Shown here piece by piece: positions 1 to 64,000 of a stretch of DNA of 64,000 nt. This DNA comes from Halanaerobium saccharolyticum subsp. saccharolyticum DSM 6643. GTDB taxonomy: Bacteria > Bacillota > Halanaerobiia > Halanaerobiales > Halanaerobiaceae. The position numbers were made by a program, and so were the translations under genes. The notes under the pieces are model-generated. The model saw nothing but the letters and a program-made list of their open reading frames with translations. It ran no database searches and was not told the origin of the DNA. The stretch spans positions 372,001 through 436,000 of the forward strand of contig NZ_CAUI01000005.1 in the NCBI RefSeq assembly GCF_000350165.1, read 5' to 3'. Positions within the stretch are counted from its first letter, which is position 1. Every line of letters starts with the position of its first letter.

Positions 1-1
1 G

Positions 2-169
2 CAGCGAGATGTGCTTGCTATTACTTATCATATGGGACCTTATGGCCCTTTTGATGAGCGGAAAAGATCTAAGGCTGAAGAACTTTATCCTGATGTAAGG
101 CTTCTCCATTTAGCTGATTCTATAGCTACTAAGAAAGAAGATATCGAAGAAGCACTAAAAAATGACTAG
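2..169 (+). CDS. C-terminal fragment of a probable HD-domain phosphohydrolase
   Basis: The window opens inside a gene; 55 codons are readable to the TAG at 167-169. The visible tail has a YHMGPYGPF segment, then RLLHLADSIATKKED and an acidic helix. The H-x-GPxG segment followed by a LxHLADxIAT helix resembles the C-terminal part of small HD-superfamily hydrolases, where the second motif supplies a metal-binding Asp. The N-terminal HD pair lies outside the window, so the family call is an inference. The stop is 10 bases before the start chosen for the next gene, so the two are probably cotranscribed. Confidence 0.55.
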   Translation, partial: QRDVLAITYHMGPYGPFDERKRSKAEELYPDVRLLHLADSIATKKEDIEEALKND

Positions 170-179
170 GAGACTGGAT

Positions 180-821
180 ATGTATAATTTTTCTATGAGA
201 ATGTTGAGATTGTTTTTTGGTTTATTTCTTTATGCTCTTGGAATAGTTGTTACCATGAATGCAAATATAGGTTTTGCGCCCTGGGAAGTTTTTCATAAAG
301 GAATAGCAAATATTTCTGGATTTACAATTGGACAAATTTCTATAATGGTCGGTTTTTTGATCTGTATTTTAGTTTTATTAATGGGGGAAAAATTAGGTTT
401 GGGAACACTTTTTAACATGCTGATGATTGGTATTTTTATAGATGTAATTATGTTTCTTGATTTTATACCTCATATAAAATCTTTTTACTATGGTGTCCCA
501 ATGCTATTTTTGGGATTACTAATTATTGCTACTGCTTCTTTTTTCTATATATCTTCAGCTTTTGGTGCTGGTCCAAGAGACAGTTTGATGGTTGCTATAG
601 AAAAAAAGACTGGTTTCAGTTCAGGTCTATCAAAAGGAATAATTGAAGCTGCAGTAGTATTAGCAGGCTGGTTTTTGGGTGGCCCGGTAGGTTTAGGAAC
701 GGTAATTGCAGCTTTTGGAATTGGAGTTTGTATTGATCTTGTTTTTAAATTGTTTGATTTTAGACCCTCAGAAATAGAACATGAAACTTTTGCTAAAACA
801 TACTCTAGAATTTTCGAATAA
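180..821 (+). CDS. YczE/YyaS/YitT-family integral membrane protein
   Basis: A 213-residue hydrophobic protein with about five to six membrane segments. The stretches NANIGFAPWEVF near the N-terminus and FGAGPRDSLMVAI in the middle are typical of the YczE/YyaS group (COG2364-like), whose biochemical role is unknown. I chose ATG 180 over ATG 162: an AGGAGA ribosome site lies just before 180, whereas 162 would overlap the upstream stop and has no site. It is the last gene of its transcript, ending at a terminator shared with the convergent ahpC gene. Confidence 0.8.
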   Translation: MYNFSMRMLRLFFGLFLYALGIVVTMNANIGFAPWEVFHKGIANISGFTIGQISIMVGFLICILVLLMGEKLGLGTLFNMLMIGIFIDVIMFLDFIPHIKSFYYGVPMLFLGLLIIATASFFYISSAFGAGPRDSLMVAIEKKTGFSSGLSKGIIEAAVVLAGWFLGGPVGLGTVIAAFGIGVCIDLVFKLFDFRPSEIEHETFAKTYSRIFE

Positions 822-836
822 AATAATTGATAGACT

Positions 837-880
837 AAAAAAGCCACCTCTCATTTTATAATGATTGGTGGCTTTAATAA
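837..880. terminator. Bidirectional rho-independent terminator
   Basis: Arms AAAGCCACC (840-848) and GGTGGCTTT (867-875) form a 9-base-pair stem with an 18-base loop. It has A-rich flank on one side and T-rich on the other, and sits between the convergent genes at 180-821 and 891-1454. Confidence 0.8.
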
Positions 881-890
881 TTTTCTTATT

Positions 891-1454
891 TTATATTTTT
901 CCTACCAGATCAACTCCTGGCTTAAGAGTTTTGTTTCCTTCCTGCCATTTAGCTGGACAAGCTTCATTCGGATTTTCTCTTACATATTGAGCAGCTTTTA
1001 TTTTACTGACAATAGCACTGGCATCTCTTCCTAGATTTCCAGCATTGATTTCTACTCCTTGTACAATTCCATCTGGATCAATAATAAAAGTTGCACGATC
1101 AGCTAAGCCTTCTTCTTCAATTAAAACGTTAAAGTTTTTGCTAAGCTCATGCGAAGGATCTCCTACCATTACAAATTCAATTTCATTGATCGTTTGTGAA
1201 TTGTCATGCCAGGCTTTGTGGGTATAATGAGTGTCAGTGGAAACAGAATAGACTTCAACTCCAAGTTCTTTTAGATTATCATATTGACTTTGTAAATCCT
1301 TGAGCTCAGTTGGGCAAACAAAGGTAAAATCAGCTGGATAAAAAACTACTACACTCCACTGATCTTTTAAATCTTCCTCAGTAACCTCTAAAAATCGATT
1401 ATTTTGAAATGCTTGAGCTTTAAATGGTAATACTTCTTTTCCTACTAATGACAT
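891..1454 (-). CDS. ahpC: Typical 2-Cys peroxiredoxin AhpC
   Basis: A 187-residue cytosolic peroxiredoxin that reduces hydrogen peroxide and organic hydroperoxides. The peroxidatic cysteine is Cys47 in FTFVCPTE, and the resolving cysteine is in EACPAKW near residue 166. Length and both motifs match the AhpC subfamily. No ahpF adjoins it; the glutaredoxin-thioredoxin reductase fusion at 13847 could recycle it, which is inference. An AGGAGG site lies 8 bases before the ATG. The minus-strand promoter at 1520-1548 and the Fur-family palindrome at 1499-1513 suggest peroxide or metal control, probably by PerR. Confidence 0.95.
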
Positions 1455-1498
1455 AATATGTACCTCCTATAGTTTTATTATAATTTATTTATCAGTAT

Positions 1499-1513
1499 TG
1501 ATAACTGTTATCA
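1499..1513 (-). promoter_or_regulatory. Fur/PerR-family operator before ahpC
   Basis: TGATAACTGTTATCA is a perfect 7-1-7 palindrome that differs from the Fur-family 7-1-7 consensus only at the inner position of each arm. It lies just downstream of the -10 element, over the expected transcription start, where a bound repressor would block ahpC. AhpC is a classic PerR target, so PerR is the likelier ligand. Confidence 0.7.
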
Positions 1514-1519
1514 AATAAT

Positions 1520-1548
1520 ATTATTACACATTATAATTTGTCTGTCAA
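1520..1548 (-). promoter_or_regulatory. Sigma-A promoter of ahpC
   Basis: Read on the minus strand: TTGACA at 1548-1543, a 17-base spacer, then AATAAT at 1525-1520, one mismatch from TATAAT. Confidence 0.65.
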
Positions 1549-1666
1549 GTCGATTTATAAAATAAGTAATAATTTTAATTTAGATAAATTAATTTCTATG
1601 ATACAATAAACTAAATTAATAATTAATAAAATGATAATTTATTTAATATAATATGAGGTGAGCTAA

Positions 1667-2905
1667 ATGCAGGAAACACCAAAGGGTAATCGTCCTCACA
1701 TTGGCGTATTTGGAAGAAGAAATGCTGGTAAATCAAGTTTGATTAATAGTTTAACAAACCAAGAACTGGCACTTGTTTCTGATGTTCCTGGTACGACTAC
1801 TGATCCAGTTTATAAAGCAATGGAATTACAGCCTTTAGGACCAGTGATTATGATTGATACAGCAGGAATTGATGATAGTGGTCAGTTGGGAGAATTAAGA
1901 GTTAAAAAGACACTGGAGATTATTAGAAAAATTGATTTAGCAGTTTTAGTTATTGATCCAGAACATGGAATAGAGAATTATGAGAAAGATTTACTAAACA
2001 GATTTTTTGATGCTAGCACTCCTATTGTACCTGTAATTAATAAAGTTGATCTTAACTTTGATCAGGATAATATTCTTAGCAAAATAAAGACTGAATTTAA
2101 GCTGAATCCAGTAATGGTTAGTACAATTGCTGATTCAGGAATAGAAGAATTAAGGGAAGAAATAGTAACTAGAATGCCTGCAGATACAGAAGAATCATTT
2201 ATTGTCGGAGATTTAGTTAATCCAGGTGATACTATTGTTTTAGTAACTCCAATTGATCTTGCTGCTCCAAAGGGGAGACTAATCTTACCCCAGGTTCAAA
2301 CTATTCGCGATATTCTTGATCATGACGGTATAACAATGATCTGTAAAGAAAGAGAATTAAAACTTACTTTAGATAAATTAAAAGAAGATCCTAAACTGGT
2401 AATTACTGATTCACAGGCATTTATGAAGGTTGATGCGGATGTCCCAGAAGATGTACTTTTGACTGGATTTTCTATTTTATTTGCTCGTTACAAAGGTGAT
2501 TTAGAAATTTTTTTAAGAGGGGCGAAAAAATTAGAAAATTTAAATGCAGGAGATAAAATTTTGATTGCAGAAGCCTGTACTCATCGTCGACAGGCGGATG
2601 ATATTGGAACAGTTAAACTACCAAGGTGGATGCGTTCAAAAGTTGGGGGTGATTTAGAATTTGATCATGTTTCTGGCAGGGAATATCCAGAAAATTTAAC
2701 TGACTATGATCTTATCTTGCACTGTGGAGCTTGTATGTTGAATAAAAAAGAAGTGATTTCACGACTCAAAGAGGCTGATAGTTTGGGAGTACCAGTGATT
2801 AATTATGGAATGGCTATTGCTCAGCTTCATGGTATTCTAGACAGGGCTTTAAAACCATTTGCTTCTGCTTATAGAATGTGGATGGCAGAAAAGAAGAAAA
2901 ATTAG
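1667..2905 (+). CDS. hydF: [FeFe]-hydrogenase H-cluster maturation GTPase HydF
   Basis: A 412-residue scaffold GTPase on which the 2Fe subcluster of the H-cluster is assembled before transfer to apo-hydrogenase. The GTPase domain is N-terminal, with P-loop GRRNAGKSS at residues 16-24, then DTAG and NKVD. The C-terminal cluster-binding set is complete: Cys304-x-His306, then Cys353-x-x-Cys356, fitting the family pattern CxHx(46-53)CxxC. The ribosome site is GAGGTGAG. Only weak promoter elements (TTTAGA-17-TACAAT, 1579-1607) are visible. hydE and hydG are not in the window. The next gene is an aspartase homologue, a frequent companion of hyd maturation genes in Clostridia. Confidence 0.95.
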   Translation: MQETPKGNRPHIGVFGRRNAGKSSLINSLTNQELALVSDVPGTTTDPVYKAMELQPLGPVIMIDTAGIDDSGQLGELRVKKTLEIIRKIDLAVLVIDPEHGIENYEKDLLNRFFDASTPIVPVINKVDLNFDQDNILSKIKTEFKLNPVMVSTIADSGIEELREEIVTRMPADTEESFIVGDLVNPGDTIVLVTPIDLAAPKGRLILPQVQTIRDILDHDGITMICKERELKLTLDKLKEDPKLVITDSQAFMKVDADVPEDVLLTGFSILFARYKGDLEIFLRGAKKLENLNAGDKILIAEACTHRRQADDIGTVKLPRWMRSKVGGDLEFDHVSGREYPENLTDYDLILHCGACMLNKKEVISRLKEADSLGVPVINYGMAIAQLHGILDRALKPFASAYRMWMAEKKKN

Positions 2906-2964
2906 CAAGAAACAATAAATAAGGTTTTAGGCTAATTATGTAAATTGTTATTTGGGAGGAACCC

Positions 2965-4395
2965 ATGTTTAAAAATCTAAATCAAAAAAATAATGATTCA
3001 ATTCGAGTTGAAAAAGACAGTATTGGTAAAAAAGAGATAGCAGCTGATTCTTACTATGGGATTAATACTATCAGGGCACAAGAAAATTTTAATATAAGTC
3101 GTCAAAATATTCACCCTGAGTTAGTTAAAGCAATTTCAATGATTAAAAAAGCAGCAGCGCTAAGCAACTTTGAACTGGGATTATTAGATGAAATCAAAAA
3201 GAATGCTATTTTAGAGGCCTGTGATGAGATGATTGATTCTAATTTAGCCGAAAAATTAGAGTTAGATGCTTTTCAAGGTGGTGCAGGTACTTCAACAAAT
3301 ATGATGGTAAATGAAGTTATTGCTAACCGAGCTTTAGAAATAATGGGAATGCAAAAAGGGGATTACGATATTATTCATCCGAACGATGATGTTAATAAAG
3401 GACAATCTACTAATGATGTATATCCAACTGCCTTAAGAATTGCTGTCTTAAAATTGCTTGGACCTCTTACTAAATCAATTGCTAAATTACAGGAAGTTTT
3501 ACAAGTTAAAGAAGAAGAATTTTCTTCGATAATTAAATTAGGTAGAACACAGCTGCAGGATGCAGTGCCGATTACTTTAGGACAGGAGTTTTCCGCTTAT
3601 GCTGAGGCGGTTAATAGAGACCGCTGGCGTTTATATAAGATAACTGATCGTTTAAAAAAGATAAATCTTGGTGGTACAGCAATTGGAACGGGCTTAAATA
3701 CCTCTCATTCATATATTTTTAAGATTGCCAAACATTTAAGAAATTTTACTAGTTTAAGTCTTTCTCATTCAGAAAATATGATTGATATTACTCAAAATAT
3801 GGATATATTTGTTGAAGTATCTGGCTTATTAAAAGCAGCTTCAGTAAATTTAAATAAAATAGCCAGTGATTTAAGACTTTTAGCCTCTGGACCTACTGGG
3901 GGAATAGGGGAAATAAAACTTCCAGCTGTTCAAGCTGGATCATCTATTATGCCAGGCAAAGTAAATCCTGTAATTTGTGAGATGATAAATCAGCTATCAA
4001 TTGAGATTATTTGTAGTGATCAGGCTATTACTATGGCAGCAAGAGATGGTCAATTAGAATTAAATGCATTTTCTCCAATAATTGCTCAAAAACTATTAAA
4101 TATGCTGGAAATGATGAAAAAGGCAATTGATAAATTTAATAATAAATGTGTTAAAGATATTGAAGTGAATTCAGATAAATGTAAGCAGATATTAGATAAT
4201 AGTCTGGCTATTATCACCAGTCTTGTTCCCTATATTGGCTATGAGCAGGCCAGTGATTTAGCTAAAGAAGCGGTAAATCAAGATAAAAAGCTTATTGATT
4301 TTATCAAAGAAAAAGATATAATCAGCAACTCAAAATTAGATAAAATACTAAAGTTAGAAAACATGACATCTCCAGGTAATAATCTGTCAGAGTAA
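2965..4395 (+). CDS. aspA: Aspartate ammonia-lyase family protein
   Basis: A 476-residue member of the aspartase/fumarase superfamily, which catalyses anti-elimination to a fumarate product. The signature GSSIMPGKVNP, carrying the catalytic serine loop, is near residue 325, and TxxS-type binding segments are present (GTSTNMM, NKGQSTNDVYP). An AGGAG site precedes the ATG. It lies 59 bases after hydF, so cotranscription is likely. An aspartase gene is often found among hydE/hydG/hydF in anaerobic Firmicutes; whether it feeds hydrogenase maturation or only ammonia/fumarate metabolism cannot be told here. Confidence 0.85.
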   Translation: MFKNLNQKNNDSIRVEKDSIGKKEIAADSYYGINTIRAQENFNISRQNIHPELVKAISMIKKAAALSNFELGLLDEIKKNAILEACDEMIDSNLAEKLELDAFQGGAGTSTNMMVNEVIANRALEIMGMQKGDYDIIHPNDDVNKGQSTNDVYPTALRIAVLKLLGPLTKSIAKLQEVLQVKEEEFSSIIKLGRTQLQDAVPITLGQEFSAYAEAVNRDRWRLYKITDRLKKINLGGTAIGTGLNTSHSYIFKIAKHLRNFTSLSLSHSENMIDITQNMDIFVEVSGLLKAASVNLNKIASDLRLLASGPTGGIGEIKLPAVQAGSSIMPGKVNPVICEMINQLSIEIICSDQAITMAARDGQLELNAFSPIIAQKLLNMLEMMKKAIDKFNNKCVKDIEVNSDKCKQILDNSLAIITSLVPYIGYEQASDLAKEAVNQDKKLIDFIKEKDIISNSKLDKILKLENMTSPGNNLSE

Positions 4396-4493
4396 AAATC
4401 TCTGTTCTGAATTAATTGAGACAGTTTTGTTAGTTTGAAATAGATTTTTTTTATTTTTTAATTCACATCATTAATAAGAGGAGATGTATTTCT

Positions 4494-4844
4494 ATGCTTT
4501 ACTTGACAATTAAAACAATAATTTCTGCAGTTATTATTGTAGCTGTATCAGAAATTGCTAAAAGGAGTTCTTTATTTGGAGCTATTTTAGCTTCTTTACC
4601 GCTTGTTTCATATTTAGGTATTATTTGGCTTTATATTGACACTGGTAGTAAAAATCAGGTGGCTCAATTATCAAAAAGTGTTTTCTGGATGGTAATTCCT
4701 TCTCTTTCATTTTTTATAATTTTACCAGTATTATTGAAAACTGAAATAAATTTTTATCTGTCATTATTAATTGCAACAGCAATAATGGTTGCTGTATATT
4801 TTGCAATGATATTTATACTGCAGAGAGTGGGAATTAATATCTAA
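4494..4844 (+). CDS. DUF3147-type small membrane protein
   Basis: A 116-residue protein made almost entirely of four hydrophobic segments. The first half shows SEIAKRSSLFGAILASLPLVS, a pattern I associate with DUF3147 membrane proteins of unknown function. An AGGAG ribosome site precedes the ATG. It stands 98 bases after the aspartase gene with no clear terminator between. Confidence 0.7.
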   Translation: MLYLTIKTIISAVIIVAVSEIAKRSSLFGAILASLPLVSYLGIIWLYIDTGSKNQVAQLSKSVFWMVIPSLSFFIILPVLLKTEINFYLSLLIATAIMVAVYFAMIFILQRVGINI

Positions 4845-4874
4845 TGTTTGTCCATATCCTTAACCCTAAAATAT

Positions 4875-4903
4875 TTGATATTAAAAATTTGCTATGATAT
4901 AAT
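4875..4903 (+). promoter_or_regulatory. Sigma-A promoter of the 4985 oxidoreductase gene
   Basis: TTGATA (4875-4880), a 17-base spacer, and a perfect TATAAT (4898-4903). Confidence 0.75.
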
Positions 4904-4907
4904 TAAT

Positions 4908-4926
4908 GATAATGATAATCGTTATT
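4908..4926 (+). promoter_or_regulatory. Fur box
   Basis: GATAATGATAATCGTTATT matches the 19-base Fur consensus at 17 of 19 positions. It begins 5 bases after the -10 hexamer, so bound Fur would cover the transcription start. Confidence 0.8.
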
Positions 4927-4984
4927 ATTCCGAGAATTATTTTAAATAATGTGAGATCAAAAATAATTAAAAGAGGTGTTAATA

Positions 4985-5923
4985 ATGAAAGCAATTGTTA
5001 TTAATCAATATGGAGACAAAAATGAATTAAAAGAAGAAGAATTAGAGAGACCAGAACCGGAAGCTGATGAAGTGTTAATTGAAATACATGCAGCAGCTGT
5101 TAATCCTATAGACTGGAAGTTAAGATATGGATATTTAGAAGATAAATTTGCATTTGATTTTCCTATTGTTTTAGGCTGGGATGCAGCTGGAATAGTAACA
5201 GAAGTTGGGAAAGATGTAAGTTCCTTTAAGGAAGGGGAGCGTGTTTTTGTTCGCCCTGAACTCACCAATCGAGGTACTTATGCTGAGTATACTACAGCAA
5301 AATCGGATTTAGTAGCCAAAATTCCAGAAAACATTAGTTTCGAAGAAGCGGCAGCTGTACCACTTGCTGGACTAACTGCTTATCAGTGTCTTGTAGATGT
5401 TGGCAAATTGGAGTCAGGCAATAAAGTCCTGATTCACGCTGGTGCTGGTGGTGTCGGTAGTTTTGGAATTCAAATAGCCAAAAATATGGGGGCTTATGTG
5501 GCGACTACAGGCAGTACTAAGAACGTTGAATTTTTAGAATCCTTAGGCGCTGATGAGGTCATTGATTATACAAAAGATGACTTCTCACAGATATTAGAGG
5601 ATTATGATCTGGTTATTGACACCCTTGGTGGAGAAATACAAGATAAAAGTTTAAATATATTGAAAAAAGGTGGAAAATTGGTCTCAATTGTTGGAGAACC
5701 TGATCAAGAAAAAGCAGATGAACTTGAGATTAATGCTCAATCACATTGGTTAATTCCTGATGGTGAAGAACTTGCAAATCTAGCTGAAATGATGAAAAAT
5801 CAAAATTTAAAGCCTGTTGTAGGAACAGTCTTTCCTTTTTCAGAACAGGGTTTAAAAGATGCGCATGAGTTGAGTGAAACCCATCATGCAAGAGGAAAAA
5901 TCGTCATTAAAGTACGTTCCTAA
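4985..5923 (+). CDS. Zinc-independent MDR-family NAD(P)H:quinone oxidoreductase-like protein
   Basis: A 312-residue medium-chain dehydrogenase/reductase of the quinone oxidoreductase group. It has the N-terminal GroES-like fold and a Rossmann domain with AGAGGVGSFGIQIAK near residue 153. The cysteine and histidine zinc ligands of alcohol dehydrogenases are absent. I chose ATG 4985 because AGAGGTG lies 6 bases before it; the frame opens at a GTG inside that site. A strong promoter with a Fur box precedes it, so iron limitation probably induces it. The substrate cannot be read from sequence. Confidence 0.85.
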   Translation: MKAIVINQYGDKNELKEEELERPEPEADEVLIEIHAAAVNPIDWKLRYGYLEDKFAFDFPIVLGWDAAGIVTEVGKDVSSFKEGERVFVRPELTNRGTYAEYTTAKSDLVAKIPENISFEEAAAVPLAGLTAYQCLVDVGKLESGNKVLIHAGAGGVGSFGIQIAKNMGAYVATTGSTKNVEFLESLGADEVIDYTKDDFSQILEDYDLVIDTLGGEIQDKSLNILKKGGKLVSIVGEPDQEKADELEINAQSHWLIPDGEELANLAEMMKNQNLKPVVGTVFPFSEQGLKDAHELSETHHARGKIVIKVRS

Positions 5924-5961
5924 AGGGCTTATACCGGATATTGCAATTTATTGTTAGCTTC

Positions 5962-6000
5962 TGGACAGTCTATTAATAGACTGTCTGGAGGTGTTTTTTA
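5962..6000 (+). terminator. Rho-independent terminator
   Basis: GACAGTCTA (5964-5972), loop TTAA, TAGACTGTC (5977-5985), followed by a T-rich run at 5993-5999. Confidence 0.85.
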
Positions 6001-6038
6001 TTTGAAAATAAATAGAAATATTATGGGAGGTAATTACT

Positions 6039-6815
6039 ATGGCTGAATTAATGTCAGGAAAAAAAGGAATAATTATGGGGGTAGCAAATAAAAAATCAAT
6101 TGCCTGGGAGACAGCAGAGAGATTAAAAGCAGAGGGAGCAGAACTTACTTTTACCTATCAAAATGAAAAAATTGGAGAAAAGGTTATCCCTTTATTTAAA
6201 GAAATTGGAGCTAAAAGCTATCATAAATTAGATATCACAGATGATCAGGAATTCGAAGAAGTCTTTGAAAAAATTGGCGAAGAATTTGGAGGTCAATTTG
6301 ATTTTATTGTCCACGCAATTGCAGGTGGCCCCAGTAAAGAAGATCTAAAAGGGAAATATATGGATACTAATCGCAGTAGTTTTCTGCGCAGTATGGAAAT
6401 AAGTGTTTACTCCTATGTTAAAGCCCTCCAGCTGGCTTATCCGTTTATGAAAGAAAAGGGAGGAGCAGCAGTTACTCTGACATACTACGGTGGAGAAAAA
6501 GTGATTCCTAATTATAATGTTATGGGAGTTGCCAAAGCCGCCCTGGAATCTTCAGTTCAATATCTGGCTGCAGATCTTGGTCAGGATAACATTAGAGTTA
6601 ATGCCCTGTCACCGGGTCCGATTTTAACCAGAGCTGCCAGTGGTATTTCTGATTTTAGAGGCTTAATGAAAAATTTCAAAGAGAAATCTCCCATGAGAAG
6701 ATTGGTTGAACAGGAAGAAGTTGCTGCAAGTGCTCTTTATCTACTTAGTGGTTTATCAAGCATGGTAACAGGAGAGGTTCTTCATGTAGACGGCGGTTAT
6801 CACATTCAGGGTTAG
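6039..6815 (+). CDS. fabI: Enoyl-[acyl-carrier-protein] reductase (FabI)
   Basis: A 258-residue short-chain reductase that reduces the trans-2 double bond of enoyl-ACP, the last step of each fatty-acid elongation cycle. The cofactor motif GVANKKSIAW is at residues 14-23. The FabI-type catalytic pair is Tyr159-x6-Lys166 in YNVMGVAKAAL. The ribosome site is GGGAGG. No other fab gene is adjacent and a terminator separates it from the gene upstream, so it appears to be a lone transcription unit, though no clear promoter was found in the short gap. Confidence 0.93.
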   Translation: MAELMSGKKGIIMGVANKKSIAWETAERLKAEGAELTFTYQNEKIGEKVIPLFKEIGAKSYHKLDITDDQEFEEVFEKIGEEFGGQFDFIVHAIAGGPSKEDLKGKYMDTNRSSFLRSMEISVYSYVKALQLAYPFMKEKGGAAVTLTYYGGEKVIPNYNVMGVAKAALESSVQYLAADLGQDNIRVNALSPGPILTRAASGISDFRGLMKNFKEKSPMRRLVEQEEVAASALYLLSGLSSMVTGEVLHVDGGYHIQG

Positions 6816-6848
6816 TCATTTTAAAATTATTAGTTTGTGAAAATTATA

Positions 6849-6935
6849 TAAAATTAGCATCTCAATTGGAGATGATTTACCCTCAGATAAACTTCATTTT
6901 ATCATTTGATAATGAATTTTTTTTGAGGGTTTTTG
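6849..6935 (+). repeat. Dispersed intergenic terminator-like element, copy A
   Basis: It begins AAAATTAGCATCTC and contains the hairpin CATCTC/GAGATG. A long stem follows: CCCTCA (6880-6885) with TGAGGG (6924-6929), the inner arms TTCATTTTATCA and TGATAATGAA also pairing. It ends in T-rich sequence and probably terminates fabI. Related elements lie at 18845, 26840 and 29827. Confidence 0.7.
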
Positions 6936-7088
6936 ATTGAATTATCAATAGTTATATATGTAATGTTGAAAAGATTTCTTAGTATTGAGTTTAAATATGT
7001 TATGCTTGTAAAATACTTATCAATATATTATAATTAGTTTAACATAAACGTGGATAATGAATATCTAAGTTAATGAGGAGGCTGAAAA

Positions 7089-7835
7089 ATGGAGTTGAAT
7101 GAAAAACAAATTAGGTTATGTGAAGAAAACAACGAAGATTTTTCTGATTTAAAGGCTTTATTTATTAACTGTACTTTAAAAAAATCACCTCAGACCTCAA
7201 ATACAAGGGGCTTAATGGATGTAGCAAAGGCAATTATGGAAAAGAATGAGCTTGAGGTCGAAGTGGTGAGAGCAGTTGATTATGAAATTGCTCCTGGAGT
7301 CTGGCCTGATATGACAAAACAGGGTCTGGAAAAGGATGACTGGCCTCAGATATTTGAAAAAGTTATGGCAGCGGATATTTTGATTTTAGGAACTCCAATC
7401 TGGCTGGGGGAAAAATCTTCAGTCTGTCAGCGGGTGATTGAGAGATTATATGGTCAATCAGGAGAACTTAATGAGAAAGGACAGTATGCATATTATGGTC
7501 GAGCGGGTGGTTGTATTGTAACCGGAAATGAAGATGGAATTAAACACTGCGGGATGGGTATTCTCTATTCTCTACAGCATCTTGGCTTTACTATTCCGCC
7601 TCAGGCAGATGCAGGCTGGATTGGTGAAGCTGGACCGGGCCCTTCTTATTTAGATGAGAATTCAGGTGGACCGGAAAATGATTTTACCCAAAGAAATACA
7701 ACCTTTATGACCTGGAATTTAATGCATCTGGCTAAGATGCTTAAAGAAAATGATGGAATTACTGCCCATGGCAATCAGCGCAGTGCCTGGGATGCTGGCT
7801 GCAGTTTTGATCATCCAAATCCAGAATATAGATAG
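7089..7835 (+). CDS. Flavodoxin-fold NAD(P)H-dependent FMN reductase family protein
   Basis: A 248-residue protein with a flavodoxin-like fold. ALFINCTLKKSPQTSNTRGL near residue 22 is the usual FMN phosphate loop, and ILILGTPIWLGEKSSVCQRVIERL near residue 98 is the second flavin contact of this family. It likely uses FMN to reduce a quinone, metal complex or similar acceptor in the cytosol. The ribosome site is GAGGAGG. It is 78 bases before the ABC transporter binding-protein gene, so a shared transcript is possible and would suggest processing of the imported ligand; this is inference. Confidence 0.8.
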   Translation: MELNEKQIRLCEENNEDFSDLKALFINCTLKKSPQTSNTRGLMDVAKAIMEKNELEVEVVRAVDYEIAPGVWPDMTKQGLEKDDWPQIFEKVMAADILILGTPIWLGEKSSVCQRVIERLYGQSGELNEKGQYAYYGRAGGCIVTGNEDGIKHCGMGILYSLQHLGFTIPPQADAGWIGEAGPGPSYLDENSGGPENDFTQRNTTFMTWNLMHLAKMLKENDGITAHGNQRSAWDAGCSFDHPNPEYR

Positions 7836-7913
7836 GAAATGAAATAAGAAAATATTTAAACTTTAAAGTTAATTTCTGTTAATAGGAAGAAGAGAGAATA
7901 GAAGGAGGCCAAA

Positions 7914-9452
7914 ATGTTAAAAAATAAATATATATTTATTTTTATAACTATTGCTTTGTTATTGAGTCTTTTAACTGCTCCGACAGCTGCCCAGAATGAC
8001 AGTTTAAATATCGCTATTCCCGGTAGGGCTCAGACACTTGATCCAGCCTACCTGCAGCGGGTTTTATCTGACTGGCCAGTTATGAATTCAATTTTTAATG
8101 GACTGGTTAAATATAAGCCGGGGACATTTGAGGTAGTACCTGATCTGGCCAAAGAATGGGAGATTTCGGAGGATAACACAGAAATTATTTTTCAGCTAAA
8201 AGAGGGAATAGAGTTTCATAAAGGTTATGGAGAATTTACTGCTCAGGATGTTAAGTTTTCTTTTGAAAGAATAATCGCAGAAGATGCAAATTCACCAGAA
8301 GCACAGTCATTTATTAATCTGGAAAGAGTCGAAGTTGTCGATCAGTATACAGCGAAATTGATTCTTAGTCAGCCAATGGGAAGACTTTTTACTTCTACTC
8401 TGCCCTTTAATGCAGGTCTAATTGTCAGCAAAAAGGCAGTTGAAGAGATGGGAAGAGATGAATTTGCCAGTAATCCGATTGGTACTGGCCCCTATGTATT
8501 TGAAGAATGGGATGTCAATAATAATATAACCCTTCAGAGAAATGATAGTTACTTTGAAGCAGGGGCTGAATATGGCGAAATAGTATTTATGCCGATGTCT
8601 GACCCTACATCTCAGGAATTGGCTTTACAGTCAGGAGAGATCGATATTGGACAGCTTACTCTTGATAATTTTGATCAGATAAGTCAGATGGAAGAGTTTG
8701 AGGCTGAAATTTATCCAGATCTTGCAATTCAGTATGTGGCTTTTAATACTAGTCAGGAGCCATTAAATAATAAAAAATTAAGAGAAGCCTTAAGATATAT
8801 AATTAATCCAGAAGAGATTTTAATTGGTGCCTTTGCTGGCAAAGCAGAAAGAGCTTACTCTATTTTACTTGAAGATATGACTGGCTATTGGCAGGCGCCA
8901 GCTTTTAAATTGGAAGAAGTTGGAGAAGATTATGTTTGGAATCTGCTGGCAGAAGCTGGTTATCCAAAAGGAGAGGGACTTGAATTAGAATATGTAACTG
9001 ATGCTAATGAAGAAAGAAGATTAATAGGAGCTCTAATCCAGGATCAGTTATCACGTTTTAATATTGATTTAAATGTAGAAGCCCTGGAGGTTGGACCAAA
9101 AATTGATCGTTGGCAGGAAGGCAGTTATGATATTACCTATGCCAGATTTACCAATACTGTTGACCCAGGATACAATTTCCAGTGGAATTTAACTGAACAG
9201 ATTGGAAAATGGAACCTGTTTCACTGGTCAAATGAAGAATATGATAAGCTCTGGCAGGAAGCTGAAACTACCCTGGACAGCAATCTGCGGGCTGAGAATT
9301 ATAAAAAAATGCAGCAGCTGATGAATGATGACTCGATTGGGATCTGGGTTACTCATGGAGTTAAAACTCCTGCCTGGACTACCGAAGTTGACCCGGTATT
9401 TTCTCCTGATGGAGTAATTTTACCCTGGTTAATAACCAGTAGTGAAAAATAG
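7914..9452 (+). CDS. ABC transporter substrate-binding protein, family 5 (Dpp/Opp/Nik type)
   Basis: A 512-residue SBP_bac_5 protein. A signal peptide covers about residues 1-26 and ends TAPTAAQ without a lipobox cysteine, so it is probably a soluble periplasmic protein. The mature part has AIPGRAQTLDPAYL and the family segments FNGLVKYKPGTFEVVPDLAKEW and NPIGTGPYVFEEW. Ligands of this family include peptides, nickel chelates and oligosaccharides; the sequence does not decide among them. It is the first of five transporter genes. A terminator hairpin follows it, so it is probably made in excess of the permeases. Confidence 0.9.
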   Translation: MLKNKYIFIFITIALLLSLLTAPTAAQNDSLNIAIPGRAQTLDPAYLQRVLSDWPVMNSIFNGLVKYKPGTFEVVPDLAKEWEISEDNTEIIFQLKEGIEFHKGYGEFTAQDVKFSFERIIAEDANSPEAQSFINLERVEVVDQYTAKLILSQPMGRLFTSTLPFNAGLIVSKKAVEEMGRDEFASNPIGTGPYVFEEWDVNNNITLQRNDSYFEAGAEYGEIVFMPMSDPTSQELALQSGEIDIGQLTLDNFDQISQMEEFEAEIYPDLAIQYVAFNTSQEPLNNKKLREALRYIINPEEILIGAFAGKAERAYSILLEDMTGYWQAPAFKLEEVGEDYVWNLLAEAGYPKGEGLELEYVTDANEERRLIGALIQDQLSRFNIDLNVEALEVGPKIDRWQEGSYDITYARFTNTVDPGYNFQWNLTEQIGKWNLFHWSNEEYDKLWQEAETTLDSNLRAENYKKMQQLMNDDSIGIWVTHGVKTPAWTTEVDPVFSPDGVILPWLITSSEK

Positions 9453-9457
9453 AAACA

Positions 9458-9503
9458 ACAAAACCTGAATCTGAATTAAAACATTCGGGTTCAGGTTTTA
9501 TTC
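9458..9503 (+). terminator. Hairpin between binding-protein and permease genes
   Basis: AAAACCTGAA (9460-9469) pairs with TTCAGGTTTT (9490-9499), with more pairing possible inside the loop, followed by a short T-run. It lies within the transporter operon and so is probably a partial terminator or mRNA-stabilising end for the upstream message. Confidence 0.7.
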
Positions 9504-9583
9504 AAATGTCTATTTTGAACCCAAAAAATTTAAAAAGCCAAAAAAGCTTTATTTTTCAAATTTGAAAGCTGGAGGATTAGCAT

Positions 9584-10522
9584 ATGTTTATTTATATCAC
9601 AAAACGCCTCTTATGGGTGATTCCTACTATTCTTACAGTCTTATTACTGTTATTCAGCCTCAGTTATTTACTACCGGGAGATCCCGCTGATATTATACTT
9701 GGTCCAAGAGCTACTCCAGAAATGGCTGCAGAACTTGAGAGTCGACTTGGGCTTGATAAACCCTGGTATCAGAGTTATCTAATCTACTTACAGAATATTA
9801 TTAAAGGTGATCTCGGGACTTCAATTTTTAGAGATCGCTCTGTTTTAACAGTTATCTTAGATGTTCTGCCCTATACAGTTATTTTAACCCTGTCCGGGAT
9901 GGGACTAGCTGTTTTTAACGGGATTTCTATCGGCCTGCTGGCAGCAAATTATAATAACAGTTATTTTGAAAAGTTTTTAACTATACTTTCATTTATCACA
10001 GCTTCAACGCCAACCTATATTGCAGGAGTCTTATTGATTGTTATTTTTTCTGTTAATTTTAATTTAATACCTTCAATTGGGATTGGTGATGGTGGAATTT
10101 TAAGCAGCCTGCGCCACTTAATTGGACCGGCTTTGGCACTATCTGTTGGCTGGACCGGTTATATTGCTCGTTTAACCAGAAGTTCAATGCTCGAAACTCT
10201 TGATCAGGAGTTTATCCAGACCGAAAAATCATTTGGTATTCCCCGTTATTATATTCTTTATAAATATGCTTTAAAAAAAGCAATAAAACCAATCATTGCA
10301 GTTATTGGACTTGGTATCGGCAGATTGCTCGGGGGAGCGGTCTTTGTGGAAGTGATCTTTAATCGTCCAGGTCTGGGCAGATTAATTGTGGATTCGGTTA
10401 ATGAGCGTGACCTTCCTTTAGTTAGAGGAGGAGTTTTAGTTGCTGCCCTTTTATTTGTAATTGCAAATTTAATTGCAGATATTTCATATGCCTTTTTTGA
10501 TCCCAGAATCAAACAAAAATAA
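9584..10522 (+). CDS. Peptide/nickel-type ABC transporter permease, DppB-like
   Basis: A 312-residue inner-membrane permease with about six membrane spans. The N-terminus (YITKRLLWVIPTILTVLLLLF) and LPGDPADIILGPRATPE are typical of DppB. The EAA-type loop that contacts the ATPase lies around YARLTRSSMLETLDQEFIQTEKSFGI. The start has a GGAGG site. It pairs with the DppC-like permease 17 bases downstream. Confidence 0.92.
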   Translation: MFIYITKRLLWVIPTILTVLLLLFSLSYLLPGDPADIILGPRATPEMAAELESRLGLDKPWYQSYLIYLQNIIKGDLGTSIFRDRSVLTVILDVLPYTVILTLSGMGLAVFNGISIGLLAANYNNSYFEKFLTILSFITASTPTYIAGVLLIVIFSVNFNLIPSIGIGDGGILSSLRHLIGPALALSVGWTGYIARLTRSSMLETLDQEFIQTEKSFGIPRYYILYKYALKKAIKPIIAVIGLGIGRLLGGAVFVEVIFNRPGLGRLIVDSVNERDLPLVRGGVLVAALLFVIANLIADISYAFFDPRIKQK

Positions 10523-10539
10523 GCAGCTGGAGGTTTAAG

Positions 10540-11415
10540 ATGTTTAAAAGCCAGAAATTTTTTCGCTTCAAAAAAAAGAGTATCAGAGTAATTAAAATAA
10601 TGAAAAAAGATTATAAGGCCTATCTCGGCGGCTCAATAATCCTGCTGATTTTAATTTCAGCTATTTTTGCACCTTTAATTGCTCCTGCTGATCCTTATAA
10701 AACCAAAGTGACTAAACGGTTGGAAGGTCCCAGTCTGCAGAATTTATTGGGGACGGACAGCCTGGGCAGAGATATTTTAAGCCGCCTAATTTATGCGGCT
10801 CGACCTGCAGTTTTAGTATCTTTTGGGGGCATAATCATTTCAGTTATCATCGGAATAATTCTGGGGCTACTAGCAGCCTATGTTGGAGGAATTATAGAGA
10901 GTATAATTTTATTTATCTTTGATGTGATCAGGGCTTTTCCGCCTATTATTCTAATTTTAGTTCTGCTTTCTATAATTGGTCCTTCATTATTAAGTGTAAT
11001 AGTTATTCTGGGAGTGACCATTATGCCCCGCTATGGGAGAGTGGTTAGAGCAGAAACTCTTTCTGAAAAGGAAGAGGATTTTGTTGAAGCAGCCAGATCA
11101 CTGGGAGCAGATAACTCCCGCATAATTTTCAAACATATTTTGCCCAATATATTTGCTTCCGTCCTTGTTTTAAGTGGAATGGATATGGCCTCAATGATTA
11201 TGTGGGAGGCGGGACTTTCCTTTTTGGGGCTGGGTTTACAGCCTCCTTTGAGTAGCTGGGGAGTAATGCTGCAGGAGTCATATCAGTATATTCAGACTGC
11301 CCCCTTAATGATTCTCTGGCCGGCTTTGGCAATAATGATGACCATGCTCGGCTTCTCGACTTTTGCTGAGAGCCTGCGGGTGGCTTTAAATCCAAAATTA
11401 AACCAGGAGGTATAA
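10540..11415 (+). CDS. Peptide/nickel-type ABC transporter permease, DppC-like
   Basis: A 291-residue permease with an N-terminal cytosolic stretch followed by six predicted membrane spans. LLGTDSLGRDILSRLIYAAR and the coupling loop VVRAETLSEKEEDFVEAARSLGA are characteristic of DppC/OppC. A GGAGG site precedes the ATG. It ends 6 bases before the first ATPase gene. Confidence 0.92.
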   Translation: MFKSQKFFRFKKKSIRVIKIMKKDYKAYLGGSIILLILISAIFAPLIAPADPYKTKVTKRLEGPSLQNLLGTDSLGRDILSRLIYAARPAVLVSFGGIIISVIIGIILGLLAAYVGGIIESIILFIFDVIRAFPPIILILVLLSIIGPSLLSVIVILGVTIMPRYGRVVRAETLSEKEEDFVEAARSLGADNSRIIFKHILPNIFASVLVLSGMDMASMIMWEAGLSFLGLGLQPPLSSWGVMLQESYQYIQTAPLMILWPALAIMMTMLGFSTFAESLRVALNPKLNQEV

Positions 11416-11421
11416 GTTCTT

Positions 11422-12396
11422 ATGCCTGATAAAATCTTAAAGATAAATGATTTAGCAGTTGAATATAAAAATAAGGGGAAATATTTAAGAGTACTGGAGG
11501 ATATAAATCTGGAACTGGAAAACGGAGAGATTCTGGCTCTGGTTGGGGAGAGTGGTTCCGGAAAATCTACTCTTGGCAAAACAATTTTAAGATTACTGCC
11601 GGATTCAGCCAGGATAGCAGAGGGAAGTATATTTTTTAAAGGTGAAGATATCTGCAATTTTTCTGAAAAAAAGTTTAATGATCAGATTCGAGGCCAGGAA
11701 ATGGCAATGGTTATTCAGAATCCACAGAATGCTTTAAATCCAGTCTTTAAAGTGGGGACTCAAATTCTTGATGTGCTGTATTTTAAATCAAAAAAACAAA
11801 AAAGCAGAAAAGAGTTAAAAAAGGAAGCGGTTAAAATTTTAAAGAAAGTTGGTATCTCAGATCCAGAATACAGATTTGACGAATATCCACATCAGTTTAG
11901 TGGTGGGATGAAACAGCGGGTAATGCTGGCCATGGCCTTTATTTCCAATCCCTCACTTTTGATTGCAGATGAGCCGACAACAGCCCTTGATCTGACAGTG
12001 GAGGCTCAAATTTTAAATCTTTTATCAAATCTAGTTGATGAATACAAAATATCTATATTATATATCAGCCATGACCTGGGGGTTGTAGCTGGTTTAAGTG
12101 ACAGAATTGCCGTGATGTATGCGGGGAAAATTGTTGAGGTTGCTCAGACTAGAGAGTTATTTGATCACACTAATCATCCTTACACAGAGGCACTTTTAAA
12201 TTGTCTGCCTGATTATCAAAAAACGAAAAAACTGCAGACAATTCCCGGACAGGTTCCTGATCCCGGTAATTATCCTGCAGGATGTAATTTTCATCCCCGC
12301 TGCAGTCACAGTTTTGATCGTTGTCGGCAGGAGGAACCCCGGCTTGAAGAAATAGCTTCAAATCACTATTCAGCCTGTTTTTTAAATGGCCTTTAA
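11422..12396 (+). CDS. ABC transporter ATPase, DppD-like
   Basis: A 324-residue nucleotide-binding subunit. Walker A is GESGSGKST, the signature is FSGGMKQRV, and Walker B is LLIADEPTTALD. The C-terminus has the oligopeptide-type extension with CNFHPRC and further cysteines, which in this family can bind a [4Fe-4S] cluster or metal. An AGGAGG site precedes the start. It should pair with the DppF-like ATPase to drive import. Confidence 0.93.
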   Translation: MPDKILKINDLAVEYKNKGKYLRVLEDINLELENGEILALVGESGSGKSTLGKTILRLLPDSARIAEGSIFFKGEDICNFSEKKFNDQIRGQEMAMVIQNPQNALNPVFKVGTQILDVLYFKSKKQKSRKELKKEAVKILKKVGISDPEYRFDEYPHQFSGGMKQRVMLAMAFISNPSLLIADEPTTALDLTVEAQILNLLSNLVDEYKISILYISHDLGVVAGLSDRIAVMYAGKIVEVAQTRELFDHTNHPYTEALLNCLPDYQKTKKLQTIPGQVPDPGNYPAGCNFHPRCSHSFDRCRQEEPRLEEIASNHYSACFLNGL

Positions 12397-12408
12397 GGAG
12401 ATATAAAA

Positions 12409-13389
12409 ATGGCTTTAGTTGAGGTTAAAAATTTAAAAAAACATTTTATAAATAATGACGGCCTGCTTTATAAACTGGCCCAAAAAGGTCCGATTAAGGT
12501 TAAAGCAGTTGATGATGTTAGTTTCAAGATAGAAAAAGAGGATACACTGGCTGTAGTTGGAGAAAGCGGTTGTGGTAAAACAACTGTGGCTCGATCTGTT
12601 TTAAGATTAATCGAACCAACTGCAGGAGAGATCCTGTATAAGGGAAAATCAATCAATGATTTTAATAAAGAAGAGTTAAAAGCCTTTAGAAAAGATGCCC
12701 AGATGATTCTGCAGGATCCCCGATCTTCTTTAAATCCTCGTTTTATTGTAGAAGAAATTGTTTCCGAACCATTATATATCCATGATCAGATTGAGGATGA
12801 TTTTAATCTGCTGGATCGAGTCTGGGAACTGCTGGATATGGTAGGTCTTTCTAAAAGATATTCTGAGCTTTTTCCGCATGAGTTAAGTGGAGGCCAGGCC
12901 CGAAGAGTTGGCATTGCCAGGGCTCTTGCCCTGCAGCCTGAATTTATAGTTTGTGATGAGCCAACTTCCGGCCTTGATATTTCGATAATGTCGGCAGTTT
13001 TGAACTTAATGAAAAAACTACAGCAGGAATATCAGCTGACCTACCTCTGGATTTCTCATAATTTACATGAGGTAAGATATATCAGTAATAAGGTGGCGGT
13101 AATGTATCTGGGAAAAATAGTTGAAATCACAGATACTACTACAATTTTCAATAATTCGGTTCATCCCTACACAGAAGCTCTATTTTCTTCTTTAAGAGGA
13201 GTTAATGATGATTGGAATTATAAAGAGCGGGAAATAATAAAAGGAGAAGTACCGAGTCCAATTAATCCACCATCAGGCTGCAGTTTCCATCCTCGCTGTA
13301 AATATAGTTTTGATAAATGCAAAAAAATTGAACCAGAACTCGAAGCAGTAGAGGCAGGTCATTTAGCTGCCTGTCATTTATATAATTAG
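12409..13389 (+). CDS. ABC transporter ATPase, DppF-like
   Basis: A 326-residue second ATPase. Walker A is GESGCGKTT, the signature is [15 protein letters not shown], and Walker B is [12 protein letters not shown]. The C-terminal extension carries [14 protein letters not shown]. It begins 12 bases after the DppD-like gene with an AAGGAG site and closes the five-gene transporter set. The Rrf2 regulator gene starts only 32 bases later, so read-through into the redox genes is likely. Confidence 0.93.
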
Positions 13390-13421
13390 AATTTAAGTTA
13401 AAAAGGAGATATTTTAAGTAG

Positions 13422-13847
13422 ATGAAAACTTCAAGAAAAACAGATTACGCAGTTCATGCTCTAATGATCTTAGCAAGAAATAAAAAGCAGGAACTTTCAG
13501 TAAAAGAGTTAGCAGAGATAGAAAATGTATCTTCATCTTATTTGGCAAAGGTGATGCAGAAATTATCAGCAGCTGAAATTGTCAGTTCTGCTGAGGGGAA
13601 AAAGGGTGGATATACTTTAGCTAGAGCTGCAGCAGAGATTAACCTGGCTCAGATAATGAAACTTTTTGAAGCTAAAGATAACGTATTTGAATGTGTTGAT
13701 GATATTCATGGCTGTTCAATTAGAGATAGGTGTAAAATTCATAATGTATTTGGCAAGGCCTACCAGAAAATGCTGGCTGAACTTGAGCAGACAACTATTA
13801 AAGATATTACTGATCCTGAAATCAAAAAAGGAAAGGATTTGATCTGA
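13422..13847 (+). CDS. Rrf2-family transcriptional regulator, probably Fe-S binding
   Basis: A 141-residue winged-helix regulator with the Rrf2 N-terminus (RKTDYAVHALMILA) and the recognition helix region ENVSSSYLAKVMQKL. Three cysteines in ECVDDIHGCSIRDRC, spaced C-x6-C-x5-C, match the cluster-ligand region of IscR/NsrR-type members, so it probably senses Fe-S status, redox or nitric oxide. Its TGA overlaps the ATG of the next gene by one base, coupling it to the glutaredoxin-thioredoxin reductase fusion, a plausible target. No operator was identified. Confidence 0.88.
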   Translation: MKTSRKTDYAVHALMILARNKKQELSVKELAEIENVSSSYLAKVMQKLSAAEIVSSAEGKKGGYTLARAAAEINLAQIMKLFEAKDNVFECVDDIHGCSIRDRCKIHNVFGKAYQKMLAELEQTTIKDITDPEIKKGKDLI

Positions 13848-15034
13848 TGAATAAGCCGAAGATTGAAATCTATACTAAAGTCTGGTGTCCTTATTGTAGA
13901 AGAGCAAAGGCAATGCTGAAGAGTCTCGGGCTTGATTATACTGATTATGATATTACAGATAATGAAGAATTGCAGCAGGAGATGGTCGATCGGAGCGGTA
14001 AAAAAACCATACCGCAGATATTTATTAATGATGAAAAAATTGGCGGTTATGATAATTTAATTGAACTTGTCAGCTCTGGTGGTCTTGATGATCTGATAGA
14101 ATTTGAAAGACCAAACTGCAGTGAAAAAGACTGGGATCTGGCTGTGATTGGAGCCGGACCGGCAGGAATGACTGCAGCAGTTTATGCAGCCAGAAAAGGC
14201 TTAAAGGTTCTGATGGTAGCCCGAGATATTGGTGGTCAGGTGCTGGAAACTGATACTATCGATAATTATCTACCGGAATATGGAACTTCTGGCCCGGATC
14301 TGATGCAGGATTTTTTAAGACATCTTCGAAATTACAAAATTGACACACTATTTGGAGAAGAGATTACAGACATTGAGCACCAGGAAGAGGGACACATTCT
14401 GCTTACAAAAAGTGGTAAAGAAATTAAGACCAGAGCAGTTTTAATAGCTGCTGGAACTAAAAAGAGACAGCTTGGAATTCCAGGAGAACATCAGCTCAAA
14501 GATAAGGGTGTAAGTTACTGTGCTACCTGTGATGGCTATATCTATGAAAATCAGCCTGTTGCTGTAGTTGGCGGAGGTAATTCTGGCCTGGAAGCAGCCC
14601 TGGATATGTCTAAGATTGCGACTGAAGTATATTTGATTATTAGAGGAGAACAGCTCTCAGGTGATAAAAGTCTGCAGGATAAGGTAAATAATTCAGATAA
14701 AATAGAAGTCTGTAAATCATACCAGACAACTGAGATAAAGGGTGAGCAGAAAGTTGAATCTATAAGAATTAAAAATCTAAATACAGGTAAAGAGCGAGAA
14801 CTTAATGTAAAGGCAATATTTATTGAAATTGGTTTAATTCCAAATACAGGTTTTATCTGTGAGCATCTGGATATTAATCAGGGCAATGAAATTATTATTG
14901 ATGAAAATAATCAGACAAGCATTGAAGGTATTTTTGCAGCCGGAGATGTAACAGATATTAAAGATAAACAGATTATTGTTTCTGCAGCAGAAGGTGCTAA
15001 GGCTGCCCTAAGAGCCAATGAATATTTGAGTTAA
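13847..15034 (+). CDS. Glutaredoxin-thioredoxin reductase fusion protein
   Basis: A 395-residue two-domain oxidoreductase. Residues 1-80 are a glutaredoxin with active site Cys14-Pro-Tyr-Cys17 and the TIPQIFI cis-proline segment. Residues 90-395 are a thioredoxin reductase: FAD motif GAGPAGMTAAVYAARKG, redox-active Cys225-Ala-Thr-Cys228, NADPH motif GGGNSGLEAA, and a C-terminal GIFAAGDVTD. The reductase can presumably pass electrons from NAD(P)H directly to its own glutaredoxin domain. It overlaps the Rrf2 gene by one base and is followed after 16 bases by the selenoprotein candidate, a likely electron acceptor. Confidence 0.92.
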   Translation: MNKPKIEIYTKVWCPYCRRAKAMLKSLGLDYTDYDITDNEELQQEMVDRSGKKTIPQIFINDEKIGGYDNLIELVSSGGLDDLIEFERPNCSEKDWDLAVIGAGPAGMTAAVYAARKGLKVLMVARDIGGQVLETDTIDNYLPEYGTSGPDLMQDFLRHLRNYKIDTLFGEEITDIEHQEEGHILLTKSGKEIKTRAVLIAAGTKKRQLGIPGEHQLKDKGVSYCATCDGYIYENQPVAVVGGGNSGLEAALDMSKIATEVYLIIRGEQLSGDKSLQDKVNNSDKIEVCKSYQTTEIKGEQKVESIRIKNLNTGKERELNVKAIFIEIGLIPNTGFICEHLDINQGNEIIIDENNQTSIEGIFAAGDVTDIKDKQIIVSAAEGAKAALRANEYLS

Positions 15035-15050
15035 AATGGAGGAGATCAAA

Positions 15051-15626
15051 ATGGCATGGATAGATATGGTAGATGAAGATAAGGCAGAAGTTAAATTAGC
15101 TAAACTTTATGATAAATTAACTCGATCAGGTGAAAATGAGGTGGCACATGTTTTAAAAGTTCAATCTTTAAATCCTGACCTTTTAGAGGACCATCTTAAG
15201 ATCTATAAGACTATTATGTTTGGCAGATCAAATATTTCCCGCAGGCAGCGAGAAATGATAGCAACAGTTGTATCTGATGTCAACGAATGTCATTACTGAA
15301 TAACACATCATGGAGCGGCGCTCCAAAAGTTGATCAGGGATGATGAGCAGGCAGATAAAATATTAAGTGGTATTTTAGATGATTATAAGTCAGCACCAAT
15401 TAGTGAAAAAGAAAAGGAAATGCTTGATTATGCTGTTAAATTAACTAAAAAGCCTGCCTCAGTGAAAAAGGAGGATCTTGATAGATTAAGAGAATTTGAT
15501 CTGAGTGACAGAGATATTCTTGATTTAAATCAGGTAGTTGCTTATTTTAATTATGTTAATAGAACAGCTGATGGCCTGGGAATAGAACTGGAAGCTGAAC
15601 ATAAAAAAATAAGAGGAGTTGAATAA
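15051..15626 (+). CDS. AhpD-like (carboxymuconolactone decarboxylase family) peroxidase-related protein, probable selenoprotein with UGA83
   Basis: Reading through the TGA at 15297-15299 gives one 191-residue protein of the AhpD/peroxidase-related family, starting at ATG 15051 behind GGAGGAG. The residues around the stop are Cys80-His-Tyr-(UGA83)-Ile-Thr-His-His87, with Glu68 before them. Spacings of 12, 3 and 4 equal those of the AhpD catalytic set Glu118, Cys130, Cys133, His137, so UGA falls exactly on the second redox cysteine. The frame continues intact for 108 codons with family-like sequence (YAVKLTKKP, VAYFNYVNRTADGLGI). A SECIS-like hairpin begins 12 bases after the UGA. The neighbours are thiol-redox genes. 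A simple nonsense mutation is the alternative. Confidence 0.82.
15297..15345 (+). promoter_or_regulatory. Recoded UGA and bacterial SECIS-like stem-loop
   Basis: After the TGA (15297-15299) come 12 bases and then the hairpin GGAGC-GGC-GCTCC (15312-15324) with a G-rich apical loop. In E. coli fdhF the SECIS upper stem starts about 11 bases after UGA, so the spacing fits. A lower stem CATCAT (15306-15311) with ATGATG (15340-15345) can extend it, leaving an unpaired 3' bulge. Confidence 0.7.
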
Positions 15627-15627
15627 A

Positions 15628-15972
15628 ATGGCAGCTGAAGATAGTTTAGTTATTTTATGGACAAGTGGAGATAAGGAAGTAGCAAAAAAAATGGTGTTCA
15701 TGTACACTATAAACGCTAAGAAAAGAGGATGGTGGCAGGATATTAAATTTATTGTCTGGGGACCATCTTCAAAATTATTAAGTGAGGATCAGGAATTACA
15801 GGAACAGATTAAAGAATTTATCGAAGCAGATATTAAAGTAGAAGCCTGTCAGGCCTGTGCTGATCAGTATGGTGTAGCAGATGATTTAGCAGAGCTTGGA
15901 ATTGAAGTTAAATATATGGGAGAACCTTTAACTGATTATTTAAAAAGTGAAAGTAAAGTAATGACATTTTAG
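15628..15972 (+). CDS. DsrE-family protein
   Basis: A 114-residue small cytosolic protein. It opens SLVILWTSGDKEVAKKMVFMY and later has VEACQACADQYGVADDLAELGIEVKYMG, the order seen in DsrE/DsrF-like proteins, where a cysteine may carry sulfur. ATG 15628 is preferred because AGAGGAG lies 9 bases before it. It starts one base after the stop of the AhpD-like gene and is the last gene of the redox group before a terminator. Sulfur relay is the family theme; the partner here is not known. Confidence 0.78.
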   Translation: MAAEDSLVILWTSGDKEVAKKMVFMYTINAKKRGWWQDIKFIVWGPSSKLLSEDQELQEQIKEFIEADIKVEACQACADQYGVADDLAELGIEVKYMGEPLTDYLKSESKVMTF

Positions 15973-15979
15973 GTACAAA

Positions 15980-16012
15980 TAAGTCCCGGTTAAATAGCCG
16001 GGACTATAAAAT
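15980..16012 (+). terminator. Rho-independent terminator
   Basis: AGTCCCGG (15982-15989) pairs with CCGGGACT (15998-16005). The strong stem is followed by only an A/T-rich tail, so termination may be partial. Confidence 0.7.
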
Positions 16013-16026
16013 CTAGGCTAAGTTAA

Positions 16027-16312
16027 TTATAATGACTTGTAGATAATTCTGCCTTTAGCAGATAAATTTATTTCCAAACAATTATTTTCCTGATCTCCTT
16101 TGATTACTTCAATTTCTTTTCCTAATCTAACTCACATTACCTGCAGTAGCTAACACTTCAAATTTATGTGTATCAGCTAATTCATTGATAGTATTTAAGG
16201 TTAATTGTTTAATTTTAGGATTATCTAAAATATGTTTTCTATATTTATGAATCCATATAAAATGATAATTTAAAAGGAACTTTGCATGTCTTGTGCTTTT
16301 ATAGTTATTCAT
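16027..16312 (-). pseudogene. Relic of an IS200/IS605-family element (truncated tnpA)
   Basis: The minus-strand frame 16312-16127 encodes about 60 residues resembling the N-terminus of the IS200 Y1 transposase (HAKFLLNYHFIWIHKYRKHIL). It stops before the catalytic tyrosine helix, whereas a full tnpA is about 130-150 codons. A further open minus-strand stretch (about 16136-16027) in another frame follows; it could be the tail of a second element gene, but I do not recognise it. The element cannot encode a working transposase. Confidence 0.7.
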
Positions 16313-16675
16313 TATTAAAATCTTCTAAATGTTAGATATTAAATACATTATATTATAAACATATGTTCATTTAATTTATTTAAATTGAGCGCCTTAGTAC
16401 TTTTCATAACTTTGCTCACCGCCCTTTATCTATCATTATTTTCCTTAATTATATCAAAATTTTGAATATTAATAAAGAAATGAGCCTGTTTGGTCAGCTG
16501 AATTTAAAAGCAGTACTGGACCGTTTTCAGGTTTTCATTAAAGTACAGTATATTGATCGGGGATGAAATTTAGATATATTTTAGATAGAATTGATGAGAA
16601 TAATCCTGAAGAATTAGCAGGAAACAGTTGACAGGCTAAATGTGGTTTTTATTTTACAGAATTAATAGAAAATTT
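16313..16675. other. Intergenic region without a recognisable gene
   Basis: Between the insertion-sequence relic and the CDF promoter there is no ribosome site leading an intact frame. Around 16475-16640 short open stretches in two frames are broken by stops, which may be decayed coding sequence. No family was recognised. Confidence 0.5.
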
Positions 16676-16703
16676 TTGATATTCTTCTATCTGATATTAT
16701 ATT
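16676..16703 (+). promoter_or_regulatory. Candidate promoter of the 16743 CDF gene
   Basis: TTGATA (16676-16681), 16-base spacer, TATATT (16698-16703). Confidence 0.45.
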
Positions 16704-16742
16704 ATTTTTCAGCGGAGTTTTACTATAGATAAGGAGGATAAT

Positions 16743-17543
16743 ATGTATAAAAGTATTTTTACAGTGAAAAAGATGGATTGCCCATCGGAAAAAAATCTAA
16801 TTGAAACAAAACTTGGTTCAATTAAATTAATCCAAAAACTTGATTTTGATCTTGAAAAAAGAAAACTTATTGTTTTTCATTCACAAAAAGATGAAAGAAT
16901 AAAGAATTATTTAAATGAGCTAAAGTTAGATTCTAAATTAGAAAAAGTTGTTGAAATCCAGGATGAAAATAATGAGATTACAAATGACTCTCAGAGTCAG
17001 AAAAAACTTCTTAAAACTGTTCTTTTAGTTAATTTCGGTTTTTTCCTCTTTGAAATGACTGCAGGGCTAATTGCAAATTCAATGGGGCTTGTTGCTGATA
17101 GTTTAGATATGTTTTCAGATTCAATAGTTTATTTAGTTAGCCTTTTTGCAGTAGGTGGGAGCATTCTTCTTAAGAAGAAAGTTGCAAAACTCGCCGGATA
17201 TTTTCAAATTTTTATTGCATCCTTTGGATTTATTGAAGTATTAAGAAGATTTTTTGGTTTTGGAGAAATGCCTGATTTTAGTACAATGATAATTGTATCT
17301 ATTTTGGCTTTTATTGCTAATTTGTATTGTCTTTATTTATTCCAAAAATCCGATAGTAAAGAAGCACATATGAAAGCAAGCTGGATTTTCACTTCAAATG
17401 ATTTAATTGTAAATTCGGGAGTAATTATTTCAGGAGTTTTAGTCTATTTTTTTGACTCAAATAAGCCTGATTTAATAATTGGAGGTATTGTATTTCTAGT
17501 AGTAATCAATGGCGCTAGAAAGATTTTGAATTTAGCTAAATAA
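16743..17543 (+). CDS. Cation diffusion facilitator-type transporter with an N-terminal HMA-like domain
   Basis: A 266-residue protein. Residues 1-75 resemble a heavy-metal-associated fold, but the usual CxxC is MDCPSEKN with a single cysteine. Residues 95-266 hold membrane segments with the CDF-type GLVADSLDMFSDSIVYLV and a matching SWIFTSNDLIVNSGVIISG; their Asp and Asn residues stand where CDF proteins bind Zn or Cd. The large C-terminal cytosolic domain of standard CDF proteins is missing. It probably exports a divalent metal by proton antiport. An AAGGAGG site precedes the ATG. Confidence 0.8.
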   Translation: MYKSIFTVKKMDCPSEKNLIETKLGSIKLIQKLDFDLEKRKLIVFHSQKDERIKNYLNELKLDSKLEKVVEIQDENNEITNDSQSQKKLLKTVLLVNFGFFLFEMTAGLIANSMGLVADSLDMFSDSIVYLVSLFAVGGSILLKKKVAKLAGYFQIFIASFGFIEVLRRFFGFGEMPDFSTMIIVSILAFIANLYCLYLFQKSDSKEAHMKASWIFTSNDLIVNSGVIISGVLVYFFDSNKPDLIIGGIVFLVVINGARKILNLAK

Positions 17544-17585
17544 TAATGTTTTTATATTTAAGTTCAGAAAGGAAAGTGTTAATCT

Positions 17586-18731
17586 ATGATCTATCTTGAT
17601 TATAATGCTACAACACCAATTGATAAGAAAGTAGCTGAAGCAATGGAAGAATATATTTATGGGAATTTTGGTAACCCCTCAAGCAGCCATGAACTGGGTT
17701 CAAAAACAAAACGGGCTGTAGAAGAAGCTCGAAAAAAAGTTGCCAGTTTATTAAATGCTTCACCAGAGGAGATTATTTTTACTTCTGGAGGAAGTGAATC
17801 AAATAATATGGTGCTCAAGGGTGTGGCCTACACTTACCAGGAAAAGGGAAAGCATATTATTACCTCTGAAATAGAACATCCTGCCGTGATCTCTCCCTGT
17901 AAGTTTCTTGAGGAAAACGGTTATGAAGTTACTTATTTACCTGTAGATCAGGATGGAGTAGTAGATATTGAACAATTAAAAGCTGCTCTAACTGACGAAA
18001 CAATTTTAATTAGCATCATGCATGCAAATAATGAGACAGGAACGATTCAGCCACTGGCAGAAATAGCTGAAATAGCCTCAGAAAACAACATTTTATTGCA
18101 TACCGATGCTGCTCAGTCTGTGGGTAAAATTGAAACAGACGTTAAAAAGCTGGGAGTAGATTTTCTATCAGTAGCCGGTCATAAAGTTTATGCCCCAAAG
18201 GGGATCGGTGCACTTTATATAAGAGATGGAATTGAGATAGAACCTTTAATTCATGGAGCCGGACATGAGATGGGAAAAAGAGCTGGCACAGAAAATGTAA
18301 TTTTTGATGTTGCTCTTGGTAAAGCCTGTGAACTTGCGGAAGATCTGCTTCAGGGAAAAAAAGTTGACTTTGAGCATAATGCTCCCGGGAAAATTAAAGA
18401 ATTGAGAGATTATTTTCAGAAACAGCTGCAGAACAACTTTAAAGATCGAGTTATTCTAAATGGACATCCGACTAAACGCTTACCAAACACTTTAAATATT
18501 AGTTTTTTAGATTACAGTGGTCAGGAAATTCTGGATCATTTAGATAATGTTGCTTTATCTACAGGCTCAGCCTGTCATTCTGATTCAGTAGAAATTTCTT
18601 CGGTCTTAAAAGCTATGTCTGTAACTATGGAAACTGGAAGGGGTGCTGTGAGATTTAGTCTTGGTAAATATACAACCAGGGATGAAATTGAACATGTTTT
18701 AGATAAGTTAGAAACTTTAAGTGAATTATAA
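17586..18731 (+). CDS. Cysteine desulfurase, NifS/IscS family
   Basis: A 381-residue PLP enzyme that takes sulfur from L-cysteine for Fe-S clusters and other sulfur products. The PLP lysine is Lys200 in AGHKVYAPKG, and the persulfide cysteine is Cys330 in STGSACHSDS. The N-terminus (MIYLDYNATTPID) is family-typical. No iscU/nifU scaffold adjoins it, so the sulfur acceptor is unknown; selenium handling for the UGA-containing gene 2 kb upstream is possible but speculative. The transcript probably ends at the element at 18845. Confidence 0.92.
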   Translation: MIYLDYNATTPIDKKVAEAMEEYIYGNFGNPSSSHELGSKTKRAVEEARKKVASLLNASPEEIIFTSGGSESNNMVLKGVAYTYQEKGKHIITSEIEHPAVISPCKFLEENGYEVTYLPVDQDGVVDIEQLKAALTDETILISIMHANNETGTIQPLAEIAEIASENNILLHTDAAQSVGKIETDVKKLGVDFLSVAGHKVYAPKGIGALYIRDGIEIEPLIHGAGHEMGKRAGTENVIFDVALGKACELAEDLLQGKKVDFEHNAPGKIKELRDYFQKQLQNNFKDRVILNGHPTKRLPNTLNISFLDYSGQEILDHLDNVALSTGSACHSDSVEISSVLKAMSVTMETGRGAVRFSLGKYTTRDEIEHVLDKLETLSEL

Positions 18732-18758
18732 TATTTAGAGGAGGAGATAATTGATAGT

Positions 18759-18827
18759 GTGGAGTTAAGTAATATGACAGAATTTACTCAGTGGATTGTT
18801 GAAGCTGATAAGGTAATTAATTTTTAG
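18759..18827 (+). other. Possible 22-codon small ORF after the desulfurase gene
   Basis: A GTG-started frame of 22 codons (MELSNMTEFTQWIVEAD then five residues) stands behind GAGGAGGAG at 18739-18747, but with an 11-base gap to the start. It could be a real microprotein or the remnant of a longer gene. No family was recognised. Confidence 0.2.
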
Positions 18828-18844
18828 TGAATTTATAATTGTAA

Positions 18845-18920
18845 ACTGAACTTAGAGATAATATCCTCTCAGAGAAGCTTCATTTTTTCGATTAATTAGG
18901 AGCTTTTGCTGGGGTTTTTG
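18845..18920 (+). repeat. Dispersed intergenic terminator-like element, copy D
   Basis: The most diverged copy. It keeps TTAGAGATAATATCCTCTCAGAG, GCTTCATTTT and GGAGCTTTTGCTGGGG ending in GTTTTTG. CAG and AAGCTTC pair with GGAGCTTTTGCTG to make the stem. It probably terminates the cysteine desulfurase transcript. Confidence 0.6.
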
Positions 18921-18952
18921 TTACTTCGGAAGAAATTATTTTTATCACTTAT

Positions 18953-18981
18953 TTGACAAAATATTTATAATGTGTTTTAAT
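18953..18981 (+). promoter_or_regulatory. Sigma-A promoter of the K+ operon
   Basis: Perfect TTGACA (18953-18958), 17-base spacer, TTTAAT (18976-18981). Transcription would start just before the riboswitch. Confidence 0.7.
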
Positions 18982-18999
18982 ATAGGAAAAGAAAATATT

Positions 19000-19122
19000 T
19001 CTGTTGTCTAATCTCATCTGAGAGCGGGGGACCCACTTTTTTGGGGCGAATCTATTTTTAGAAGAAGACCTTTACTTCTAGCCCGACAGCTAACTCCGTA
19101 GACTTTAAATAAGGGACAGACT
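19000..19122 (+). ncRNA. c-di-AMP (ydaO/yuaA-type) riboswitch
   Basis: The leader holds the conserved ydaO blocks in order: GAGAGCGGGGGACCCA, TTGGGGCGAATC, AGCCCGACAGCTAACTCCGTAG, and AAGGGACAG. The outer stem pairs TCTGT at 19000-19004 with ACAGA at 19116-19120. A strong terminator follows at 19163. In known members c-di-AMP binding favours termination, so high c-di-AMP should switch off the downstream K+ uptake genes. Confidence 0.92.
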
Positions 19123-19162
19123 TGATGCCACCATTATATAATATTTTGGTGAAATTTATCTA

Positions 19163-19194
19163 TGGCACTACAGTCTATCTGTAGTGTTTTTTTG
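19163..19194 (+). terminator. Riboswitch-controlled terminator before ktrB
   Basis: CACTACAG (19166-19173), loop TCTAT, CTGTAGTG (19179-19186), then seven T residues. It lies between the c-di-AMP aptamer and ktrB. Confidence 0.85.
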
Positions 19195-19255
19195 ATTTTA
19201 TAAAGCTTTTTTTAACATATAACTTATTTTACTTGTCTGGAAAGGAGTAGAGAGA

Positions 19256-20578
19256 ATGAAGATCAGCAAGAAAAATTTAACCCCGGCACAGTACTTAGTT
19301 TTTGGTTATTTTATTATTATCATGCTGGGTTCAATACTTTTAATGCTGCCAGTTGCAACAACTGATGGTCAGGGGCTGGGAGCTATAGATGCAGTGTTTA
19401 CCGCTACATCTGCCACCTGTGTGACAGGTTTAATTGTTGTCAATACTAAAGAAGCCTTTACTCATTTTGGTTCAACAGTTATTATGCTTTTAATCCAAAT
19501 TGGTGGACTTGGTATCATGTCGATGTCTACCTTATTTGCCTTTATTATTGGAAAGAAGATTAGTTTAAAAGAAAGATTAATTATTCAGGAAGATTTAAAT
19601 CAGTATCAGATATCGGGAATGGTGAGATTGGTCCAGTACTTGCTTGGCTTTACCTTTGCAATTGAGGGAACTGCTGCAGTTATCTTATTTTTCCGTCTAG
19701 TTGAGGATTATCCTGCAGGGAGGGCAATTTATCTGGCTATTTTCCATGCAGTATCTGCTTTTAATAATGCTGGTTTTGATCTTTTTGGAAACAGCCTGGA
19801 GAACTTTACCGGTGATATAACAATTAACTTTGTTATTATGGCCTTAATTATCTTAGGTGGTATAGGTTTTGGGGTAATGGTAGAAGCTTATAACAGAGTC
19901 AGGTTTAAAAAATCAACTCTGCAGACTAAAATAGTTCTCGTCATAACATTAGCTCTTTTAATCTTTGGTTTTATAGTGTTTTTTGTTTTAGAGTATGATA
20001 ATACCCTTGCTGGTTTACCACTTCTTGATAAAATACTGGGAGCAATGTTTTTATCTGTAACACCAAGAACAGCAGGTTTTAATACAGTTGCAACCGGAGC
20101 TCTAAAACAGTCGTCACTCTTTATTATCATTATCTTAATGTTTATTGGTGCATCACCCGGCTCGACCGGTGGAGGTATCAAAACAACTACTTTTGGAGTG
20201 ATGCTTGTTACTTTAAAAAACATGATTACAGGTAAAGAAGATATGGAAGTATATAACCGCCGCTTTGAAAAAAAGATCGTCTATGAGGCTTTTACTATTA
20301 CAATGCTGGCTGCCGGACTGGTTGTACTGGTAACTACGCTTTTATTAGTGATCGAAGACTTTCAATTTATTGATGTTTTATTTGAGACAGTTTCTGCCTT
20401 TGGTACAGTGGGACTTTCAACAGGAATTACCGGAGAGCTATCTGATATCAGCAGAGTTTTAATTACTATCACGATGTTTGCTGGCAGAGTTGGTCCACTT
20501 ACCCTGGCACTTGCTTTTGGAGAAAGGGTAAGAAAAGGAAAATATCATTACCCAACTGAAAAAGTAATGGTTGGTTAA
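19256..20578 (+). CDS. ktrB: K+ uptake channel subunit KtrB (TrkH/KtrB family)
   Basis: A 440-residue superfamily-of-K-transporters protein. It has repeated membrane-pore-membrane units, each with a filter-like glycine: TCVTGL, FNNAGF, PRTAGF and FGTVGLS. The length of about 440 is typical of KtrB rather than the longer TrkH. It conducts K+ with the KtrA ring encoded 20 bases downstream. It is the first gene after the c-di-AMP riboswitch, and an AAAGGAG site precedes the ATG. Confidence 0.93.
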   Translation: MKISKKNLTPAQYLVFGYFIIIMLGSILLMLPVATTDGQGLGAIDAVFTATSATCVTGLIVVNTKEAFTHFGSTVIMLLIQIGGLGIMSMSTLFAFIIGKKISLKERLIIQEDLNQYQISGMVRLVQYLLGFTFAIEGTAAVILFFRLVEDYPAGRAIYLAIFHAVSAFNNAGFDLFGNSLENFTGDITINFVIMALIILGGIGFGVMVEAYNRVRFKKSTLQTKIVLVITLALLIFGFIVFFVLEYDNTLAGLPLLDKILGAMFLSVTPRTAGFNTVATGALKQSSLFIIIILMFIGASPGSTGGGIKTTTFGVMLVTLKNMITGKEDMEVYNRRFEKKIVYEAFTITMLAAGLVVLVTTLLLVIEDFQFIDVLFETVSAFGTVGLSTGITGELSDISRVLITITMFAGRVGPLTLALAFGERVRKGKYHYPTEKVMVG

Positions 20579-20598
20579 TTTAGATAGGAGGAAAATAA

Positions 20599-21252
20599 AT
20601 GAAGCAGTTTGTTGTTGTAGGATTAGGAAGATTTGGAGCCAGTGTTGCTACTACTCTGGCTGAAAATGGACATGATGTATTAGCGATTGACCGTGATCCA
20701 GAAAAGGTGCAGGCAATTAGTGGAGATGTAACTCATGCTGTAGAGGCTGATGCTACTGATGAAGAAGCCTTAAAAACTCTGGGTGTCAGAAACTTTGATG
20801 TAGCTGTTGTAAGTATTGGAGATAATGTTTCGGCAAATATATTGTGTACTTTAATTTTAAAAGAATTAAGTTTACCGTATGTAATTGTGAAGGCACCAGA
20901 TAAATTACATGGAAAAGTTTTAAGCAAGGTTGGTGCAGATAGAATAGTTTATCCTGAGCGTGATATGGGAGCAAGAATTGCTCAGAATCTTATCTCTTCC
21001 AATGTTTTAGATTATATAGAGTTTGCTCCAGAATATGGAGTAATAGAGCTGCTGGCAACTGACAAAATGACAGGAAAGTCTTTAAAAGAACTTGAATTAA
21101 GAGCCAGTTTTGATGTTAATGTTATGGCAATCAAGCGCGGAGAAAATATTCATATTTCTCCTGGTGCTGAGGACAAGATTGAAAGTGGAGATAAGCTGGT
21201 TTTAATGGGCAAAAATGAGAATCTGGATAAAATGCATGATTTTGGAAATTAA
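20599..21252 (+). CDS. ktrA: K+ uptake regulatory subunit KtrA (RCK protein)
   Basis: A 217-residue cytosolic gating protein. The RCK_N Rossmann fold spans about residues 1-130, with GLGRFGASVATTLAENGHDVLAID binding nucleotide. The RCK_C domain is at about 135-217. KtrA forms an octameric ring on KtrB that opens or closes with ATP/ADP, and RCK_C domains of KtrA in other Firmicutes bind c-di-AMP. Control here may therefore act on both RNA and protein. The ribosome site is AGGAGG. Confidence 0.93.
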   Translation: MKQFVVVGLGRFGASVATTLAENGHDVLAIDRDPEKVQAISGDVTHAVEADATDEEALKTLGVRNFDVAVVSIGDNVSANILCTLILKELSLPYVIVKAPDKLHGKVLSKVGADRIVYPERDMGARIAQNLISSNVLDYIEFAPEYGVIELLATDKMTGKSLKELELRASFDVNVMAIKRGENIHISPGAEDKIESGDKLVLMGKNENLDKMHDFGN

Positions 21253-21276
21253 TTTTTTTTTGAAGGAGTGTAAATT

Positions 21277-23103
21277 ATGAATATAAAAACATTAAAAGGC
21301 AAAATGCTCCTCGGTTTTGCAGTAATGATCTTAATTTTAGCTGGTGTTGTTGGCTGGAGTATTTATAACTTTGAATCTCTATCAAATGCGATCAATGATA
21401 TCTTAGTAGAAAACTACCGCAGCATTAAAGCCAGTGACAGTATGGTTGAATCAATAGAGCGTCAGGATAGTGCTCTGCTGCTGCTTTTGAGAACATCTGA
21501 AGAACAGGGACAGGAAATATTTAGACGCAACGAAAAAGAATTTTATACCTGGCTGGCCAGAGCAGAAGATAATATTACAATAGATGGTGAAGGCACAATT
21601 CTTGAGAAGATAAATGAAAAGTATTTTAGTTTTGTATCTAAATTTGATCAATTCTATAATGCAGACGAAAATCAGCGCTGGGAGATTTATAACCAGGAGT
21701 TACTGCCTTTATTTAATGAAATCAAAACTGATATTCGGGAGTTAAGAGAACTAAACAGACAGGCAATGGTGGATGCCCAGGGTGATGCAAACAGCAGAGC
21801 CAATCAGGCAATCATCTATACAATCGGACTGGCTTTACTAGTTACTGCATTTTCATTAATTTTTGCCTTTTATCTCACCAAACAGATATTGAGGCCAATT
21901 AAAGAATTAGAAAAAGGGATTAAAGAAGTGGCTGCCAGAAATTTTCAGCGTAAAGTTGAAGTGGCCTCTGAGGATGAAATCGGTGTGCTGGCAGATGAAT
22001 TTAATGAGATGATTTCCAAACTAAAAGAATATGAAAAATTAAATGTTAAAAAGCTGCTGATGGAGAAAGAAAAGTCAGAAGCTGTAGTAAATAATTTGAG
22101 CAGTCCCTTAATAGTGACAGATAAGGATCATAAGATTGTTTTAATAAACGAAACAGCTAAAGAACTATTTTCACTGAGGGAGGATGTACTTGGCACGCAC
22201 TTTTTAGAGGTTATTAAGGCAGAAGAGATTTTTGAATACATTAAAAATCCTGAAGCTAAAGAAGAGAAAACCTTTCTGCTAAAAAAGAACGATAAAAAAA
22301 GACATTACAGGATTTCAACCAAACAGGTAATTGATGAAGATGAAGAATATCAATTTACAGTTACTCTATTAGAGGATATTACCCGCTTAAAAGAAATTGA
22401 CAATATGAAATCTGAATTTGTTTCAACTGTATCACATGAGTTTAGGACCCCGCTGACTTCAATGAATATGGGGCTTAGCATGGTAATTAACGAGGATACA
22501 GGAGAATTAAATGAGGAACAGAAGGAACTGCTGGAAGCAGCCTATGAGGATGTTGAACGATTAACTGAGTTAGTAAATGATCTGCTTGATCTCTCTAAGA
22601 TTGAATCAGGTAAAATTGAAATGGAATTTGATAAGGTAGATGTCAATGATATTATTGAAAAAACTCTTAACCCGTTCCATAAACAGGTGGAGGAAAAAGA
22701 AATTGAGCTCAAATTTAAACAGTCAGAAGATAATGTTTTTGCTTATGCCGATCCTTCAAAAATAAGCTGGGTGATTTCTAACCTGGTTGGAAATGCACTT
22801 CGCTATGCTGATGAAGGAAAAATAGAAGTAGATGCAGAAATAAAGGGTAGAAGGGTTCTAGTATCAGTCGCAGATAATGGACCAGGTATTCCAAAAGAAT
22901 ATCAGTCTAAAATATTCGAGAAATTTGTCAGAGCCGGCAGTGATAAAGAGGAAAAGAGTGGAACCGGTCTCGGCCTTGCTATTGCAAAAGAAATTATTAC
23001 AGCCCATAATGGTCGGATCTGGGTTGACAGTAAAGAAGGAGAGGGCTCTACTTTTTCATTCTACATCCCAAGATATGGCTATCAGGAGGAAAATAATGAG
23101 TAA
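21277..23103 (+). CDS. Membrane sensor histidine kinase (HAMP-PAS-HisKA-HATPase)
   Basis: A 608-residue kinase. It has TM1 near residues 9-29, an outer helical sensor domain to about 178, TM2 near 179-202, HAMP to about 255, then a PAS domain with LIVTDKDHKIVLINETAKELF. The phospho-acceptor is His387 in VSHEFRTPLTSM, and a C-terminal ATPase has DNGPGIPKEYQSKIFEKF and GTGLGLAIAKEI. It lies between ktrA and two receiver genes, overlapping the first by 8 bases. It probably senses osmotic or envelope state; the layout resembles KinB-type sensors, but the signal is unknown. Confidence 0.92.
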   Translation: MNIKTLKGKMLLGFAVMILILAGVVGWSIYNFESLSNAINDILVENYRSIKASDSMVESIERQDSALLLLLRTSEEQGQEIFRRNEKEFYTWLARAEDNITIDGEGTILEKINEKYFSFVSKFDQFYNADENQRWEIYNQELLPLFNEIKTDIRELRELNRQAMVDAQGDANSRANQAIIYTIGLALLVTAFSLIFAFYLTKQILRPIKELEKGIKEVAARNFQRKVEVASEDEIGVLADEFNEMISKLKEYEKLNVKKLLMEKEKSEAVVNNLSSPLIVTDKDHKIVLINETAKELFSLREDVLGTHFLEVIKAEEIFEYIKNPEAKEEKTFLLKKNDKKRHYRISTKQVIDEDEEYQFTVTLLEDITRLKEIDNMKSEFVSTVSHEFRTPLTSMNMGLSMVINEDTGELNEEQKELLEAAYEDVERLTELVNDLLDLSKIESGKIEMEFDKVDVNDIIEKTLNPFHKQVEEKEIELKFKQSEDNVFAYADPSKISWVISNLVGNALRYADEGKIEVDAEIKGRRVLVSVADNGPGIPKEYQSKIFEKFVRAGSDKEEKSGTGLGLAIAKEIITAHNGRIWVDSKEGEGSTFSFYIPRYGYQEENNE

Positions 23104-23509
23104 AATTTTAGTAGTAGATGATGAAAAAAACATTAGATTAGTTGTTGGTAAAAGTCTGGAAAAGGCAGGTTATGCTGTGGATTATGCTGTAGATGGAGTT
23201 GAAGCAGTTGATAAGGCTAATAATATTAGTCCAGATCTTATTTTACTTGATTTAAGGCTGCCGAAGATGAATGGTTTTTTAGTACTTGAAGCTTTAAAAA
23301 GTGATGCAGCAACCGAGGAAATACCGGTTATTATATTGTCTGCTTTATCTGAAGAAGATGACGTGCAAAAGGCAATTTCTTCAGGTGCTGAAGACTTTTT
23401 AGTCAAACCAATCAGCCAGAGTGATTTACTGGCTGCTGTAGAAGAAAGTATTATGGAAGAAGGAACAGGACAGGAAGAAATAGAGGAGGAAGATAATAAT
23501 GAAAAATAA
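23096..23509 (+). CDS. Single-domain response regulator (receiver only)
   Basis: A 137-residue CheY-like receiver. The acidic pocket is VVDDEKN, the phospho-acceptor Asp is in LILLDLRLPKMNG, and the conserved Lys is in FLVKPIS. A very acidic tail follows, with no DNA-binding domain. I set the start at ATG 23096, behind AGGAGG, rather than the longer frame that runs inside the kinase gene. It overlaps the kinase by 8 bases and the next regulator by 11, so it is presumably phosphorylated by that kinase and acts by protein contact. Confidence 0.9.
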   Translation: MSKILVVDDEKNIRLVVGKSLEKAGYAVDYAVDGVEAVDKANNISPDLILLDLRLPKMNGFLVLEALKSDAATEEIPVIILSALSEEDDVQKAISSGAEDFLVKPISQSDLLAAVEESIMEEGTGQEEIEEEDNNEK

Positions 23510-24194
23510 AGTACTGGTTGTTGATGATGAAAAGAATATTCGTTTGACTTTAAAGAAAGCTCTTTCGAATGCAGACTACGAAGTTGAAACAGCTGTTAAT
23601 GGAGAAGATGGACTGGCAAAATTAAAAGAAGAAGAAATCCCGGTTGTACTGCTTGATATGAAAATGCCGGGAATGGATGGCATCCAATTTTTAAAAGAAG
23701 TAACAAATAAAGAAATTGATACAAAAGTAATTATGATTACTGGATACGGCAGTGTAGAGACAGCAGTAGAAACTTTAAAGTTAGGTGCTGTTGATTATCT
23801 GCGTAAACCATTTAAACCAGAAGAAATTATTAATATTGTTCAGGATGTTTTTGAACGTTACAAAGTTGAAAATAGTGAAAAAGAAGTAGAAAGTTTTGAA
23901 GAATATATTATGCTTGCTAAAAACGCAATTAATAAACGAGATTTCTCAAAGGCAAAAGAAATGCTGCAGCAGGCCACTTCTCTTGACTCTGAAAAGCCTG
24001 AACCATTTAATCTACTCGGTATTATTTATGAGATGCAGCATAAGCAGGGAGAAGCGATGAAGATGTATAGAGCTGCTTTGGCACTTGAACCTGGCTATAA
24101 ACCGGCAAATGAAAACATTGAAAGGGCAGGAGAAAGTATGGGCTCCATTGACTTAGATGATGTTAACTTTGGAGATGACGAGGAGGAAGAATAG
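23499..24194 (+). CDS. Response regulator with C-terminal TPR region
   Basis: A 231-residue protein. Residues 1-120 are a receiver (VVDDEKN, Asp in VVLLDMKMPGMDG, Lys in LRKPFKP). Residues 135-215 form tetratricopeptide-like helices, with KAKEMLQQATSLDSEKPEPFNLLGIIY and the TPR-typical MYRAALALEPGYKPA. The end is strongly acidic. It lacks a DNA-binding domain, so its output is probably protein-protein contact, perhaps with the RCK proteins encoded immediately downstream; that target is inference. Confidence 0.88.
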   Translation: MKNKVLVVDDEKNIRLTLKKALSNADYEVETAVNGEDGLAKLKEEEIPVVLLDMKMPGMDGIQFLKEVTNKEIDTKVIMITGYGSVETAVETLKLGAVDYLRKPFKPEEIINIVQDVFERYKVENSEKEVESFEEYIMLAKNAINKRDFSKAKEMLQQATSLDSEKPEPFNLLGIIYEMQHKQGEAMKMYRAALALEPGYKPANENIERAGESMGSIDLDDVNFGDDEEEE

Positions 24195-24608
24195 ATGTTT
24201 ATTGTTATTGTAGGCTGCGGCCGCACTGGTTCTCTGCTTGCTGGAAAACTTTCTCGTTCTGGTAACGAGGTTGTTGTTATAGAACAGAATCCAGATTCAT
24301 TTGCTCTGCTGCCGGTTGACTTTTCAGGTTTTGAGATAGAGGGGGATGCAGCTGAAAGTGATGTTTTGATTGAAGGTAAAATAGAATCTGCTGACCTTTT
24401 AATTGTTAGTACTGGCAATGATCAGATTAACTATCTTGTATCACAGATGGCCAGGGTTAATTTTGATGTACCCAGAATTATGGTCAGGACTATAGACCCA
24501 GCAGTGGAGAAGATGTATGAAAAAGAAGAACGTTTTGAGATATTTTCTCAGATATCTCTTTTGGCTGAAAACATGATAAATAAAATTGAGCGAGAAGGGA
24601 TGAGGTAA
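24195..24608 (+). CDS. TrkA-like protein with RCK_N domain only
   Basis: A 137-residue single RCK_N domain with nucleotide-binding GCGRTGSLLAGKLSRSGNEVVVIE. The RCK_C domain that normally follows is absent. It starts one base after the receiver-TPR gene and is followed 2 bases later by a full TrkA-like gene, so it may form mixed rings with it. Its start follows GAGGAGGAAG. Confidence 0.88.
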   Translation: MFIVIVGCGRTGSLLAGKLSRSGNEVVVIEQNPDSFALLPVDFSGFEIEGDAAESDVLIEGKIESADLLIVSTGNDQINYLVSQMARVNFDVPRIMVRTIDPAVEKMYEKEERFEIFSQISLLAENMINKIEREGMR

Positions 24609-24610
24609 TT

Positions 24611-25273
24611 ATGGAGATTATACTGGTTGGAGGAGGTAAGCTAATTTACCATCTTGCCAAAAAGCTAATTTCTAAAGGACATTTTATAACAATTATCAAT
24701 AAAGATCGTAAACTTGCTGATGATCTGGCAAGAGAAATAAAGGCTACAGTTGTCTTTGGTGATGCAGCAAATAAAAAAGTTCTGGAAGATGCTGGCGCCT
24801 ATAAGGCTGATAACCTGGTATCTTTGACGCAAAAGGACCACAGTAATCTCTTTATCTGCAAGATGGCAATGGATTATTTTGGAGTTGAGAGAACTACTGC
24901 TCTCGTAAATAATCCTGAAAATGAAGACCTGTTCAATATTTTGGGGATTACGGGGATCTTTAATGTTACTGATTTGATCAGTTCAATTATTGAGCAGAGT
25001 GTGATTTCAGAAGATGTAAGTAATTTAACCATGATTGAAGAGGGAAAACTAAGTATCTTCCAGGTTGAGGTAGCACCTGACTCTGCAGCTGCTGGCAAGG
25101 AAATTAAAGAAATTGACCTCCCTCTCTCAATTGTTTTAGGTGGTATAGTTAGAAATGGAGATATTTCAATTCCTAGAGGTGGGTCTAAGATTCAGGCGGG
25201 AGATAAAATTGTCATAATTTCACTGCCGGAAGAACAGGCAGAAGCAATTAAAGTCTTTGGTGGTGAAGAATAA
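24611..25273 (+). CDS. trkA: TrkA-like K+ transport regulatory protein (RCK_N + RCK_C)
   Basis: A 220-residue protein with an RCK_N domain (GGGKLIYHLAKKLISKGHFITII) and an RCK_C domain from about residue 140 (EEGKLSIFQVEVAPDSAAAGKEI, then GDKIVIISLPEE). Together with the RCK_N-only protein just upstream it should gate the TrkH channel encoded next. The start has a GAGGT site. Confidence 0.9.
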   Translation: MEIILVGGGKLIYHLAKKLISKGHFITIINKDRKLADDLAREIKATVVFGDAANKKVLEDAGAYKADNLVSLTQKDHSNLFICKMAMDYFGVERTTALVNNPENEDLFNILGITGIFNVTDLISSIIEQSVISEDVSNLTMIEEGKLSIFQVEVAPDSAAAGKEIKEIDLPLSIVLGGIVRNGDISIPRGGSKIQAGDKIVIISLPEEQAEAIKVFGGEE

Positions 25274-25274
25274 G

Positions 25275-26756
25275 ATGAAATATAAAAACCTGCTTATTTC
25301 TCGTTACTTTCTGATTTCAAAATATACCGGGATTATTATTATCTTTGCCGGAACTGCTATTCTATCACCGCTTTTATTTTTACTAGCTTTTCCTGAAGAA
25401 AGCAGCCTGGCACCTCATTTTCTGCTGGCAGGAGGACTTTCTATTCTGGCAGGATTAGTATTATTTATTTATGGGAGCAGACATCAGGAAGAAGATGTAG
25501 AATTATCCTTAAATGAAGGGAGTATAATTGTTATCTTCTCCTGGATCGGAGCAATTATATTTTCGGCAATACCTTTTATAACTATTTTAGATATGAACTG
25601 GAGCCATTCTATTTTTGAAGTCGTAAGTGGTTGGACCACAACTGGTTTATCGCTTGTGGATGTTACCACTGCTCCTAAATTAATTCTGATCTGGCGCTCG
25701 ATTATGCAGTTTTTCGGTGGAGCTGGCCTGGCAGTTATTGCTTTATCTTCACTGCTGCCAGTTCATGGAATGGGCTTATATATGGCTGAAGCAAGAAGTG
25801 ATAAATTATTACCTCATGTAAAACGCTCTACCATGTTAATTATGAAAATCTATACTTTCTATACTGCAGCAGGGATTATTCTCTATTATTTTGCAGGGAT
25901 GCCTCTCTTTGATTCTATTAATCACTCGATGGCTGCAATTTCTACTGGAGGTTTTTCTACTCAGCCTGACAGCATAGGCCATTACAACAGTTTATCTATT
26001 GAAGTGGTGACAATTGTTCTGATGCTGCTTGGTACAATAAACTTTGCAACTCATTACACACTACTTAAAGGTAAGGTTAAAAGATTCTTTAAAAATGCTG
26101 AGATACGTTTAATGATAACTCTATTTATATTTTTAACTCCTATATTAATGTTTTTTTCATTAAACTCTTTATACCCTATGCTGAGCGAGAATTTTAGAAT
26201 TACCTTTTTCCAGATCATTACAGCTTTATCAACAACCGGTTTTTCGACTATTTCTTTTGTCGGCTGGCCGATATTTGCTAACTTTATAATTATTTTAATT
26301 ATGCTTGTTGGTGGTGGAACTGGTTCAACTGCTGGTGGTATTAAGCAGTATAGAATCTATTTGATTTTTAAATCAATCTACTGGGAAATAAAAGAGCAAT
26401 TCTTACCTAGAAGAAGTGTTAGTAGTAACTACCTCTGGCGGGGAGAAAATAAATTCTATGTTAAAGATCGGCATGTAAAAGATGTAGCAAATTATATAAT
26501 GCTTTATTTATTTACTTTTTTTGTTGGAGTAGCAATTCATACTGCTTATGGATATTCTCTTTTAGATAGTATGTTTGAGTTTGGTTCTGCTCTTGGTACA
26601 GTTGGAATTTCAATTGGCTTACTTTCATCCGAAGCTCCTCTGGGTATAATCTGGACCCAGACGATCGGAATGTTTTTAGGTAGGCTGGAATTCTTTATAA
26701 TTCTTTATGCCGGGATAAAACTATTTAAAGATGGAGTTTATATTTCTAAGCATTAA
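25275..26756 (+). CDS. trkH: TrkH-family K+ uptake channel
   Basis: A 493-residue membrane protein, longer than KtrB and therefore TrkH/TrkG-like. Filter regions are GWTTTGLS, ISTGGFS, STTGFST and LGTVGIS, and the inter-domain GGGTGSTAGGIKQYR segment is present. ATG 25275, two bases after the trkA stop, is preferred over an in-frame TTG at 25257 inside trkA. It ends the K+ operon, and the terminator-like element at 26840 follows. Its separation from KtrAB within one operon suggests two channels with different affinities. Confidence 0.9.
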   Translation: MKYKNLLISRYFLISKYTGIIIIFAGTAILSPLLFLLAFPEESSLAPHFLLAGGLSILAGLVLFIYGSRHQEEDVELSLNEGSIIVIFSWIGAIIFSAIPFITILDMNWSHSIFEVVSGWTTTGLSLVDVTTAPKLILIWRSIMQFFGGAGLAVIALSSLLPVHGMGLYMAEARSDKLLPHVKRSTMLIMKIYTFYTAAGIILYYFAGMPLFDSINHSMAAISTGGFSTQPDSIGHYNSLSIEVVTIVLMLLGTINFATHYTLLKGKVKRFFKNAEIRLMITLFIFLTPILMFFSLNSLYPMLSENFRITFFQIITALSTTGFSTISFVGWPIFANFIIILIMLVGGGTGSTAGGIKQYRIYLIFKSIYWEIKEQFLPRRSVSSNYLWRGENKFYVKDRHVKDVANYIMLYLFTFFVGVAIHTAYGYSLLDSMFEFGSALGTVGISIGLLSSEAPLGIIWTQTIGMFLGRLEFFIILYAGIKLFKDGVYISKH

Positions 26757-26839
26757 TGTAGTCTTATATAGGAATTTAGGGATTACAATATTTAGATTAA
26801 GTACGATTAAACGTAAGCAGTTGATAATAGAAAATCAAA

Positions 26840-26915
26840 TAAAATTAGCATCTTAATTACCCCAGAGAGACTTCATTTATTCCGTGAACAATGGAGCTTT
26901 TCTGGGGGTTTATAT
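26840..26915 (+). repeat. Dispersed intergenic terminator-like element, copy B
   Basis: AAAATTAGCATCTTAATT is joined directly to ACCCCAGAG, so compared with copies A and C it lacks about 11 bases that form one arm of the first small hairpin. The main stem CCCCAGA (26860-26866) with TCTGGGG (26901-26907) is kept and is followed by a short T-run. It should terminate the K+ operon. Confidence 0.7.
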
Positions 26916-26935
26916 TTTGTACAATATTTTTTTAG

Positions 26936-26956
26936 AATATCTAATAATTAGATATT
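26936..26956. promoter_or_regulatory. Perfect 21-base palindrome (candidate operator)
   Basis: AATATCTAAT (26936-26945) and ATTAGATATT (26947-26956) are exact inverted repeats around a single base. The centre lies about 29 bases before a TATAAT at 26975-26980, in the -35 position of the promoter expected for the small ORF at 27029. Confidence 0.55.
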
Positions 26957-27028
26957 ATTTCGAGTTTTATGTAATATAATAAATTTAGGCTCAAGTAGTA
27001 AGTTGAAATATCAGAGAGGTGCTGAAAA

Positions 27029-27103
27029 ATGAAAGACAAGAAAAAAGTAGCTAAGAAAAAACCTGTGAAGAAAGAAATTGAAAAGAAAGAAGAAAAGAAA
27101 TAA
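27029..27103 (+). CDS. Lysine-rich 24-residue small protein
   Basis: An ATG-started frame of 24 codons made almost wholly of Lys, Glu, Val and Pro, opening MKDKKKVAKKKPVKKE. AGAGAGGTG lies 7 bases before the start, a -10 element is at 26975, and a terminator is at 27138, so it looks like a complete single-gene unit. The composition suggests nucleic-acid, ribosome or membrane contact, but no family was recognised. Chance coding in A-rich DNA is the alternative. Confidence 0.45.
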   Translation: MKDKKKVAKKKPVKKEIEKKEEKK

Positions 27104-27137
27104 TTTCTTTAATCAGTAACAGCTAAACTATGTATAT

Positions 27138-27176
27138 TTTTCCCTGTAGACTTAATGCTAACAGGGGATTTTTTTG
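27138..27176 (+). terminator. Rho-independent terminator
   Basis: CCCTGT (27142-27147) pairs with ACAGGG (27161-27166) and is followed by seven T residues. Confidence 0.7.
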
Positions 27177-27203
27177 TTAAGCTATCTGATTGTTGTAGTT
27201 GAT

Positions 27204-27255
27204 AAGTGTTAAAAACCTCCGCACATATTTATAAGTGCGGATAACTCTAACGGAG
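27204..27255 (+). repeat. 52-base hairpin repeat, copy 1
   Basis: It matches 29974-30025 at 49 of 52 positions. It contains CCGCAC (27219-27224) and GTGCGG (27235-27240), plus an outer CCTCCG that can pair with CGGAG near the end. Unlike copy 2, no gene starts directly after it. Confidence 0.85.
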
Positions 27256-27296
27256 TGAACAGTTTACATGTTTAGTTAAACTATAAATTATTATAA

Positions 27297-27401
27297 TGTG
27301 AGGTGTAATCTAAATGAGTACACCTTGTTTAACATCGTAAAATTTAATATAGGTTTAGTCTGAACAACTATGAAGAGAATCACCTTATAGACTATTTTTT
27401 T
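27297..27401 (+). other. Possible leader RNA before the AAA/TOPRIM operon
   Basis: GAGGTG (27300-27305) precedes an ATG at 27314 that opens an 8-codon frame (MSTPCLTS). The same ribosome site is caught in the hairpin GGTGTA (27302-27307) with TACACC (27319-27324). TAGTCT (27356-27361) and AGACTA (27389-27394) followed by a T-run could end a short transcript. This may be a small RNA or leader peptide, or a decayed gene start. Confidence 0.25.
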
Positions 27402-27461
27402 GCTTATAATTTAAAATTTTTAACTAATATGATATATTTTATACCGATTTTACTGAAAAAG

Positions 27462-27490
27462 TTGCTTTTTATCACTAATAGTTGTATAAT
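27462..27490 (+). promoter_or_regulatory. Promoter of the AAA/TOPRIM operon
   Basis: TTGCTT (27462-27467), 17-base spacer, perfect TATAAT (27485-27490), close before the ribosome site GGAGGTGA. Confidence 0.65.
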
Positions 27491-27511
27491 TTAATCAGTG
27501 GAGGTGATCAA

Positions 27512-28900
27512 ATGAAGGAGAGAATGCTGCGTTTGCAGCAGGTACAACTGAATAATTTCAAGAATGTTAGGCAGGGTCAGATTGATTTCAACAGTTATAA
27601 AAGCGAAGACTTTTTTTCTGAAGCATCAGATGTGCTGGGAATATACGGTCAGAACGGTTCTGGTAAAACTGCTTTTATTGAAGCTCTGTGGATACTGAAA
27701 ATAGTTCTGCTTGGAGAATCTCTGCCTGGAGATATTAAAGATTATATATACCAGGGTGAGAAAGAAGCTGCTATTAATGCTGTTTTTTCTATGTCTTTGG
27801 GGGAAAACAAATATCAACTCTTTTATGAAATGGTAATTGAAAGAAGAGAAAATGCTGTTCCAGTAATTATCAAAGAGGATCTATCATATAAAAAGCTTGA
27901 AGAAGATGGCTGGACATATAAGAGGGGGATAATAACTCACAAACTTGATGAGAAGGAGCAGTTGTTAAGTCCCCAGAAGAATTACAATTTACTCACTAAG
28001 AACAATAAAGATGCTAAAGTGGATCTTAAAGTGGCCAAGGAGCTTGCGAAGAAGGAACAAACATCTTTTATTTTTTCTAGTGAGATGGATCATATTTATA
28101 AGGGTAATAAAGCCTTTAACGAATTTGCTGATATTATAATGGAGATTAAACAGTATGCTAGAATGAACCTGTTTGTGATCAGAAATTCTCGTTCAGGTAT
28201 GATCAATGCCAATCTAATTATACCGTTCTGTTTTCAACTTAGTGATTCAGAGAGAATAGAAGGTGGAGATCTTGCAATAGCTCTGTCTGAGCCGACAACA
28301 GTTCCTGAGCGGGTCCTCTCTACTGTCAAAAATGTTATCGAGAACTTAAATATCGTCTTAAAAGAGATAATTCCAGATCTGACAATTAAAATTAAAGAGT
28401 ATGGAGAAGAATTGGATGAGAACGGTGATCCAGTAATAAAAATAGAGATGCTGGCAGAAAGAGGAGAGATTAAGATTCCTCTTAGATATGAATCAGATGG
28501 TATTAAAAAGATCATATCTATCTTGAGTGCAATGATTGCGATATATAATAAGCCAGGTATTTGTCTGGCAGTGGATGAGCTTGATGCTGGTATATTTGAA
28601 TATCTTTTAGGTGAAATTCTGGAGATCATTCAGGATAGAGCCAAGGGACAGCTGGTCTTTACTTCTCATAATCTAAGACCGCTGGAGAAACTTAATAAAG
28701 AGTCACTGATTTTTACAACTACTAATCCCCAGAATCGATATATTAGATTCACCAATGTTAAGGAAACCAATAATCTAAGAAGTTTCTATTATCGTGGAAT
28801 TAAGTTAGGTGGACAGGACGAGGAAGTTTATGAGAGAACAAATGAATACAAAATAGCCAGAGCTTTTAGGGCTGCTGGTAGAGTTGATGCTGATGACTAG
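27512..28900 (+). CDS. AAA-family (ABC/SMC-like) ATPase of a two-gene defence-type system
   Basis: A 462-residue ATPase. Walker A is GIYGQNGSGKTAF near residue 45, Walker B is CLAVDELDAGIFEYLL near 357, and a switch histidine is in VFTSHNLRPL. The stretch between includes a helical insert, as in OLD/AbiL/RloA-type AAA proteins. ATG 27512 has GGAGGTGA before it. It overlaps the next gene, which has TOPRIM motifs, by 8 bases. ATPase plus TOPRIM nuclease pairs are known in abortive-infection systems (AbiL, RloAB, PARIS, split OLD/Gabija-like); which one this is cannot be settled by eye. Confidence 0.85.
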   Translation: MKERMLRLQQVQLNNFKNVRQGQIDFNSYKSEDFFSEASDVLGIYGQNGSGKTAFIEALWILKIVLLGESLPGDIKDYIYQGEKEAAINAVFSMSLGENKYQLFYEMVIERRENAVPVIIKEDLSYKKLEEDGWTYKRGIITHKLDEKEQLLSPQKNYNLLTKNNKDAKVDLKVAKELAKKEQTSFIFSSEMDHIYKGNKAFNEFADIIMEIKQYARMNLFVIRNSRSGMINANLIIPFCFQLSDSERIEGGDLAIALSEPTTVPERVLSTVKNVIENLNIVLKEIIPDLTIKIKEYGEELDENGDPVIKIEMLAERGEIKIPLRYESDGIKKIISILSAMIAIYNKPGICLAVDELDAGIFEYLLGEILEIIQDRAKGQLVFTSHNLRPLEKLNKESLIFTTTNPQNRYIRFTNVKETNNLRSFYYRGIKLGGQDEEVYERTNEYKIARAFRAAGRVDADD

Positions 28901-29570
28901 AAAATTAATTCTATTCTTAGTAGAAGGTATAACGGAGGAAATATCTTTTGGTCTTATTTTTTCTGAGATATTTGAGGATAAAGAGATTGAATTTCAAATT
29001 GCTCGTGGAGATATAACTACCAGGAATGGAGTTAATTCTCGTAATGTGATAGAAGTAATCAATGAAGAAGTATTATCTTTTTTGGACAAAGAACATTATA
29101 ATAAAGGGGATATTTTAGAAATTATTCATTTATTGGATACTGACGGAGCATATATCAGTGAAGATTTGATCGAAAAACATGATAAGGGTAAGAATTACTA
29201 TTATATTGATAAGTTATGTACCAGACATCCTGAAAACACAAAGAAAAGAAATGATAAAAAAAGTGGCATCATGGATAGACTAAGTAGTCATTCAAAAATT
29301 AATGGAATTCCATATAACGCTTACTACTTATCCTGTAATTTAGAACATGTGCTTCACAATGATGCAAATATTGATGATAATCTAAAAGTAGAAAAAGCTG
29401 AAGAATTTAGTGATAGCTATTTTGAAAGGGAATTAGAGTTTTTAGATTTCATTAGAACGGATAGTTTTGCTGTCGAAGGTGAATATGAAGAAACTTGGGA
29501 GTTTATTAAGCAGGGAAATAACTCCTTAAATAGATATAGTAATTTACACCTTGTTTTTGAAGATCTTTAG
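28893..29570 (+). CDS. TOPRIM-domain protein, probable nuclease partner of the AAA ATPase
   Basis: A 225-residue protein. ILFLVEGITEEISFGLIFSEIF near the N-terminus fits the TOPRIM glutamate motif, and IIHLLDTDGAYI near residue 85 fits the DxD metal motif. The rest has no recognised domain. ATG 28893 is preferred over ATG 28887 because AGAG lies at suitable distance; both overlap the ATPase gene. Together they would form an effector unit in which ATP-dependent sensing releases nuclease activity, as in other ATPase-TOPRIM pairs. Target and trigger are unknown. Confidence 0.75.
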   Translation: MTRKLILFLVEGITEEISFGLIFSEIFEDKEIEFQIARGDITTRNGVNSRNVIEVINEEVLSFLDKEHYNKGDILEIIHLLDTDGAYISEDLIEKHDKGKNYYYIDKLCTRHPENTKKRNDKKSGIMDRLSSHSKINGIPYNAYYLSCNLEHVLHNDANIDDNLKVEKAEEFSDSYFERELEFLDFIRTDSFAVEGEYEETWEFIKQGNNSLNRYSNLHLVFEDL

Positions 29571-29610
29571 CATTTTGAAAAGATTATTTTCCCTTTAGTA
29601 ATCTCAAATT

Positions 29611-29661
29611 AAATAAATGGTGCCCCCGGTAGGAGTCGAACCTACGCTCAAGGCTTCGGAG
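29611..29661 (-). repeat. Left attachment-site copy: 3' half of tRNA-Arg(CCG)
   Basis: Identical over 51 bases to 32020-32070. It covers the encoded CCA, acceptor 3' strand, T arm, variable loop, 3' anticodon-stem strand and most of the anticodon loop. Identity stops in the anticodon loop, the usual crossover region. The 5' half of a tRNA is missing, so it is not a functional tRNA gene. Confidence 0.85.
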
Positions 29662-29820
29662 AGTTTTGCCGAAGTTCTTTATATTAGCATCTTTTCTTAT
29701 AATCCCTGTCATAACAGCAATCTAGTGTTGGGAATATCCCATATAGTTGTAAAATACTGTATATTTTACTGCGGTAGTTAACGGTGGCTGAGGTTCACTG
29801 CGGTGAAATCACGGTGGAAA
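29662..29820. other. Cassette-end region with phased CGGT repeats and inverted repeats
   Basis: CGGT or near-CGGT units start at 29772, 29782, 29792 (degenerate), 29801 and 29812, about one helical turn apart. Just before them are the palindrome GGGAATATCCC (29730-29740) and the inverted repeat GTAAAAT (29749-29755) with ATTTTAC (29763-29769). Such clusters next to an att copy resemble integrase or excisionase arm sites. No coding frame was seen. Confidence 0.5.
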
Positions 29821-29826
29821 ATTGAA

Positions 29827-29915
29827 TAAAATTAGCATCTCAATTGGAGATAATTTACCCTCATAAAAACTTCATTTTGTTCAGTTAATGATGGAGCTTT
29901 TCTGGGGGTTTTTTG
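29827..29915 (+). repeat. Dispersed intergenic terminator-like element, copy C
   Basis: It shares AAAATTAGCATCTCAATT, GGAGATAATTTACCCTCA and ACTTCATTTT with copy A, and ATGGAGCTTTTCTGGGGGTTT with copy B. CCCTCA (29858-29863) pairs with TGGGGG (29903-29908) before a run of T. It is inside the cassette, upstream of the AbiE promoter, and would stop read-through from outside. Confidence 0.7.
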
Positions 29916-29933
29916 TATAAGCAATAAGAAAGG

Positions 29934-29968
29934 TTGTGTAAACTTAGTTTTAATGATAAACTTAAAAC
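29934..29968 (+). promoter_or_regulatory. Candidate AbiE operon promoter with overlapping inverted repeat
   Basis: TTGTGT (29934-29939), 17-base spacer, TAAACT (29957-29962). GTTTTAA (29947-29953) and TTAAAAC (29962-29968) are inverted repeats spanning the -10, a plausible autoregulatory operator, since AbiEi proteins repress their own promoters through inverted repeats. Confidence 0.4.
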
Positions 29969-29973
29969 AGAGA

Positions 29974-30025
29974 AAGTGTTAAAAACCTCCGCACATATCT
30001 ATAAGTGCGGATAATTATAACGGAG
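29974..30025 (+). repeat. 52-base hairpin repeat, copy 2, covering the abiEi ribosome site
   Basis: 49 of 52 bases match 27204-27255. CCGCAC (29989-29994) and GTGCGG (30005-30010) form one stem. Alternatively CCTCCG (29986-29991) pairs with CGGAGG (30021-30026), which is the abiEi Shine-Dalgarno sequence. The two structures share CCG and exclude each other. Confidence 0.85.
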
Positions 30026-30033
30026 GTGTCATT

Positions 30034-30642
30034 ATGGATCCTAATATTTACAATAAGATAAAGAATATATTTGAAAGTAACAATGGATATGCTCGAACTA
30101 AAGATATACTTGAGGCAGATATTCATTCATCACATCTATATAAACTTCAGGAAGAGGGGGAGATCAGCAGGATCAAAAGAGGGCTGTACCGCTGGAATGG
30201 GGATGAGTTTAATAGCAATACAGAACTAATCGAAGTAAGTAATATAGTTCCTAACGGTGTAATTTGTCTGCTTTCAGCTCTTTCATATTATGATCTCACC
30301 ACAACCAACCCCTGGGAGTATTATATTGCCATTCACCGAGATGAACACAGGCCTAAACTGCCTGATTATCCGCCGATCTCTGTTTTTTATTTTGCTGATA
30401 AACAGTTCAATACAGGAATTGAAGAGATAAATATTGGGGGTAGTAAGGTTAAAATATATGATAAGGAGAAAACAATCTGTGACTGTATTAGACTGAGAAA
30501 CAAAGTGGGTACTGATGTTGTAAAAGAGGCTATGCAGAACTATCTTAAGAGGAAGGATCAGAACATCTCCAAACTGCTTGATTATGCAGAGGTTACAGGG
30601 GTTAAGAATATCGTAAAAAGATACCTGGAGGTACTTGTATGA
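30034..30642 (+). CDS. AbiEi-family antitoxin (type IV toxin-antitoxin)
   Basis: A 202-residue protein with an N-terminal winged-helix region (GYARTKDILEADIHSSHLYKLQEEGEISRIKRGLYRW) typical of AbiEi antitoxins and a C-terminal AbiEi domain (TICDCIRLRNKVGTDVVKEAM). It should neutralise AbiEii and repress its own promoter. The ribosome site CGGAGGTG lies within the 52-base hairpin repeat, so translation may also be controlled by RNA folding. Its stop overlaps the toxin start by 4 bases, the usual arrangement. Confidence 0.9.
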   Translation: MDPNIYNKIKNIFESNNGYARTKDILEADIHSSHLYKLQEEGEISRIKRGLYRWNGDEFNSNTELIEVSNIVPNGVICLLSALSYYDLTTTNPWEYYIAIHRDEHRPKLPDYPPISVFYFADKQFNTGIEEINIGGSKVKIYDKEKTICDCIRLRNKVGTDVVKEAMQNYLKRKDQNISKLLDYAEVTGVKNIVKRYLEVLV

Positions 30643-31553
30643 GTGATAATATTAAAAATATGGAAGCGTCTGTTAGAGCTAGACTTTTAAACATAGCAAA
30701 AGAAGAAAAGCTTAACTTTGATTTCATTTTATTGTTGTTTATGCAGGAAAGATTATTATACAGGTTATCTATTTCTGAATATAGGGATCAGTTTGTATTA
30801 AAGGGTGGACTTTTAATCTTAAGCACTTTAAATATAAAAACAAGACCAACAAGAGATATTGACTTTCTAGCTCAGAATGTTTCAAATGATCTGGAGAAGA
30901 TCCAACAGATATTTAGTCAAATAAGTCAGATTCAAATTAATGATGGTGTTAGTTATGATAAAGATTCCATAGAAGTAGAGAAGATAACTGAAGGAGCAGA
31001 TTATGATGGAGTGAGGATAAAGATAACAGGGTTTATTGGTAATGCGCGCAAGAATCTTCAGCTGGATCTAGGCTTTGGAGATGTTATTGTACCTGGTGAA
31101 GTTAATATGGAGTATCCCGGGCTGCTTGATTTTGAAATTCCTAGCGTTAAAGCTTATTCAATAGAATCAGTAATTGCAGAAAAATTTGAAGCCATGCTCA
31201 GCCTATCAGTGATTAATAGTAGGATGAAAGATTTTTATGATATTTTCACCTTATCAAAATTACAGTCTTTTCAGGGTGAAACATTGTTACAAGCTATTGC
31301 AGCTACTTTAAAAAATAGAGGAACTGTTATTGAGGAAGACCACGTAATCTTTGATGAAGATTTTGCTCAGGATGAGAGTAGAAATCGATTGTGGCAGGGT
31401 TATCTAAATAAAATAGGTAAGGAAAGCATTGATTTTAACTTAGTAATGGAACAGATTAGGTCTTTTTTAAAGCCAGTTTATCAAAGTATATTAAATGATG
31501 AAGTTTTCACAGGTTACTGGAATAATGATAAAAGCATGTGGATTTCAAAATAG
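30639..31553 (+). CDS. AbiEii-family nucleotidyltransferase toxin
   Basis: A 304-residue protein with the nucleotidyltransferase signature GGLLILSTLNIKTRPTRDIDFLA near residues 54-75, carrying the GG and DxD metal-binding pairs, and SIESVIAEKFEAMLSL with the conserved lysine near residue 180. AbiEii toxins use NTPs to modify tRNA or other targets and cause reversible growth arrest. It is translationally coupled to AbiEi by an ATGA overlap. Confidence 0.9.
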   Translation: MSDNIKNMEASVRARLLNIAKEEKLNFDFILLLFMQERLLYRLSISEYRDQFVLKGGLLILSTLNIKTRPTRDIDFLAQNVSNDLEKIQQIFSQISQIQINDGVSYDKDSIEVEKITEGADYDGVRIKITGFIGNARKNLQLDLGFGDVIVPGEVNMEYPGLLDFEIPSVKAYSIESVIAEKFEAMLSLSVINSRMKDFYDIFTLSKLQSFQGETLLQAIAATLKNRGTVIEEDHVIFDEDFAQDESRNRLWQGYLNKIGKESIDFNLVMEQIRSFLKPVYQSILNDEVFTGYWNNDKSMWISK

Positions 31554-31755
31554 TTACGATGTTGAATTACCAAATTTGTGTCAAAAATTATTACAGGAAG
31601 TTTTCATAAATGAAACAATTGCTAGATAGTAACTTATATGTGGGTGCAATTGATGATCTCTCCCAAATAAATAAAAATAATTGGATGTAACCCAGACTGT
31701 GTATTAAAAAATTTTTGGTTGGAATAGTATATATTAAATGAGGGAGATAACTGAC

Positions 31756-32010
31756 ATGTTTAATAAAATAATAATTGAATATCCCGATACTCTACCTGAT
31801 TTACTTCAAGAAAGTCCTGAAGAATTTGAAAGAGAAGCTAAAATGGCAATGGCGGTCAAACTATTTGAATTAAAAAGGATATCTTCTGGAATAGCTGCAG
31901 AAATGGTAGGTATGGATCGAGTTTCATTTCTTTTCGAATTACACCGGTATGGTGTAGAGATGATAAATATGGAGTCAGAAGAATTAGCTTCTAATCTTGA
32001 AAATGCTTAA
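31756..32010 (+). CDS. UPF0175-family putative antitoxin (orphan)
   Basis: An 84-residue protein with the order seen in UPF0175: a short strand, then MAMAVKLFELKRISSGIAAEMVGMDRVSFLFELHRYGVEMI, a ribbon/helix DNA-binding-like segment. ATG 31756 has AGGGAG before it; the frame could start at 31738 but has no site there. The usual toxin partner (a PIN/DUF3368 protein encoded downstream) is absent, because the tRNA gene and cassette end follow within 20 bases. It may be a remnant antitoxin or act on a distant toxin. Confidence 0.75.
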   Translation: MFNKIIIEYPDTLPDLLQESPEEFEREAKMAMAVKLFELKRISSGIAAEMVGMDRVSFLFELHRYGVEMINMESEELASNLENA

Positions 32011-32026
32011 ACCTTATATAAATAAA

Positions 32027-32101
32027 TGGTGCCCCCGGTAGGAGTCGAACCTACGCTCAAGGCTTCGGAGGCCTTTGCTCTATCCACTGAGCTACGGGGG
32101 C
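32027..32101 (-). tRNA. tRNA-Arg (anticodon CCG)
   Basis: Minus-strand cloverleaf: acceptor GCCCCCG/CGGGGGC, D arm GTAGCTCAGTGGATAGAGC, anticodon stem AAGGC/GCCTT with loop CTCCGAA giving anticodon CCG, T arm GTAGG-TTCGACT-CCTAC, and encoded CCA. Its 3' half is duplicated at 29611-29661, marking an integration site. Confidence 0.95.
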
Positions 32102-32263
32102 ATTACCTAAACAATTTTAACAGAAGCCGACTTTAATGTCAATAATCTCTGGCAATTTTAAAATTATAAATTTGCATTATTTATATAAATAAAATATTTA
32201 ACAGTAATTAATTGTTTTTAATGATATAATTATCTCCAAATAAATTATAAAGGAGAATAAATT

Positions 32264-32293
32264 ATGATAATAATTGTGAAAAATAATGGCTGA
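32264..32293 (+). other. Nine-codon leader ORF overlapping the CDF start
   Basis: ATG 32264 follows AAGGAGAATAAATT and encodes MIIIVKNNG before TGA at 32291-32293. The CDF start at 32286 lies inside it in another frame. It could couple translation or be a by-product of an unusual start. Confidence 0.3.
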
Positions 32294-33173
32294 GCATCAT
32301 GATCATCATTCTAATGTTTCTAATATAAAATTAGCTTTTTTCCTAAATTTATCATTTACTATTATTGAAATTATTGGTGGTTTTTTAACTAACAGTATGG
32401 CTATTTTATCTGATGCTCTACATGATTTAGGAGATTCACTTTCTCTAGCCATGTCCTGGTATTTAGAAAATTATTCAAAAAAGGGAGCAGATAAAGATTT
32501 TAGTTATGGCTATGCGAGATTTTCACTTTTAGGCGCTTTAATTAATAGTATAGTTTTAATTTTAGGATCTGTATTTATTTTAACAAAAGTTATCCCCAGA
32601 ATTTTTGCTCCTGAGTCAGTTCACCCTGAAGGAATGCTTTACCTTGCTATTTTAGGAATAATAGTTAATGGAATAGCTGTTTTTAAACTAAGAGGAGGCA
32701 GTTCTTTAAATAAAGATGTTGTCAGCTGGCATCTTTTAGAAGATGTTCTAGGCTGGATTGCGGTATTAATAGTAAGTATTATTTTGATTTATAAAGACCT
32801 GCCAATTTTAGATCCGCTACTTTCATTAGCAATTAACATCTATATTTTATATAATGTAATTTCTAAGTTGAAAAAAGTATTAAATGTTTTTTTGCAGAGA
32901 GTACCAGCTGGAATTGAGATTGAAGAACTGCAGCAAAAAATTGTTGCAGAAACTCAAGCTTTAGCAGCACACCATACTCATATCTGGACCTTAGATGGAG
33001 AAAGAAATTTTCTCAGCACTCATGTAATTATTCCAGATCAAATTTCAAAGTCTAAAATAATAGAATTAAAAGCTCAAATTAAAAATTTATTAGCCGTAGA
33101 AAAAATTGATCATGTAACTATAGAGATTGAATACGAAAACGAGGAATGTGAGAACAAAAACTGTGATGCTTAA
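32286..33173 (+). CDS. Cation diffusion facilitator, CzcD/ZitB-like metal exporter
   Basis: A 295-residue CDF protein with a His-rich N-terminus (HHDHH), six membrane spans, and metal-site motifs SDALHDLGDS in TM2 and SWHLLEDVLGW in TM5. The C-terminal cytosolic domain ends in a Cys-rich tail (ENEECENKNC). It probably exports Zn2+ or Cd2+ in exchange for protons. The only strong ribosome site (AAGGAG, 32250) serves an out-of-frame ATG at 32264; that 9-codon frame ends inside this gene, so initiation at 32286 may rely on coupling. Confidence 0.9.
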   Translation: MAEHHDHHSNVSNIKLAFFLNLSFTIIEIIGGFLTNSMAILSDALHDLGDSLSLAMSWYLENYSKKGADKDFSYGYARFSLLGALINSIVLILGSVFILTKVIPRIFAPESVHPEGMLYLAILGIIVNGIAVFKLRGGSSLNKDVVSWHLLEDVLGWIAVLIVSIILIYKDLPILDPLLSLAINIYILYNVISKLKKVLNVFLQRVPAGIEIEELQQKIVAETQALAAHHTHIWTLDGERNFLSTHVIIPDQISKSKIIELKAQIKNLLAVEKIDHVTIEIEYENEECENKNCDA

Positions 33174-33186
33174 GCAGTTAAAATTC

Positions 33187-33215
33187 TTGACACAAATCTT
33201 TTAATATGGTAAAGT
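33187..33215 (+). promoter_or_regulatory. Promoter of the metF operon
   Basis: TTGACA (33187-33192), 17-base spacer, TAAAGT (33210-33215), about 20 bases before the SAM riboswitch. Confidence 0.6.
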
Positions 33216-33234
33216 AATTAAAAATAGAATAATA

Positions 33235-33334
33235 GCTTATCAAGAGAGGTGGAGGGACTGGCCCTGAGAAACCCAGCAACCAGCAGTTATACTGCCCGGT
33301 GCTAACTCCAGCAGGTTTAACCTGAAAGATAAGC
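33235..33334 (+). ncRNA. SAM-I (S-box) riboswitch
   Basis: P1 pairs GCTTATC (33235-33241) with GATAAGC (33328-33334). The core AGAGAGGTGGAGGGACTGG, CCCTGAGAAACCC and GCAACC blocks match the S-box consensus. TAAGCAG (33330-33336) can pair either within P1 or with CTGCTTA (33352-33358) as antiterminator, so S-adenosylmethionine binding should favour the terminator and shut off the methionine genes. Confidence 0.95.
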
Positions 33335-33345
33335 AGTTGTGAATC

Positions 33346-33373
33346 CCACTTCTGCTTAGAAGTGGATTTTTGT
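33346..33373 (+). terminator. S-box expression-platform terminator
   Basis: CCACTTCT (33346-33353), loop GCTT, AGAAGTGG (33358-33365), then a T-rich run. Confidence 0.85.
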
Positions 33374-33410
33374 TTTTATAAAGTAGCTAGTAGTTTTGAG
33401 GAGGATAAAG

Positions 33411-34307
33411 ATGAAAATTAAAAATATTTTCGAAAAAAAGGAAGTTGTTTTTTCACTGGAGGTTTTTCCTCCAAGGTCTGATGTTCCTATAGAAAATATT
33501 TATCAGACTTTGGAAGAATTAAAAGATATTAATCCAGATTATATTAGTATAACTTATGGAGCTGGTGGAGGAGTTAGAAAAAATAGAACCTGTAAACTTT
33601 CTTCAATTATTAAAGAAAAATATGATGTAGAAGCACTGGCTCATTTAACATGTATTAATTCAAATCAAAAAAGCATTAATAAAATATTGACTCGCTTAGA
33701 AGAAAAAAATATAAAAAACATATTGGCCTTAAGAGGTGATAAACCAGTTGCTGGGGAAGTAATTGGAGAATACAATTATGCCTATGAGCTTGTTGATCAT
33801 ATCAAAAAAAATAATGATTTTGGAGTAGCAGCAGCCTGTTATCCAGAAGGTCATCTAGAAACAGAAAGTATTGATCAGGATTTAGAATATTTAAAACAGA
33901 AGGTTGATAGTGGAGTTGACTACTTGATATCACAGATGTTTTTTGATAACTCACTTTTTTATAAATTTCGCAGGAAAGCGCAAAAAAAGGGGATAGATGT
34001 ACCGATAGAAGCAGGAATTATGCCTGTAATTAACAAAAAACAGGTTGCCAGAATTATAGAATTATCTGATGCTTATTTTCCAGCAAAATTCAAAAAAATA
34101 TTGAATAAATATGAGGATAATCCAGAAGCTTTAAGAGATGCTGGAATAGCCTATGCAGTTGAGCAGATAGTTGATTTGATTTCTAGTGACGTTGATGGAA
34201 TACATCTTTATACAATGAACAATCCCTATGTAGCTCGCAGAATTAAAGAGGCAGTAGGTTCTTTAATTAATCATATTAATGGTCAAGAAATTCAGAAAGT
34301 TGTATAA
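33411..34307 (+). CDS. metF: Methylenetetrahydrofolate reductase
   Basis: A 298-residue FAD-dependent TIM-barrel enzyme that makes 5-methyl-THF for MetH. Family segments include FSLEVFPPRSDVP, ISITYGAGGG near residue 50, ILALRGDKP near 110, and DYLISQMFFDN near 175. GAGGAGG precedes ATG 33411; the frame opens earlier at a TTG in the ribosome site. It is the first gene behind the SAM riboswitch and one base before the activation-protein gene. Confidence 0.94.
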   Translation: MKIKNIFEKKEVVFSLEVFPPRSDVPIENIYQTLEELKDINPDYISITYGAGGGVRKNRTCKLSSIIKEKYDVEALAHLTCINSNQKSINKILTRLEEKNIKNILALRGDKPVAGEVIGEYNYAYELVDHIKKNNDFGVAAACYPEGHLETESIDQDLEYLKQKVDSGVDYLISQMFFDNSLFYKFRRKAQKKGIDVPIEAGIMPVINKKQVARIIELSDAYFPAKFKKILNKYEDNPEALRDAGIAYAVEQIVDLISSDVDGIHLYTMNNPYVARRIKEAVGSLINHINGQEIQKVV

Positions 34308-34308
34308 T

Positions 34309-34992
34309 ATGAAATTCAAAATTGATAAAAAAGAAGTTTTGAGGTACCTGCAGGTTTCAAAAAAAATAAATGATGAAAAGATTAATGTTTTAATTGATAA
34401 AACAATAACTGAAGTTAAAGATTTAATTAATCTTCGTTATTTATATCAAAAATTTCCAATTGAATTTACGGATCAAGGTGTTAAAGTAGAAGGAACAACT
34501 CTTATTTTAAAAGGTAAAAGTATCAGAAAGCACTTAAAAGATTCAGAGAAAATCTATATAATGGCAGCTACATTAGGAGCTCAAGTTGATAGGAAGATAT
34601 CATATTATGAAAAAATATCAGTGACTAAATCGATGATCCTTGATGCCTGTGCAACAGCAGCTATCGAGGGAGCTTGTGATTATATAGAAGCTCAAATAAA
34701 AAAAGAAGTTCTGAAAGCAGGAAATGAAGATATAAGTTTTCGCTATAGCCCAGGTTATGGGGATTTAGGAATTGATATTCAAAAAGAGATCTTAAGAATT
34801 TTGAATGCACCAAGAAAAATAGGTTTAACAGCTTCCAAATATAATATATTATTACCAACTAAATCAGTAACAGCAATTATTGGGGTTATTGCTAAAACAA
34901 TAGAAGTTGAACAAAGACACTGCAAAAACTGTCTTTTAGATCAAGAATGCGAACTGAGAAGAAAGGGGATTTATTGTGGAGCTAAAAACTAA
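34309..34992 (+). CDS. Methionine synthase reactivation-domain-like protein (separate MetH activation module)
   Basis: A 227-residue protein resembling the C-terminal SAM-binding activation domain of cobalamin-dependent MetH. It has FRYSPGYGDLGIDIQKEIL with the SAM-contact RxSPGYG, LPTKSVTAIIGVIAKT, and a Cys-rich end (HCKNCLLDQEC). Here it is a separate gene between metF and a metH that lacks this domain. It presumably re-methylates oxidised cob(II)alamin with SAM and a flavodoxin. It overlaps metH by 17 bases. Confidence 0.88.
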   Translation: MKFKIDKKEVLRYLQVSKKINDEKINVLIDKTITEVKDLINLRYLYQKFPIEFTDQGVKVEGTTLILKGKSIRKHLKDSEKIYIMAATLGAQVDRKISYYEKISVTKSMILDACATAAIEGACDYIEAQIKKEVLKAGNEDISFRYSPGYGDLGIDIQKEILRILNAPRKIGLTASKYNILLPTKSVTAIIGVIAKTIEVEQRHCKNCLLDQECELRRKGIYCGAKN

Positions 34993-37366
34993 ATTAGGAA
35001 AAAAAATGATAATTTTTGATGGAGCCATGGGAACAGTTTTGCAGCAGCGTGGTTTAAAGGCAGGGGATATTCCGGAAAGATTAAATATCGAAAATAGTGA
35101 GGATATTATAGATATACATAAAAGTTATTTAAAGGCAGGAGCTGAGATTTTGACTACCAATACTTTTGGTGCTAATGCCCTAAAAATGAATGAACTAGAA
35201 TATTCTGTAGAAGAAGTTATTTCTGCAGCAGTTCAAAATGCACGCCAGGCAATAATCGAATCAGGAATTGATGCCTCAGTAGCTCTGGATATGGGTCCAA
35301 TTGGTGAGCTTTTAGAACCAATGGGCAGTCTAGAATTTGACGAAGCCTATAATCTTTATCAACAGCAGGTACTGATTGGAGTTGAGTCTGGAGCTGACCT
35401 AATCCACATTGAGACAATAGCAGATCTATATGAGGCAAGGGCTGCAGTATTGGCGGCTAAGGAAAATTCTAATTTACCAATTTTTTGTACTTTAACTTTT
35501 GAAGAAAATGGTAGAACATTTACTGGGACCAGTATTCGTTCCATGATTTCTGTGTTGGAGGGTCTTGGAGTAGATGGGATTGGTCTTAACTGTTCTCTTG
35601 GGCCTGAAAAGCTGGAGCCTCTGGTTGAAGAAGTGCTCAAATATTCAGAAACTCCAGTTATTCTGCAGGCAAATGCAGGGCTGCCGGTAGTTAAAGATGG
35701 AGGAACAGTATTTAAAATATCTCCTGAAGAATATTTTAAACCTTTAAACAGACTTTATCAGAAAGGACTAGCAGTTGTCGGTGGCTGTTGTGGTACTAAC
35801 GAAGAATTTATTTCTTTAATTGCTGAGAAGTTAAAAAATAAAAAAGTAAAAGAGCGAGAAATTATAAAAGAAAGTCTTGTCTGTTCGCCTTCTCAGACTG
35901 TTAATTTAGAAGGGGTCAATGTAGTTGGAGAAAGAATTAATCCAACGGGCAAAGCGGTTTTTAAAGAAGCTTTGAGAAATGGTGATTTAGATTATATTCT
36001 TAAAGTTGCAGTAGAAGAGATAGATGCAGGAGCAGATGTTTTAGATGTTAATCTTGGTCTGCCGGAGATAGACGAAAAAAAATTGATGGTTAAGGTAATC
36101 AAGGAACTGCAGGGGATTTTGGATACTCCATTACAGATTGATTCTAGTAATCCGGAGGTTATAGAAGAAGCTTTAAGATATTATAATGGTACAGCAATTG
36201 TTAACTCAGTAAATGGAGAAGCTGAAGTGTTGGAAAAAACTCTGCCTGCTGTTAAAAAATATGGAGCAGCAGTTATCGGCCTGACAATGGACGATGATGG
36301 CATACCTGCTGCTGCAGAAGAACGTTTTAAAGTTGCAGAAAAAATTGTTAATAAAGCAGCTGAATATGGAATTAGCAGAGATAAGATTATAATTGACTGT
36401 CTAACTCTGACTGCTTCTACCCAGCAGGCGGGGGTTAAGGAAACTTTAAAAGCTTTAAAAATGGTTAAAGAGAAATTGGGAGTTAAAACTACACTTGGAA
36501 TTTCTAATGTTTCTTTTGGTTTACCGGAACGTCCTATTTTAAACAGGACATTTTTAAGCATGGCTCTCTATCAGGGTTTAAATCTGCCAATTATTGATCC
36601 CAATGACGAAGAAATGATGTTTGCAGTTAAAGCAGCTGCAGTTTTAAATAATATTGATCAGGGCGCTGCTCAATATATAGAATATATGGCTGAGGTAGAA
36701 GATAAATCAGATTTAGCAGAAATTAAAGAAAATCAGAATAAGGAAGATGATTTACAGACAGTAATAATTAAGGGTTTAAAAAATGAAGCAACTCGTTTAA
36801 CAAAAGCTGCCTTAAAAGAAAATGAAGCTATAGAAGTAGTGAACAAATATTTAATTCCTGCTCTTGATATTGTGGGTGAGAGTTATGAAAAAGGGGAAAT
36901 ATTTTTACCACAGCTTGTCCAGTCAGCTGAAACAGTAAAAGAAGCCTTTTTAGTTTTAAAAGAAGAAATGAATCGTACAGGAGGCAGAGATATTTTTAAG
37001 GGGAAAATTGTGATGGCTACGGTTAAAGGTGATGTTCATGATATTGGCAAGAATATAGTAAAAACTGTTTTAGAAAACTATGGTTATCAAATAATTGATC
37101 TGGGCAGAAATGTAAATATTAAAGATATAGTGAAAGCGGTTAAAGAAAATAATATTAAACTATTAGGTTTAAGTGCTTTAATGACAACTACAGTTAAAAA
37201 TATGGAAAAAACGATTAAGGCAGTCCGAGAAGAAGTACCAGAGGTAAAAATTATGGTTGGTGGTGCTGTGTTAACAACAGATTATGCAGATATGATAGAT
37301 GCTGACTATTACGCCAGGGATGCAAAAATAGCAGTTGAAATTGCAAAAGAAATTTTTAGTGCTTAA
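34976..37366 (+). CDS. metH: Cobalamin-dependent methionine synthase lacking the activation domain
   Basis: A 796-residue enzyme transferring methyl from 5-methyl-THF to homocysteine. Domains in order: homocysteine domain (GAMGTVLQQRGL; zinc ligands in LNCSLG and VVGGCCGTN), pterin domain (VGERINPTGK, LDVNLGLPE), B12 cap, and B12 domain with VKGDVHDIGKN, His688 being the lower cobalt ligand. The start is GTG 34976 behind AAAGGGG. The C-terminal activation domain of classic MetH (about 1200 residues) is absent and supplied by the preceding gene. Confidence 0.94.
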   Translation: MELKTKLGKKMIIFDGAMGTVLQQRGLKAGDIPERLNIENSEDIIDIHKSYLKAGAEILTTNTFGANALKMNELEYSVEEVISAAVQNARQAIIESGIDASVALDMGPIGELLEPMGSLEFDEAYNLYQQQVLIGVESGADLIHIETIADLYEARAAVLAAKENSNLPIFCTLTFEENGRTFTGTSIRSMISVLEGLGVDGIGLNCSLGPEKLEPLVEEVLKYSETPVILQANAGLPVVKDGGTVFKISPEEYFKPLNRLYQKGLAVVGGCCGTNEEFISLIAEKLKNKKVKEREIIKESLVCSPSQTVNLEGVNVVGERINPTGKAVFKEALRNGDLDYILKVAVEEIDAGADVLDVNLGLPEIDEKKLMVKVIKELQGILDTPLQIDSSNPEVIEEALRYYNGTAIVNSVNGEAEVLEKTLPAVKKYGAAVIGLTMDDDGIPAAAEERFKVAEKIVNKAAEYGISRDKIIIDCLTLTASTQQAGVKETLKALKMVKEKLGVKTTLGISNVSFGLPERPILNRTFLSMALYQGLNLPIIDPNDEEMMFAVKAAAVLNNIDQGAAQYIEYMAEVEDKSDLAEIKENQNKEDDLQTVIIKGLKNEATRLTKAALKENEAIEVVNKYLIPALDIVGESYEKGEIFLPQLVQSAETVKEAFLVLKEEMNRTGGRDIFKGKIVMATVKGDVHDIGKNIVKTVLENYGYQIIDLGRNVNIKDIVKAVKENNIKLLGLSALMTTTVKNMEKTIKAVREEVPEVKIMVGGAVLTTDYADMIDADYYARDAKIAVEIAKEIFSA

Positions 37367-37395
37367 ATTTAGTATTATTGTCTAAGGCTAATAAA

Positions 37396-37436
37396 AAAAA
37401 CAGGCTGTAGAATTAGATATTTCTCAGCCTGTTTAT
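37396..37436. terminator. Bidirectional terminator between metH and the carbonic anhydrase-like gene
   Basis: AAACAGGCTG (37398-37407) pairs with CAGCCTGTTT (37425-37434), flanked by an A-run and by T-rich sequence. Confidence 0.8.
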
Positions 37437-37441
37437 ACTTA

Positions 37442-37957
37442 TTATATTTCTTCAATATTATTATGTTCAGCAGCAAGATCAGCATAATGCAAGGCATGTT
37501 GTTTTAACTCAATTATTTTCTCCTTAGTGATAGTTCGAATTACTTTTGCAGGTACCCCTACAGCCAGGCTTCCAGGTGGAATTTCTGCATTTTCTGGAAC
37601 AACCGCTCCAGCACCAACGATTGAGCCTTCACCAATCTTAGCACCACTTAAAACAGTAGCATTCATCCCGATTAAAGATTTATTACCAATTTTACAAGCA
37701 TGGATCACGGTATTATGGCCAATTGTTACATAATCTCCAATCTCAACCCCCAAATTTTGTTCAACATGGACAGTGGAATTTTCCTGGATGTTTGAGTATT
37801 TACCCACTTTAATTTTTTTGATATCACCTCTAAGTACGGTATTATACCAAATGCTGCTATTTTCAGCTATTTCTACATCTCCAATTATTTTGCTTCCAGG
37901 GGCAATAAAAGCATTTTCTGAAATTTTAGGACTTTTCTTTTTAAATTTATATAACAT
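37442..37957 (-). CDS. Gamma-carbonic anhydrase family left-handed beta-helix protein
   Basis: A 171-residue hexapeptide-repeat protein. Repeats of the [LIV]-G-x4 type run through the middle, and histidines in TVHVEQ and TIGHNTVIHACKIG match the zinc ligands of gamma-type carbonic anhydrases (YrdA/PaaY-like). A C-terminal helix closes the fold. The minus-strand start has GGAGG before it. Many family members have no measured carbonic anhydrase activity, so the reaction is uncertain. Confidence 0.9.
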   Translation of the reverse strand: MLYKFKKKSPKISENAFIAPGSKIIGDVEIAENSSIWYNTVLRGDIKKIKVGKYSNIQENSTVHVEQNLGVEIGDYVTIGHNTVIHACKIGNKSLIGMNATVLSGAKIGEGSIVGAGAVVPENAEIPPGSLAVGVPAKVIRTITKEKIIELKQHALHYADLAAEHNNIEEI

Positions 37958-38038
37958 TTTAAAACCTCCATAATTTTTGTGATTATTAAATGATTTCTAT
38001 TTAAAGCTTAAAACTCCTCTTTTTATATTTCATTTAAC

Positions 38039-38067
38039 TTGCAAGCACTGATAAAATAATTTATAAT
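38039..38067 (+). promoter_or_regulatory. Sigma-A promoter of the nadD cluster
   Basis: TTGCAA (38039-38044), 17-base spacer, perfect TATAAT (38062-38067). Confidence 0.75.
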
Positions 38068-38097
38068 TAAAGGTGTATGAAATAAGAGGTGAAAAAT

Positions 38098-38700
38098 ATG
38101 TCAAAAAAAAGTGTGGCAATATTTGGGGGAACATTTGACCCTCCGCATCAGGGACATTTTATTTTAGCTGAGCAGCTTAAAAATAATTTTGGACTGACTG
38201 AAATTATGTTTATGCCGACCGGCAAACCACCACATAAAAAAGATAAAGTTATTTCACCCAATGAAGATAGATTAAATATGCTGAAATTAGCTGTAGAAGA
38301 AAACGATTTTTTTTCTCTATCAGATTGGGAGCTTCAAAATGAAGGATATTCTTATACAGCAAAAACTTTAGCACATTTTGTACCTCAAATTGATGCTGAA
38401 GAGGTTTTTTTTATAATAGGTGCAGATTCTTTAGCTGAGATTTTCAAATGGAAAAATCCGGAATATTTATTATCTGAAGCAAATTTTATAGTTTTTAATC
38501 GGCCGGGGTATGATTTAAAAGAAATTACAAGCCAAAAAAAATATGAAACTTATTTAGATAATATTTTTACATATCAAGGTTTAAACATCGAGATTTCCTC
38601 TTCCTTTATTAGGGATGAGATTGAAAAGGGGAATTCTATTCGGTATTTAACTTTAGATAAGATTGAAAAATATATAGAAGAAAATAATCTTTACAGGTGA
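38098..38700 (+). CDS. nadD: Nicotinate-nucleotide adenylyltransferase
   Basis: A 200-residue nucleotidyltransferase that makes deamido-NAD from nicotinate mononucleotide. The nucleotide-binding loop is GGTFDPPHQGH near residue 10, PPHKK follows, and the ISSSFIR signature lies near the end (IEISSSFIRDEI). ATG 38098 has AGAGGTG before it. It opens the conserved cluster nadD-yqeK-LCP-rsfS. Confidence 0.95.
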   Translation: MSKKSVAIFGGTFDPPHQGHFILAEQLKNNFGLTEIMFMPTGKPPHKKDKVISPNEDRLNMLKLAVEENDFFSLSDWELQNEGYSYTAKTLAHFVPQIDAEEVFFIIGADSLAEIFKWKNPEYLLSEANFIVFNRPGYDLKEITSQKKYETYLDNIFTYQGLNIEISSSFIRDEIEKGNSIRYLTLDKIEKYIEENNLYR

Positions 38701-38704
38701 TTAA

Positions 38705-39295
38705 ATGTTAGTAGCTAAGGAAGATTTTTTAGTAGAAGTTGATTTAGAGAAAATAAAAAAAAGATTAGGTAAAAAGAGATATAAACACACCCTATATGTG
38801 CTTGAGGCAGCTTCGAAATTAGCAAAAAATTTAAATCTTAATCAAAAGAAAGTTAAAACAGCTGCTTTATTACATGATATTGCTAAGTCTAAAAGCGCAG
38901 AAGAACTTAAGTCGCTTCTAAAAAATTCTCAGTGGACTGTTGATGAGATGGAAGCTGCAATTGTTCCTATACTTCATGCTCCAGCAGGAGCTGTAATTGC
39001 AGAAAAAGAATTTGGGGTAGAAGATCCGGAAGTTTTAGAAGCAATACGTTACCACACCCTGGGCCACCCTGAAATGGGGAAGATAGCTCAGGTTATTTAT
39101 GCTGCTGACTTCATTTCAGAAGATAGACAATTTTCAACTTTAAATAAAATCAGAAAAAAAATAGAAAGAGATTTTGAATTAGGATTATATTTAATTACAA
39201 CAAATATAATTAAATATCAGCTTGAACAGGATAATTTTATCCATCCTTATTCAAATGATTTACGAAATAAACTATTAAAGAGAAGTGATCAATAA
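38705..39295 (+). CDS. yqeK: YqeK-type HD-domain Ap4A hydrolase
   Basis: A 196-residue HD-domain hydrolase. RYKHTLYVLEAASKLA and AALLHDIAKSKS carry the metal histidines and HD pair, and RYHTLGHPEMG and AADFISEDR complete the set. YqeK proteins cleave diadenosine tetraphosphate symmetrically to ADP. It starts 4 bases after nadD and ends exactly where the LCP gene begins. Confidence 0.9.
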   Translation: MLVAKEDFLVEVDLEKIKKRLGKKRYKHTLYVLEAASKLAKNLNLNQKKVKTAALLHDIAKSKSAEELKSLLKNSQWTVDEMEAAIVPILHAPAGAVIAEKEFGVEDPEVLEAIRYHTLGHPEMGKIAQVIYAADFISEDRQFSTLNKIRKKIERDFELGLYLITTNIIKYQLEQDNFIHPYSNDLRNKLLKRSDQ

Positions 39296-40441
39296 ATGTT
39301 AGAAAAATTAACTGACTGGAAATATATATCCTTAATTATATTTTTAGTCATTATCGGTGTCACTATGGCATTTTTGTGGAATGATGAGCTAAGCCAAATT
39401 TCATCAGAAGGGCCTTTTGAAGATAATAAAGTCAATATTCTTGCTGTCGGTTATGACGCAGATGTAAATGGACCGTCCAGAGCTGATACAATTATTCTAA
39501 TAAGTATCAATGTAGATACGAATGAAGCTGGCTTGATTTTTTTACCAAGAGATACTTATATCAACTCTCAAAAAAGAAAATTTACTAAACTAAATTCTTC
39601 TCATGTTTATGGTGGAATTGAATTAACACAGGAAACTATAGAAGATATGCTTGAGGTTGATATCGACTACTATTTAGAAACCGATTTTAAAGGTTTTGAG
39701 AGAATTATTGATCGTCTAGGTGGAGTAAATGTAAATGTCAATGAGCATTTGAATTATGTTGATAAAGCTGGTGGTTTGTATATAAATATTCCAGCTGGTC
39801 AGCAAAATTTAAATGGAAAAGAAGCGCTGCAATATGTCCGTTATCGTGATGAAAGAGGCGATATTGGAAGAATAGAAAGGCAGCAGAAATTTGTAGATGC
39901 GGTTTTTGCTAAAGTGTTATCGCCTACTATTATTACTAAAATTCCAGGTATTATTAAAGAAGTTAATGATGCGATTAATACTAATATTCCAGTTAAGGAT
40001 ATTACGCCGTTTTTAAATACAGCAAAAGAAATTAATTTAAATCAAATTGAGACTAAAATGCTGCCTGGTGAGCCTAAATATATAAATGGTATTAGTTACT
40101 GGGTTCCAGATTTAAAAGAAGCTGATATAATGGTGGATAATCTGGTAAGGAATAAATCATATATCCAAAACAAAAATTATCAGCTAACTGTATTAAATGG
40201 TGTAGGAGAGTCTGGTGCTGCTTCAAATACAGCCGAACTGCTTAAAAAATATGGCTTTCAAATTGATGATATAGGTAATGCAGCTAATTATGAGTATGAA
40301 CAATCTATTATTGAATATCATAATAAAGATGATAAAAAAACAGCTGCCCAAATTGCTGAATTATTGGCTGGAAAAATTAAATATGTTGAGAACAATGAAG
40401 AAAATAAAAATATTAAAGTTATAGTTGGAGCAGGCTATTAA
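39296..40441 (+). CDS. LytR-CpsA-Psr family cell-wall ligase with LytR_C domain
   Basis: A 381-residue membrane-anchored protein. One membrane helix is at about residues 10-28. The LCP domain follows, with SRADTIILISINVD, FLPRDTYI and ALQYVRYRDERGDIGRIERQQ, whose arginines bind polyprenyl pyrophosphate. A C-terminal LytR_C domain begins near residue 290 with QLTVLNGVGESGAA. LCP enzymes attach glycopolymers to peptidoglycan. It starts immediately after the yqeK stop. Confidence 0.9.
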   Translation: MLEKLTDWKYISLIIFLVIIGVTMAFLWNDELSQISSEGPFEDNKVNILAVGYDADVNGPSRADTIILISINVDTNEAGLIFLPRDTYINSQKRKFTKLNSSHVYGGIELTQETIEDMLEVDIDYYLETDFKGFERIIDRLGGVNVNVNEHLNYVDKAGGLYINIPAGQQNLNGKEALQYVRYRDERGDIGRIERQQKFVDAVFAKVLSPTIITKIPGIIKEVNDAINTNIPVKDITPFLNTAKEINLNQIETKMLPGEPKYINGISYWVPDLKEADIMVDNLVRNKSYIQNKNYQLTVLNGVGESGAASNTAELLKKYGFQIDDIGNAANYEYEQSIIEYHNKDDKKTAAQIAELLAGKIKYVENNEENKNIKVIVGAGY

Positions 40442-40467
40442 AAGTCTGTATAAGGAGGAATTTATTA

Positions 40468-40833
40468 ATGTCAGATTTAAGTATTAAAGATATTGCTTTA
40501 CTTGCTGCTGATGCAGCTGATGATAAAAAAGCAGAAGAGATAGAAATTTTAAATGTCCAGGGTTTAACTGTCATAGCAGATTATTTTGTGATCTGTAGTG
40601 CTAACTCTGATCAGCAGGTAAGAGCTATTGCCAGAGCAATCGATGAGAAATTGTCTGAAAAAGGAATTGAGCCCAAAAAAATGGCTGGAATGAATGATGC
40701 GAAATGGGTTTTAATTGACTATGCTGATATAATTGTTCATGTTTTTCATAAAAGAGAAAGAGAGTATTATGATCTCGAAAGGTTATGGTCAGATGCTGAA
40801 AAAATTCTGCGAACAGATGAAAACAACGAGTAG
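40468..40833 (+). CDS. rsfS: Ribosomal silencing factor RsfS
   Basis: A 121-residue RsfS/Iojap protein that binds uL14 on the large subunit and blocks subunit joining in slow growth. TVIADYFVICSANSDQQVRAIA and WVLIDYADIIVHVFHKREREYYDLERLW are the typical segments. AAGGAGG precedes the ATG. It closes the nadD-type cluster and is followed by leuS. Confidence 0.94.
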   Translation: MSDLSIKDIALLAADAADDKKAEEIEILNVQGLTVIADYFVICSANSDQQVRAIARAIDEKLSEKGIEPKKMAGMNDAKWVLIDYADIIVHVFHKREREYYDLERLWSDAEKILRTDENNE

Positions 40834-40904
40834 TAAAAGTATTAGAGTATAATTTAGAAATAAATAATATATAAATTTTAATTAAATGAGGAGAGTGAAG
40901 ATCT

Positions 40905-43400
40905 TTGCAGGACTATTATCCGTTTCAAGAAGTAGAGGAAAAATGGCTTAAAAATTGGGAAGACTCAAATTTACATAAAACAGGTGATGATCCCGAAAAA
41001 GAAAATTATTATGTTTTAGAAATGTTCCCTTATCCATCAGGAAATTTACATATGGGGCATGTAAGAGTTTATTCTATTGGTGATGTTATTGCTCGTTATA
41101 AAAGAATGAAGGGTTATAATGTTTTACACCCAATGGGCTGGGACGCCTTTGGACTGCCTGCAGAAAATGCGGCAATTAAACATGGCAATATTCATCCTAA
41201 AGAGTGGACCTGGGAAAACATTGCTCATATGAAAGAACAGATGAAAGCAATGGGCTTAAGCTATGATTGGGATCGAGAAGTAACTACAGCAGCAAAGGAT
41301 TATTATAAGTGGACTCAGTGGTTTTTTACTCAAATGTTTAATGATGATTTAGCTTATAGAAAAGAATCAACTGTTAACTGGTGTCCAAGCTGTGAGACAG
41401 TCCTGGCAAATGAGCAGGTAGTTAATGATGCTTGTGAGCGCTGTGGGACTGAAGTTGATCACCGAGACTTAGAACAGTGGTTTTTAAAGATAACTGATTA
41501 TGCTGAAAGGCTTTTAGATGATCATGAGCTTTTAGAAGGTTGGCCCGAAAAAGTTAAGACTATGCAGAAAAACTGGATTGGCCGCAGTGAAGGTTGTAGA
41601 GTTAATTTTGAACTACCCAAACTGGATAAAGAATTAGAAGTTTTTACAACAAGACCCGATACACTTTTTGGCGCCACTTACATGGTTTTAGCTCCGGAGC
41701 ATCCATATGTGTCTGAGTTAACAGCTGGAACTGAAAAAGAAGAGGAAGTAGAAGCATTTATTAAAAAGGTAAAAAAACAGAAAGAGCAGGAAAGAACTTC
41801 AGCAGAAACAGAAAAGCTTGGTATTTTTACAGGCGCTTATGCTGAAAACCCTGTTAATGGAGAAAAAATTCCTGTTTATATAGCAAATTACGTGTTAATG
41901 GGTTATGGTACTGGAGCAATTATGGCTGTACCTGCTCATGATCAACGTGACTTTGATTTTGCCAGAAAATATGATATTGAAATTACAGCTGTAATTCAGC
42001 CAGAGGATCAAGAAGAAGAACTGGTTGGTTCAGAAATGGAAGCAGCTTATGCCGGAGAAGGATATTTAATTAACTCTGGTAAATATAATGGTTTAAATGT
42101 AGAAGAAGCCTTTGATAAAATGGCAGAAGATTTTTCTGAAGCAGGTTTTGTTAAAGTAGAAACTAATTATCGTCTGCGCGATTGGTTGATTTCTCGTCAG
42201 CGTTACTGGGGAGCTCCAATACCAATTGTTTATTGTGATGACTGCGGAGCTGTAGCAGTACCTGAAAAAGATTTACCTGTTGAACTTCCACATGATGTAG
42301 AATTTTCTCCAACTGGCGAATCCCCACTTAAAAAAGTGGACAGCTTTGTTAATACGACCTGTCCCGAGTGTGGAGGACCGGCCAAAAGAGAAACTGACAC
42401 CATGGATACTTTTGTAGATTCTTCCTGGTATTTTATGCGTTATGCAGATTCTAAAAATGAGGAAACACCATTTACTAAAGATAGTTTAGATCAGTGGTTC
42501 CCTGTTGACCAGTATATAGGTGGAATTGAGCATGCTATACTGCATTTGTTATATGCTCGTTTCTTTACCAAAGTGGTTCACGATATGGATATGACAGATT
42601 ATGTTGAACCCTTTACTAACTGGTTAGCCCAGGGAATGGTACTTAAAGATGGTGCCAAGATGTCAAAATCTAAGGGCAATGTAGTTGACCCTAAAGATAT
42701 TTTAGATGAGTATGGTGCAGATACAGCACGTTTATTTATTCTTTTTGCTTCACCTCCAGAAAAAGATTTAGAGTGGAGTGACAAAGGTGTAGAAGGTGCA
42801 GATCGTTTCTTAAACCGAGTCTGGCGTTTTGTGACTGAAAACCTTGAACTGATTAATAATGCTGAAACTGAGCTTAAAGCAGATACTCTGGATAAAGATG
42901 GGAAAACACTTTATCGGACAATGCATGCCAGCATTAAAAAAGTGAGTGAGGATGTTGGAAAAAGATTAAATTTCAATACTGCAATTAGTGCAATTATGGA
43001 ATTAACAAATGAGGTTTATTCATACTTAAATGATCGCAGTGTTGAAGATACCAATACTGCTTTAATTAAAGAAGTAGCTGAAAAGATTATCTTATTATTA
43101 GCTCCATTCGCTCCTTTTATCACTGAAGAACTCTGGGATTATTTAGGACATGCTGAAAATGTTCATTCAGCTCAGTGGCCTGAATATAAGGAAGAAGCAC
43201 TAAAAAAAGATGAAATTACTATTGTAATTCAGGTTAACGGTAAGGTAAGAGATAAAATTAACATTGCTGCAGATGCTTCAGAAGCAGAAGTGAAAGAGCA
43301 GGTTATGGAAGAAGAAAAAATTCAATCTTATCTTGAAGATGGAAACTTAATTAAAACAATCTATATTCCCAAAAAATTAGTTAATCTAGTTATACAGTAA
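40905..43400 (+). CDS. leuS: Leucyl-tRNA synthetase
   Basis: An 831-residue class I synthetase. It has PYPSGNLHMGHVR with the HIGH-type motif from His49, the editing domain in the middle (TTRPDTLFGATYMV), Cys-rich zinc segments (CPSCETVLANEQV, CPECGGPAKRETDTMDTFVDSSWY), and KMSKS from Lys585. The start is TTG behind AGGAG, fitting the usual MQ-x-Y-P N-terminus. No T-box was seen in the short upstream gap, so it is probably read with the preceding genes. Confidence 0.96.
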   Translation: MQDYYPFQEVEEKWLKNWEDSNLHKTGDDPEKENYYVLEMFPYPSGNLHMGHVRVYSIGDVIARYKRMKGYNVLHPMGWDAFGLPAENAAIKHGNIHPKEWTWENIAHMKEQMKAMGLSYDWDREVTTAAKDYYKWTQWFFTQMFNDDLAYRKESTVNWCPSCETVLANEQVVNDACERCGTEVDHRDLEQWFLKITDYAERLLDDHELLEGWPEKVKTMQKNWIGRSEGCRVNFELPKLDKELEVFTTRPDTLFGATYMVLAPEHPYVSELTAGTEKEEEVEAFIKKVKKQKEQERTSAETEKLGIFTGAYAENPVNGEKIPVYIANYVLMGYGTGAIMAVPAHDQRDFDFARKYDIEITAVIQPEDQEEELVGSEMEAAYAGEGYLINSGKYNGLNVEEAFDKMAEDFSEAGFVKVETNYRLRDWLISRQRYWGAPIPIVYCDDCGAVAVPEKDLPVELPHDVEFSPTGESPLKKVDSFVNTTCPECGGPAKRETDTMDTFVDSSWYFMRYADSKNEETPFTKDSLDQWFPVDQYIGGIEHAILHLLYARFFTKVVHDMDMTDYVEPFTNWLAQGMVLKDGAKMSKSKGNVVDPKDILDEYGADTARLFILFASPPEKDLEWSDKGVEGADRFLNRVWRFVTENLELINNAETELKADTLDKDGKTLYRTMHASIKKVSEDVGKRLNFNTAISAIMELTNEVYSYLNDRSVEDTNTALIKEVAEKIILLLAPFAPFITEELWDYLGHAENVHSAQWPEYKEEALKKDEITIVIQVNGKVRDKINIAADASEAEVKEQVMEEEKIQSYLEDGNLIKTIYIPKKLVNLVIQ

Positions 43401-43465
43401 TAATAATTAGATATTTAAAATAAAACTTATTGGGTTTCAATAGTAAAGAATAAGTTAATAATATA

Positions 43466-43508
43466 CAACTCCTGGCATTTTATATAAAATTTGTCAGGAG
43501 TTTTTTAT
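43466..43508 (+). terminator. Rho-independent terminator of leuS
   Basis: AACTCCTG (43467-43474) pairs with CAGGAGTT (43495-43502) before a run of T. Confidence 0.85.
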
Positions 43509-43565
43509 TTATCAAGAATGATTACTTATTAACTTGATTAATTTACTAATATTTAATAAAAGCTG

Positions 43566-43594
43566 TTGACTTTGAAAATCGTTTTCAGTATAAT
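43566..43594 (+). promoter_or_regulatory. Fur-controlled promoter of feoAB
   Basis: TTGACT (43566-43571), 17-base spacer, perfect TATAAT (43589-43594). The spacer contains the palindrome TGAAAATCGTTTTCA (43573-43587), a Fur-type site that would block RNA polymerase when iron is plentiful. Confidence 0.8.
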
Positions 43595-43649
43595 GATTAT
43601 ATAAGATAATTAATTAAAAATTTATTAATACAGCAGGAGGTAAAATATA

Positions 43650-43877
43650 GTGACTCTAGTTGATATGAAGCATGGAAATAAATTTATTATAGATAAAATT
43701 GAGGATAAAAATACTCGCTTGCAGGCCTTGCGTTTTGGAATCAGTGAAGGATCAGAAATAGAATGTGCAGGATCAATGCCTGGTGGTCCGGTAATATTAA
43801 AGAAAAACTTACAGGAAATAGCCATTGGCCGTAGGACTGCTGAAAAAATAAGTGTTAAGAAAAAAGGAATGATATAA
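43650..43877 (+). CDS. feoA: Ferrous iron transport protein FeoA
   Basis: A 75-residue SH3-like cytosolic protein. It has the family segments DKNTRLQALRFGISEGSEIECAGSMPGGPVIL and EIAIGRRTAEKI. GTG 43650 has AGGAGG before it. It abuts feoB directly and is thought to modulate its activity. Confidence 0.92.
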   Translation: MTLVDMKHGNKFIIDKIEDKNTRLQALRFGISEGSEIECAGSMPGGPVILKKNLQEIAIGRRTAEKISVKKKGMI

Positions 43878-45740
43878 TTGACCGACTGCAGTCGAATTGA
43901 TTTAGATAAAGAACTGCAGGCTGATAAAAAAATTGTACTGGCAGGGAATCCTAATGTAGGAAAATCAATATTTTTTAATTATCTTACTGGAATTTATGTC
44001 AGTGTTTCCAATTATCCCGGGACTACCCTTGATATTAGCAGCGGCACCATGGGTGATGCAGCTGTTTTTGATACCCCAGGTGTTTATGGAGTCGGATCCA
44101 TAAATGATGAGGAAAGAGTAGCCAGGGATTTTATTATGTCTGCAGATATTATAATTAATGTTGTCGATGCAAGTCATTTAGAACGCGACTTGTTTTTAAC
44201 ACAACAGTTGATAGATTTGGATAAGAAAATAATAGTTGCCTTAAATATGATGGATGAAGTAGAAAAAAATAATATTTCTATTGATTTAATTGCTCTAGAA
44301 AAAGAACTTGGAGTTCCAGTTATTCCTACAACAGCTGCAAAAAATAGAGGCCTTGATCATCTCAAAAATTCTATAGAAAAAGCAGTTACCGGAAATGATA
44401 TTTTTACTTTTAATTCTGAATTAGAAAAGGAATTTGAAAAAATTAAATCTGAAAGCAAAAATGCTGCTGATGCTCTGATGCTTTTAGAAGAAGATGAAAA
44501 TATTCGCTGTAAATATAAAGATCTTAATGAGATTCCTGATTTAAGAGAGGAAATTTATACAGCACGTCGTCAAAGAGTTGATCAAATAACTGATAATGTA
44601 TTAAGTTATGATGAAAATTCAAGTCAGTTTGCTAGAAAAATAGGTTCGTATATGTTAAAACCAGTAACCGCGATTCCAATGCTGTTGGTACTTTTATATA
44701 TAATTTATCAATTTATTGGAGTATTTGTTGCTCAGACAGTTGTAGAATTTACAGAAGGTTATTTATTTGCAGGTCTTTATGAGCCAATGATACGAGAGAT
44801 AATTGCTAATTCTATTGGTTTAGAAAATTTCTTTGGAGAAATATTAGCAGGTGAATATGGAATCTTAACAATGGCAGTAACTTATATTTTTGGTTTACTG
44901 TTACCGTTAGTAGCTGGTTTTTACTTTTTGCTATCTATTTTAGAGGATTCGGGCTATTTACCCAGGATTGCTGTATTGATGGATCGTTTACTCCAGAAAA
45001 TTGGTCTTAATGGGCGGGCAATTATACCAATGTTATTGGGTTTTGGCTGTGTAACTATGGCTACAATTACAACAAGGTTGTTGGGAACAAAAAGAGAAAG
45101 AATTATCGCTATTTTTCTTTTAGGCCTTGCAATACCCTGTTCAGCTCAATTAGGAGTTATTGCCGGTTTAATTTCACAACTTGAAGTCTTTTATATATTA
45201 GTATATGTTTTTACTATTTTTGCTGTTTATGTACTTGCCGGTACTTTTTTAAATAAAGTTTTGCCAGGTGAGTCCAGTGACTTATTAATTGATTTACCGC
45301 CAATCAGATTACCTGATATTAAAAATGTTTTTAATAAGACTTATCAGCAAACAGTAGCTTTTGTTAAAGAAGCAGGACCTATTTTTGTGATAGGTGCAGC
45401 TTTAATTACTGTGATGCAAAAAACAGGTTTACTTGCTTTAATTACAAAAGCTGCAGAACCAGTGACTGTAAATTGGCTTGGTCTTCCAGCAGAAACAGCA
45501 ACTGCTTTTGTAATGGGAATTATCAGACGCGATTTTGGAGCAGCAGGACTTACTGCTATCTCATTAACATCTGCAGAAGTAACAATTTCTTTAATTACCT
45601 TAACATTATTTGTTCCCTGTATTGCAGCAATGATGATTATGGTTAAAGAAAGAAACTTCAAAGAAGCTGTTTATATTTGGTTTGGAAGTTGGATTACGGC
45701 ATTTATTACTGGTGGAATTGTAAACTTACTAATTTTTTAA
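43878..45740 (+). CDS. feoB: Ferrous iron transporter FeoB
   Basis: A 620-residue membrane transporter with an N-terminal G domain: GNPNVGKS (G1), a G2 threonine in YPGTT, DTPG (G3) and NMMDE (G4). The first Gate region (GFGCVTMATITTRL) and second Gate region (PCIAAM) follow within the membrane part. It imports Fe2+ under anoxic, iron-poor conditions. It starts at TTG behind AAAGGA, directly after feoA. The small zinc-ribbon gene follows in place of a classical feoC. Confidence 0.95.
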   Translation: MTDCSRIDLDKELQADKKIVLAGNPNVGKSIFFNYLTGIYVSVSNYPGTTLDISSGTMGDAAVFDTPGVYGVGSINDEERVARDFIMSADIIINVVDASHLERDLFLTQQLIDLDKKIIVALNMMDEVEKNNISIDLIALEKELGVPVIPTTAAKNRGLDHLKNSIEKAVTGNDIFTFNSELEKEFEKIKSESKNAADALMLLEEDENIRCKYKDLNEIPDLREEIYTARRQRVDQITDNVLSYDENSSQFARKIGSYMLKPVTAIPMLLVLLYIIYQFIGVFVAQTVVEFTEGYLFAGLYEPMIREIIANSIGLENFFGEILAGEYGILTMAVTYIFGLLLPLVAGFYFLLSILEDSGYLPRIAVLMDRLLQKIGLNGRAIIPMLLGFGCVTMATITTRLLGTKRERIIAIFLLGLAIPCSAQLGVIAGLISQLEVFYILVYVFTIFAVYVLAGTFLNKVLPGESSDLLIDLPPIRLPDIKNVFNKTYQQTVAFVKEAGPIFVIGAALITVMQKTGLLALITKAAEPVTVNWLGLPAETATAFVMGIIRRDFGAAGLTAISLTSAEVTISLITLTLFVPCIAAMMIMVKERNFKEAVYIWFGSWITAFITGGIVNLLIF

Positions 45741-45801
45741 ATTTCCATTTAGCGACTGAGTTTTAATCAAATTTATTAACTCAAGAAAGAAGGTGCTGAG
45801 G

Positions 45802-45963
45802 ATGGATAATTGTGAAATCAAGATTGAGGACAAGAAAGAGAAGGAAATTGTCTGTCCTACTTGTGGTTATACTATGAAAGAATTTAAGTCAATTAAATGT
45901 CCTCGCTGTAACAGTTATTTATTTAAAAAGTGTTCTGAATGTAATAAGTGCTCTTTATTTTAG
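45802..45963 (+). CDS. Small Cys-rich zinc-ribbon protein downstream of feoB
   Basis: A 53-residue protein. After an acidic-basic N-terminus it has CPTCGY, CPRC and CSECNKC, enough cysteine pairs for one or two zinc or Fe-S sites. AGAAGGTG lies before the ATG. It is 61 bases after feoB, and small Cys-rich proteins in this place are often FeoC-like or iron-responsive partners; that role is inference. Confidence 0.7.
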   Translation: MDNCEIKIEDKKEKEIVCPTCGYTMKEFKSIKCPRCNSYLFKKCSECNKCSLF

Positions 45964-46037
45964 CTTGAGTATTTGTTAAAATTAACTAAGAATAATTTTA
46001 AGTTATTAATTTTTATATAAGGAAAGAGTGATTAAAA

Positions 46038-46493
46038 ATGAAAGAAAAGGCCAGAGTAATAAAAAAAGAAGATGGTCAAAGTCTGGTACAAATTATTAGG
46101 GTTTCTGCCTGCAGTCACTGTGATGAAAAATGTATGCTTGCAGAAGATTCACATGAGATGGAGGAAATGGAAGTTTTAGTTAATGATCCAATTGGAGCTG
46201 AGGTTGGTAGTATGGTTGAATTAGAAATGGGAACCAGGCCAGTTCTTTTTTCAGCTTTTGTAGTATATCTCTTACCTTTAATTGCAATTATTGCTGGTTA
46301 TTTTGTGGGCAGCAGTTGGTTGTCACCATTTATTAACAACGGCGAAATAGCTGGTATTATTGGTTCAATTATTTCATTCTTTTTATCATTTTTATTTTTA
46401 AGATTTTTTGATAAAAAAGCTGGTGCAAGAAGTAGTTTTCATCCAGAAATAACAAGAGTAGTAACTCATAATGGAATTTATTATGATAATTAA
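46038..46493 (+). CDS. RseC/SoxR-reducing family protein
   Basis: A 151-residue protein. An N-terminal Cys motif CSHCDEKC near residues 25-32 is followed by two membrane helices (about 72-95 and 108-127) and a basic tail, the RseC/MucC layout. In clostridia such proteins often sit near Rnf or iron genes. Its role may be electron transfer to an Fe-S protein; no partner is identified here. The ribosome site is AAGGAAAGAG. Confidence 0.82.
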   Translation: MKEKARVIKKEDGQSLVQIIRVSACSHCDEKCMLAEDSHEMEEMEVLVNDPIGAEVGSMVELEMGTRPVLFSAFVVYLLPLIAIIAGYFVGSSWLSPFINNGEIAGIIGSIISFFLSFLFLRFFDKKAGARSSFHPEITRVVTHNGIYYDN

Positions 46494-46519
46494 TTTTAAT
46501 AGATAATGAAGGTGATCAG

Positions 46520-47881
46520 GTGGCAGCAGATAATAAATCAATTATAAATGAAGATAGCTCTACTAAAAAAGTAATATTTAAACTTGCCTGGCCGGTAATT
46601 GCTGAACAATCACTGGCAACGATTACTCATATTGTCGATATGATGATGGTCGGTAGGTTGGGTGCTTCTGCTGTGGCTGCAATTGGTTTAACAATGCAGC
46701 CAGTATTTTTTTCTACTGCCTTAGCGTCAGCTCTTGGAGTAGGTACTACTGCCTTAGTTTCAAGATTTATCGGTTCAGATCAAAATAAAAAAGCTGCTTC
46801 TGTTTTGCAGCAGTCTGTGCTAATGTCAATAATATTCTCAGTGATTTTTGGCGCCATTTTTTATCTTTTTGCCCCAAACTTATTAGCTTTTATGGGGGGA
46901 GAGGCTGAAGTAATTAAATTAGGAACAGGATATTTAAGAGTTATGACACCTGGCTTTATTTTTATGGTTTTAGCTTTTATTGTCACCTCGGCTTTAAGAG
47001 GGGCTGGAGAAACTAAAACCCCACTGAAGGTTAATATTTTAGTCAATATCTTAAATGTTTTGGGAAATTATCTTCTTATATTTGGTAATTTTGGTTTTCC
47101 TCGTCTAGGTGTTAATGGAGCAGCTTTAGCCACTACTTTATCAAGATCTATTGGTGGTATCATCTTATTAACTCTTACTTTTACAGACTATAGTGTTTTG
47201 AAGATGAAGCTGAAAGGGTTTTTTAAATTTGATATTGATTTGACTAAAAGAGTTTTAAAAGTAGGGATTCCAACTGCAATGGAAGAATCAGTAAGACGCT
47301 TGGCCCAACTTTTATTTGTCAGAGTTATCGCTTCACTGGGAACTACATCTTTTGCTGCTCATCAAATTTCTTTGAATGCAGAATCAATTTCATATATGCC
47401 TGGTTTTGGAATAGCTGTTGCTGCTACAACAATTGTTGGTCAAAATTTGGGAGCAAAAAACCCCAGGGGAGCAGAAAAAGGAACTTTTGAAGCCTGGAAA
47501 ATTGGATCCTTAATTATGGGATTTATGGCTTTAATATTTTTAATTTTTCCGGAACAGTTAATTGGATTATATACCACTGACCAAGAAATTATTTCTAAAG
47601 CTGCCTTGAATTTGCGGATAATTGCCTTAGCTCAAATTCCAATGGGAACTCAATTCATTTTTGCCGGTGCTTTGCGTGGTGCTGGTGACACTAAGGCTGT
47701 CTTTTATTCTACTGCACTTTCAACCTGGATCTTTAGATTGTTTTTGGGATATATTTTAGTTCATCCATTAGGCTTAGGCTTGGTTGGAGCTTGGAGTGCA
47801 ATGGTGGTTGATTGGTTAGTGAGAGGTGGTTATGTAATTTATAGGTTTAAAAAGGGAAATTGGAAGTTAATAGATGTTTAG
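46520..47881 (+). CDS. MATE-family multidrug/Na+ antiporter
   Basis: A 453-residue, 12-span transporter in two homologous halves. Typical segments are WPVIAEQSLATITHIVDMMMVGRLG near residue 25, the inner RGAGETKTP loop, and its repeat RGAGDTKAVFYS in the second half. It probably exports cationic compounds by Na+ or H+ antiport. GTG 46520 has AAGGTGATCAG before it. Confidence 0.9.
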   Translation: MAADNKSIINEDSSTKKVIFKLAWPVIAEQSLATITHIVDMMMVGRLGASAVAAIGLTMQPVFFSTALASALGVGTTALVSRFIGSDQNKKAASVLQQSVLMSIIFSVIFGAIFYLFAPNLLAFMGGEAEVIKLGTGYLRVMTPGFIFMVLAFIVTSALRGAGETKTPLKVNILVNILNVLGNYLLIFGNFGFPRLGVNGAALATTLSRSIGGIILLTLTFTDYSVLKMKLKGFFKFDIDLTKRVLKVGIPTAMEESVRRLAQLLFVRVIASLGTTSFAAHQISLNAESISYMPGFGIAVAATTIVGQNLGAKNPRGAEKGTFEAWKIGSLIMGFMALIFLIFPEQLIGLYTTDQEIISKAALNLRIIALAQIPMGTQFIFAGALRGAGDTKAVFYSTALSTWIFRLFLGYILVHPLGLGLVGAWSAMVVDWLVRGGYVIYRFKKGNWKLIDV

Positions 47882-47915
47882 ATGTTGTCAGAATATTTTT
47901 ACTTTTAAATAAAAC

Positions 47916-47944
47916 TTGCAATTTTATAACAACAGCTATATAAT
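47916..47944 (+). promoter_or_regulatory. Sigma-A promoter of argF
   Basis: TTGCAA (47916-47921), 17-base spacer, perfect TATAAT (47939-47944). Confidence 0.7.
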
Positions 47945-47980
47945 AATAAAAAATAAGATTTATAATTATATAATTAAATT

Positions 47981-48206
47981 CATTGAATGAGAGAGTAAAA
48001 ATAATATTATATTAAAGCAAGTCGGAACAGCTGAAAGTCCGATATGTAAATTATTTTGAAACGCACTCAGGAGAATCTCTATTGAAAAAAAGTAGATAGA
48101 GACGTTAGACGCGTTAAGTTATAGAGTGGTCAGTATTAACTGGCAACTAGAGTGGTAACACGGGTAGTTCCTCGTCTCTTATACGATAAGAGTGCGGGGA
48201 TTTTTT
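47981..48206 (+). ncRNA. T-box leader with arginine (CGC) specifier, upstream of argF
   Basis: The T-box core AGAGTGGTAACACGGG is at 48150-48164, followed by terminator TCCTCG (48169-48174) with CGGGGA (48195-48200) and six T. Stem I can be drawn: TGAG (47988-47991) with CTCA (48066-48069), and AAAATAAT with ATTATTTT above the specifier loop. The loop's 3' side reads GAAACGCA, placing CGC (48062-48064), an arginine codon, at the specifier position. Uncharged tRNA-Arg would stabilise the antiterminator and switch on argF. Confidence 0.88.
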
Positions 48207-48348
48207 AGTTTCAGATAGATTTTAATAACTAATAGTTTTTTTAACCATTGATTTTAGTGTTTTAAATTATTAAAGTAATTTTACTAATTAGAATTAAAAT
48301 TTGAAAAAAATTTTAAAAAGCCGTTGAGTATTCAAGGAGGAGATAATT

Positions 48349-49338
48349 ATGGCTTATAATTTAAAGGGGAGAAACTTTTTAACATTAAAAGATTTCTCAA
48401 AAGTAGAAATTGATTATTTATTAACTTTAGCAGAAGATTTAAAAGCAAAAAAAAGAGCTGGAATTAAAGGGGACTGTCTAGCAGGGAAAAATATTGCTCT
48501 GATTTTTGAAAAACCATCTACCAGAACCAGATGTGCTTTTGCGGTTGCAGCAAAAGATGAAGGGGGAATGCCTGAATATCTTGGCAAAAATGATATTCAA
48601 TTAGGAAAAAAAGAGACTGTTGCAGATACTGCAAGAGTTTTAGGCAGAATGTTTGATGGGATAGAATTTAGAGGTTATGCACATAAAACAGTTGAGATTT
48701 TGGGAGAATATGCCGGGGTACCTGTTTGGAATGGTTTGACTGATCTTTACCACCCAACTCAAATCCTGGCTGATTTTTTAATTTTAAAAGAGAACTTTGG
48801 CCAATTAGAGGGATTAAATCTGGTTTATGCAGGTGATGGGCGCAACAATATGGCGAATTCTCTGATGATAGGTTCAGCAATTATAGGAGTAAATTATACT
48901 ATTGTTGCACCAGAAGAACTCTGGCCTGAGGAATCCCTATTTAAAGAGTGCAGGGAACTTGGTCAAGAATCTGGGAGTGAAATTAATTTAACTTCTGAGA
49001 TTAATAAAGGAGTTAAAGCAGCAGATGCAATTTATACAGATGTTTGGGTTTCAATGGGAGAAGAGTCTCAATTTGAAAAAAGAATAAAATTATTAACGCC
49101 CTATCAGGTTAATATGGAGATGCTAAAAATGACAGAAAATCCTGATGTGATATTTTTACACTGTTTACCAGCATATCACAATATTGAAACTGAAAACGCT
49201 AAAAAAATATACGAAAAATTTGGTTTAGAAGAAATGGAAGTTACAGAAGAAGTGTTTGAAAGTAATTATTCTAAGGTTTTTGATCAAGCTGAAAATAGAA
49301 TGCACACAATTAAAGCTGTTATGACAGCTACATTATAG
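48349..49338 (+). CDS. argF: Ornithine carbamoyltransferase
   Basis: A 329-residue enzyme that makes citrulline from ornithine and carbamoyl phosphate. It has the carbamoyl-phosphate motif [17 protein letters not shown], and the ornithine-side HCLPAYH near residue 271. AAGGAGGAG precedes the ATG. The arginine-specific T-box upstream points to the anabolic direction. A GNAT acetyltransferase gene follows after 10 bases. Confidence 0.95.
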
Positions 49339-49348
49339 GGGTGGTTAA

Positions 49349-49858
49349 ATGATTGCAGCAGTGAATGAAAACATTAAATATGATTGTAGGCAGGCTACTT
49401 TCTCAGATGCAGAAGCAATACAAAATTTAATGCAGCAGGCTTTTGCAGATTATGCGGTTAAAAATAAAGATAAGAAAAATAAAAAGAAAGTTATTAACTC
49501 TGCTCTTAGAGAGCATTTAGAAGATATTAAAGCAGATTTAGAAAATAACATAGTAATGGTCTTAAATGATGGGGATAAAATTATTGCTTCTTTAAGATTA
49601 GAAGAAATCAGAGATAAAAGGTATTTATTGAAAAGATTTGCAGTTGCTCCTTCTTATCAAAATCAGGGTCTAGGGACTATGATTTTTCAAGAAGCAGTAG
49701 AAAAATTAAAAGAAGAAAATGCTCATTATCTCCAGCTTTATTCTTCCTTAGAAAATAAAAAATTAGTTTGTTTTTATCAGGGACTGGGATTTAATTGTTT
49801 AGAAACAGATAACAAAAAAGGTTATGAAAGAGGTCTTTGGATAAAAACAATTATATAA
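49349..49858 (+). CDS. GNAT-family N-acetyltransferase
   Basis: A 169-residue acetyl-CoA-dependent acetyltransferase. The acetyl-CoA loop is LKRFAVAPSYQNQGLGTMIFQEAV near residues 92-115, and the C-terminal FYQGLGFNCLETDNKKGY is typical. Its place directly behind argF under the same T-box suggests a role in arginine or polyamine metabolism, possibly acetylation of glutamate or ornithine; the substrate is unproven. Confidence 0.85.
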   Translation: MIAAVNENIKYDCRQATFSDAEAIQNLMQQAFADYAVKNKDKKNKKKVINSALREHLEDIKADLENNIVMVLNDGDKIIASLRLEEIRDKRYLLKRFAVAPSYQNQGLGTMIFQEAVEKLKEENAHYLQLYSSLENKKLVCFYQGLGFNCLETDNKKGYERGLWIKTII

Positions 49859-49921
49859 ATTTGTCGAAATTCCCTCGACAATCTTCATTTTTAATAAAAG
49901 CCAATTATTTAAGAATGGAGA

Positions 49922-49962
49922 ACTAAAAACCCCACTCTAAATTGAGTGGGGTTTAAAAAATT
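49922..49962 (+). terminator. Rho-independent terminator of the argF unit
   Basis: AAACCCCACTC (49927-49937) pairs with GAGTGGGGTTT (49944-49954), an 11-base-pair stem. Confidence 0.9.
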
Positions 49963-50042
49963 AGTATACAAAATTTATTATATAAATTATAATATTTTGA
50001 TAAAAAGTCTTCTAGCTGATAATTCAACTGAAGACCTATTAC

Positions 50043-50198
50043 TTAAAAAATTGAGTTAGTTATTACAAAGCCTAAATAAATTCCTACAATTCCCATAACA
50101 CCAGACAGTGTAGGAGGAGCAGGTATCGGCAAATTTAGAAATGAAAACAGACCTCCAACAATTAAACCAGAAATTGATGCTAAAATAGCTTGATTCAT
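50043..50198 (-). CDS. XapX-domain small membrane protein
   Basis: A 51-residue protein. NQAILASISGLIVGGLFSFL is followed by NLPIPAPPTLSGVMGIVGIYLG, which matches the XapX pattern of two short hydrophobic helices joined by a PxPAPP segment. The function is unknown, but XapX genes often sit near xanthosine or sugar catabolism. AAAGGAG lies before the minus-strand ATG. A promoter and a palindrome precede it, so it is a regulated single gene. Confidence 0.8.
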   Translation of the reverse strand: MNQAILASISGLIVGGLFSFLNLPIPAPPTLSGVMGIVGIYLGFVITNSIF

Positions 50199-50231
50199 AA
50201 TTGATTCTCCTTTAATTTTATAAATAATATT

Positions 50232-50254
50232 TTGGTTAGACGTCAGACAACCAA
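50232..50254 (-). promoter_or_regulatory. Palindromic operator of xapX (GntR-like)
   Basis: TTGGTT (50232-50237) and AACCAA (50249-50254) bound an 11-base core that reads TTGTCTGACG on the minus strand, close to the FadR/GntR pattern TNGTNNNACNA. It covers the transcription start expected from the promoter at 50262-50290. Confidence 0.5.
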
Positions 50255-50261
50255 CAGTATT

Positions 50262-50290
50262 ATTTTATTATAATTTAATTGTTTTGTCAA
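50262..50290 (-). promoter_or_regulatory. Sigma-A promoter of xapX
   Basis: Minus strand: TTGACA (50290-50285), 17-base spacer, TAAAAT (50267-50262). Confidence 0.7.
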
Positions 50291-50376
50291 AAAAATTATA
50301 CAATTTATTAATTTTTAAGATATAATTTACTTCACAAAAGTAATTAGATATTAACTAATAAAATCAATTGCTTAAA

Positions 50377-50424
50377 AAAACGTTTTCCTTATTTATTGAA
50401 AGCCCTGTAATTTTATGTTAGAAT
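50377..50424 (+). promoter_or_regulatory. Promoter of the LacI-family gene with upstream operator-like site
   Basis: AAAACGTTTT (50377-50386), followed by CC, resembles the half-site shared with the two operators of the downstream operon. TTGAAA (50396-50401), 17 bases, TAGAAT (50419-50424) form the promoter. Confidence 0.5.
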
Positions 50425-50461
50425 TATTTTAATATTGATAATAAGTTGGAAGGGGATTATC

Positions 50462-51490
50462 ATGTCAAATAAAGAAATTACTATCAAAGATGTAGCTAAA
50501 CTAGCAGAGTGCTCTCCGACAACAGTCTCTAGAGTGATAAATAACAGTGACCACCCTGTAAGTAAAGATACTGCAGAGAAAGTTGAAGCTGCAATTGAAA
50601 AATTAAATTTTTCTCCGAATAGAATTGCACAGGGACTTAAAAGTGACAGATCTAATATCATTGGAGTTATAGTCCATGATATTTGTGATTCATATTTTGC
50701 TCAAATGGTAAAAGGAATTGAAGAATTTATTTCTGGTCATGAATATATAGTAAATATCTATAATACAAGCCGCAGTGTTGAAAAAGAACTGCACGCGTTT
50801 AATTTATTGAAAGCAAATAGAGCTGATGCAATTGTTTTAGCAGGTGGAGCTTTAATGAATAAAGAATATGAACAAAAAATGCGTTCAATGATTGATCAGC
50901 TGAAAAATCAGAATACATTAGTATTGGGGATTACACCACACCCTTTTGATGTAAAGAATATTATTTTAGGAAATGATAAGGCAATTGAAGTAATAACAGA
51001 TAAGGTTATTGAATATGGTCATCATAAAATTGCATACATCGATGGTCCTAAAAAACTTTATACAAGTTATTTAAGAAAAAAAGGATTTAAAAGATCTTTA
51101 GAAAAAAATGGGATTGCGTTAGATGAAAACTTAATATTTGAAGGAGATTTTAGTTTTGATGGTGGAAGAAAAGCAGCATTAAAAATCTCAAAAAAAATGG
51201 ATTTAGTAACTGCAATTGTTGCTGCTAATGATTCAACTGCTCTAGGAGCAATGTGGGAATTAAATAATCAAAATATAAAAGTTCCTGAACAAATTTCTGT
51301 TGTAGGAATTGATAATTTACCTGAAGCAAAATACTCTTATCCATCATTAACCACTATAGAAATTCCCATTTATCAACTGGGAACAAATATTGGAGAATAT
51401 TTATTAAATCGATTAAATAATGAATGTGATTATCAATTTAAAGATATAAAAACCAAGTTAATTATGAGAGATTCTTTAAAAAAAATTTAA
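50462..51490 (+). CDS. LacI-family transcriptional regulator
   Basis: A 342-residue regulator. The N-terminal helix-turn-helix with hinge is ITIKDVAKLAECSPTTVSRVINNSDHPVS, and the periplasmic-binding-like effector domain starts near residue 60 (NIIGVIVHDICDSYFAQMVKGI). ATG 50462 follows GGAAGGGG; the frame upstream lacks a site. It precedes a redox-enzyme and TTT-transporter operon whose leader has two matching GGAAATTGTTTTCY sites, so it is the likely local repressor. The ligand is unknown. Confidence 0.92.
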   Translation: MSNKEITIKDVAKLAECSPTTVSRVINNSDHPVSKDTAEKVEAAIEKLNFSPNRIAQGLKSDRSNIIGVIVHDICDSYFAQMVKGIEEFISGHEYIVNIYNTSRSVEKELHAFNLLKANRADAIVLAGGALMNKEYEQKMRSMIDQLKNQNTLVLGITPHPFDVKNIILGNDKAIEVITDKVIEYGHHKIAYIDGPKKLYTSYLRKKGFKRSLEKNGIALDENLIFEGDFSFDGGRKAALKISKKMDLVTAIVAANDSTALGAMWELNNQNIKVPEQISVVGIDNLPEAKYSYPSLTTIEIPIYQLGTNIGEYLLNRLNNECDYQFKDIKTKLIMRDSLKKI

Positions 51491-51601
51491 ATCAATATTT
51501 TTAGAAAACTTAAGTTGTTGAAATGACAAGCTTTTTAACAGAAGTCAAGCAAGATTTAAAATTAGAAATAAAATTTTAATTTAAAAAATTGGGCAAATTG
51601 T

Positions 51602-51630
51602 TTGACAAATCACAAGATATTGTTTATAAT
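51602..51630 (+). promoter_or_regulatory. Consensus promoter of the TTT/redox operon
   Basis: Perfect TTGACA (51602-51607), 17-base spacer, perfect TATAAT (51625-51630): a strong promoter that needs repression. Confidence 0.85.
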
Positions 51631-51658
51631 AAAAATAACATAATTTTTTTGAGAATAC

Positions 51659-51672
51659 GGAAATTGTTTTCC
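51659..51672 (+). promoter_or_regulatory. LacI-type operator 1
   Basis: GGAAATTGTTTTCC, a near-palindrome about 22 bases downstream of the expected transcription start. Confidence 0.65.
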
Positions 51673-51714
51673 TAATGTATAAAAACTAATGAAAAAAGAT
51701 TTTTTTATATCTAT

Positions 51715-51728
51715 GGAAATTGTTTTCT
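51715..51728 (+). promoter_or_regulatory. LacI-type operator 2
   Basis: GGAAATTGTTTTCT, identical to operator 1 except the last base, 56 bases further on. Two sites would allow looping or a roadblock to transcription. Confidence 0.65.
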
Positions 51729-51771
51729 GTAAATTGAAGGTGCTAAATTTTATGGAGCGGAGGTATAATTT

Positions 51772-53085
51772 ATGAAAGAAAAGAATAAATTTAAATTTAA
51801 ATCATTAAAAGAATTAGAAAAGAAGATAGAAGAATTGGACTTAGATATTCCAATTATTCAAAATCTAGATTTTTTAAAAGAGGAAATTAAGCTTGGAAGT
51901 CGAATAATTCCTAACAGGTTAGCTGTTCATCCGATGGAAGGAACAGATGCTAATATGGATGGAAGCCCTGGAGAGTTAACTTTAAGAAGATATAGAAGAT
52001 TTGCTGCTGGTGGAGCTGGTTTAATTTGGCTTGAAGCTGTAGCTGCAAGTGAAGATGGAAGAGCAAATGAAAAACAGCTGTTAATTACTGAAAGCAATCT
52101 GGACTCTTTTAGAAAACTAGCGGTGATGATGAGAGAAGAAGCCAAAAATAAATTTGGAGCTGAACACAATCCATATTTGGCAGTCCAGCTAAATCATTCG
52201 GGAAGATATGGAGTCAATAATCATATTTTATTTCACCACGAATTAAGTGATAAATCGGCAGGTGTTTCTCCTGATCAAGAAGTAATGACCGATGCAGAAT
52301 TAGAGCAGGTAGAAGATAATTTTTTAAGAGCTTCCAAATTGGTAAAAGAAGCTGGTTTTGATGCAGTAGATATTAAAGCCTGTCACAGATATCTATTTTC
52401 AGAAGCTTTAGCAGCTCATAAAAGAAAAGGAATTTATGGAGGAAGCTATGAAAACAGAACAAGACTTTTGAAAAATACTATTAAAAAAGTTAAAGCAAAT
52501 GTTGAGATAGATATAGTTGTCAGGTTAAATGTCTATGATGATATTGCTTATCCATATGGCTGGGGAACTGATGAATCAGGAAATATGGATTTAAGTGAAC
52601 CAAAAAGATTAATAAGAGAACTCGAAGATTTGGGCGTTAAAATTATTAATATAACTGCAAGCACCCCATATTTAAAGCCATACATAAATAGACCATATGA
52701 TAATTCAAGTGGACTGGGAATGGAAACTGATGAACCACCAATTGTTGGAGTAGAGAGATTAATCAAATTAACAAAGTTTGTATCAGAAACAGTTGATAAA
52801 TGCCTGGTGATCGGTACTGGTTTCAGTTGGCTAAGAAAATATGCTGCTTATGCTGCAGCTGGAGTTGTCGAAAAATCCTGGGCTGATATGATCGGTTTTG
52901 GAAGATTGGCCTTAGCTTATCCTGATTTTGCTCAAGCAATTATTGAAAATAACTGCTTGGACAAGAAAAAAGTTTGCGTAAGCTGCAGTAAATGTGCTTA
53001 TTTAAAAGCCTATAATAAAGCAAGTGGCTGTGTTGTTAGAGATTCTAAAATATATGTACCTTTTTTAAAAGAAATAAATAATTAA
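51772..53085 (+). CDS. Old yellow enzyme-family NADH:flavin oxidoreductase (single TIM-barrel form)
   Basis: A 437-residue FMN barrel. It has RIIPNRLAVHPMEG near residue 45, GGAGLIWLEAVAASEDGRAN near 80, and QLNHSGRYG near 141. The C-terminal CVSCSKCAYLKAYNKASGCVV could hold an Fe-S cluster as in 2,4-dienoyl-CoA reductase-type members, but the C-terminal FAD/NAD domains of those enzymes are missing. It probably reduces an activated C=C bond of the imported substrate. The ribosome site is GGAGCGGAGG. Confidence 0.88.
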   Translation: MKEKNKFKFKSLKELEKKIEELDLDIPIIQNLDFLKEEIKLGSRIIPNRLAVHPMEGTDANMDGSPGELTLRRYRRFAAGGAGLIWLEAVAASEDGRANEKQLLITESNLDSFRKLAVMMREEAKNKFGAEHNPYLAVQLNHSGRYGVNNHILFHHELSDKSAGVSPDQEVMTDAELEQVEDNFLRASKLVKEAGFDAVDIKACHRYLFSEALAAHKRKGIYGGSYENRTRLLKNTIKKVKANVEIDIVVRLNVYDDIAYPYGWGTDESGNMDLSEPKRLIRELEDLGVKIINITASTPYLKPYINRPYDNSSGLGMETDEPPIVGVERLIKLTKFVSETVDKCLVIGTGFSWLRKYAAYAAAGVVEKSWADMIGFGRLALAYPDFAQAIIENNCLDKKKVCVSCSKCAYLKAYNKASGCVVRDSKIYVPFLKEINN

Positions 53086-53114
53086 CAATTATTTTTAAAG
53101 GGGGAGTTTTTAAA

Positions 53115-53894
53115 ATGATTAAAGAAAAAGTTGCAGTGGTAACAGGAGCTGCTAGAGGAATTGGACATGGGATTGCCAAAAAATTAGCCGATGATGGTTG
53201 TGCAATAGCAATTTTTGATATTTTAAATTTTGATGATGTTAAAGATAACATAGATGCGATAAAAGAAAAAAACATACCTGTATTATATTTTCAGGGTGAT
53301 CTAACAAATAATCAAGATAGAAATCAATTTGTCACTAAAATCATGGAAGAATATGGGCGTATTGATTTTTTGATTAACAATGCAGGAGTAGCTCCAAAAT
53401 CTAGAAAAGATATATTAGAAACAACTGAAGAAAGTTATGATTTTGTTATGGACATTAATTTGAAAGGAACTTTTTTCTTTACTCAAAAAATTGCAAATAT
53501 AATGATAGAAGAAAAAGAAAATAGTGATTTAAATATTGAAGCTAAAATTGTAAACATTGCTTCAACATCTTCTTATACTTCATCTCCAAATAGAGGGGAA
53601 TACTGTATATCAAAAGCAGGAATAAGCATGATCACAAAATTATACGCTGACAGACTGGCGGAATATGGAATTAATGTTTATGAAGTTAGACCTGGTATTA
53701 TTTATACAGATATGACAAGTGTAGTTAAAGATAAATATGATAAATTAATTGAGGAAGGAATAACACCTATTAAGCGCTGGGGTCATCCAGAAGATATTGC
53801 AAAAGCAGTATCTGTCTTCTGTTCAGGTATGTTAGATTTTTCAACAGCAGAAGTTATTAATGTTGATGGTGGCTTCCATTTGAGGAGGTTATAA
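53115..53894 (+). CDS. Short-chain dehydrogenase/reductase
   Basis: A 259-residue SDR. It has cofactor motif TGAARGIGHGIAKKL near residue 10, NNAG near 92, catalytic Ser in NIASTSSYTSS, and Tyr-x3-Lys in YCISKAG, with a C-terminal VINVDGGFH. It oxidises or reduces a hydroxyl/keto group, presumably of the same substrate as the neighbouring flavoenzymes. The ribosome site is AAAGGGGGAG. It ends one base before the next start. Confidence 0.9.
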   Translation: MIKEKVAVVTGAARGIGHGIAKKLADDGCAIAIFDILNFDDVKDNIDAIKEKNIPVLYFQGDLTNNQDRNQFVTKIMEEYGRIDFLINNAGVAPKSRKDILETTEESYDFVMDINLKGTFFFTQKIANIMIEEKENSDLNIEAKIVNIASTSSYTSSPNRGEYCISKAGISMITKLYADRLAEYGINVYEVRPGIIYTDMTSVVKDKYDKLIEEGITPIKRWGHPEDIAKAVSVFCSGMLDFSTAEVINVDGGFHLRRL

Positions 53895-53895
53895 A

Positions 53896-55890
53896 TTGCA
53901 ATCTTTACAGACAAAAATAAAAGATTTAGATCTAGAAGTATATAATCTTAATACAGTAGTAGTAGGTTCTGGAGCTGCAGGTTTTAATGCAGCTGATAGG
54001 TTACATAATTATGGTCAAAAAGATATTGCCTTAGTTACTGAAGGTATAAATCAAGGGACTTCCAGGAACACTGGTTCTGATAAGCAGACATATTATAAAT
54101 TAACTCTTGCAGGCAAAGAAGATGATTCGGTCTTAGAAATGGCAAAAACCTTTTATGCAGGAGGAAGTATGGATGGAGATATTGCTTTGATTGAAGCAGC
54201 TCTTTCCGCCCAAAGCTTTTATCATTTAGTAGATATTGGAGTTCCCTTTCCTCATAATAGATATGGTGAATATGTGGGTTATAAAACTGATCATGATCCT
54301 AGACAACGAGCAACTTCTGCCGGACCATTAACTTCAAAATTGATGACAGAAAATCTCGAAAAAGAAGTTAAAAATAAGAATATAAAAATATTTGATGGTT
54401 ATCAGGTTATCTCAGTTTTGACTGATGAAAATAATGAAAAAGCAATTGGGCTTTTAGCTTTAAATTTAAATAATTTAGAAGATAAAAATAAAAGATATAC
54501 TCTATTTAATTGTAAAAATATAGTTTATGCCACCGGTGGTCCAGCTGGTATGTATGCAACTTCTGTTTATCCGGGTAGTCAAACCGGGGCAACAGGTATA
54601 GCGCTGGAAGCAGGAGCAATGGGTAAAAATCTAACTGAATCACAGTATGGTATTGCTTCGATTAAGTTCAGGTGGAATTTATCTGGAACATATCAACAGG
54701 TACTGCCGAGATATGTTTCTACAGATCAATATGGAAATGATGAAAGAGAATTTTTAGAAGAATATTTTGAAGATCCAGGAAAAATGCTGGATGCTATTTT
54801 TCTAAAAGGTTATCAGTGGCCTTTTGATCCCAAAAAAGTTGATGATTATGCCTCTTCAATTATCGATATTTTAGTATATAACGAAACTGTTATTAAAGGA
54901 AGAAGAGTCTGGTTAGATTTTATGGAGAATCCAAGCTGGGGTTCAATGCAGGATGGAGAATTAGACTTTTCTATTTTAGGAGAAGAAAGCTATCAATATC
55001 TTGAGAATTCAAATTCCCTTTTTGGAAATCCTATTCAAAGACTTGCAAAAATGAATCAGCCTGCAATAGACTTATACAAAGATAATGGGATAGATATTAC
55101 TAAAGAGTATTTGGAAATTGCGGTTTGTGCTCAGCATAATAATGGTGGTTTAGATGGAGATCTCTGGTGGGAAAGTAATCTTAAAAACTTTTTCCCGGTT
55201 GGCGAAGTTAATGGCAGCCATGGTGTGTATAGGCCTGGAGGTAGTGCTTTAAATTCTGGTCAGGTAGGAAGCACCAGGGCCGCACAGTATATTGCTGCAA
55301 ATTATCAAGATGGACCATTAAAATTAGATAAATTTTTAGAGTTAGCTAAAGCTGAAATAGAAAAGAAAATAGCTATGGGAGAAAAATTTATTAATAACAT
55401 AAATGAAAGTTCAACTATTATAGATATTAGAACTCAAATTGGTGAACGAATGACTAAAAATGGGGCTCACATTCGCTCTATAGAAGCTGCTGAAAAAGGA
55501 ATTAAAGAAAGCAAAAAAGATTTAGATAATTTGTTAGAAGAAAGCAAATTAAAATCAATTAAAGAGCTTCCTTTAGCCTTTCAAAATTACGATATGTTAA
55601 TAACTCAATATGTTTATCTTTCGGCAATAAATGATTATATAAAAAAAGGTGGAATAAGTAGAGGATCATATCTAATTTATGATAGTGATGGAGAACTACC
55701 AATTGAGGCTTTACCTGAAAAGTTTAGATTTAAGGCAGAAAATGATCAACTGCGTGATAAAATACAGAGAACTTTTTACAATGGAAATAGTTGTGAATTC
55801 AGCTGGAAAGAGGTAAAAGAAATTCCTGAAGATGATAACTGGTTTGAAAATGTTTGGAACAAATATATGAAGCATGAAATTGTAAAATAA
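53896..55890 (+). CDS. FAD-binding fumarate reductase/succinate dehydrogenase-type flavoprotein
   Basis: A 664-residue flavoprotein. The FAD motif is VVVGSGAAGFNAADRL near residue 20. GINQGTSRNTGSDKQTYYK and HDPRQRATSAGP resemble the substrate region of FrdA-like enzymes, and PVGEVNGSHGVYRPGGSALNSGQVGSTRAAQY near residue 435 closes the FAD site. The start is TTG 53896 behind AGGAGG. In this operon it probably oxidises or reduces the ring or chain of the imported acid. No Fe-S or membrane subunit adjoins it, so it is a soluble form. Confidence 0.85.
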   Translation: MQSLQTKIKDLDLEVYNLNTVVVGSGAAGFNAADRLHNYGQKDIALVTEGINQGTSRNTGSDKQTYYKLTLAGKEDDSVLEMAKTFYAGGSMDGDIALIEAALSAQSFYHLVDIGVPFPHNRYGEYVGYKTDHDPRQRATSAGPLTSKLMTENLEKEVKNKNIKIFDGYQVISVLTDENNEKAIGLLALNLNNLEDKNKRYTLFNCKNIVYATGGPAGMYATSVYPGSQTGATGIALEAGAMGKNLTESQYGIASIKFRWNLSGTYQQVLPRYVSTDQYGNDEREFLEEYFEDPGKMLDAIFLKGYQWPFDPKKVDDYASSIIDILVYNETVIKGRRVWLDFMENPSWGSMQDGELDFSILGEESYQYLENSNSLFGNPIQRLAKMNQPAIDLYKDNGIDITKEYLEIAVCAQHNNGGLDGDLWWESNLKNFFPVGEVNGSHGVYRPGGSALNSGQVGSTRAAQYIAANYQDGPLKLDKFLELAKAEIEKKIAMGEKFINNINESSTIIDIRTQIGERMTKNGAHIRSIEAAEKGIKESKKDLDNLLEESKLKSIKELPLAFQNYDMLITQYVYLSAINDYIKKGGISRGSYLIYDSDGELPIEALPEKFRFKAENDQLRDKIQRTFYNGNSCEFSWKEVKEIPEDDNWFENVWNKYMKHEIVK

Positions 55891-55961
55891 AGGAGGTGAT
55901 ATTAAAGAGAGGGTTCGTTAATCGTTTCATAATTTTTAAAACAAAAAATGGAGGAGATCAA

Positions 55962-56939
55962 ATGAGAAAAAATTTAAGCAAATCACTTTTAGTAGCAGCG
56001 CTTATGTTAGTTTTAGTACTTAGTGTTTCTGGAGTTTCATTTGCCGAATATCCTGAAAGAGACGTAAGAGTTATTATTCCCTGGTCCGTTGGTGGTATGA
56101 CAGATGTTTTAACAAGACCAATTACTAACTGGCTAGAAGATTATTATGGTGAATCTTTTGTTGTGGAAAATAAGCCAGGTGGTGGTGGAGTAGTAGGTTC
56201 AATGTTAATTGAAAATGCCAAAAATGACGGTTATACAATAGGAACTACTTCTATGTCCACTGTTTCTGCTAAATATGTTTCACCTATGTATCCAGAAATG
56301 GAAAATGTAGAATTGGTAGCTCAGGTTATTACTATTCCTGCAACTGTTACAGTTAATGCTGATAGCCCATGGCAAACAATTGAAGAATATATAGAATATG
56401 CTAAAAACAATCCTAAAGAAATTAAAAACTCTAACTCAGGAACAGGAGCTAGTGCACATATTTATGCAGCAGTATTTGAGCAAGAAGCTGGTATTGAATT
56501 AAATCATATTCCTTATCCTGGTTATGCTGAAGCTATTACAGCATTAGTTGGTGGCCATGTTGACTCAACAAATATACCTTTACCAGATGTTGCACCCCAG
56601 GTTGAAGCTGGCAATTTAAGAATGCTTGCTATTGCAGCTGACCAGAGACACCCTGATTTTCCGGATGTACCTACTTTAAAAGAAAAAGGAATCGATCTTT
56701 CAATTGGTAACTACAGTGGTTTTGTAGCACCAAAAGGAACACCAAAAGAAAGAATTGCTGTTCTAGAAGATGGGATTAAAAAGGCAATGGAAGATCCAGA
56801 AATTGAAAACTTTTTAATTGAAGCTGGATTCCAGCCTATTTATAAAAACGCTGAAGAATTTCAAGAAACAGTTGACGCAGCTGAAGCACGTTTAGATTAT
56901 TTAGTAAATGATCTTGGTGTAGAATTTATTGATGATTAA
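55962..56939 (+). CDS. Tripartite tricarboxylate transporter substrate-binding protein (TctC family)
   Basis: A 325-residue secreted binding protein. The signal peptide covers about residues 1-27, ending SGVSFAEYP with no lipobox. The mature protein starts with YPERDVRVIIPWSVGGMTD and has FVVENKPGGGGVVGSMLIENAK, both standard for TctC/Bug proteins that bind carboxylates. ATG 55962 has GGAGGAG; the longer frame from 55896 has no comparable evidence. TctB and TctA genes follow after a UspA gene. Confidence 0.92.
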   Translation: MRKNLSKSLLVAALMLVLVLSVSGVSFAEYPERDVRVIIPWSVGGMTDVLTRPITNWLEDYYGESFVVENKPGGGGVVGSMLIENAKNDGYTIGTTSMSTVSAKYVSPMYPEMENVELVAQVITIPATVTVNADSPWQTIEEYIEYAKNNPKEIKNSNSGTGASAHIYAAVFEQEAGIELNHIPYPGYAEAITALVGGHVDSTNIPLPDVAPQVEAGNLRMLAIAADQRHPDFPDVPTLKEKGIDLSIGNYSGFVAPKGTPKERIAVLEDGIKKAMEDPEIENFLIEAGFQPIYKNAEEFQETVDAAEARLDYLVNDLGVEFIDD

Positions 56940-56981
56940 AAAATGATGCTTAGTTATTAAAATAATCAATAAAAACAAATA

Positions 56982-57050
56982 AGGGTTTTCCTATTAATAA
57001 ATTATTGAATATCAAATAAGTGGAATAAGATAATAGGAAAACTCTTTTTT
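56982..57050 (+). terminator. Long-stem terminator after the TctC gene
   Basis: A 14-base arm (56983-56996) pairs with 57031-57044 through TTTTCCTATTA/TAATAGGAAAA, followed by a T-run. It separates the binding-protein message from uspA, tctB and tctA and probably lowers expression of the latter. Confidence 0.75.
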
Positions 57051-57116
57051 AAAAGTTTCTTTAAAGTATTTTAAAATATATTTATTTTGTTTAGAAAGAG
57101 AGAGGTGCTGTATAAG

Positions 57117-57569
57117 ATGCTTAAAATATTAGTTGCAATTGAAGGATCGGAAAGTTGTTCGAAAGTTGCTCAAAAAGCTCAGGAACTGGCTCTTCTTTGT
57201 AAAGGGGATGTTACTTTTTTAACAATAGTTAGTCCTGATTTTAAGTTAGTAACATCAAAAGAGAAATTAGAAAAAGAAAATAAAAAATTAGAAATGAAAA
57301 AAGCTGAGACTGAAGAAGCTTTAAAAACCTGCAGTATGGTTTATGGGCAGTGTGAATTGGTTTTAGGTGAAAAAGGATTAAAGACTAAAAGAGTTGTTAA
57401 AGAAGGTAATTATCCAGCTGAAAACATTGTTGAATATGCTGATGAAAATGACTTTGATTTATTAGTTATAGCTGATAAGGGAAGTAAAAAATTAAAAGAT
57501 AAATTATTGGGTAGTACAACAGAAAAAATTGTTCGTCATGCTAAAACTTCAGTCCTGGTTGTAAAATAA
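57117..57569 (+). CDS. Universal stress protein (UspA family)
   Basis: A 150-residue UspA fold. KILVAIEGSESCSKVAQKAQELA is at the N-terminus, and the ATP-type C-terminal loop is DLLVIADKGSKKLKDKLLGSTTEKIVRHAKTSVLVV. ATG 57117 follows AGAGAGGTG. Usp genes are commonly placed within TRAP and TTT transporter operons, where they may tune transport; that role is not established. Confidence 0.9.
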   Translation: MLKILVAIEGSESCSKVAQKAQELALLCKGDVTFLTIVSPDFKLVTSKEKLEKENKKLEMKKAETEEALKTCSMVYGQCELVLGEKGLKTKRVVKEGNYPAENIVEYADENDFDLLVIADKGSKKLKDKLLGSTTEKIVRHAKTSVLVVK

Positions 57570-57613
57570 ATTTTATGTTATAATTTTTAAATATTAGACG
57601 GGGTGGGAAAATA

Positions 57614-58090
57614 ATGAAGAAATACGATAAAATACTTGGCACTCTACTTATTATTTTTGCGGGAGCATTATATTTTTATTCTGGAACTTTTCCGGTTAGA
57701 GAAGGAAGACCACGGGTTTTAAATGCAGGTTTTTATCCTCAACTTTTAGCAATAATATTAGCTGTACTTGCATTAGCTTTGATAATTGCTGCTTTTATTA
57801 AAGATTATAAGGGTAAAGATGATGTAGAAATTTGGAAAAATACTTCATCACTAAAGTTGTTTTTAAAAACATTAGCAATGCTAATCATTTATCCATATCT
57901 ACTAACTTATTTAGGCTTTGCAACAGCTACATTAATTTTTATATTTATTATGATTTATAACCTTTTTTCAAAGGAAGAAAGAAATATTAAGAAACTAGGA
58001 TTTATTTCTTTAATTATTACAATTGTGATTTATTTAGTTTTTAATGAATTTATAAACATACCATTTCCAACAGGTGGACTACTAATTTAA
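57614..58090 (+). CDS. TTT transporter small membrane subunit (TctB family)
   Basis: A 158-residue protein with four hydrophobic helices. The first is followed by FPVREGRPRVLNAGFYPQLLAIILAVLAL, a TctB-type segment. It pairs with TctA, 19 bases downstream. The ribosome site is GGGGTGGG. Confidence 0.85.
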   Translation: MKKYDKILGTLLIIFAGALYFYSGTFPVREGRPRVLNAGFYPQLLAIILAVLALALIIAAFIKDYKGKDDVEIWKNTSSLKLFLKTLAMLIIYPYLLTYLGFATATLIFIFIMIYNLFSKEERNIKKLGFISLIITIVIYLVFNEFINIPFPTGGLLI

Positions 58091-58109
58091 ATATGCGAGG
58101 TGAAGTTAA

Positions 58110-59615
58110 GTGGAATTATTTTCGATGGATATATATTTAGAGGGACTTAAATTCTTTACAAATCCAATGATGTTTATGTTTTCCGGATTTGGAGTTTTGA
58201 TAGGAATAATCTTTGGCTCCTTACCTGGTTTAACTGCAACAATGACTATAGCTGTTTTTATTTCTTTTACTTTTGGTATTGATGCTACTTTATCATTTGC
58301 TTTTTTATTAGGTTTATATACAGGAGCGGTTTATGGAGGTTCGGTAGCTGCTATCTTGATTAATATACCAGGAACTCCAAATGCTATAGCAACTGGTTTA
58401 GATGGTTATCCTCTCTGTCAAAAAGGTAGAGCAGGTGAAGCCATAGGTATTGCTACAGTTTCTTCTGCAATTGGTGGTATTTTAAGTGTTTTTGTCTTAG
58501 CAATTGCAGCCCCGATGGTAGCAAGTGTGGCACTGAAATTTAGTGCTCAAGAGTATGTAGGGATTACTCTGATTGGTTTGAGTATCATTGCAATTATTTC
58601 AACTGGATCAATGTTAAAAGGATTGATTGGGGGGTTACTTGGGTTAGTTATTGGTGTTATAGGTATGGATCCGATTACTAATTTTCCGAGATTTTTATTT
58701 GGGCAAGCAGAATTAATCGAAGGAGTTAGCTCGATACCTGTGATGATTGGTCTTTATGGAATTTCTGAAATGTTAATGCAGATTTCTGAAGAAGAACATG
58801 GAATAGTAATTGATCAGGCTGTAAAAGATATTATTCCTTCATTTTCTGATATTAAAAGATTACTGCCTACCATAACTAGATCTTCAATTATCGGAGTTAT
58901 TATTGGTGCAGTTCCAGCAGCTGGTGGTTCGATTGCAGCTTTAGTAGCCTATGGACAGGAAAAAAGATTTTCCAAAAATCCGGAGTTATTAGGCACAGGT
59001 GTCATTGACGGTATTGCAGCACCGGAAGCTGCTAATAATGCTAGTACTGGTGGAGCTTTAATGCCGATGTTGACACTTGGTATACCAGGAGATCCGATGA
59101 CTGCAGTCTTAATGGGTGGCTTAATTATGCAGGGTCTAAGGCCCGGACCACTTCTTTTTAAGCAGCAGATGCCTTTTGTTTCGTCAATATTTTTAAGTTT
59201 ATTACTTTCAGTAATTTTTATGCTTGTATTTGGATTATTCGGTGCTAAATATTTTGCTAGATTAATTACTGTAAAAAAACAATATTTAATACCTTCAATC
59301 ATGGTTTTTTGTCTTGTTGGTTCTTATGCAATTAATAATTCAACATTTGATATCTGGATCTTATTAATTAGTGGTTTAATTGGTTTTTTCCTAAGAAAAG
59401 TTGGCTTTTCTCCAGCACCTATAGTTTTAGGTTTGATTTTAGGTCCTATTTTTGAAGATAACTTAAGAAGGTCATTAATTTTAGCTGATGGACAGTGGTC
59501 AACATTTTTAACTCGTCCAATTAGTTTATTCTTTCTTATTTTGACTCTGATTTTATTATTCGGACCATTTATCTGGAATTTAATTAAAGGAGATAAATCA
59601 ACAGATATTATTTAA
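58110..59615 (+). CDS. TTT transporter large membrane subunit (TctA family)
   Basis: A 501-residue membrane protein with about 11-12 spans. It has the TctA signatures FGSLPGLTATMTIAVFI, GSVAAILINIPGTPNAIATGLDGYPL, and the inverted-repeat counterpart PMLTLGIPGDPMTAVLMGGLI. GTG 58110 follows GAGGTGAAG. With TctB and TctC it imports a carboxylate using an ion gradient, likely Na+ in a halophile. Confidence 0.93.
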   Translation: MELFSMDIYLEGLKFFTNPMMFMFSGFGVLIGIIFGSLPGLTATMTIAVFISFTFGIDATLSFAFLLGLYTGAVYGGSVAAILINIPGTPNAIATGLDGYPLCQKGRAGEAIGIATVSSAIGGILSVFVLAIAAPMVASVALKFSAQEYVGITLIGLSIIAIISTGSMLKGLIGGLLGLVIGVIGMDPITNFPRFLFGQAELIEGVSSIPVMIGLYGISEMLMQISEEEHGIVIDQAVKDIIPSFSDIKRLLPTITRSSIIGVIIGAVPAAGGSIAALVAYGQEKRFSKNPELLGTGVIDGIAAPEAANNASTGGALMPMLTLGIPGDPMTAVLMGGLIMQGLRPGPLLFKQQMPFVSSIFLSLLLSVIFMLVFGLFGAKYFARLITVKKQYLIPSIMVFCLVGSYAINNSTFDIWILLISGLIGFFLRKVGFSPAPIVLGLILGPIFEDNLRRSLILADGQWSTFLTRPISLFFLILTLILLFGPFIWNLIKGDKSTDII

Positions 59616-59703
59616 TTGCGGAAAGTAAATATTTTATAAATATCTAAAACAAGTAAAAAATTAAATTTAAAATTTATGATACATAAAAAGATTATTAACC
59701 TAT

Positions 59704-59748
59704 ATAACAGCACATTTATTATTTCAATTAATAAATTGTGCTGTTTTT
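59704..59748 (+). terminator. Rho-independent terminator of the TTT operon
   Basis: AACAGCACA (59706-59714) plus TTTATT pairs with AATAAA and TGTGCTGTT (59737-59745), then T-rich sequence. Confidence 0.85.
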
Positions 59749-59836
59749 ATTATCTAATTTTTTAATAATTAATTTTTTGTAAAATGAATGAAAAGAAGGA
59801 ATGAAGAAAAGTTTAGAGAAATTATTAATTAGAGAA

Positions 59837-59865
59837 TTGTTTTAAATTATAAATAAAATTTTAAT
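59837..59865 (+). promoter_or_regulatory. Candidate promoter of the 59922 gene
   Basis: TTGTTT (59837-59842), 17-base spacer, TTTAAT (59860-59865). Confidence 0.4.
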
Positions 59866-59921
59866 TTAGAGTAAAGTCATTTTAGCTGAATATTGTTTCT
59901 CAATCTTAAGGAGGTAATATT

Positions 59922-61445
59922 ATGTCCTGGAAAGATTTTGCCGAAGAATTAGTTGGAACTTCTAAAGATGCCGTTAAAAAAGTGGCTGAATATGCAGAAG
60001 ATTATAGAATTTATCCTCGTTCAATTATTAAAAAAGAAAAATCATTTTACTTTTTAGCAAAAATTGATCAGAAAAAGAAACTGGTGATTTTAAATAAGAG
60101 TAAAAACTTTGATATTTTTCAAGGGAAAACGGAAAAACTTGCAGGATTTAAGGCTAAAATTGCTCCTTTAAGCCACTATAATGCAGAAATAATAAGAGAG
60201 GTTTTCCCTTTTACTGCACCATCAAAAATTGGAAACCAGACAGCAAGTATTGGTTTGGGAGATAGATTGGGGATTGCAACTCCAGGCCATATTGAAGCTG
60301 TCAAAAAAAGTAATGCTATGCCTGTATTTGCTCAACAGTCAGTTAAAGAACTTAAGTTAACTGGTAGAAGTTTTAAATCAGTCTTAGATGATGTTAGTTG
60401 GGCTGTTTTTCAGGAAGGTTATCAAAATGGCTTTGGTGCAGATGCTGACCGTTTAAAAGAAAAACCAGAGATTAAAGAAGCCTTAGATCTAGGTTATACT
60501 ATGCTTACTTTAGATTGTACAGATTATATAAATGATAATTTTGATCAGACAGCTGAATCAGACATTGAAAGTGCTTATGCAGAAGTACCAGATTATTTGA
60601 GAGATGGTTTAGAAAGTAAATATTTAAATAAAACATTTGTCCTTAATTCTGGCTATCAGCTCGAATATAATAAGGTTAATTTCAAAAAAATAGTTTTAAG
60701 TTATTATCAAATCTTAGATTTTGTAAAAGAGATACAGCATCTTATTAAAAGATCGGCTCGTGATGTAGATTTGGAAATCTCAATTGCTGATAGCTTAAAT
60801 TCTACTTCACCTGAAGCTCACTTCTTTGTAGCCAATGAATTTAAAAGAAATAATATTGAAGTTAATTCGCTGGCCTTAAATTTTGTAGGTGAATTTCAAA
60901 AAGGTATAGATTATATTGGTGATTTAGAGAAATTTGAAAAAGATTTTGAGATTCATGCTGATATAGCAGATCGCTTTGGTTATAAATTAAGTATTCATTC
61001 TGGCAGTGATAAATTTAGTATTTTCCCAATTATTGGCCGTCAGACTGAGGGTAGAGCTCATATTAAAACAGCTGGCACTAATTGGCTGGAAGCGATAAGA
61101 GTAGTGGCTGAAAATGACCCATCTTTATACAGAGAGATCCATTCTTATGCGTTGAAAAAATTTGAAGAAGCTAAAGAGTTTTACCAAGTAAATACTGACC
61201 TGTCTAAAGTTCCAGAGCTAGCTGTGATGAGTGATCAGGAGCTGGGAGAATTATTAGAGATTGATGCAGTTAGACAGCTGCTGCATATAACTTATGGTTT
61301 TATACTTCAGGACAAAAAAGATGGAAGATATATTTTTAGAGATAGATTATATAAATTGCTGGATGAATATGATAAAGATTATCGCAGTGGTCTGGAAAGA
61401 CATATAGGCAGACATTTAAATAAACTAGGATTTTATAAAAATTAA
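59922..61445 (+). CDS. uxaE: Tagaturonate epimerase-like protein (UxaE family)
   Basis: A 507-residue protein. It has SIGLGDRLGIATPGHIEAVKK near residue 110, FGADADRLK near 183, LDCTDYIND near 198, and HSGSDKFSIFPIIGRQTEGRAHIKTAGTNW near 358, all of which I associate with UxaE, which interconverts D-tagaturonate and D-fructuronate in galacturonate catabolism. The His/Asp-rich motifs could bind the metal. The ribosome site is AAGGAGG. An aldose epimerase gene follows, consistent with sugar-acid use. The call is by recollection of the family pattern. Confidence 0.7.
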   Translation: MSWKDFAEELVGTSKDAVKKVAEYAEDYRIYPRSIIKKEKSFYFLAKIDQKKKLVILNKSKNFDIFQGKTEKLAGFKAKIAPLSHYNAEIIREVFPFTAPSKIGNQTASIGLGDRLGIATPGHIEAVKKSNAMPVFAQQSVKELKLTGRSFKSVLDDVSWAVFQEGYQNGFGADADRLKEKPEIKEALDLGYTMLTLDCTDYINDNFDQTAESDIESAYAEVPDYLRDGLESKYLNKTFVLNSGYQLEYNKVNFKKIVLSYYQILDFVKEIQHLIKRSARDVDLEISIADSLNSTSPEAHFFVANEFKRNNIEVNSLALNFVGEFQKGIDYIGDLEKFEKDFEIHADIADRFGYKLSIHSGSDKFSIFPIIGRQTEGRAHIKTAGTNWLEAIRVVAENDPSLYREIHSYALKKFEEAKEFYQVNTDLSKVPELAVMSDQELGELLEIDAVRQLLHITYGFILQDKKDGRYIFRDRLYKLLDEYDKDYRSGLERHIGRHLNKLGFYKN

Positions 61446-61508
61446 TGGGGTATCATTTTAATTGTTTATTTTTAGCCAGAAATTGATTTAAGTTTGGAGG
61501 AATTAAAT

Positions 61509-62381
61509 ATGATTTCTAAACTAGAAAATGAAGAAATTATGCTTAAAGTTGATAGTCTGGGAGCAGAGATGAAAAAATTAATTTTAAAAAAAGATAATAA
61601 AAATTATTTATGGCATGGAGATTCAAAATATTGGGGAAGAACTGCGCCAGTTTTATTTCCGATTGTTGGTCGTCTCAAAGATGACAGCTATATTTATAAT
61701 AATCAGGAATATAAAATGACACAACATGGTTTTGCCAGAGATAATGAGTTTAAACTGGTAGAAAAGACCGATAATTCTATAACCTATGCTTTAGAAGCAA
61801 ATTCAGAGACATTAAACAAATATCCTTTTGAATTTCGGCTAGAAATCAAATATACCTTGAATGAAAATTTAATTAGAGTTGGGTATAAGATTTTTAATCA
61901 AGATCAAAAGAAGATGTATTTTTCTATAGGAGCCCATCCAGCTTTTTATTGGCCGCTTAATGAAGATGAGAAAAAAGAGGATTATTATTTGGAATTCGAA
62001 AAAAAAGAAAAGATTGCAAAATATCTGCTGGAAGCGGGTCTCTTAAATAATCAAACAGAGCCAATTTTAGACAACCAAAAAATACTGGAATTAACACCAG
62101 ATATTTTCAAGAATGATGCTTTAGTCTTTAAAAATTTAAAATCCGAACAAATCACTTTAAAAAGCAGTAAATCCGAAAGAAAAATTAGAATTAAATTTAA
62201 AAAATTTCCTTATTTAGGAATCTGGTCACAATCAGCTGAGGCACCTTTTATTTGTATTGAACCTTGGCATGGAATTGCAGATTCAGTTGACAGCAGTGGT
62301 AAAATAATAGAAAAAGAAGGCATTAAAGATTTAAAAGCTGGAGATCATTTTGACTCAAGTTATACTATTATAATAGATTAG
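61509..62381 (+). CDS. Aldose 1-epimerase family protein (LacX/YihR-like)
   Basis: A 290-residue galactose-mutarotase-fold protein. NKNYLWHGDSKYWGRTAPVLFPIVGRLKDD near residue 33 and YKMTQHGFARDNEF near 78 supply the substrate loop and the first histidine. SIGAHPAFYWPL near 146 supplies the second, and the C-terminal FICIEPWHGIADS holds the catalytic glutamate. It interconverts sugar anomers. ATG 61509 follows GGAGG. It probably works with the uxaE-like gene 63 bases upstream. Confidence 0.88.
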   Translation: MISKLENEEIMLKVDSLGAEMKKLILKKDNKNYLWHGDSKYWGRTAPVLFPIVGRLKDDSYIYNNQEYKMTQHGFARDNEFKLVEKTDNSITYALEANSETLNKYPFEFRLEIKYTLNENLIRVGYKIFNQDQKKMYFSIGAHPAFYWPLNEDEKKEDYYLEFEKKEKIAKYLLEAGLLNNQTEPILDNQKILELTPDIFKNDALVFKNLKSEQITLKSSKSERKIRIKFKKFPYLGIWSQSAEAPFICIEPWHGIADSVDSSGKIIEKEGIKDLKAGDHFDSSYTIIID

Positions 62382-62488
62382 AGTTGGGTTTGTTTTTTGT
62401 GATGCATATCATATAAACTTTTTTTTAAAGATGCTATAATTACTTGAGAAGAATAATCAAGTATATTTATAAAAAAGGAGATATGATA

Positions 62489-63142
62489 ATGAGTGCATTT
62501 TTAGGTCCAATTCATATGTGGTTATATAATCAAATTCAGATAGTTGAAAAAAGAGAAGAAGAAATTATTGAAAGATTTAGCGATGAATATTCAGCCTCGG
62601 AGGTTGATGCTCTAATTTCTCCTTATCGTAAGCAGTATGGAGAATTAAAAGAGGATAAAGCTCTGGCTGAATTAATTGCCGGCAGTGATATTCACCCCTG
62701 GCTGGAAGCAGCTGTAGCGGATGCCCAGAGTAGAGAGGCAGCTGTTGTAGCTGCGTTAATGAAGAAATATGAAGACAGGGAATTACTTTTTGATATTTAT
62801 TCTGCTCAGGCAGAAGAACTTGCAGATAAAGCTAAAAAAAGAGATAGTGTAGAAGAATTTAATTTAGAAGATGCTTTTGAAATTATTAATGAGCATTTTG
62901 TAGAAAGAATGCCTTGTGATCGCTTATCAGGAGTAGTTAAAGAAAAAAATAGAATAATTTGGAAACATAAAGGGCAGCTGCATCAGGAGTTTTGGCAGCA
63001 GACAGATGTTGACTTAGATTTAATGCATAATCTATATGCAAAATGGCTTTCAGTTTTTATAAAAAATTTAAATAATTCTATTTCACATAAAAGAGAGATA
63101 AAAACCGATAATTATAATGATATCTTCGTTTTTGACATTTAA
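62489..63142 (+). CDS. Conserved-looking protein of unknown function with FLGPIHMWLY N-terminus
   Basis: A 217-residue, mostly helical, acidic soluble protein. It opens AFLGPIHMWLYNQIQIVEKREEEI and has GSDIHPWLEAAVADAQSREAAVV and NEHFVERMPCDRLSGVVKE, with several spaced histidines and one cysteine. I recall similar FLGPIHxWLY proteins in anaerobic Firmicutes but know no function. ATG 62489 is preferred over 62483 because AAAGGAG is 8 bases before it. No operon partner is evident. Confidence 0.65.
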   Translation: MSAFLGPIHMWLYNQIQIVEKREEEIIERFSDEYSASEVDALISPYRKQYGELKEDKALAELIAGSDIHPWLEAAVADAQSREAAVVAALMKKYEDRELLFDIYSAQAEELADKAKKRDSVEEFNLEDAFEIINEHFVERMPCDRLSGVVKEKNRIIWKHKGQLHQEFWQQTDVDLDLMHNLYAKWLSVFIKNLNNSISHKREIKTDNYNDIFVFDI

Positions 63143-63235
63143 AATAAACACTGATATTATTTACTTAGTCAGAAAAGAAAAAGGAGAAGTGATATTATCA
63201 GTAAGAAATTAGAAGTTTTAAAGGATCTTCTCTCA

Positions 63236-63523
63236 ATGTTTATTACCCAGCATCGGAATCAATTATCATATATAATTGGTTTCATTTCTGCTTTAAGTTT
63301 TGCCTTGGTTTATAGTAGATTTGGACTTGAGTTAGCATTAGCTGCTCTCTTAGCTGGTATTTTACTATTTGAGATCTTTAATCATTTCTTTGGAGGTAGT
63401 CCAGATATAATTGTGATGGGCGTTGATAGTGAAGAAGATATTATGAAAACTTTAAAGAAAACAATGTCTAAAGCTATAAAAGAAAAAAATAAGCAAAATT
63501 CAAACAATAAAAAGAATGATTAA
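63236..63523 (+). CDS. Small two-helix membrane protein of unknown function
   Basis: A 95-residue protein with hydrophobic helices at about 10-25 and 30-47, followed by DIIVMGVDSEEDIMKTLKKTMSKAIKEK and a Lys/Asn-rich tail. ATG 63236 has AAAGGA 10 bases before it. In the same frame, 14 codons upstream, an ATT at 63194 stands 7 bases after a stronger AAGGAG, so translation could begin there with a rare start. No family was recognised. Confidence 0.6.
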   Translation: MFITQHRNQLSYIIGFISALSFALVYSRFGLELALAALLAGILLFEIFNHFFGGSPDIIVMGVDSEEDIMKTLKKTMSKAIKEKNKQNSNNKKND

Positions 63524-63537
63524 TTTAAATTTAATTC

Positions 63538-63573
63538 AAAGCCCTTTCTTGTAAAATGGAAAGGGGTTTTTTT
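63538..63573 (+). terminator. Rho-independent terminator
   Basis: CCCTTTC (63542-63548) pairs with GAAAGGG (63559-63565), followed by a run of T. Confidence 0.8.
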
Positions 63574-63581
63574 ACAAACAT

Positions 63582-63610
63582 TTGACATAATATTTTGAAT
63601 TTAATAAAAT
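63582..63610 (+). promoter_or_regulatory. Sigma-A promoter of the nucleotidase gene
   Basis: Perfect TTGACA (63582-63587), 17-base spacer, TAAAAT (63605-63610). Confidence 0.75.
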
Positions 63611-63639
63611 TAACTTAGAATTTAAAAGGGGTGGTTAAA

Positions 63640-64000
63640 TTGTTAACTAGAAAAAATTTATATTTAACATTATTTTTAGCTTTAATCTTAATCTTTAGTT
63701 TTTCATTTTCGATGATGGCAGCCGAAACTCTAAGTATAATGGCGACTTCGGATGTTCATCAATATCTAATGCCATATGATTATATGGAAGACAATGTTGA
63801 TGAAACTATTGGTTTCTCTAAAATTTATTCTTTAATCGAAGATGAGAGAGCTAAAAATGAAAATACTCTTCTGCTTGATAATGGTGATTTAATTCAGGGA
63901 AGTTTAATTGGGCTTTATGAATATCAAATTGAGCCTATTACTGAAGATGAAACTCAGACCATAATTAAAGCTTATAATCATGCAGGCTATGAGGCAGCAA
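63640..64000 (+). CDS. Secreted 5'-nucleotidase/2',3'-cyclic phosphodiesterase, N-terminal part
   Basis: The first 120 codons of a gene that runs off the window. TTG 63640 has AAGGGGTGG before it. A signal peptide (about residues 1-29, ending SMMAAE) leads into TLSIMATSDVHQYLMPYDY and LLLDNGDLIQGSLIG, the metal-binding D-x-H and GD motifs of the UshA/CpdB metallophosphoesterase family. It acts outside the cytoplasm on nucleotides or cyclic nucleotides to release phosphate and nucleosides. The C-terminal nucleotidase domain is not visible. Confidence 0.85.
   Translation, partial: MLTRKNLYLTLFLALILIFSFSFSMMAAETLSIMATSDVHQYLMPYDYMEDNVDETIGFSKIYSLIEDERAKNENTLLLDNGDLIQGSLIGLYEYQIEPITEDETQTIIKAYNHAGYEAA

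Follow-up and report, generated by a model that had tools for sequence, protein, structure and literature searches.

An AhpD-like frame with one internal UGA

The window (the whole 64 kb stretch of DNA that was analysed, from the salt-loving anaerobe Halanaerobium saccharolyticum) exhibits a reading frame of 191 residues, running from the ATG at 15051 to the TAA at 15624-15626. The TGA at 15297-15299 is its sole internal stop and, when read as selenocysteine (Sec, U), becomes residue 83. Standard open reading frames (15036-15299 and 15330-15626) cut this sequence into two short pieces, which join into one protein if the TGA is read through, as proposed in an earlier note on this DNA. The features of the locus are the following:

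13422..13847, forward strand: Rrf2-family transcription regulator, a conserved neighbour in Halanaerobiales
13847..15034, forward strand: glutaredoxin-thioredoxin reductase fusion (AhpF-like flavoprotein), candidate electron donor just upstream
15038..15044, forward strand: putative ribosome-binding site GGAGGAG, 6 nt 5' of ATG 15051, read from the sequence
15051..15626, forward strand: predicted AhpD-like selenoprotein gene, TIGR01926 / CMD family, 191 residues with Sec83
15297..15299, forward strand: UGA codon, predicted selenocysteine 83, in the motif C80-H-Y-U83-x-x-x-H87
15311..15325, forward strand: predicted bacterial SECIS hairpin, 6-bp stem UGGAGC/GCUCCA with loop GGC, within the limits of the bSECIS model
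15607..15632, forward strand: apparent deletion scar, where the TAG stop of the relatives is lost and the frame enters the dsrE leader
15628..15972, forward strand: DsrE/DsrF-like protein, a conserved downstream neighbour

Further downstream on the reverse strand (16127-16312) lies a short ORF that we take to resemble an N-terminal fragment of an IS200/IS605-type transposase. When all six frames of the window were scanned for frames interrupted by a single TGA, the ahpD locus and one other candidate came up. The latter was discarded as an artefact (a 24-codon overlap with the preceding gene), and the ahpD frame is more than a product of chance. No second copy of the selenoprotein gene was found in the same genome.

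The translated sequence scores 148.8 bits with TIGR01926, whose cut-off is 81.8, over residues 2-179 of 191, and it also matches the CMD domain PF02627 (35 bits, cut-off 23). The Glu-x11-Cys-x2-Cys/Sec-x3-His active site of the TIGR01926 type is present: in the translation with Sec, Glu68, Cys80, U83 and His87 keep the 12-3-4 spacing that the earlier note had read from them. Two other models naming selenoproteins scored below their cut-offs, namely the YciW-related family NF053654 (36 bits against 310) and the alkylhydroperoxidase-related family NF041238 (71.3 against 175). The latter (CFYUT type) is also an AhpD-related selenoprotein family with a CxxU motif, but the score of the window protein does not reach it.

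The part of the frame downstream of the UGA was compared with the upstream part using three close relatives. The dN/dS ratios are 0.10, 0.04 and 0.06 on the 5' side, and 0.08, 0.07 and 0.11 on the 3' side. The downstream part is thus about as constrained as the upstream part. Together with the full-length TIGR01926 match and the lack of any frameshift, this purifying selection bears out the view that the frame after the UGA is intact and family-like.

Selenium genes and homologues

The earlier note had made its reading depend on the presence of sel genes, and selA, selB, selC and selD are all found in the genome, an assembly of 2.87 Mb in 23 contigs with a completeness of 100. In the genome profile search selA scored 590 bits (cut-off 268), selB 353 bits (cut-off 242) and selD 378 bits (cut-off 125), while selC, the tRNA-Sec, was identified with 66.9 bits (gathering score 47) and an ARAGORN anticodon of TCA. 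The tRNA-Sec, selA and selB genes lie in a row on one contig (C18:67461-71001). The selD gene exhibits an in-frame TGA of its own (context ...TSGUAAK...) followed by a hairpin, so that the organism holds at least one further UGA-containing selenium gene.

Genes 90-97% identical to the window gene, with a TGA at the same place, are present in three other Halanaerobiales of a public genome set. When the search was extended to 398 genomes from the phylum and 38 from the order, further genomes with TGA at the same column came up (42-96% identity), so that the TGA-containing homologues span about 42-97% identity over their full length. Close homologues from Halanaerobiales and other Firmicutes, 21 distinct ones in all, fall into one well-supported clade (97/100); 19 of them, the window gene counted, exhibit TGA and two exhibit Cys at this column. 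No third amino acid occurs there among the 21, in agreement with the expectation of the earlier note that close relatives would carry only Cys or Sec, and neither other sense codons nor accompanying frame damage were seen. Glu68, Cys80 and His87 are invariant in a 17-sequence alignment, and the more distant homologues L037-L040 exhibit CxYC at the active site.

Both Cys homologues (L054 and L055, with CHYC) are paralogues: the genomes they come from (G415 and G416, respectively) possess a copy of the TGA form as well. In the tree, L054 (L054:1504-2082) and L055 are nested within the Sec clade. Outside this clade, three distant AhpD-like genes (L042, L087 and L090) exhibit CxYU at the same column, followed by strong hairpins of unrelated sequence, which suggests that Sec has been used repeatedly and independently in other subfamilies of the superfamily.

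The UGA form co-occurs with selA. In the phylum sample selA is present in all 12 genomes with the UGA form, which take in the distant L042, L087 and L090 types (256/398 overall), and in the order sample it is present in 11 of 12 (24/38 overall). The two samples have two genomes in common, and combined they give selA in 21 of 22 distinct UGA-form genomes. The sole one without a detected selA is G416, a 300-contig assembly.

A reassignment of UGA in this organism to one of the standard amino acids, Trp for instance, would fit the rarity of TGA as a stop in the window (2 of 45 long ORFs), but we reject this reading as having a negligible probability, given the complete Sec system, the fact that close paralogues have Cys and not Trp there, and the absence of an in-frame TGA from every other gene of the window.

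The hairpin and the reading of the UGA

The hairpin downstream of the UGA is formed by the arms 15311-15316 and 15320-15325 around the loop GGC (15317-15319), its first stem base being the 12th base after the UGA, exactly where the earlier note had it start. The published bSECIS model allows a stem of 4-16 bp and an apical loop of 3-9 nt with a G in its first two positions, the loop lying 16-37 nt from the UGA, with an energy of at most -7.5 kcal/mol (PMC13188914). The window hairpin falls within all of these limits: the stem has 6 bp, two G open the loop, the loop begins 17 nt past the UGA, and the energy of a 42-nt segment is -8.6 kcal/mol. Searched against Rfam, the hairpin found no family; the only hit was a chance lncRNA match (10.5 bits), and this result is uninformative on bacterial SECIS.

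The pairing is maintained among the homologues, and the TGA and hairpin recur together across independently assembled genomes. When 18 distinct sequences with TGA are compared, 98.1% of the hairpin cells hold a pair. Ten of these sequences have U-A as the outer closing pair and eight have C-G, and the inner C-G pair is replaced by A-U in one; these two pairs have thus changed on both sides. None of 500 shuffles matched the observed pairing or covariation score. Kinship among the sequences inflates covariation scores, and the safer comparison is with controls in which the partner strand is slid, where pairing drops to 35-67%. Such compensatory pairing is a supporting feature lying outside the published bSECIS model. 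In the outer pair, one base occupies the third, silent position of a His codon. Its partner is the middle base of the codon lying two past the Ala-Ala-Leu start, at which Gln, His or Lys gives way to Arg. The match in pairing is thus not due to the protein sequence alone. Set against synonymous shuffles, the hairpin energy stands out only moderately (p = 0.02-0.04 for Halanaerobium, with weaker values in some others), partly because the conserved H-G-A-A-L fixes much of the sequence; with so strong a coding constraint, this test is weaker than the covariation.

The Cys paralogue L054 retains five of the six stem pairs position by position (TGGAGC/TCTCCA). This remnant looks like a fossil SECIS left after a change from Sec to Cys.

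Two readings in which the TGA is a genuine stop deserve mention. In the first, the ahpD-like gene is in decay and the TGA is a plain nonsense mutation. The surrounding gene order is indeed decaying in the genus, where the peroxiredoxin and FMN reductase genes are lost or broken, and truly broken partial copies of the selenoprotein gene exist in H. saccharolyticum (L016:4001-4210 / L056) and in genome G410 (L053:1501-1692), one of them adjoining a lipoprotein-like gene. These fragments show what true decay in the genus is like, and the window gene looks quite unlike them. An identical TGA column in independent genomes, a covarying hairpin, an unshifted frame and the low dN/dS after the UGA (0.07-0.11) lead us to reject this reading, which keeps practically no probability. 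In the second, the UGA is a regulatory stop: the 82-residue protein is the functional product and the full-length Sec protein a minor one. UGA decoding always competes with termination, which speaks for such a product. However, the 108 codons past the UGA are under purifying selection and supply His87 and the C-terminal helices of the fold, and we regard a regulatory stop as very improbable.

The selenocysteine reading is backed by sequence evidence from the Sec decoding machinery, the conserved UGA, the SECIS hairpin, the family assignment and the active-site residues, and the redox genes next to it also speak for this reading. On these grounds the gene at 15051-15626 almost certainly encodes an AhpD-like CxxU selenoprotein.

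Active site, gene neighbourhood and role

The AlphaFold2 model of the protein is all-helical (mean pLDDT 83). Its best structure matches are 2pfx (Silicibacter), 3c1l (Mesorhizobium) and 6k40 (Deinococcus radiodurans), with TM-scores by query length of about 0.72-0.79 and about 31-36% sequence identity. These proteins share the fold and the Glu/Cys/Cys/His positions, and HMMER alignments place E, C, U/C and H in register; all three have Cys where the window protein has Sec83. The debrominase Bmp8 (6ohi/6ohj) is also among the Foldseek matches, with 18% identity, weaker than the peroxidase-related proteins. M. tuberculosis AhpD (1gu9, 1knc) has the 12-3-4 catalytic spacing and the proton-relay residues in common with the window protein, but is a distant fold relative (about 11-12% identity, E-value = 0.026, rmsd 6.6-8.7 A), and a close match to M. 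tuberculosis-type AhpD in sequence or topology was not found. The active-site helices lie in the first half of the window protein, whereas those of M. tuberculosis AhpD are C-terminal (PMC3141380).

The assignment of the UGA to the resolving cysteine by the earlier note is not supported. Going by the spacing, U83 falls on Cys133 of M. tuberculosis AhpD, which is the cysteine reacting with AhpC. The mutagenesis of Koshkin et al. in 2003 reportedly named Cys133 as the catalytic residue. Cys61 of AhpC cross-links to Cys133 and not to Cys130; the former is exposed at the bottom of the cleft, the latter partly buried (PMC6626918). The same paper finds the first cysteine to be the more important one in Burkholderia thailandensis, so that the roles of the two cysteines may vary. 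By analogy with the mycobacterial protein, Sec83 would more likely be the attacking residue.

In the mechanism that we propose, SelB and Sec-tRNA-Sec would bind the hairpin just 3' of UGA 15297 and selenocysteine would be inserted, giving an active site C-H-Y-U with Glu68 and His87 as a putative proton relay. The selenolate at position 83 would most likely attack a peroxide or a disulfide partner, and Cys80 would then form a selenylsulfide with Sec83, to be re-reduced by NADPH-derived electrons, plausibly through the upstream glutaredoxin-thioredoxin reductase fusion. The protein is very likely a redox enzyme of the AhpD type, and we consider the catalytic chemistry as drawn here rather probable. 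Electron supply from the upstream reductase is plausible in this organism, and this route is put forward tentatively.

The gene order in the window is rrf2 (13422), grx-trxB (13847), ahpD-Sec (15051) and dsrE (15628), and its order and spacing suggest cotranscription under Rrf2 control. In the corresponding locus of an H. saccharolyticum relative, which likewise opens with rrf2 and grx-trxB, an AhpC/TSA peroxiredoxin and, after it, an FMN reductase stand between ahpD-Sec and dsrE. Only pieces of these two genes are left in H. congolense, and the Soudan MAG is without grx-trxB and the peroxiredoxin. In other Halanaerobiales families the selenoprotein gene follows an FMN reductase and rrf2, and precedes dsrE in two genomes. 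The grx-trxB gene adjoins it only within Halanaerobium and is therefore not a universal partner. No shared gene neighbourhood was found outside Halanaerobiales.

The window gene has lost the TAG stop of its close relatives and reads on through a few codons of the dsrE leader; a deletion between ahpD and dsrE has apparently removed the genes for the peroxiredoxin and the FMN reductase. Close copies of these two genes were not found elsewhere in the genome, where there are weak, distant matches (26-30% identity). Their loss appears stepwise among close Halanaerobium relatives (L013:4609-5903, L014:4614-5671, L015:4631-5266; window 15607-15632).

Peroxide as the main substrate has a roughly even chance. 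The chief alternative is a real selenoprotein with another job, such as a thiol-disulfide adaptor, a sensor, or an enzyme acting on another substrate, e.g. a halogenated compound as for Bmp8. AhpD-fold proteins, the structurally related Bmp8 among them, are functionally diverse, M. tuberculosis AhpD is itself an adaptor reducing AhpC (PMC6626918; PMC12028322), and a DsrE protein with a CxxC motif, which is a neighbour in several genera, hints at sulfur or persulfide chemistry. Against this, the AhpC/TSA peroxiredoxin adjoining the gene in H. saccharolyticum fits a peroxide pathway, and the Bmp8 match is the weaker one. We regard a role other than peroxide reduction as a substantial possibility that still falls short of an even chance. 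A somewhat bolder and unlikely proposal is that the Sec protein would be the central carrier of an Rrf2-controlled relay, from the Grx-TrxB fusion through AhpD-Sec to an AhpC-type peroxiredoxin and/or DsrE, from which lineages would have shed the peroxiredoxin, the FMN reductase and the reductase, leaving the selenoprotein, Rrf2 and DsrE.

As the earlier note recognised, the class itself is known. AhpD-like CxxU selenoproteins were described in 2005 from the Sargasso Sea (27 sequences, COG2128; PMC1088965), in 2006 from Alkaliphilus metalliredigenes (PMC1794560) and in 2008 from ocean metagenomes (two families, of 299 and 70 sequences; PMC2398784). An entry "AhpD-like protein, TIGR01926, CxxU" also stands in the list of a 2026 review (PMC13188914). 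The window gene shares the family model, the CxxU motif and the bacterial SECIS type with this published family (COG2128/TIGR01926; PMC1088965, AhpD-like 1 of PMC2398784, PMC13188914), a likeness by family model and motif rather than by direct sequence comparison. A. metalliredigenes is also a Firmicute anaerobe, and its selenoprotein (PMC1794560) is likened to ours by the shared COG, not by sequence. The open-licence literature that was searched yielded no Halanaerobiales example of an AhpD-like selenoprotein, and on Halanaerobium selenoproteins only a tRNA-Sec survey listing H. praevalens and an unrelated network paper. What is new here is the gene setting, with its Rrf2 cluster, Grx-TrxB fusion and DsrE. 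The window gene thus adds a well-supported member, with its gene context, to the AhpD-like selenoprotein class, and the Rrf2/DsrE cluster together with the Sec/Cys paralogue pairs of G415 and G416 gives a concrete means of probing the contribution of selenium in this fold.
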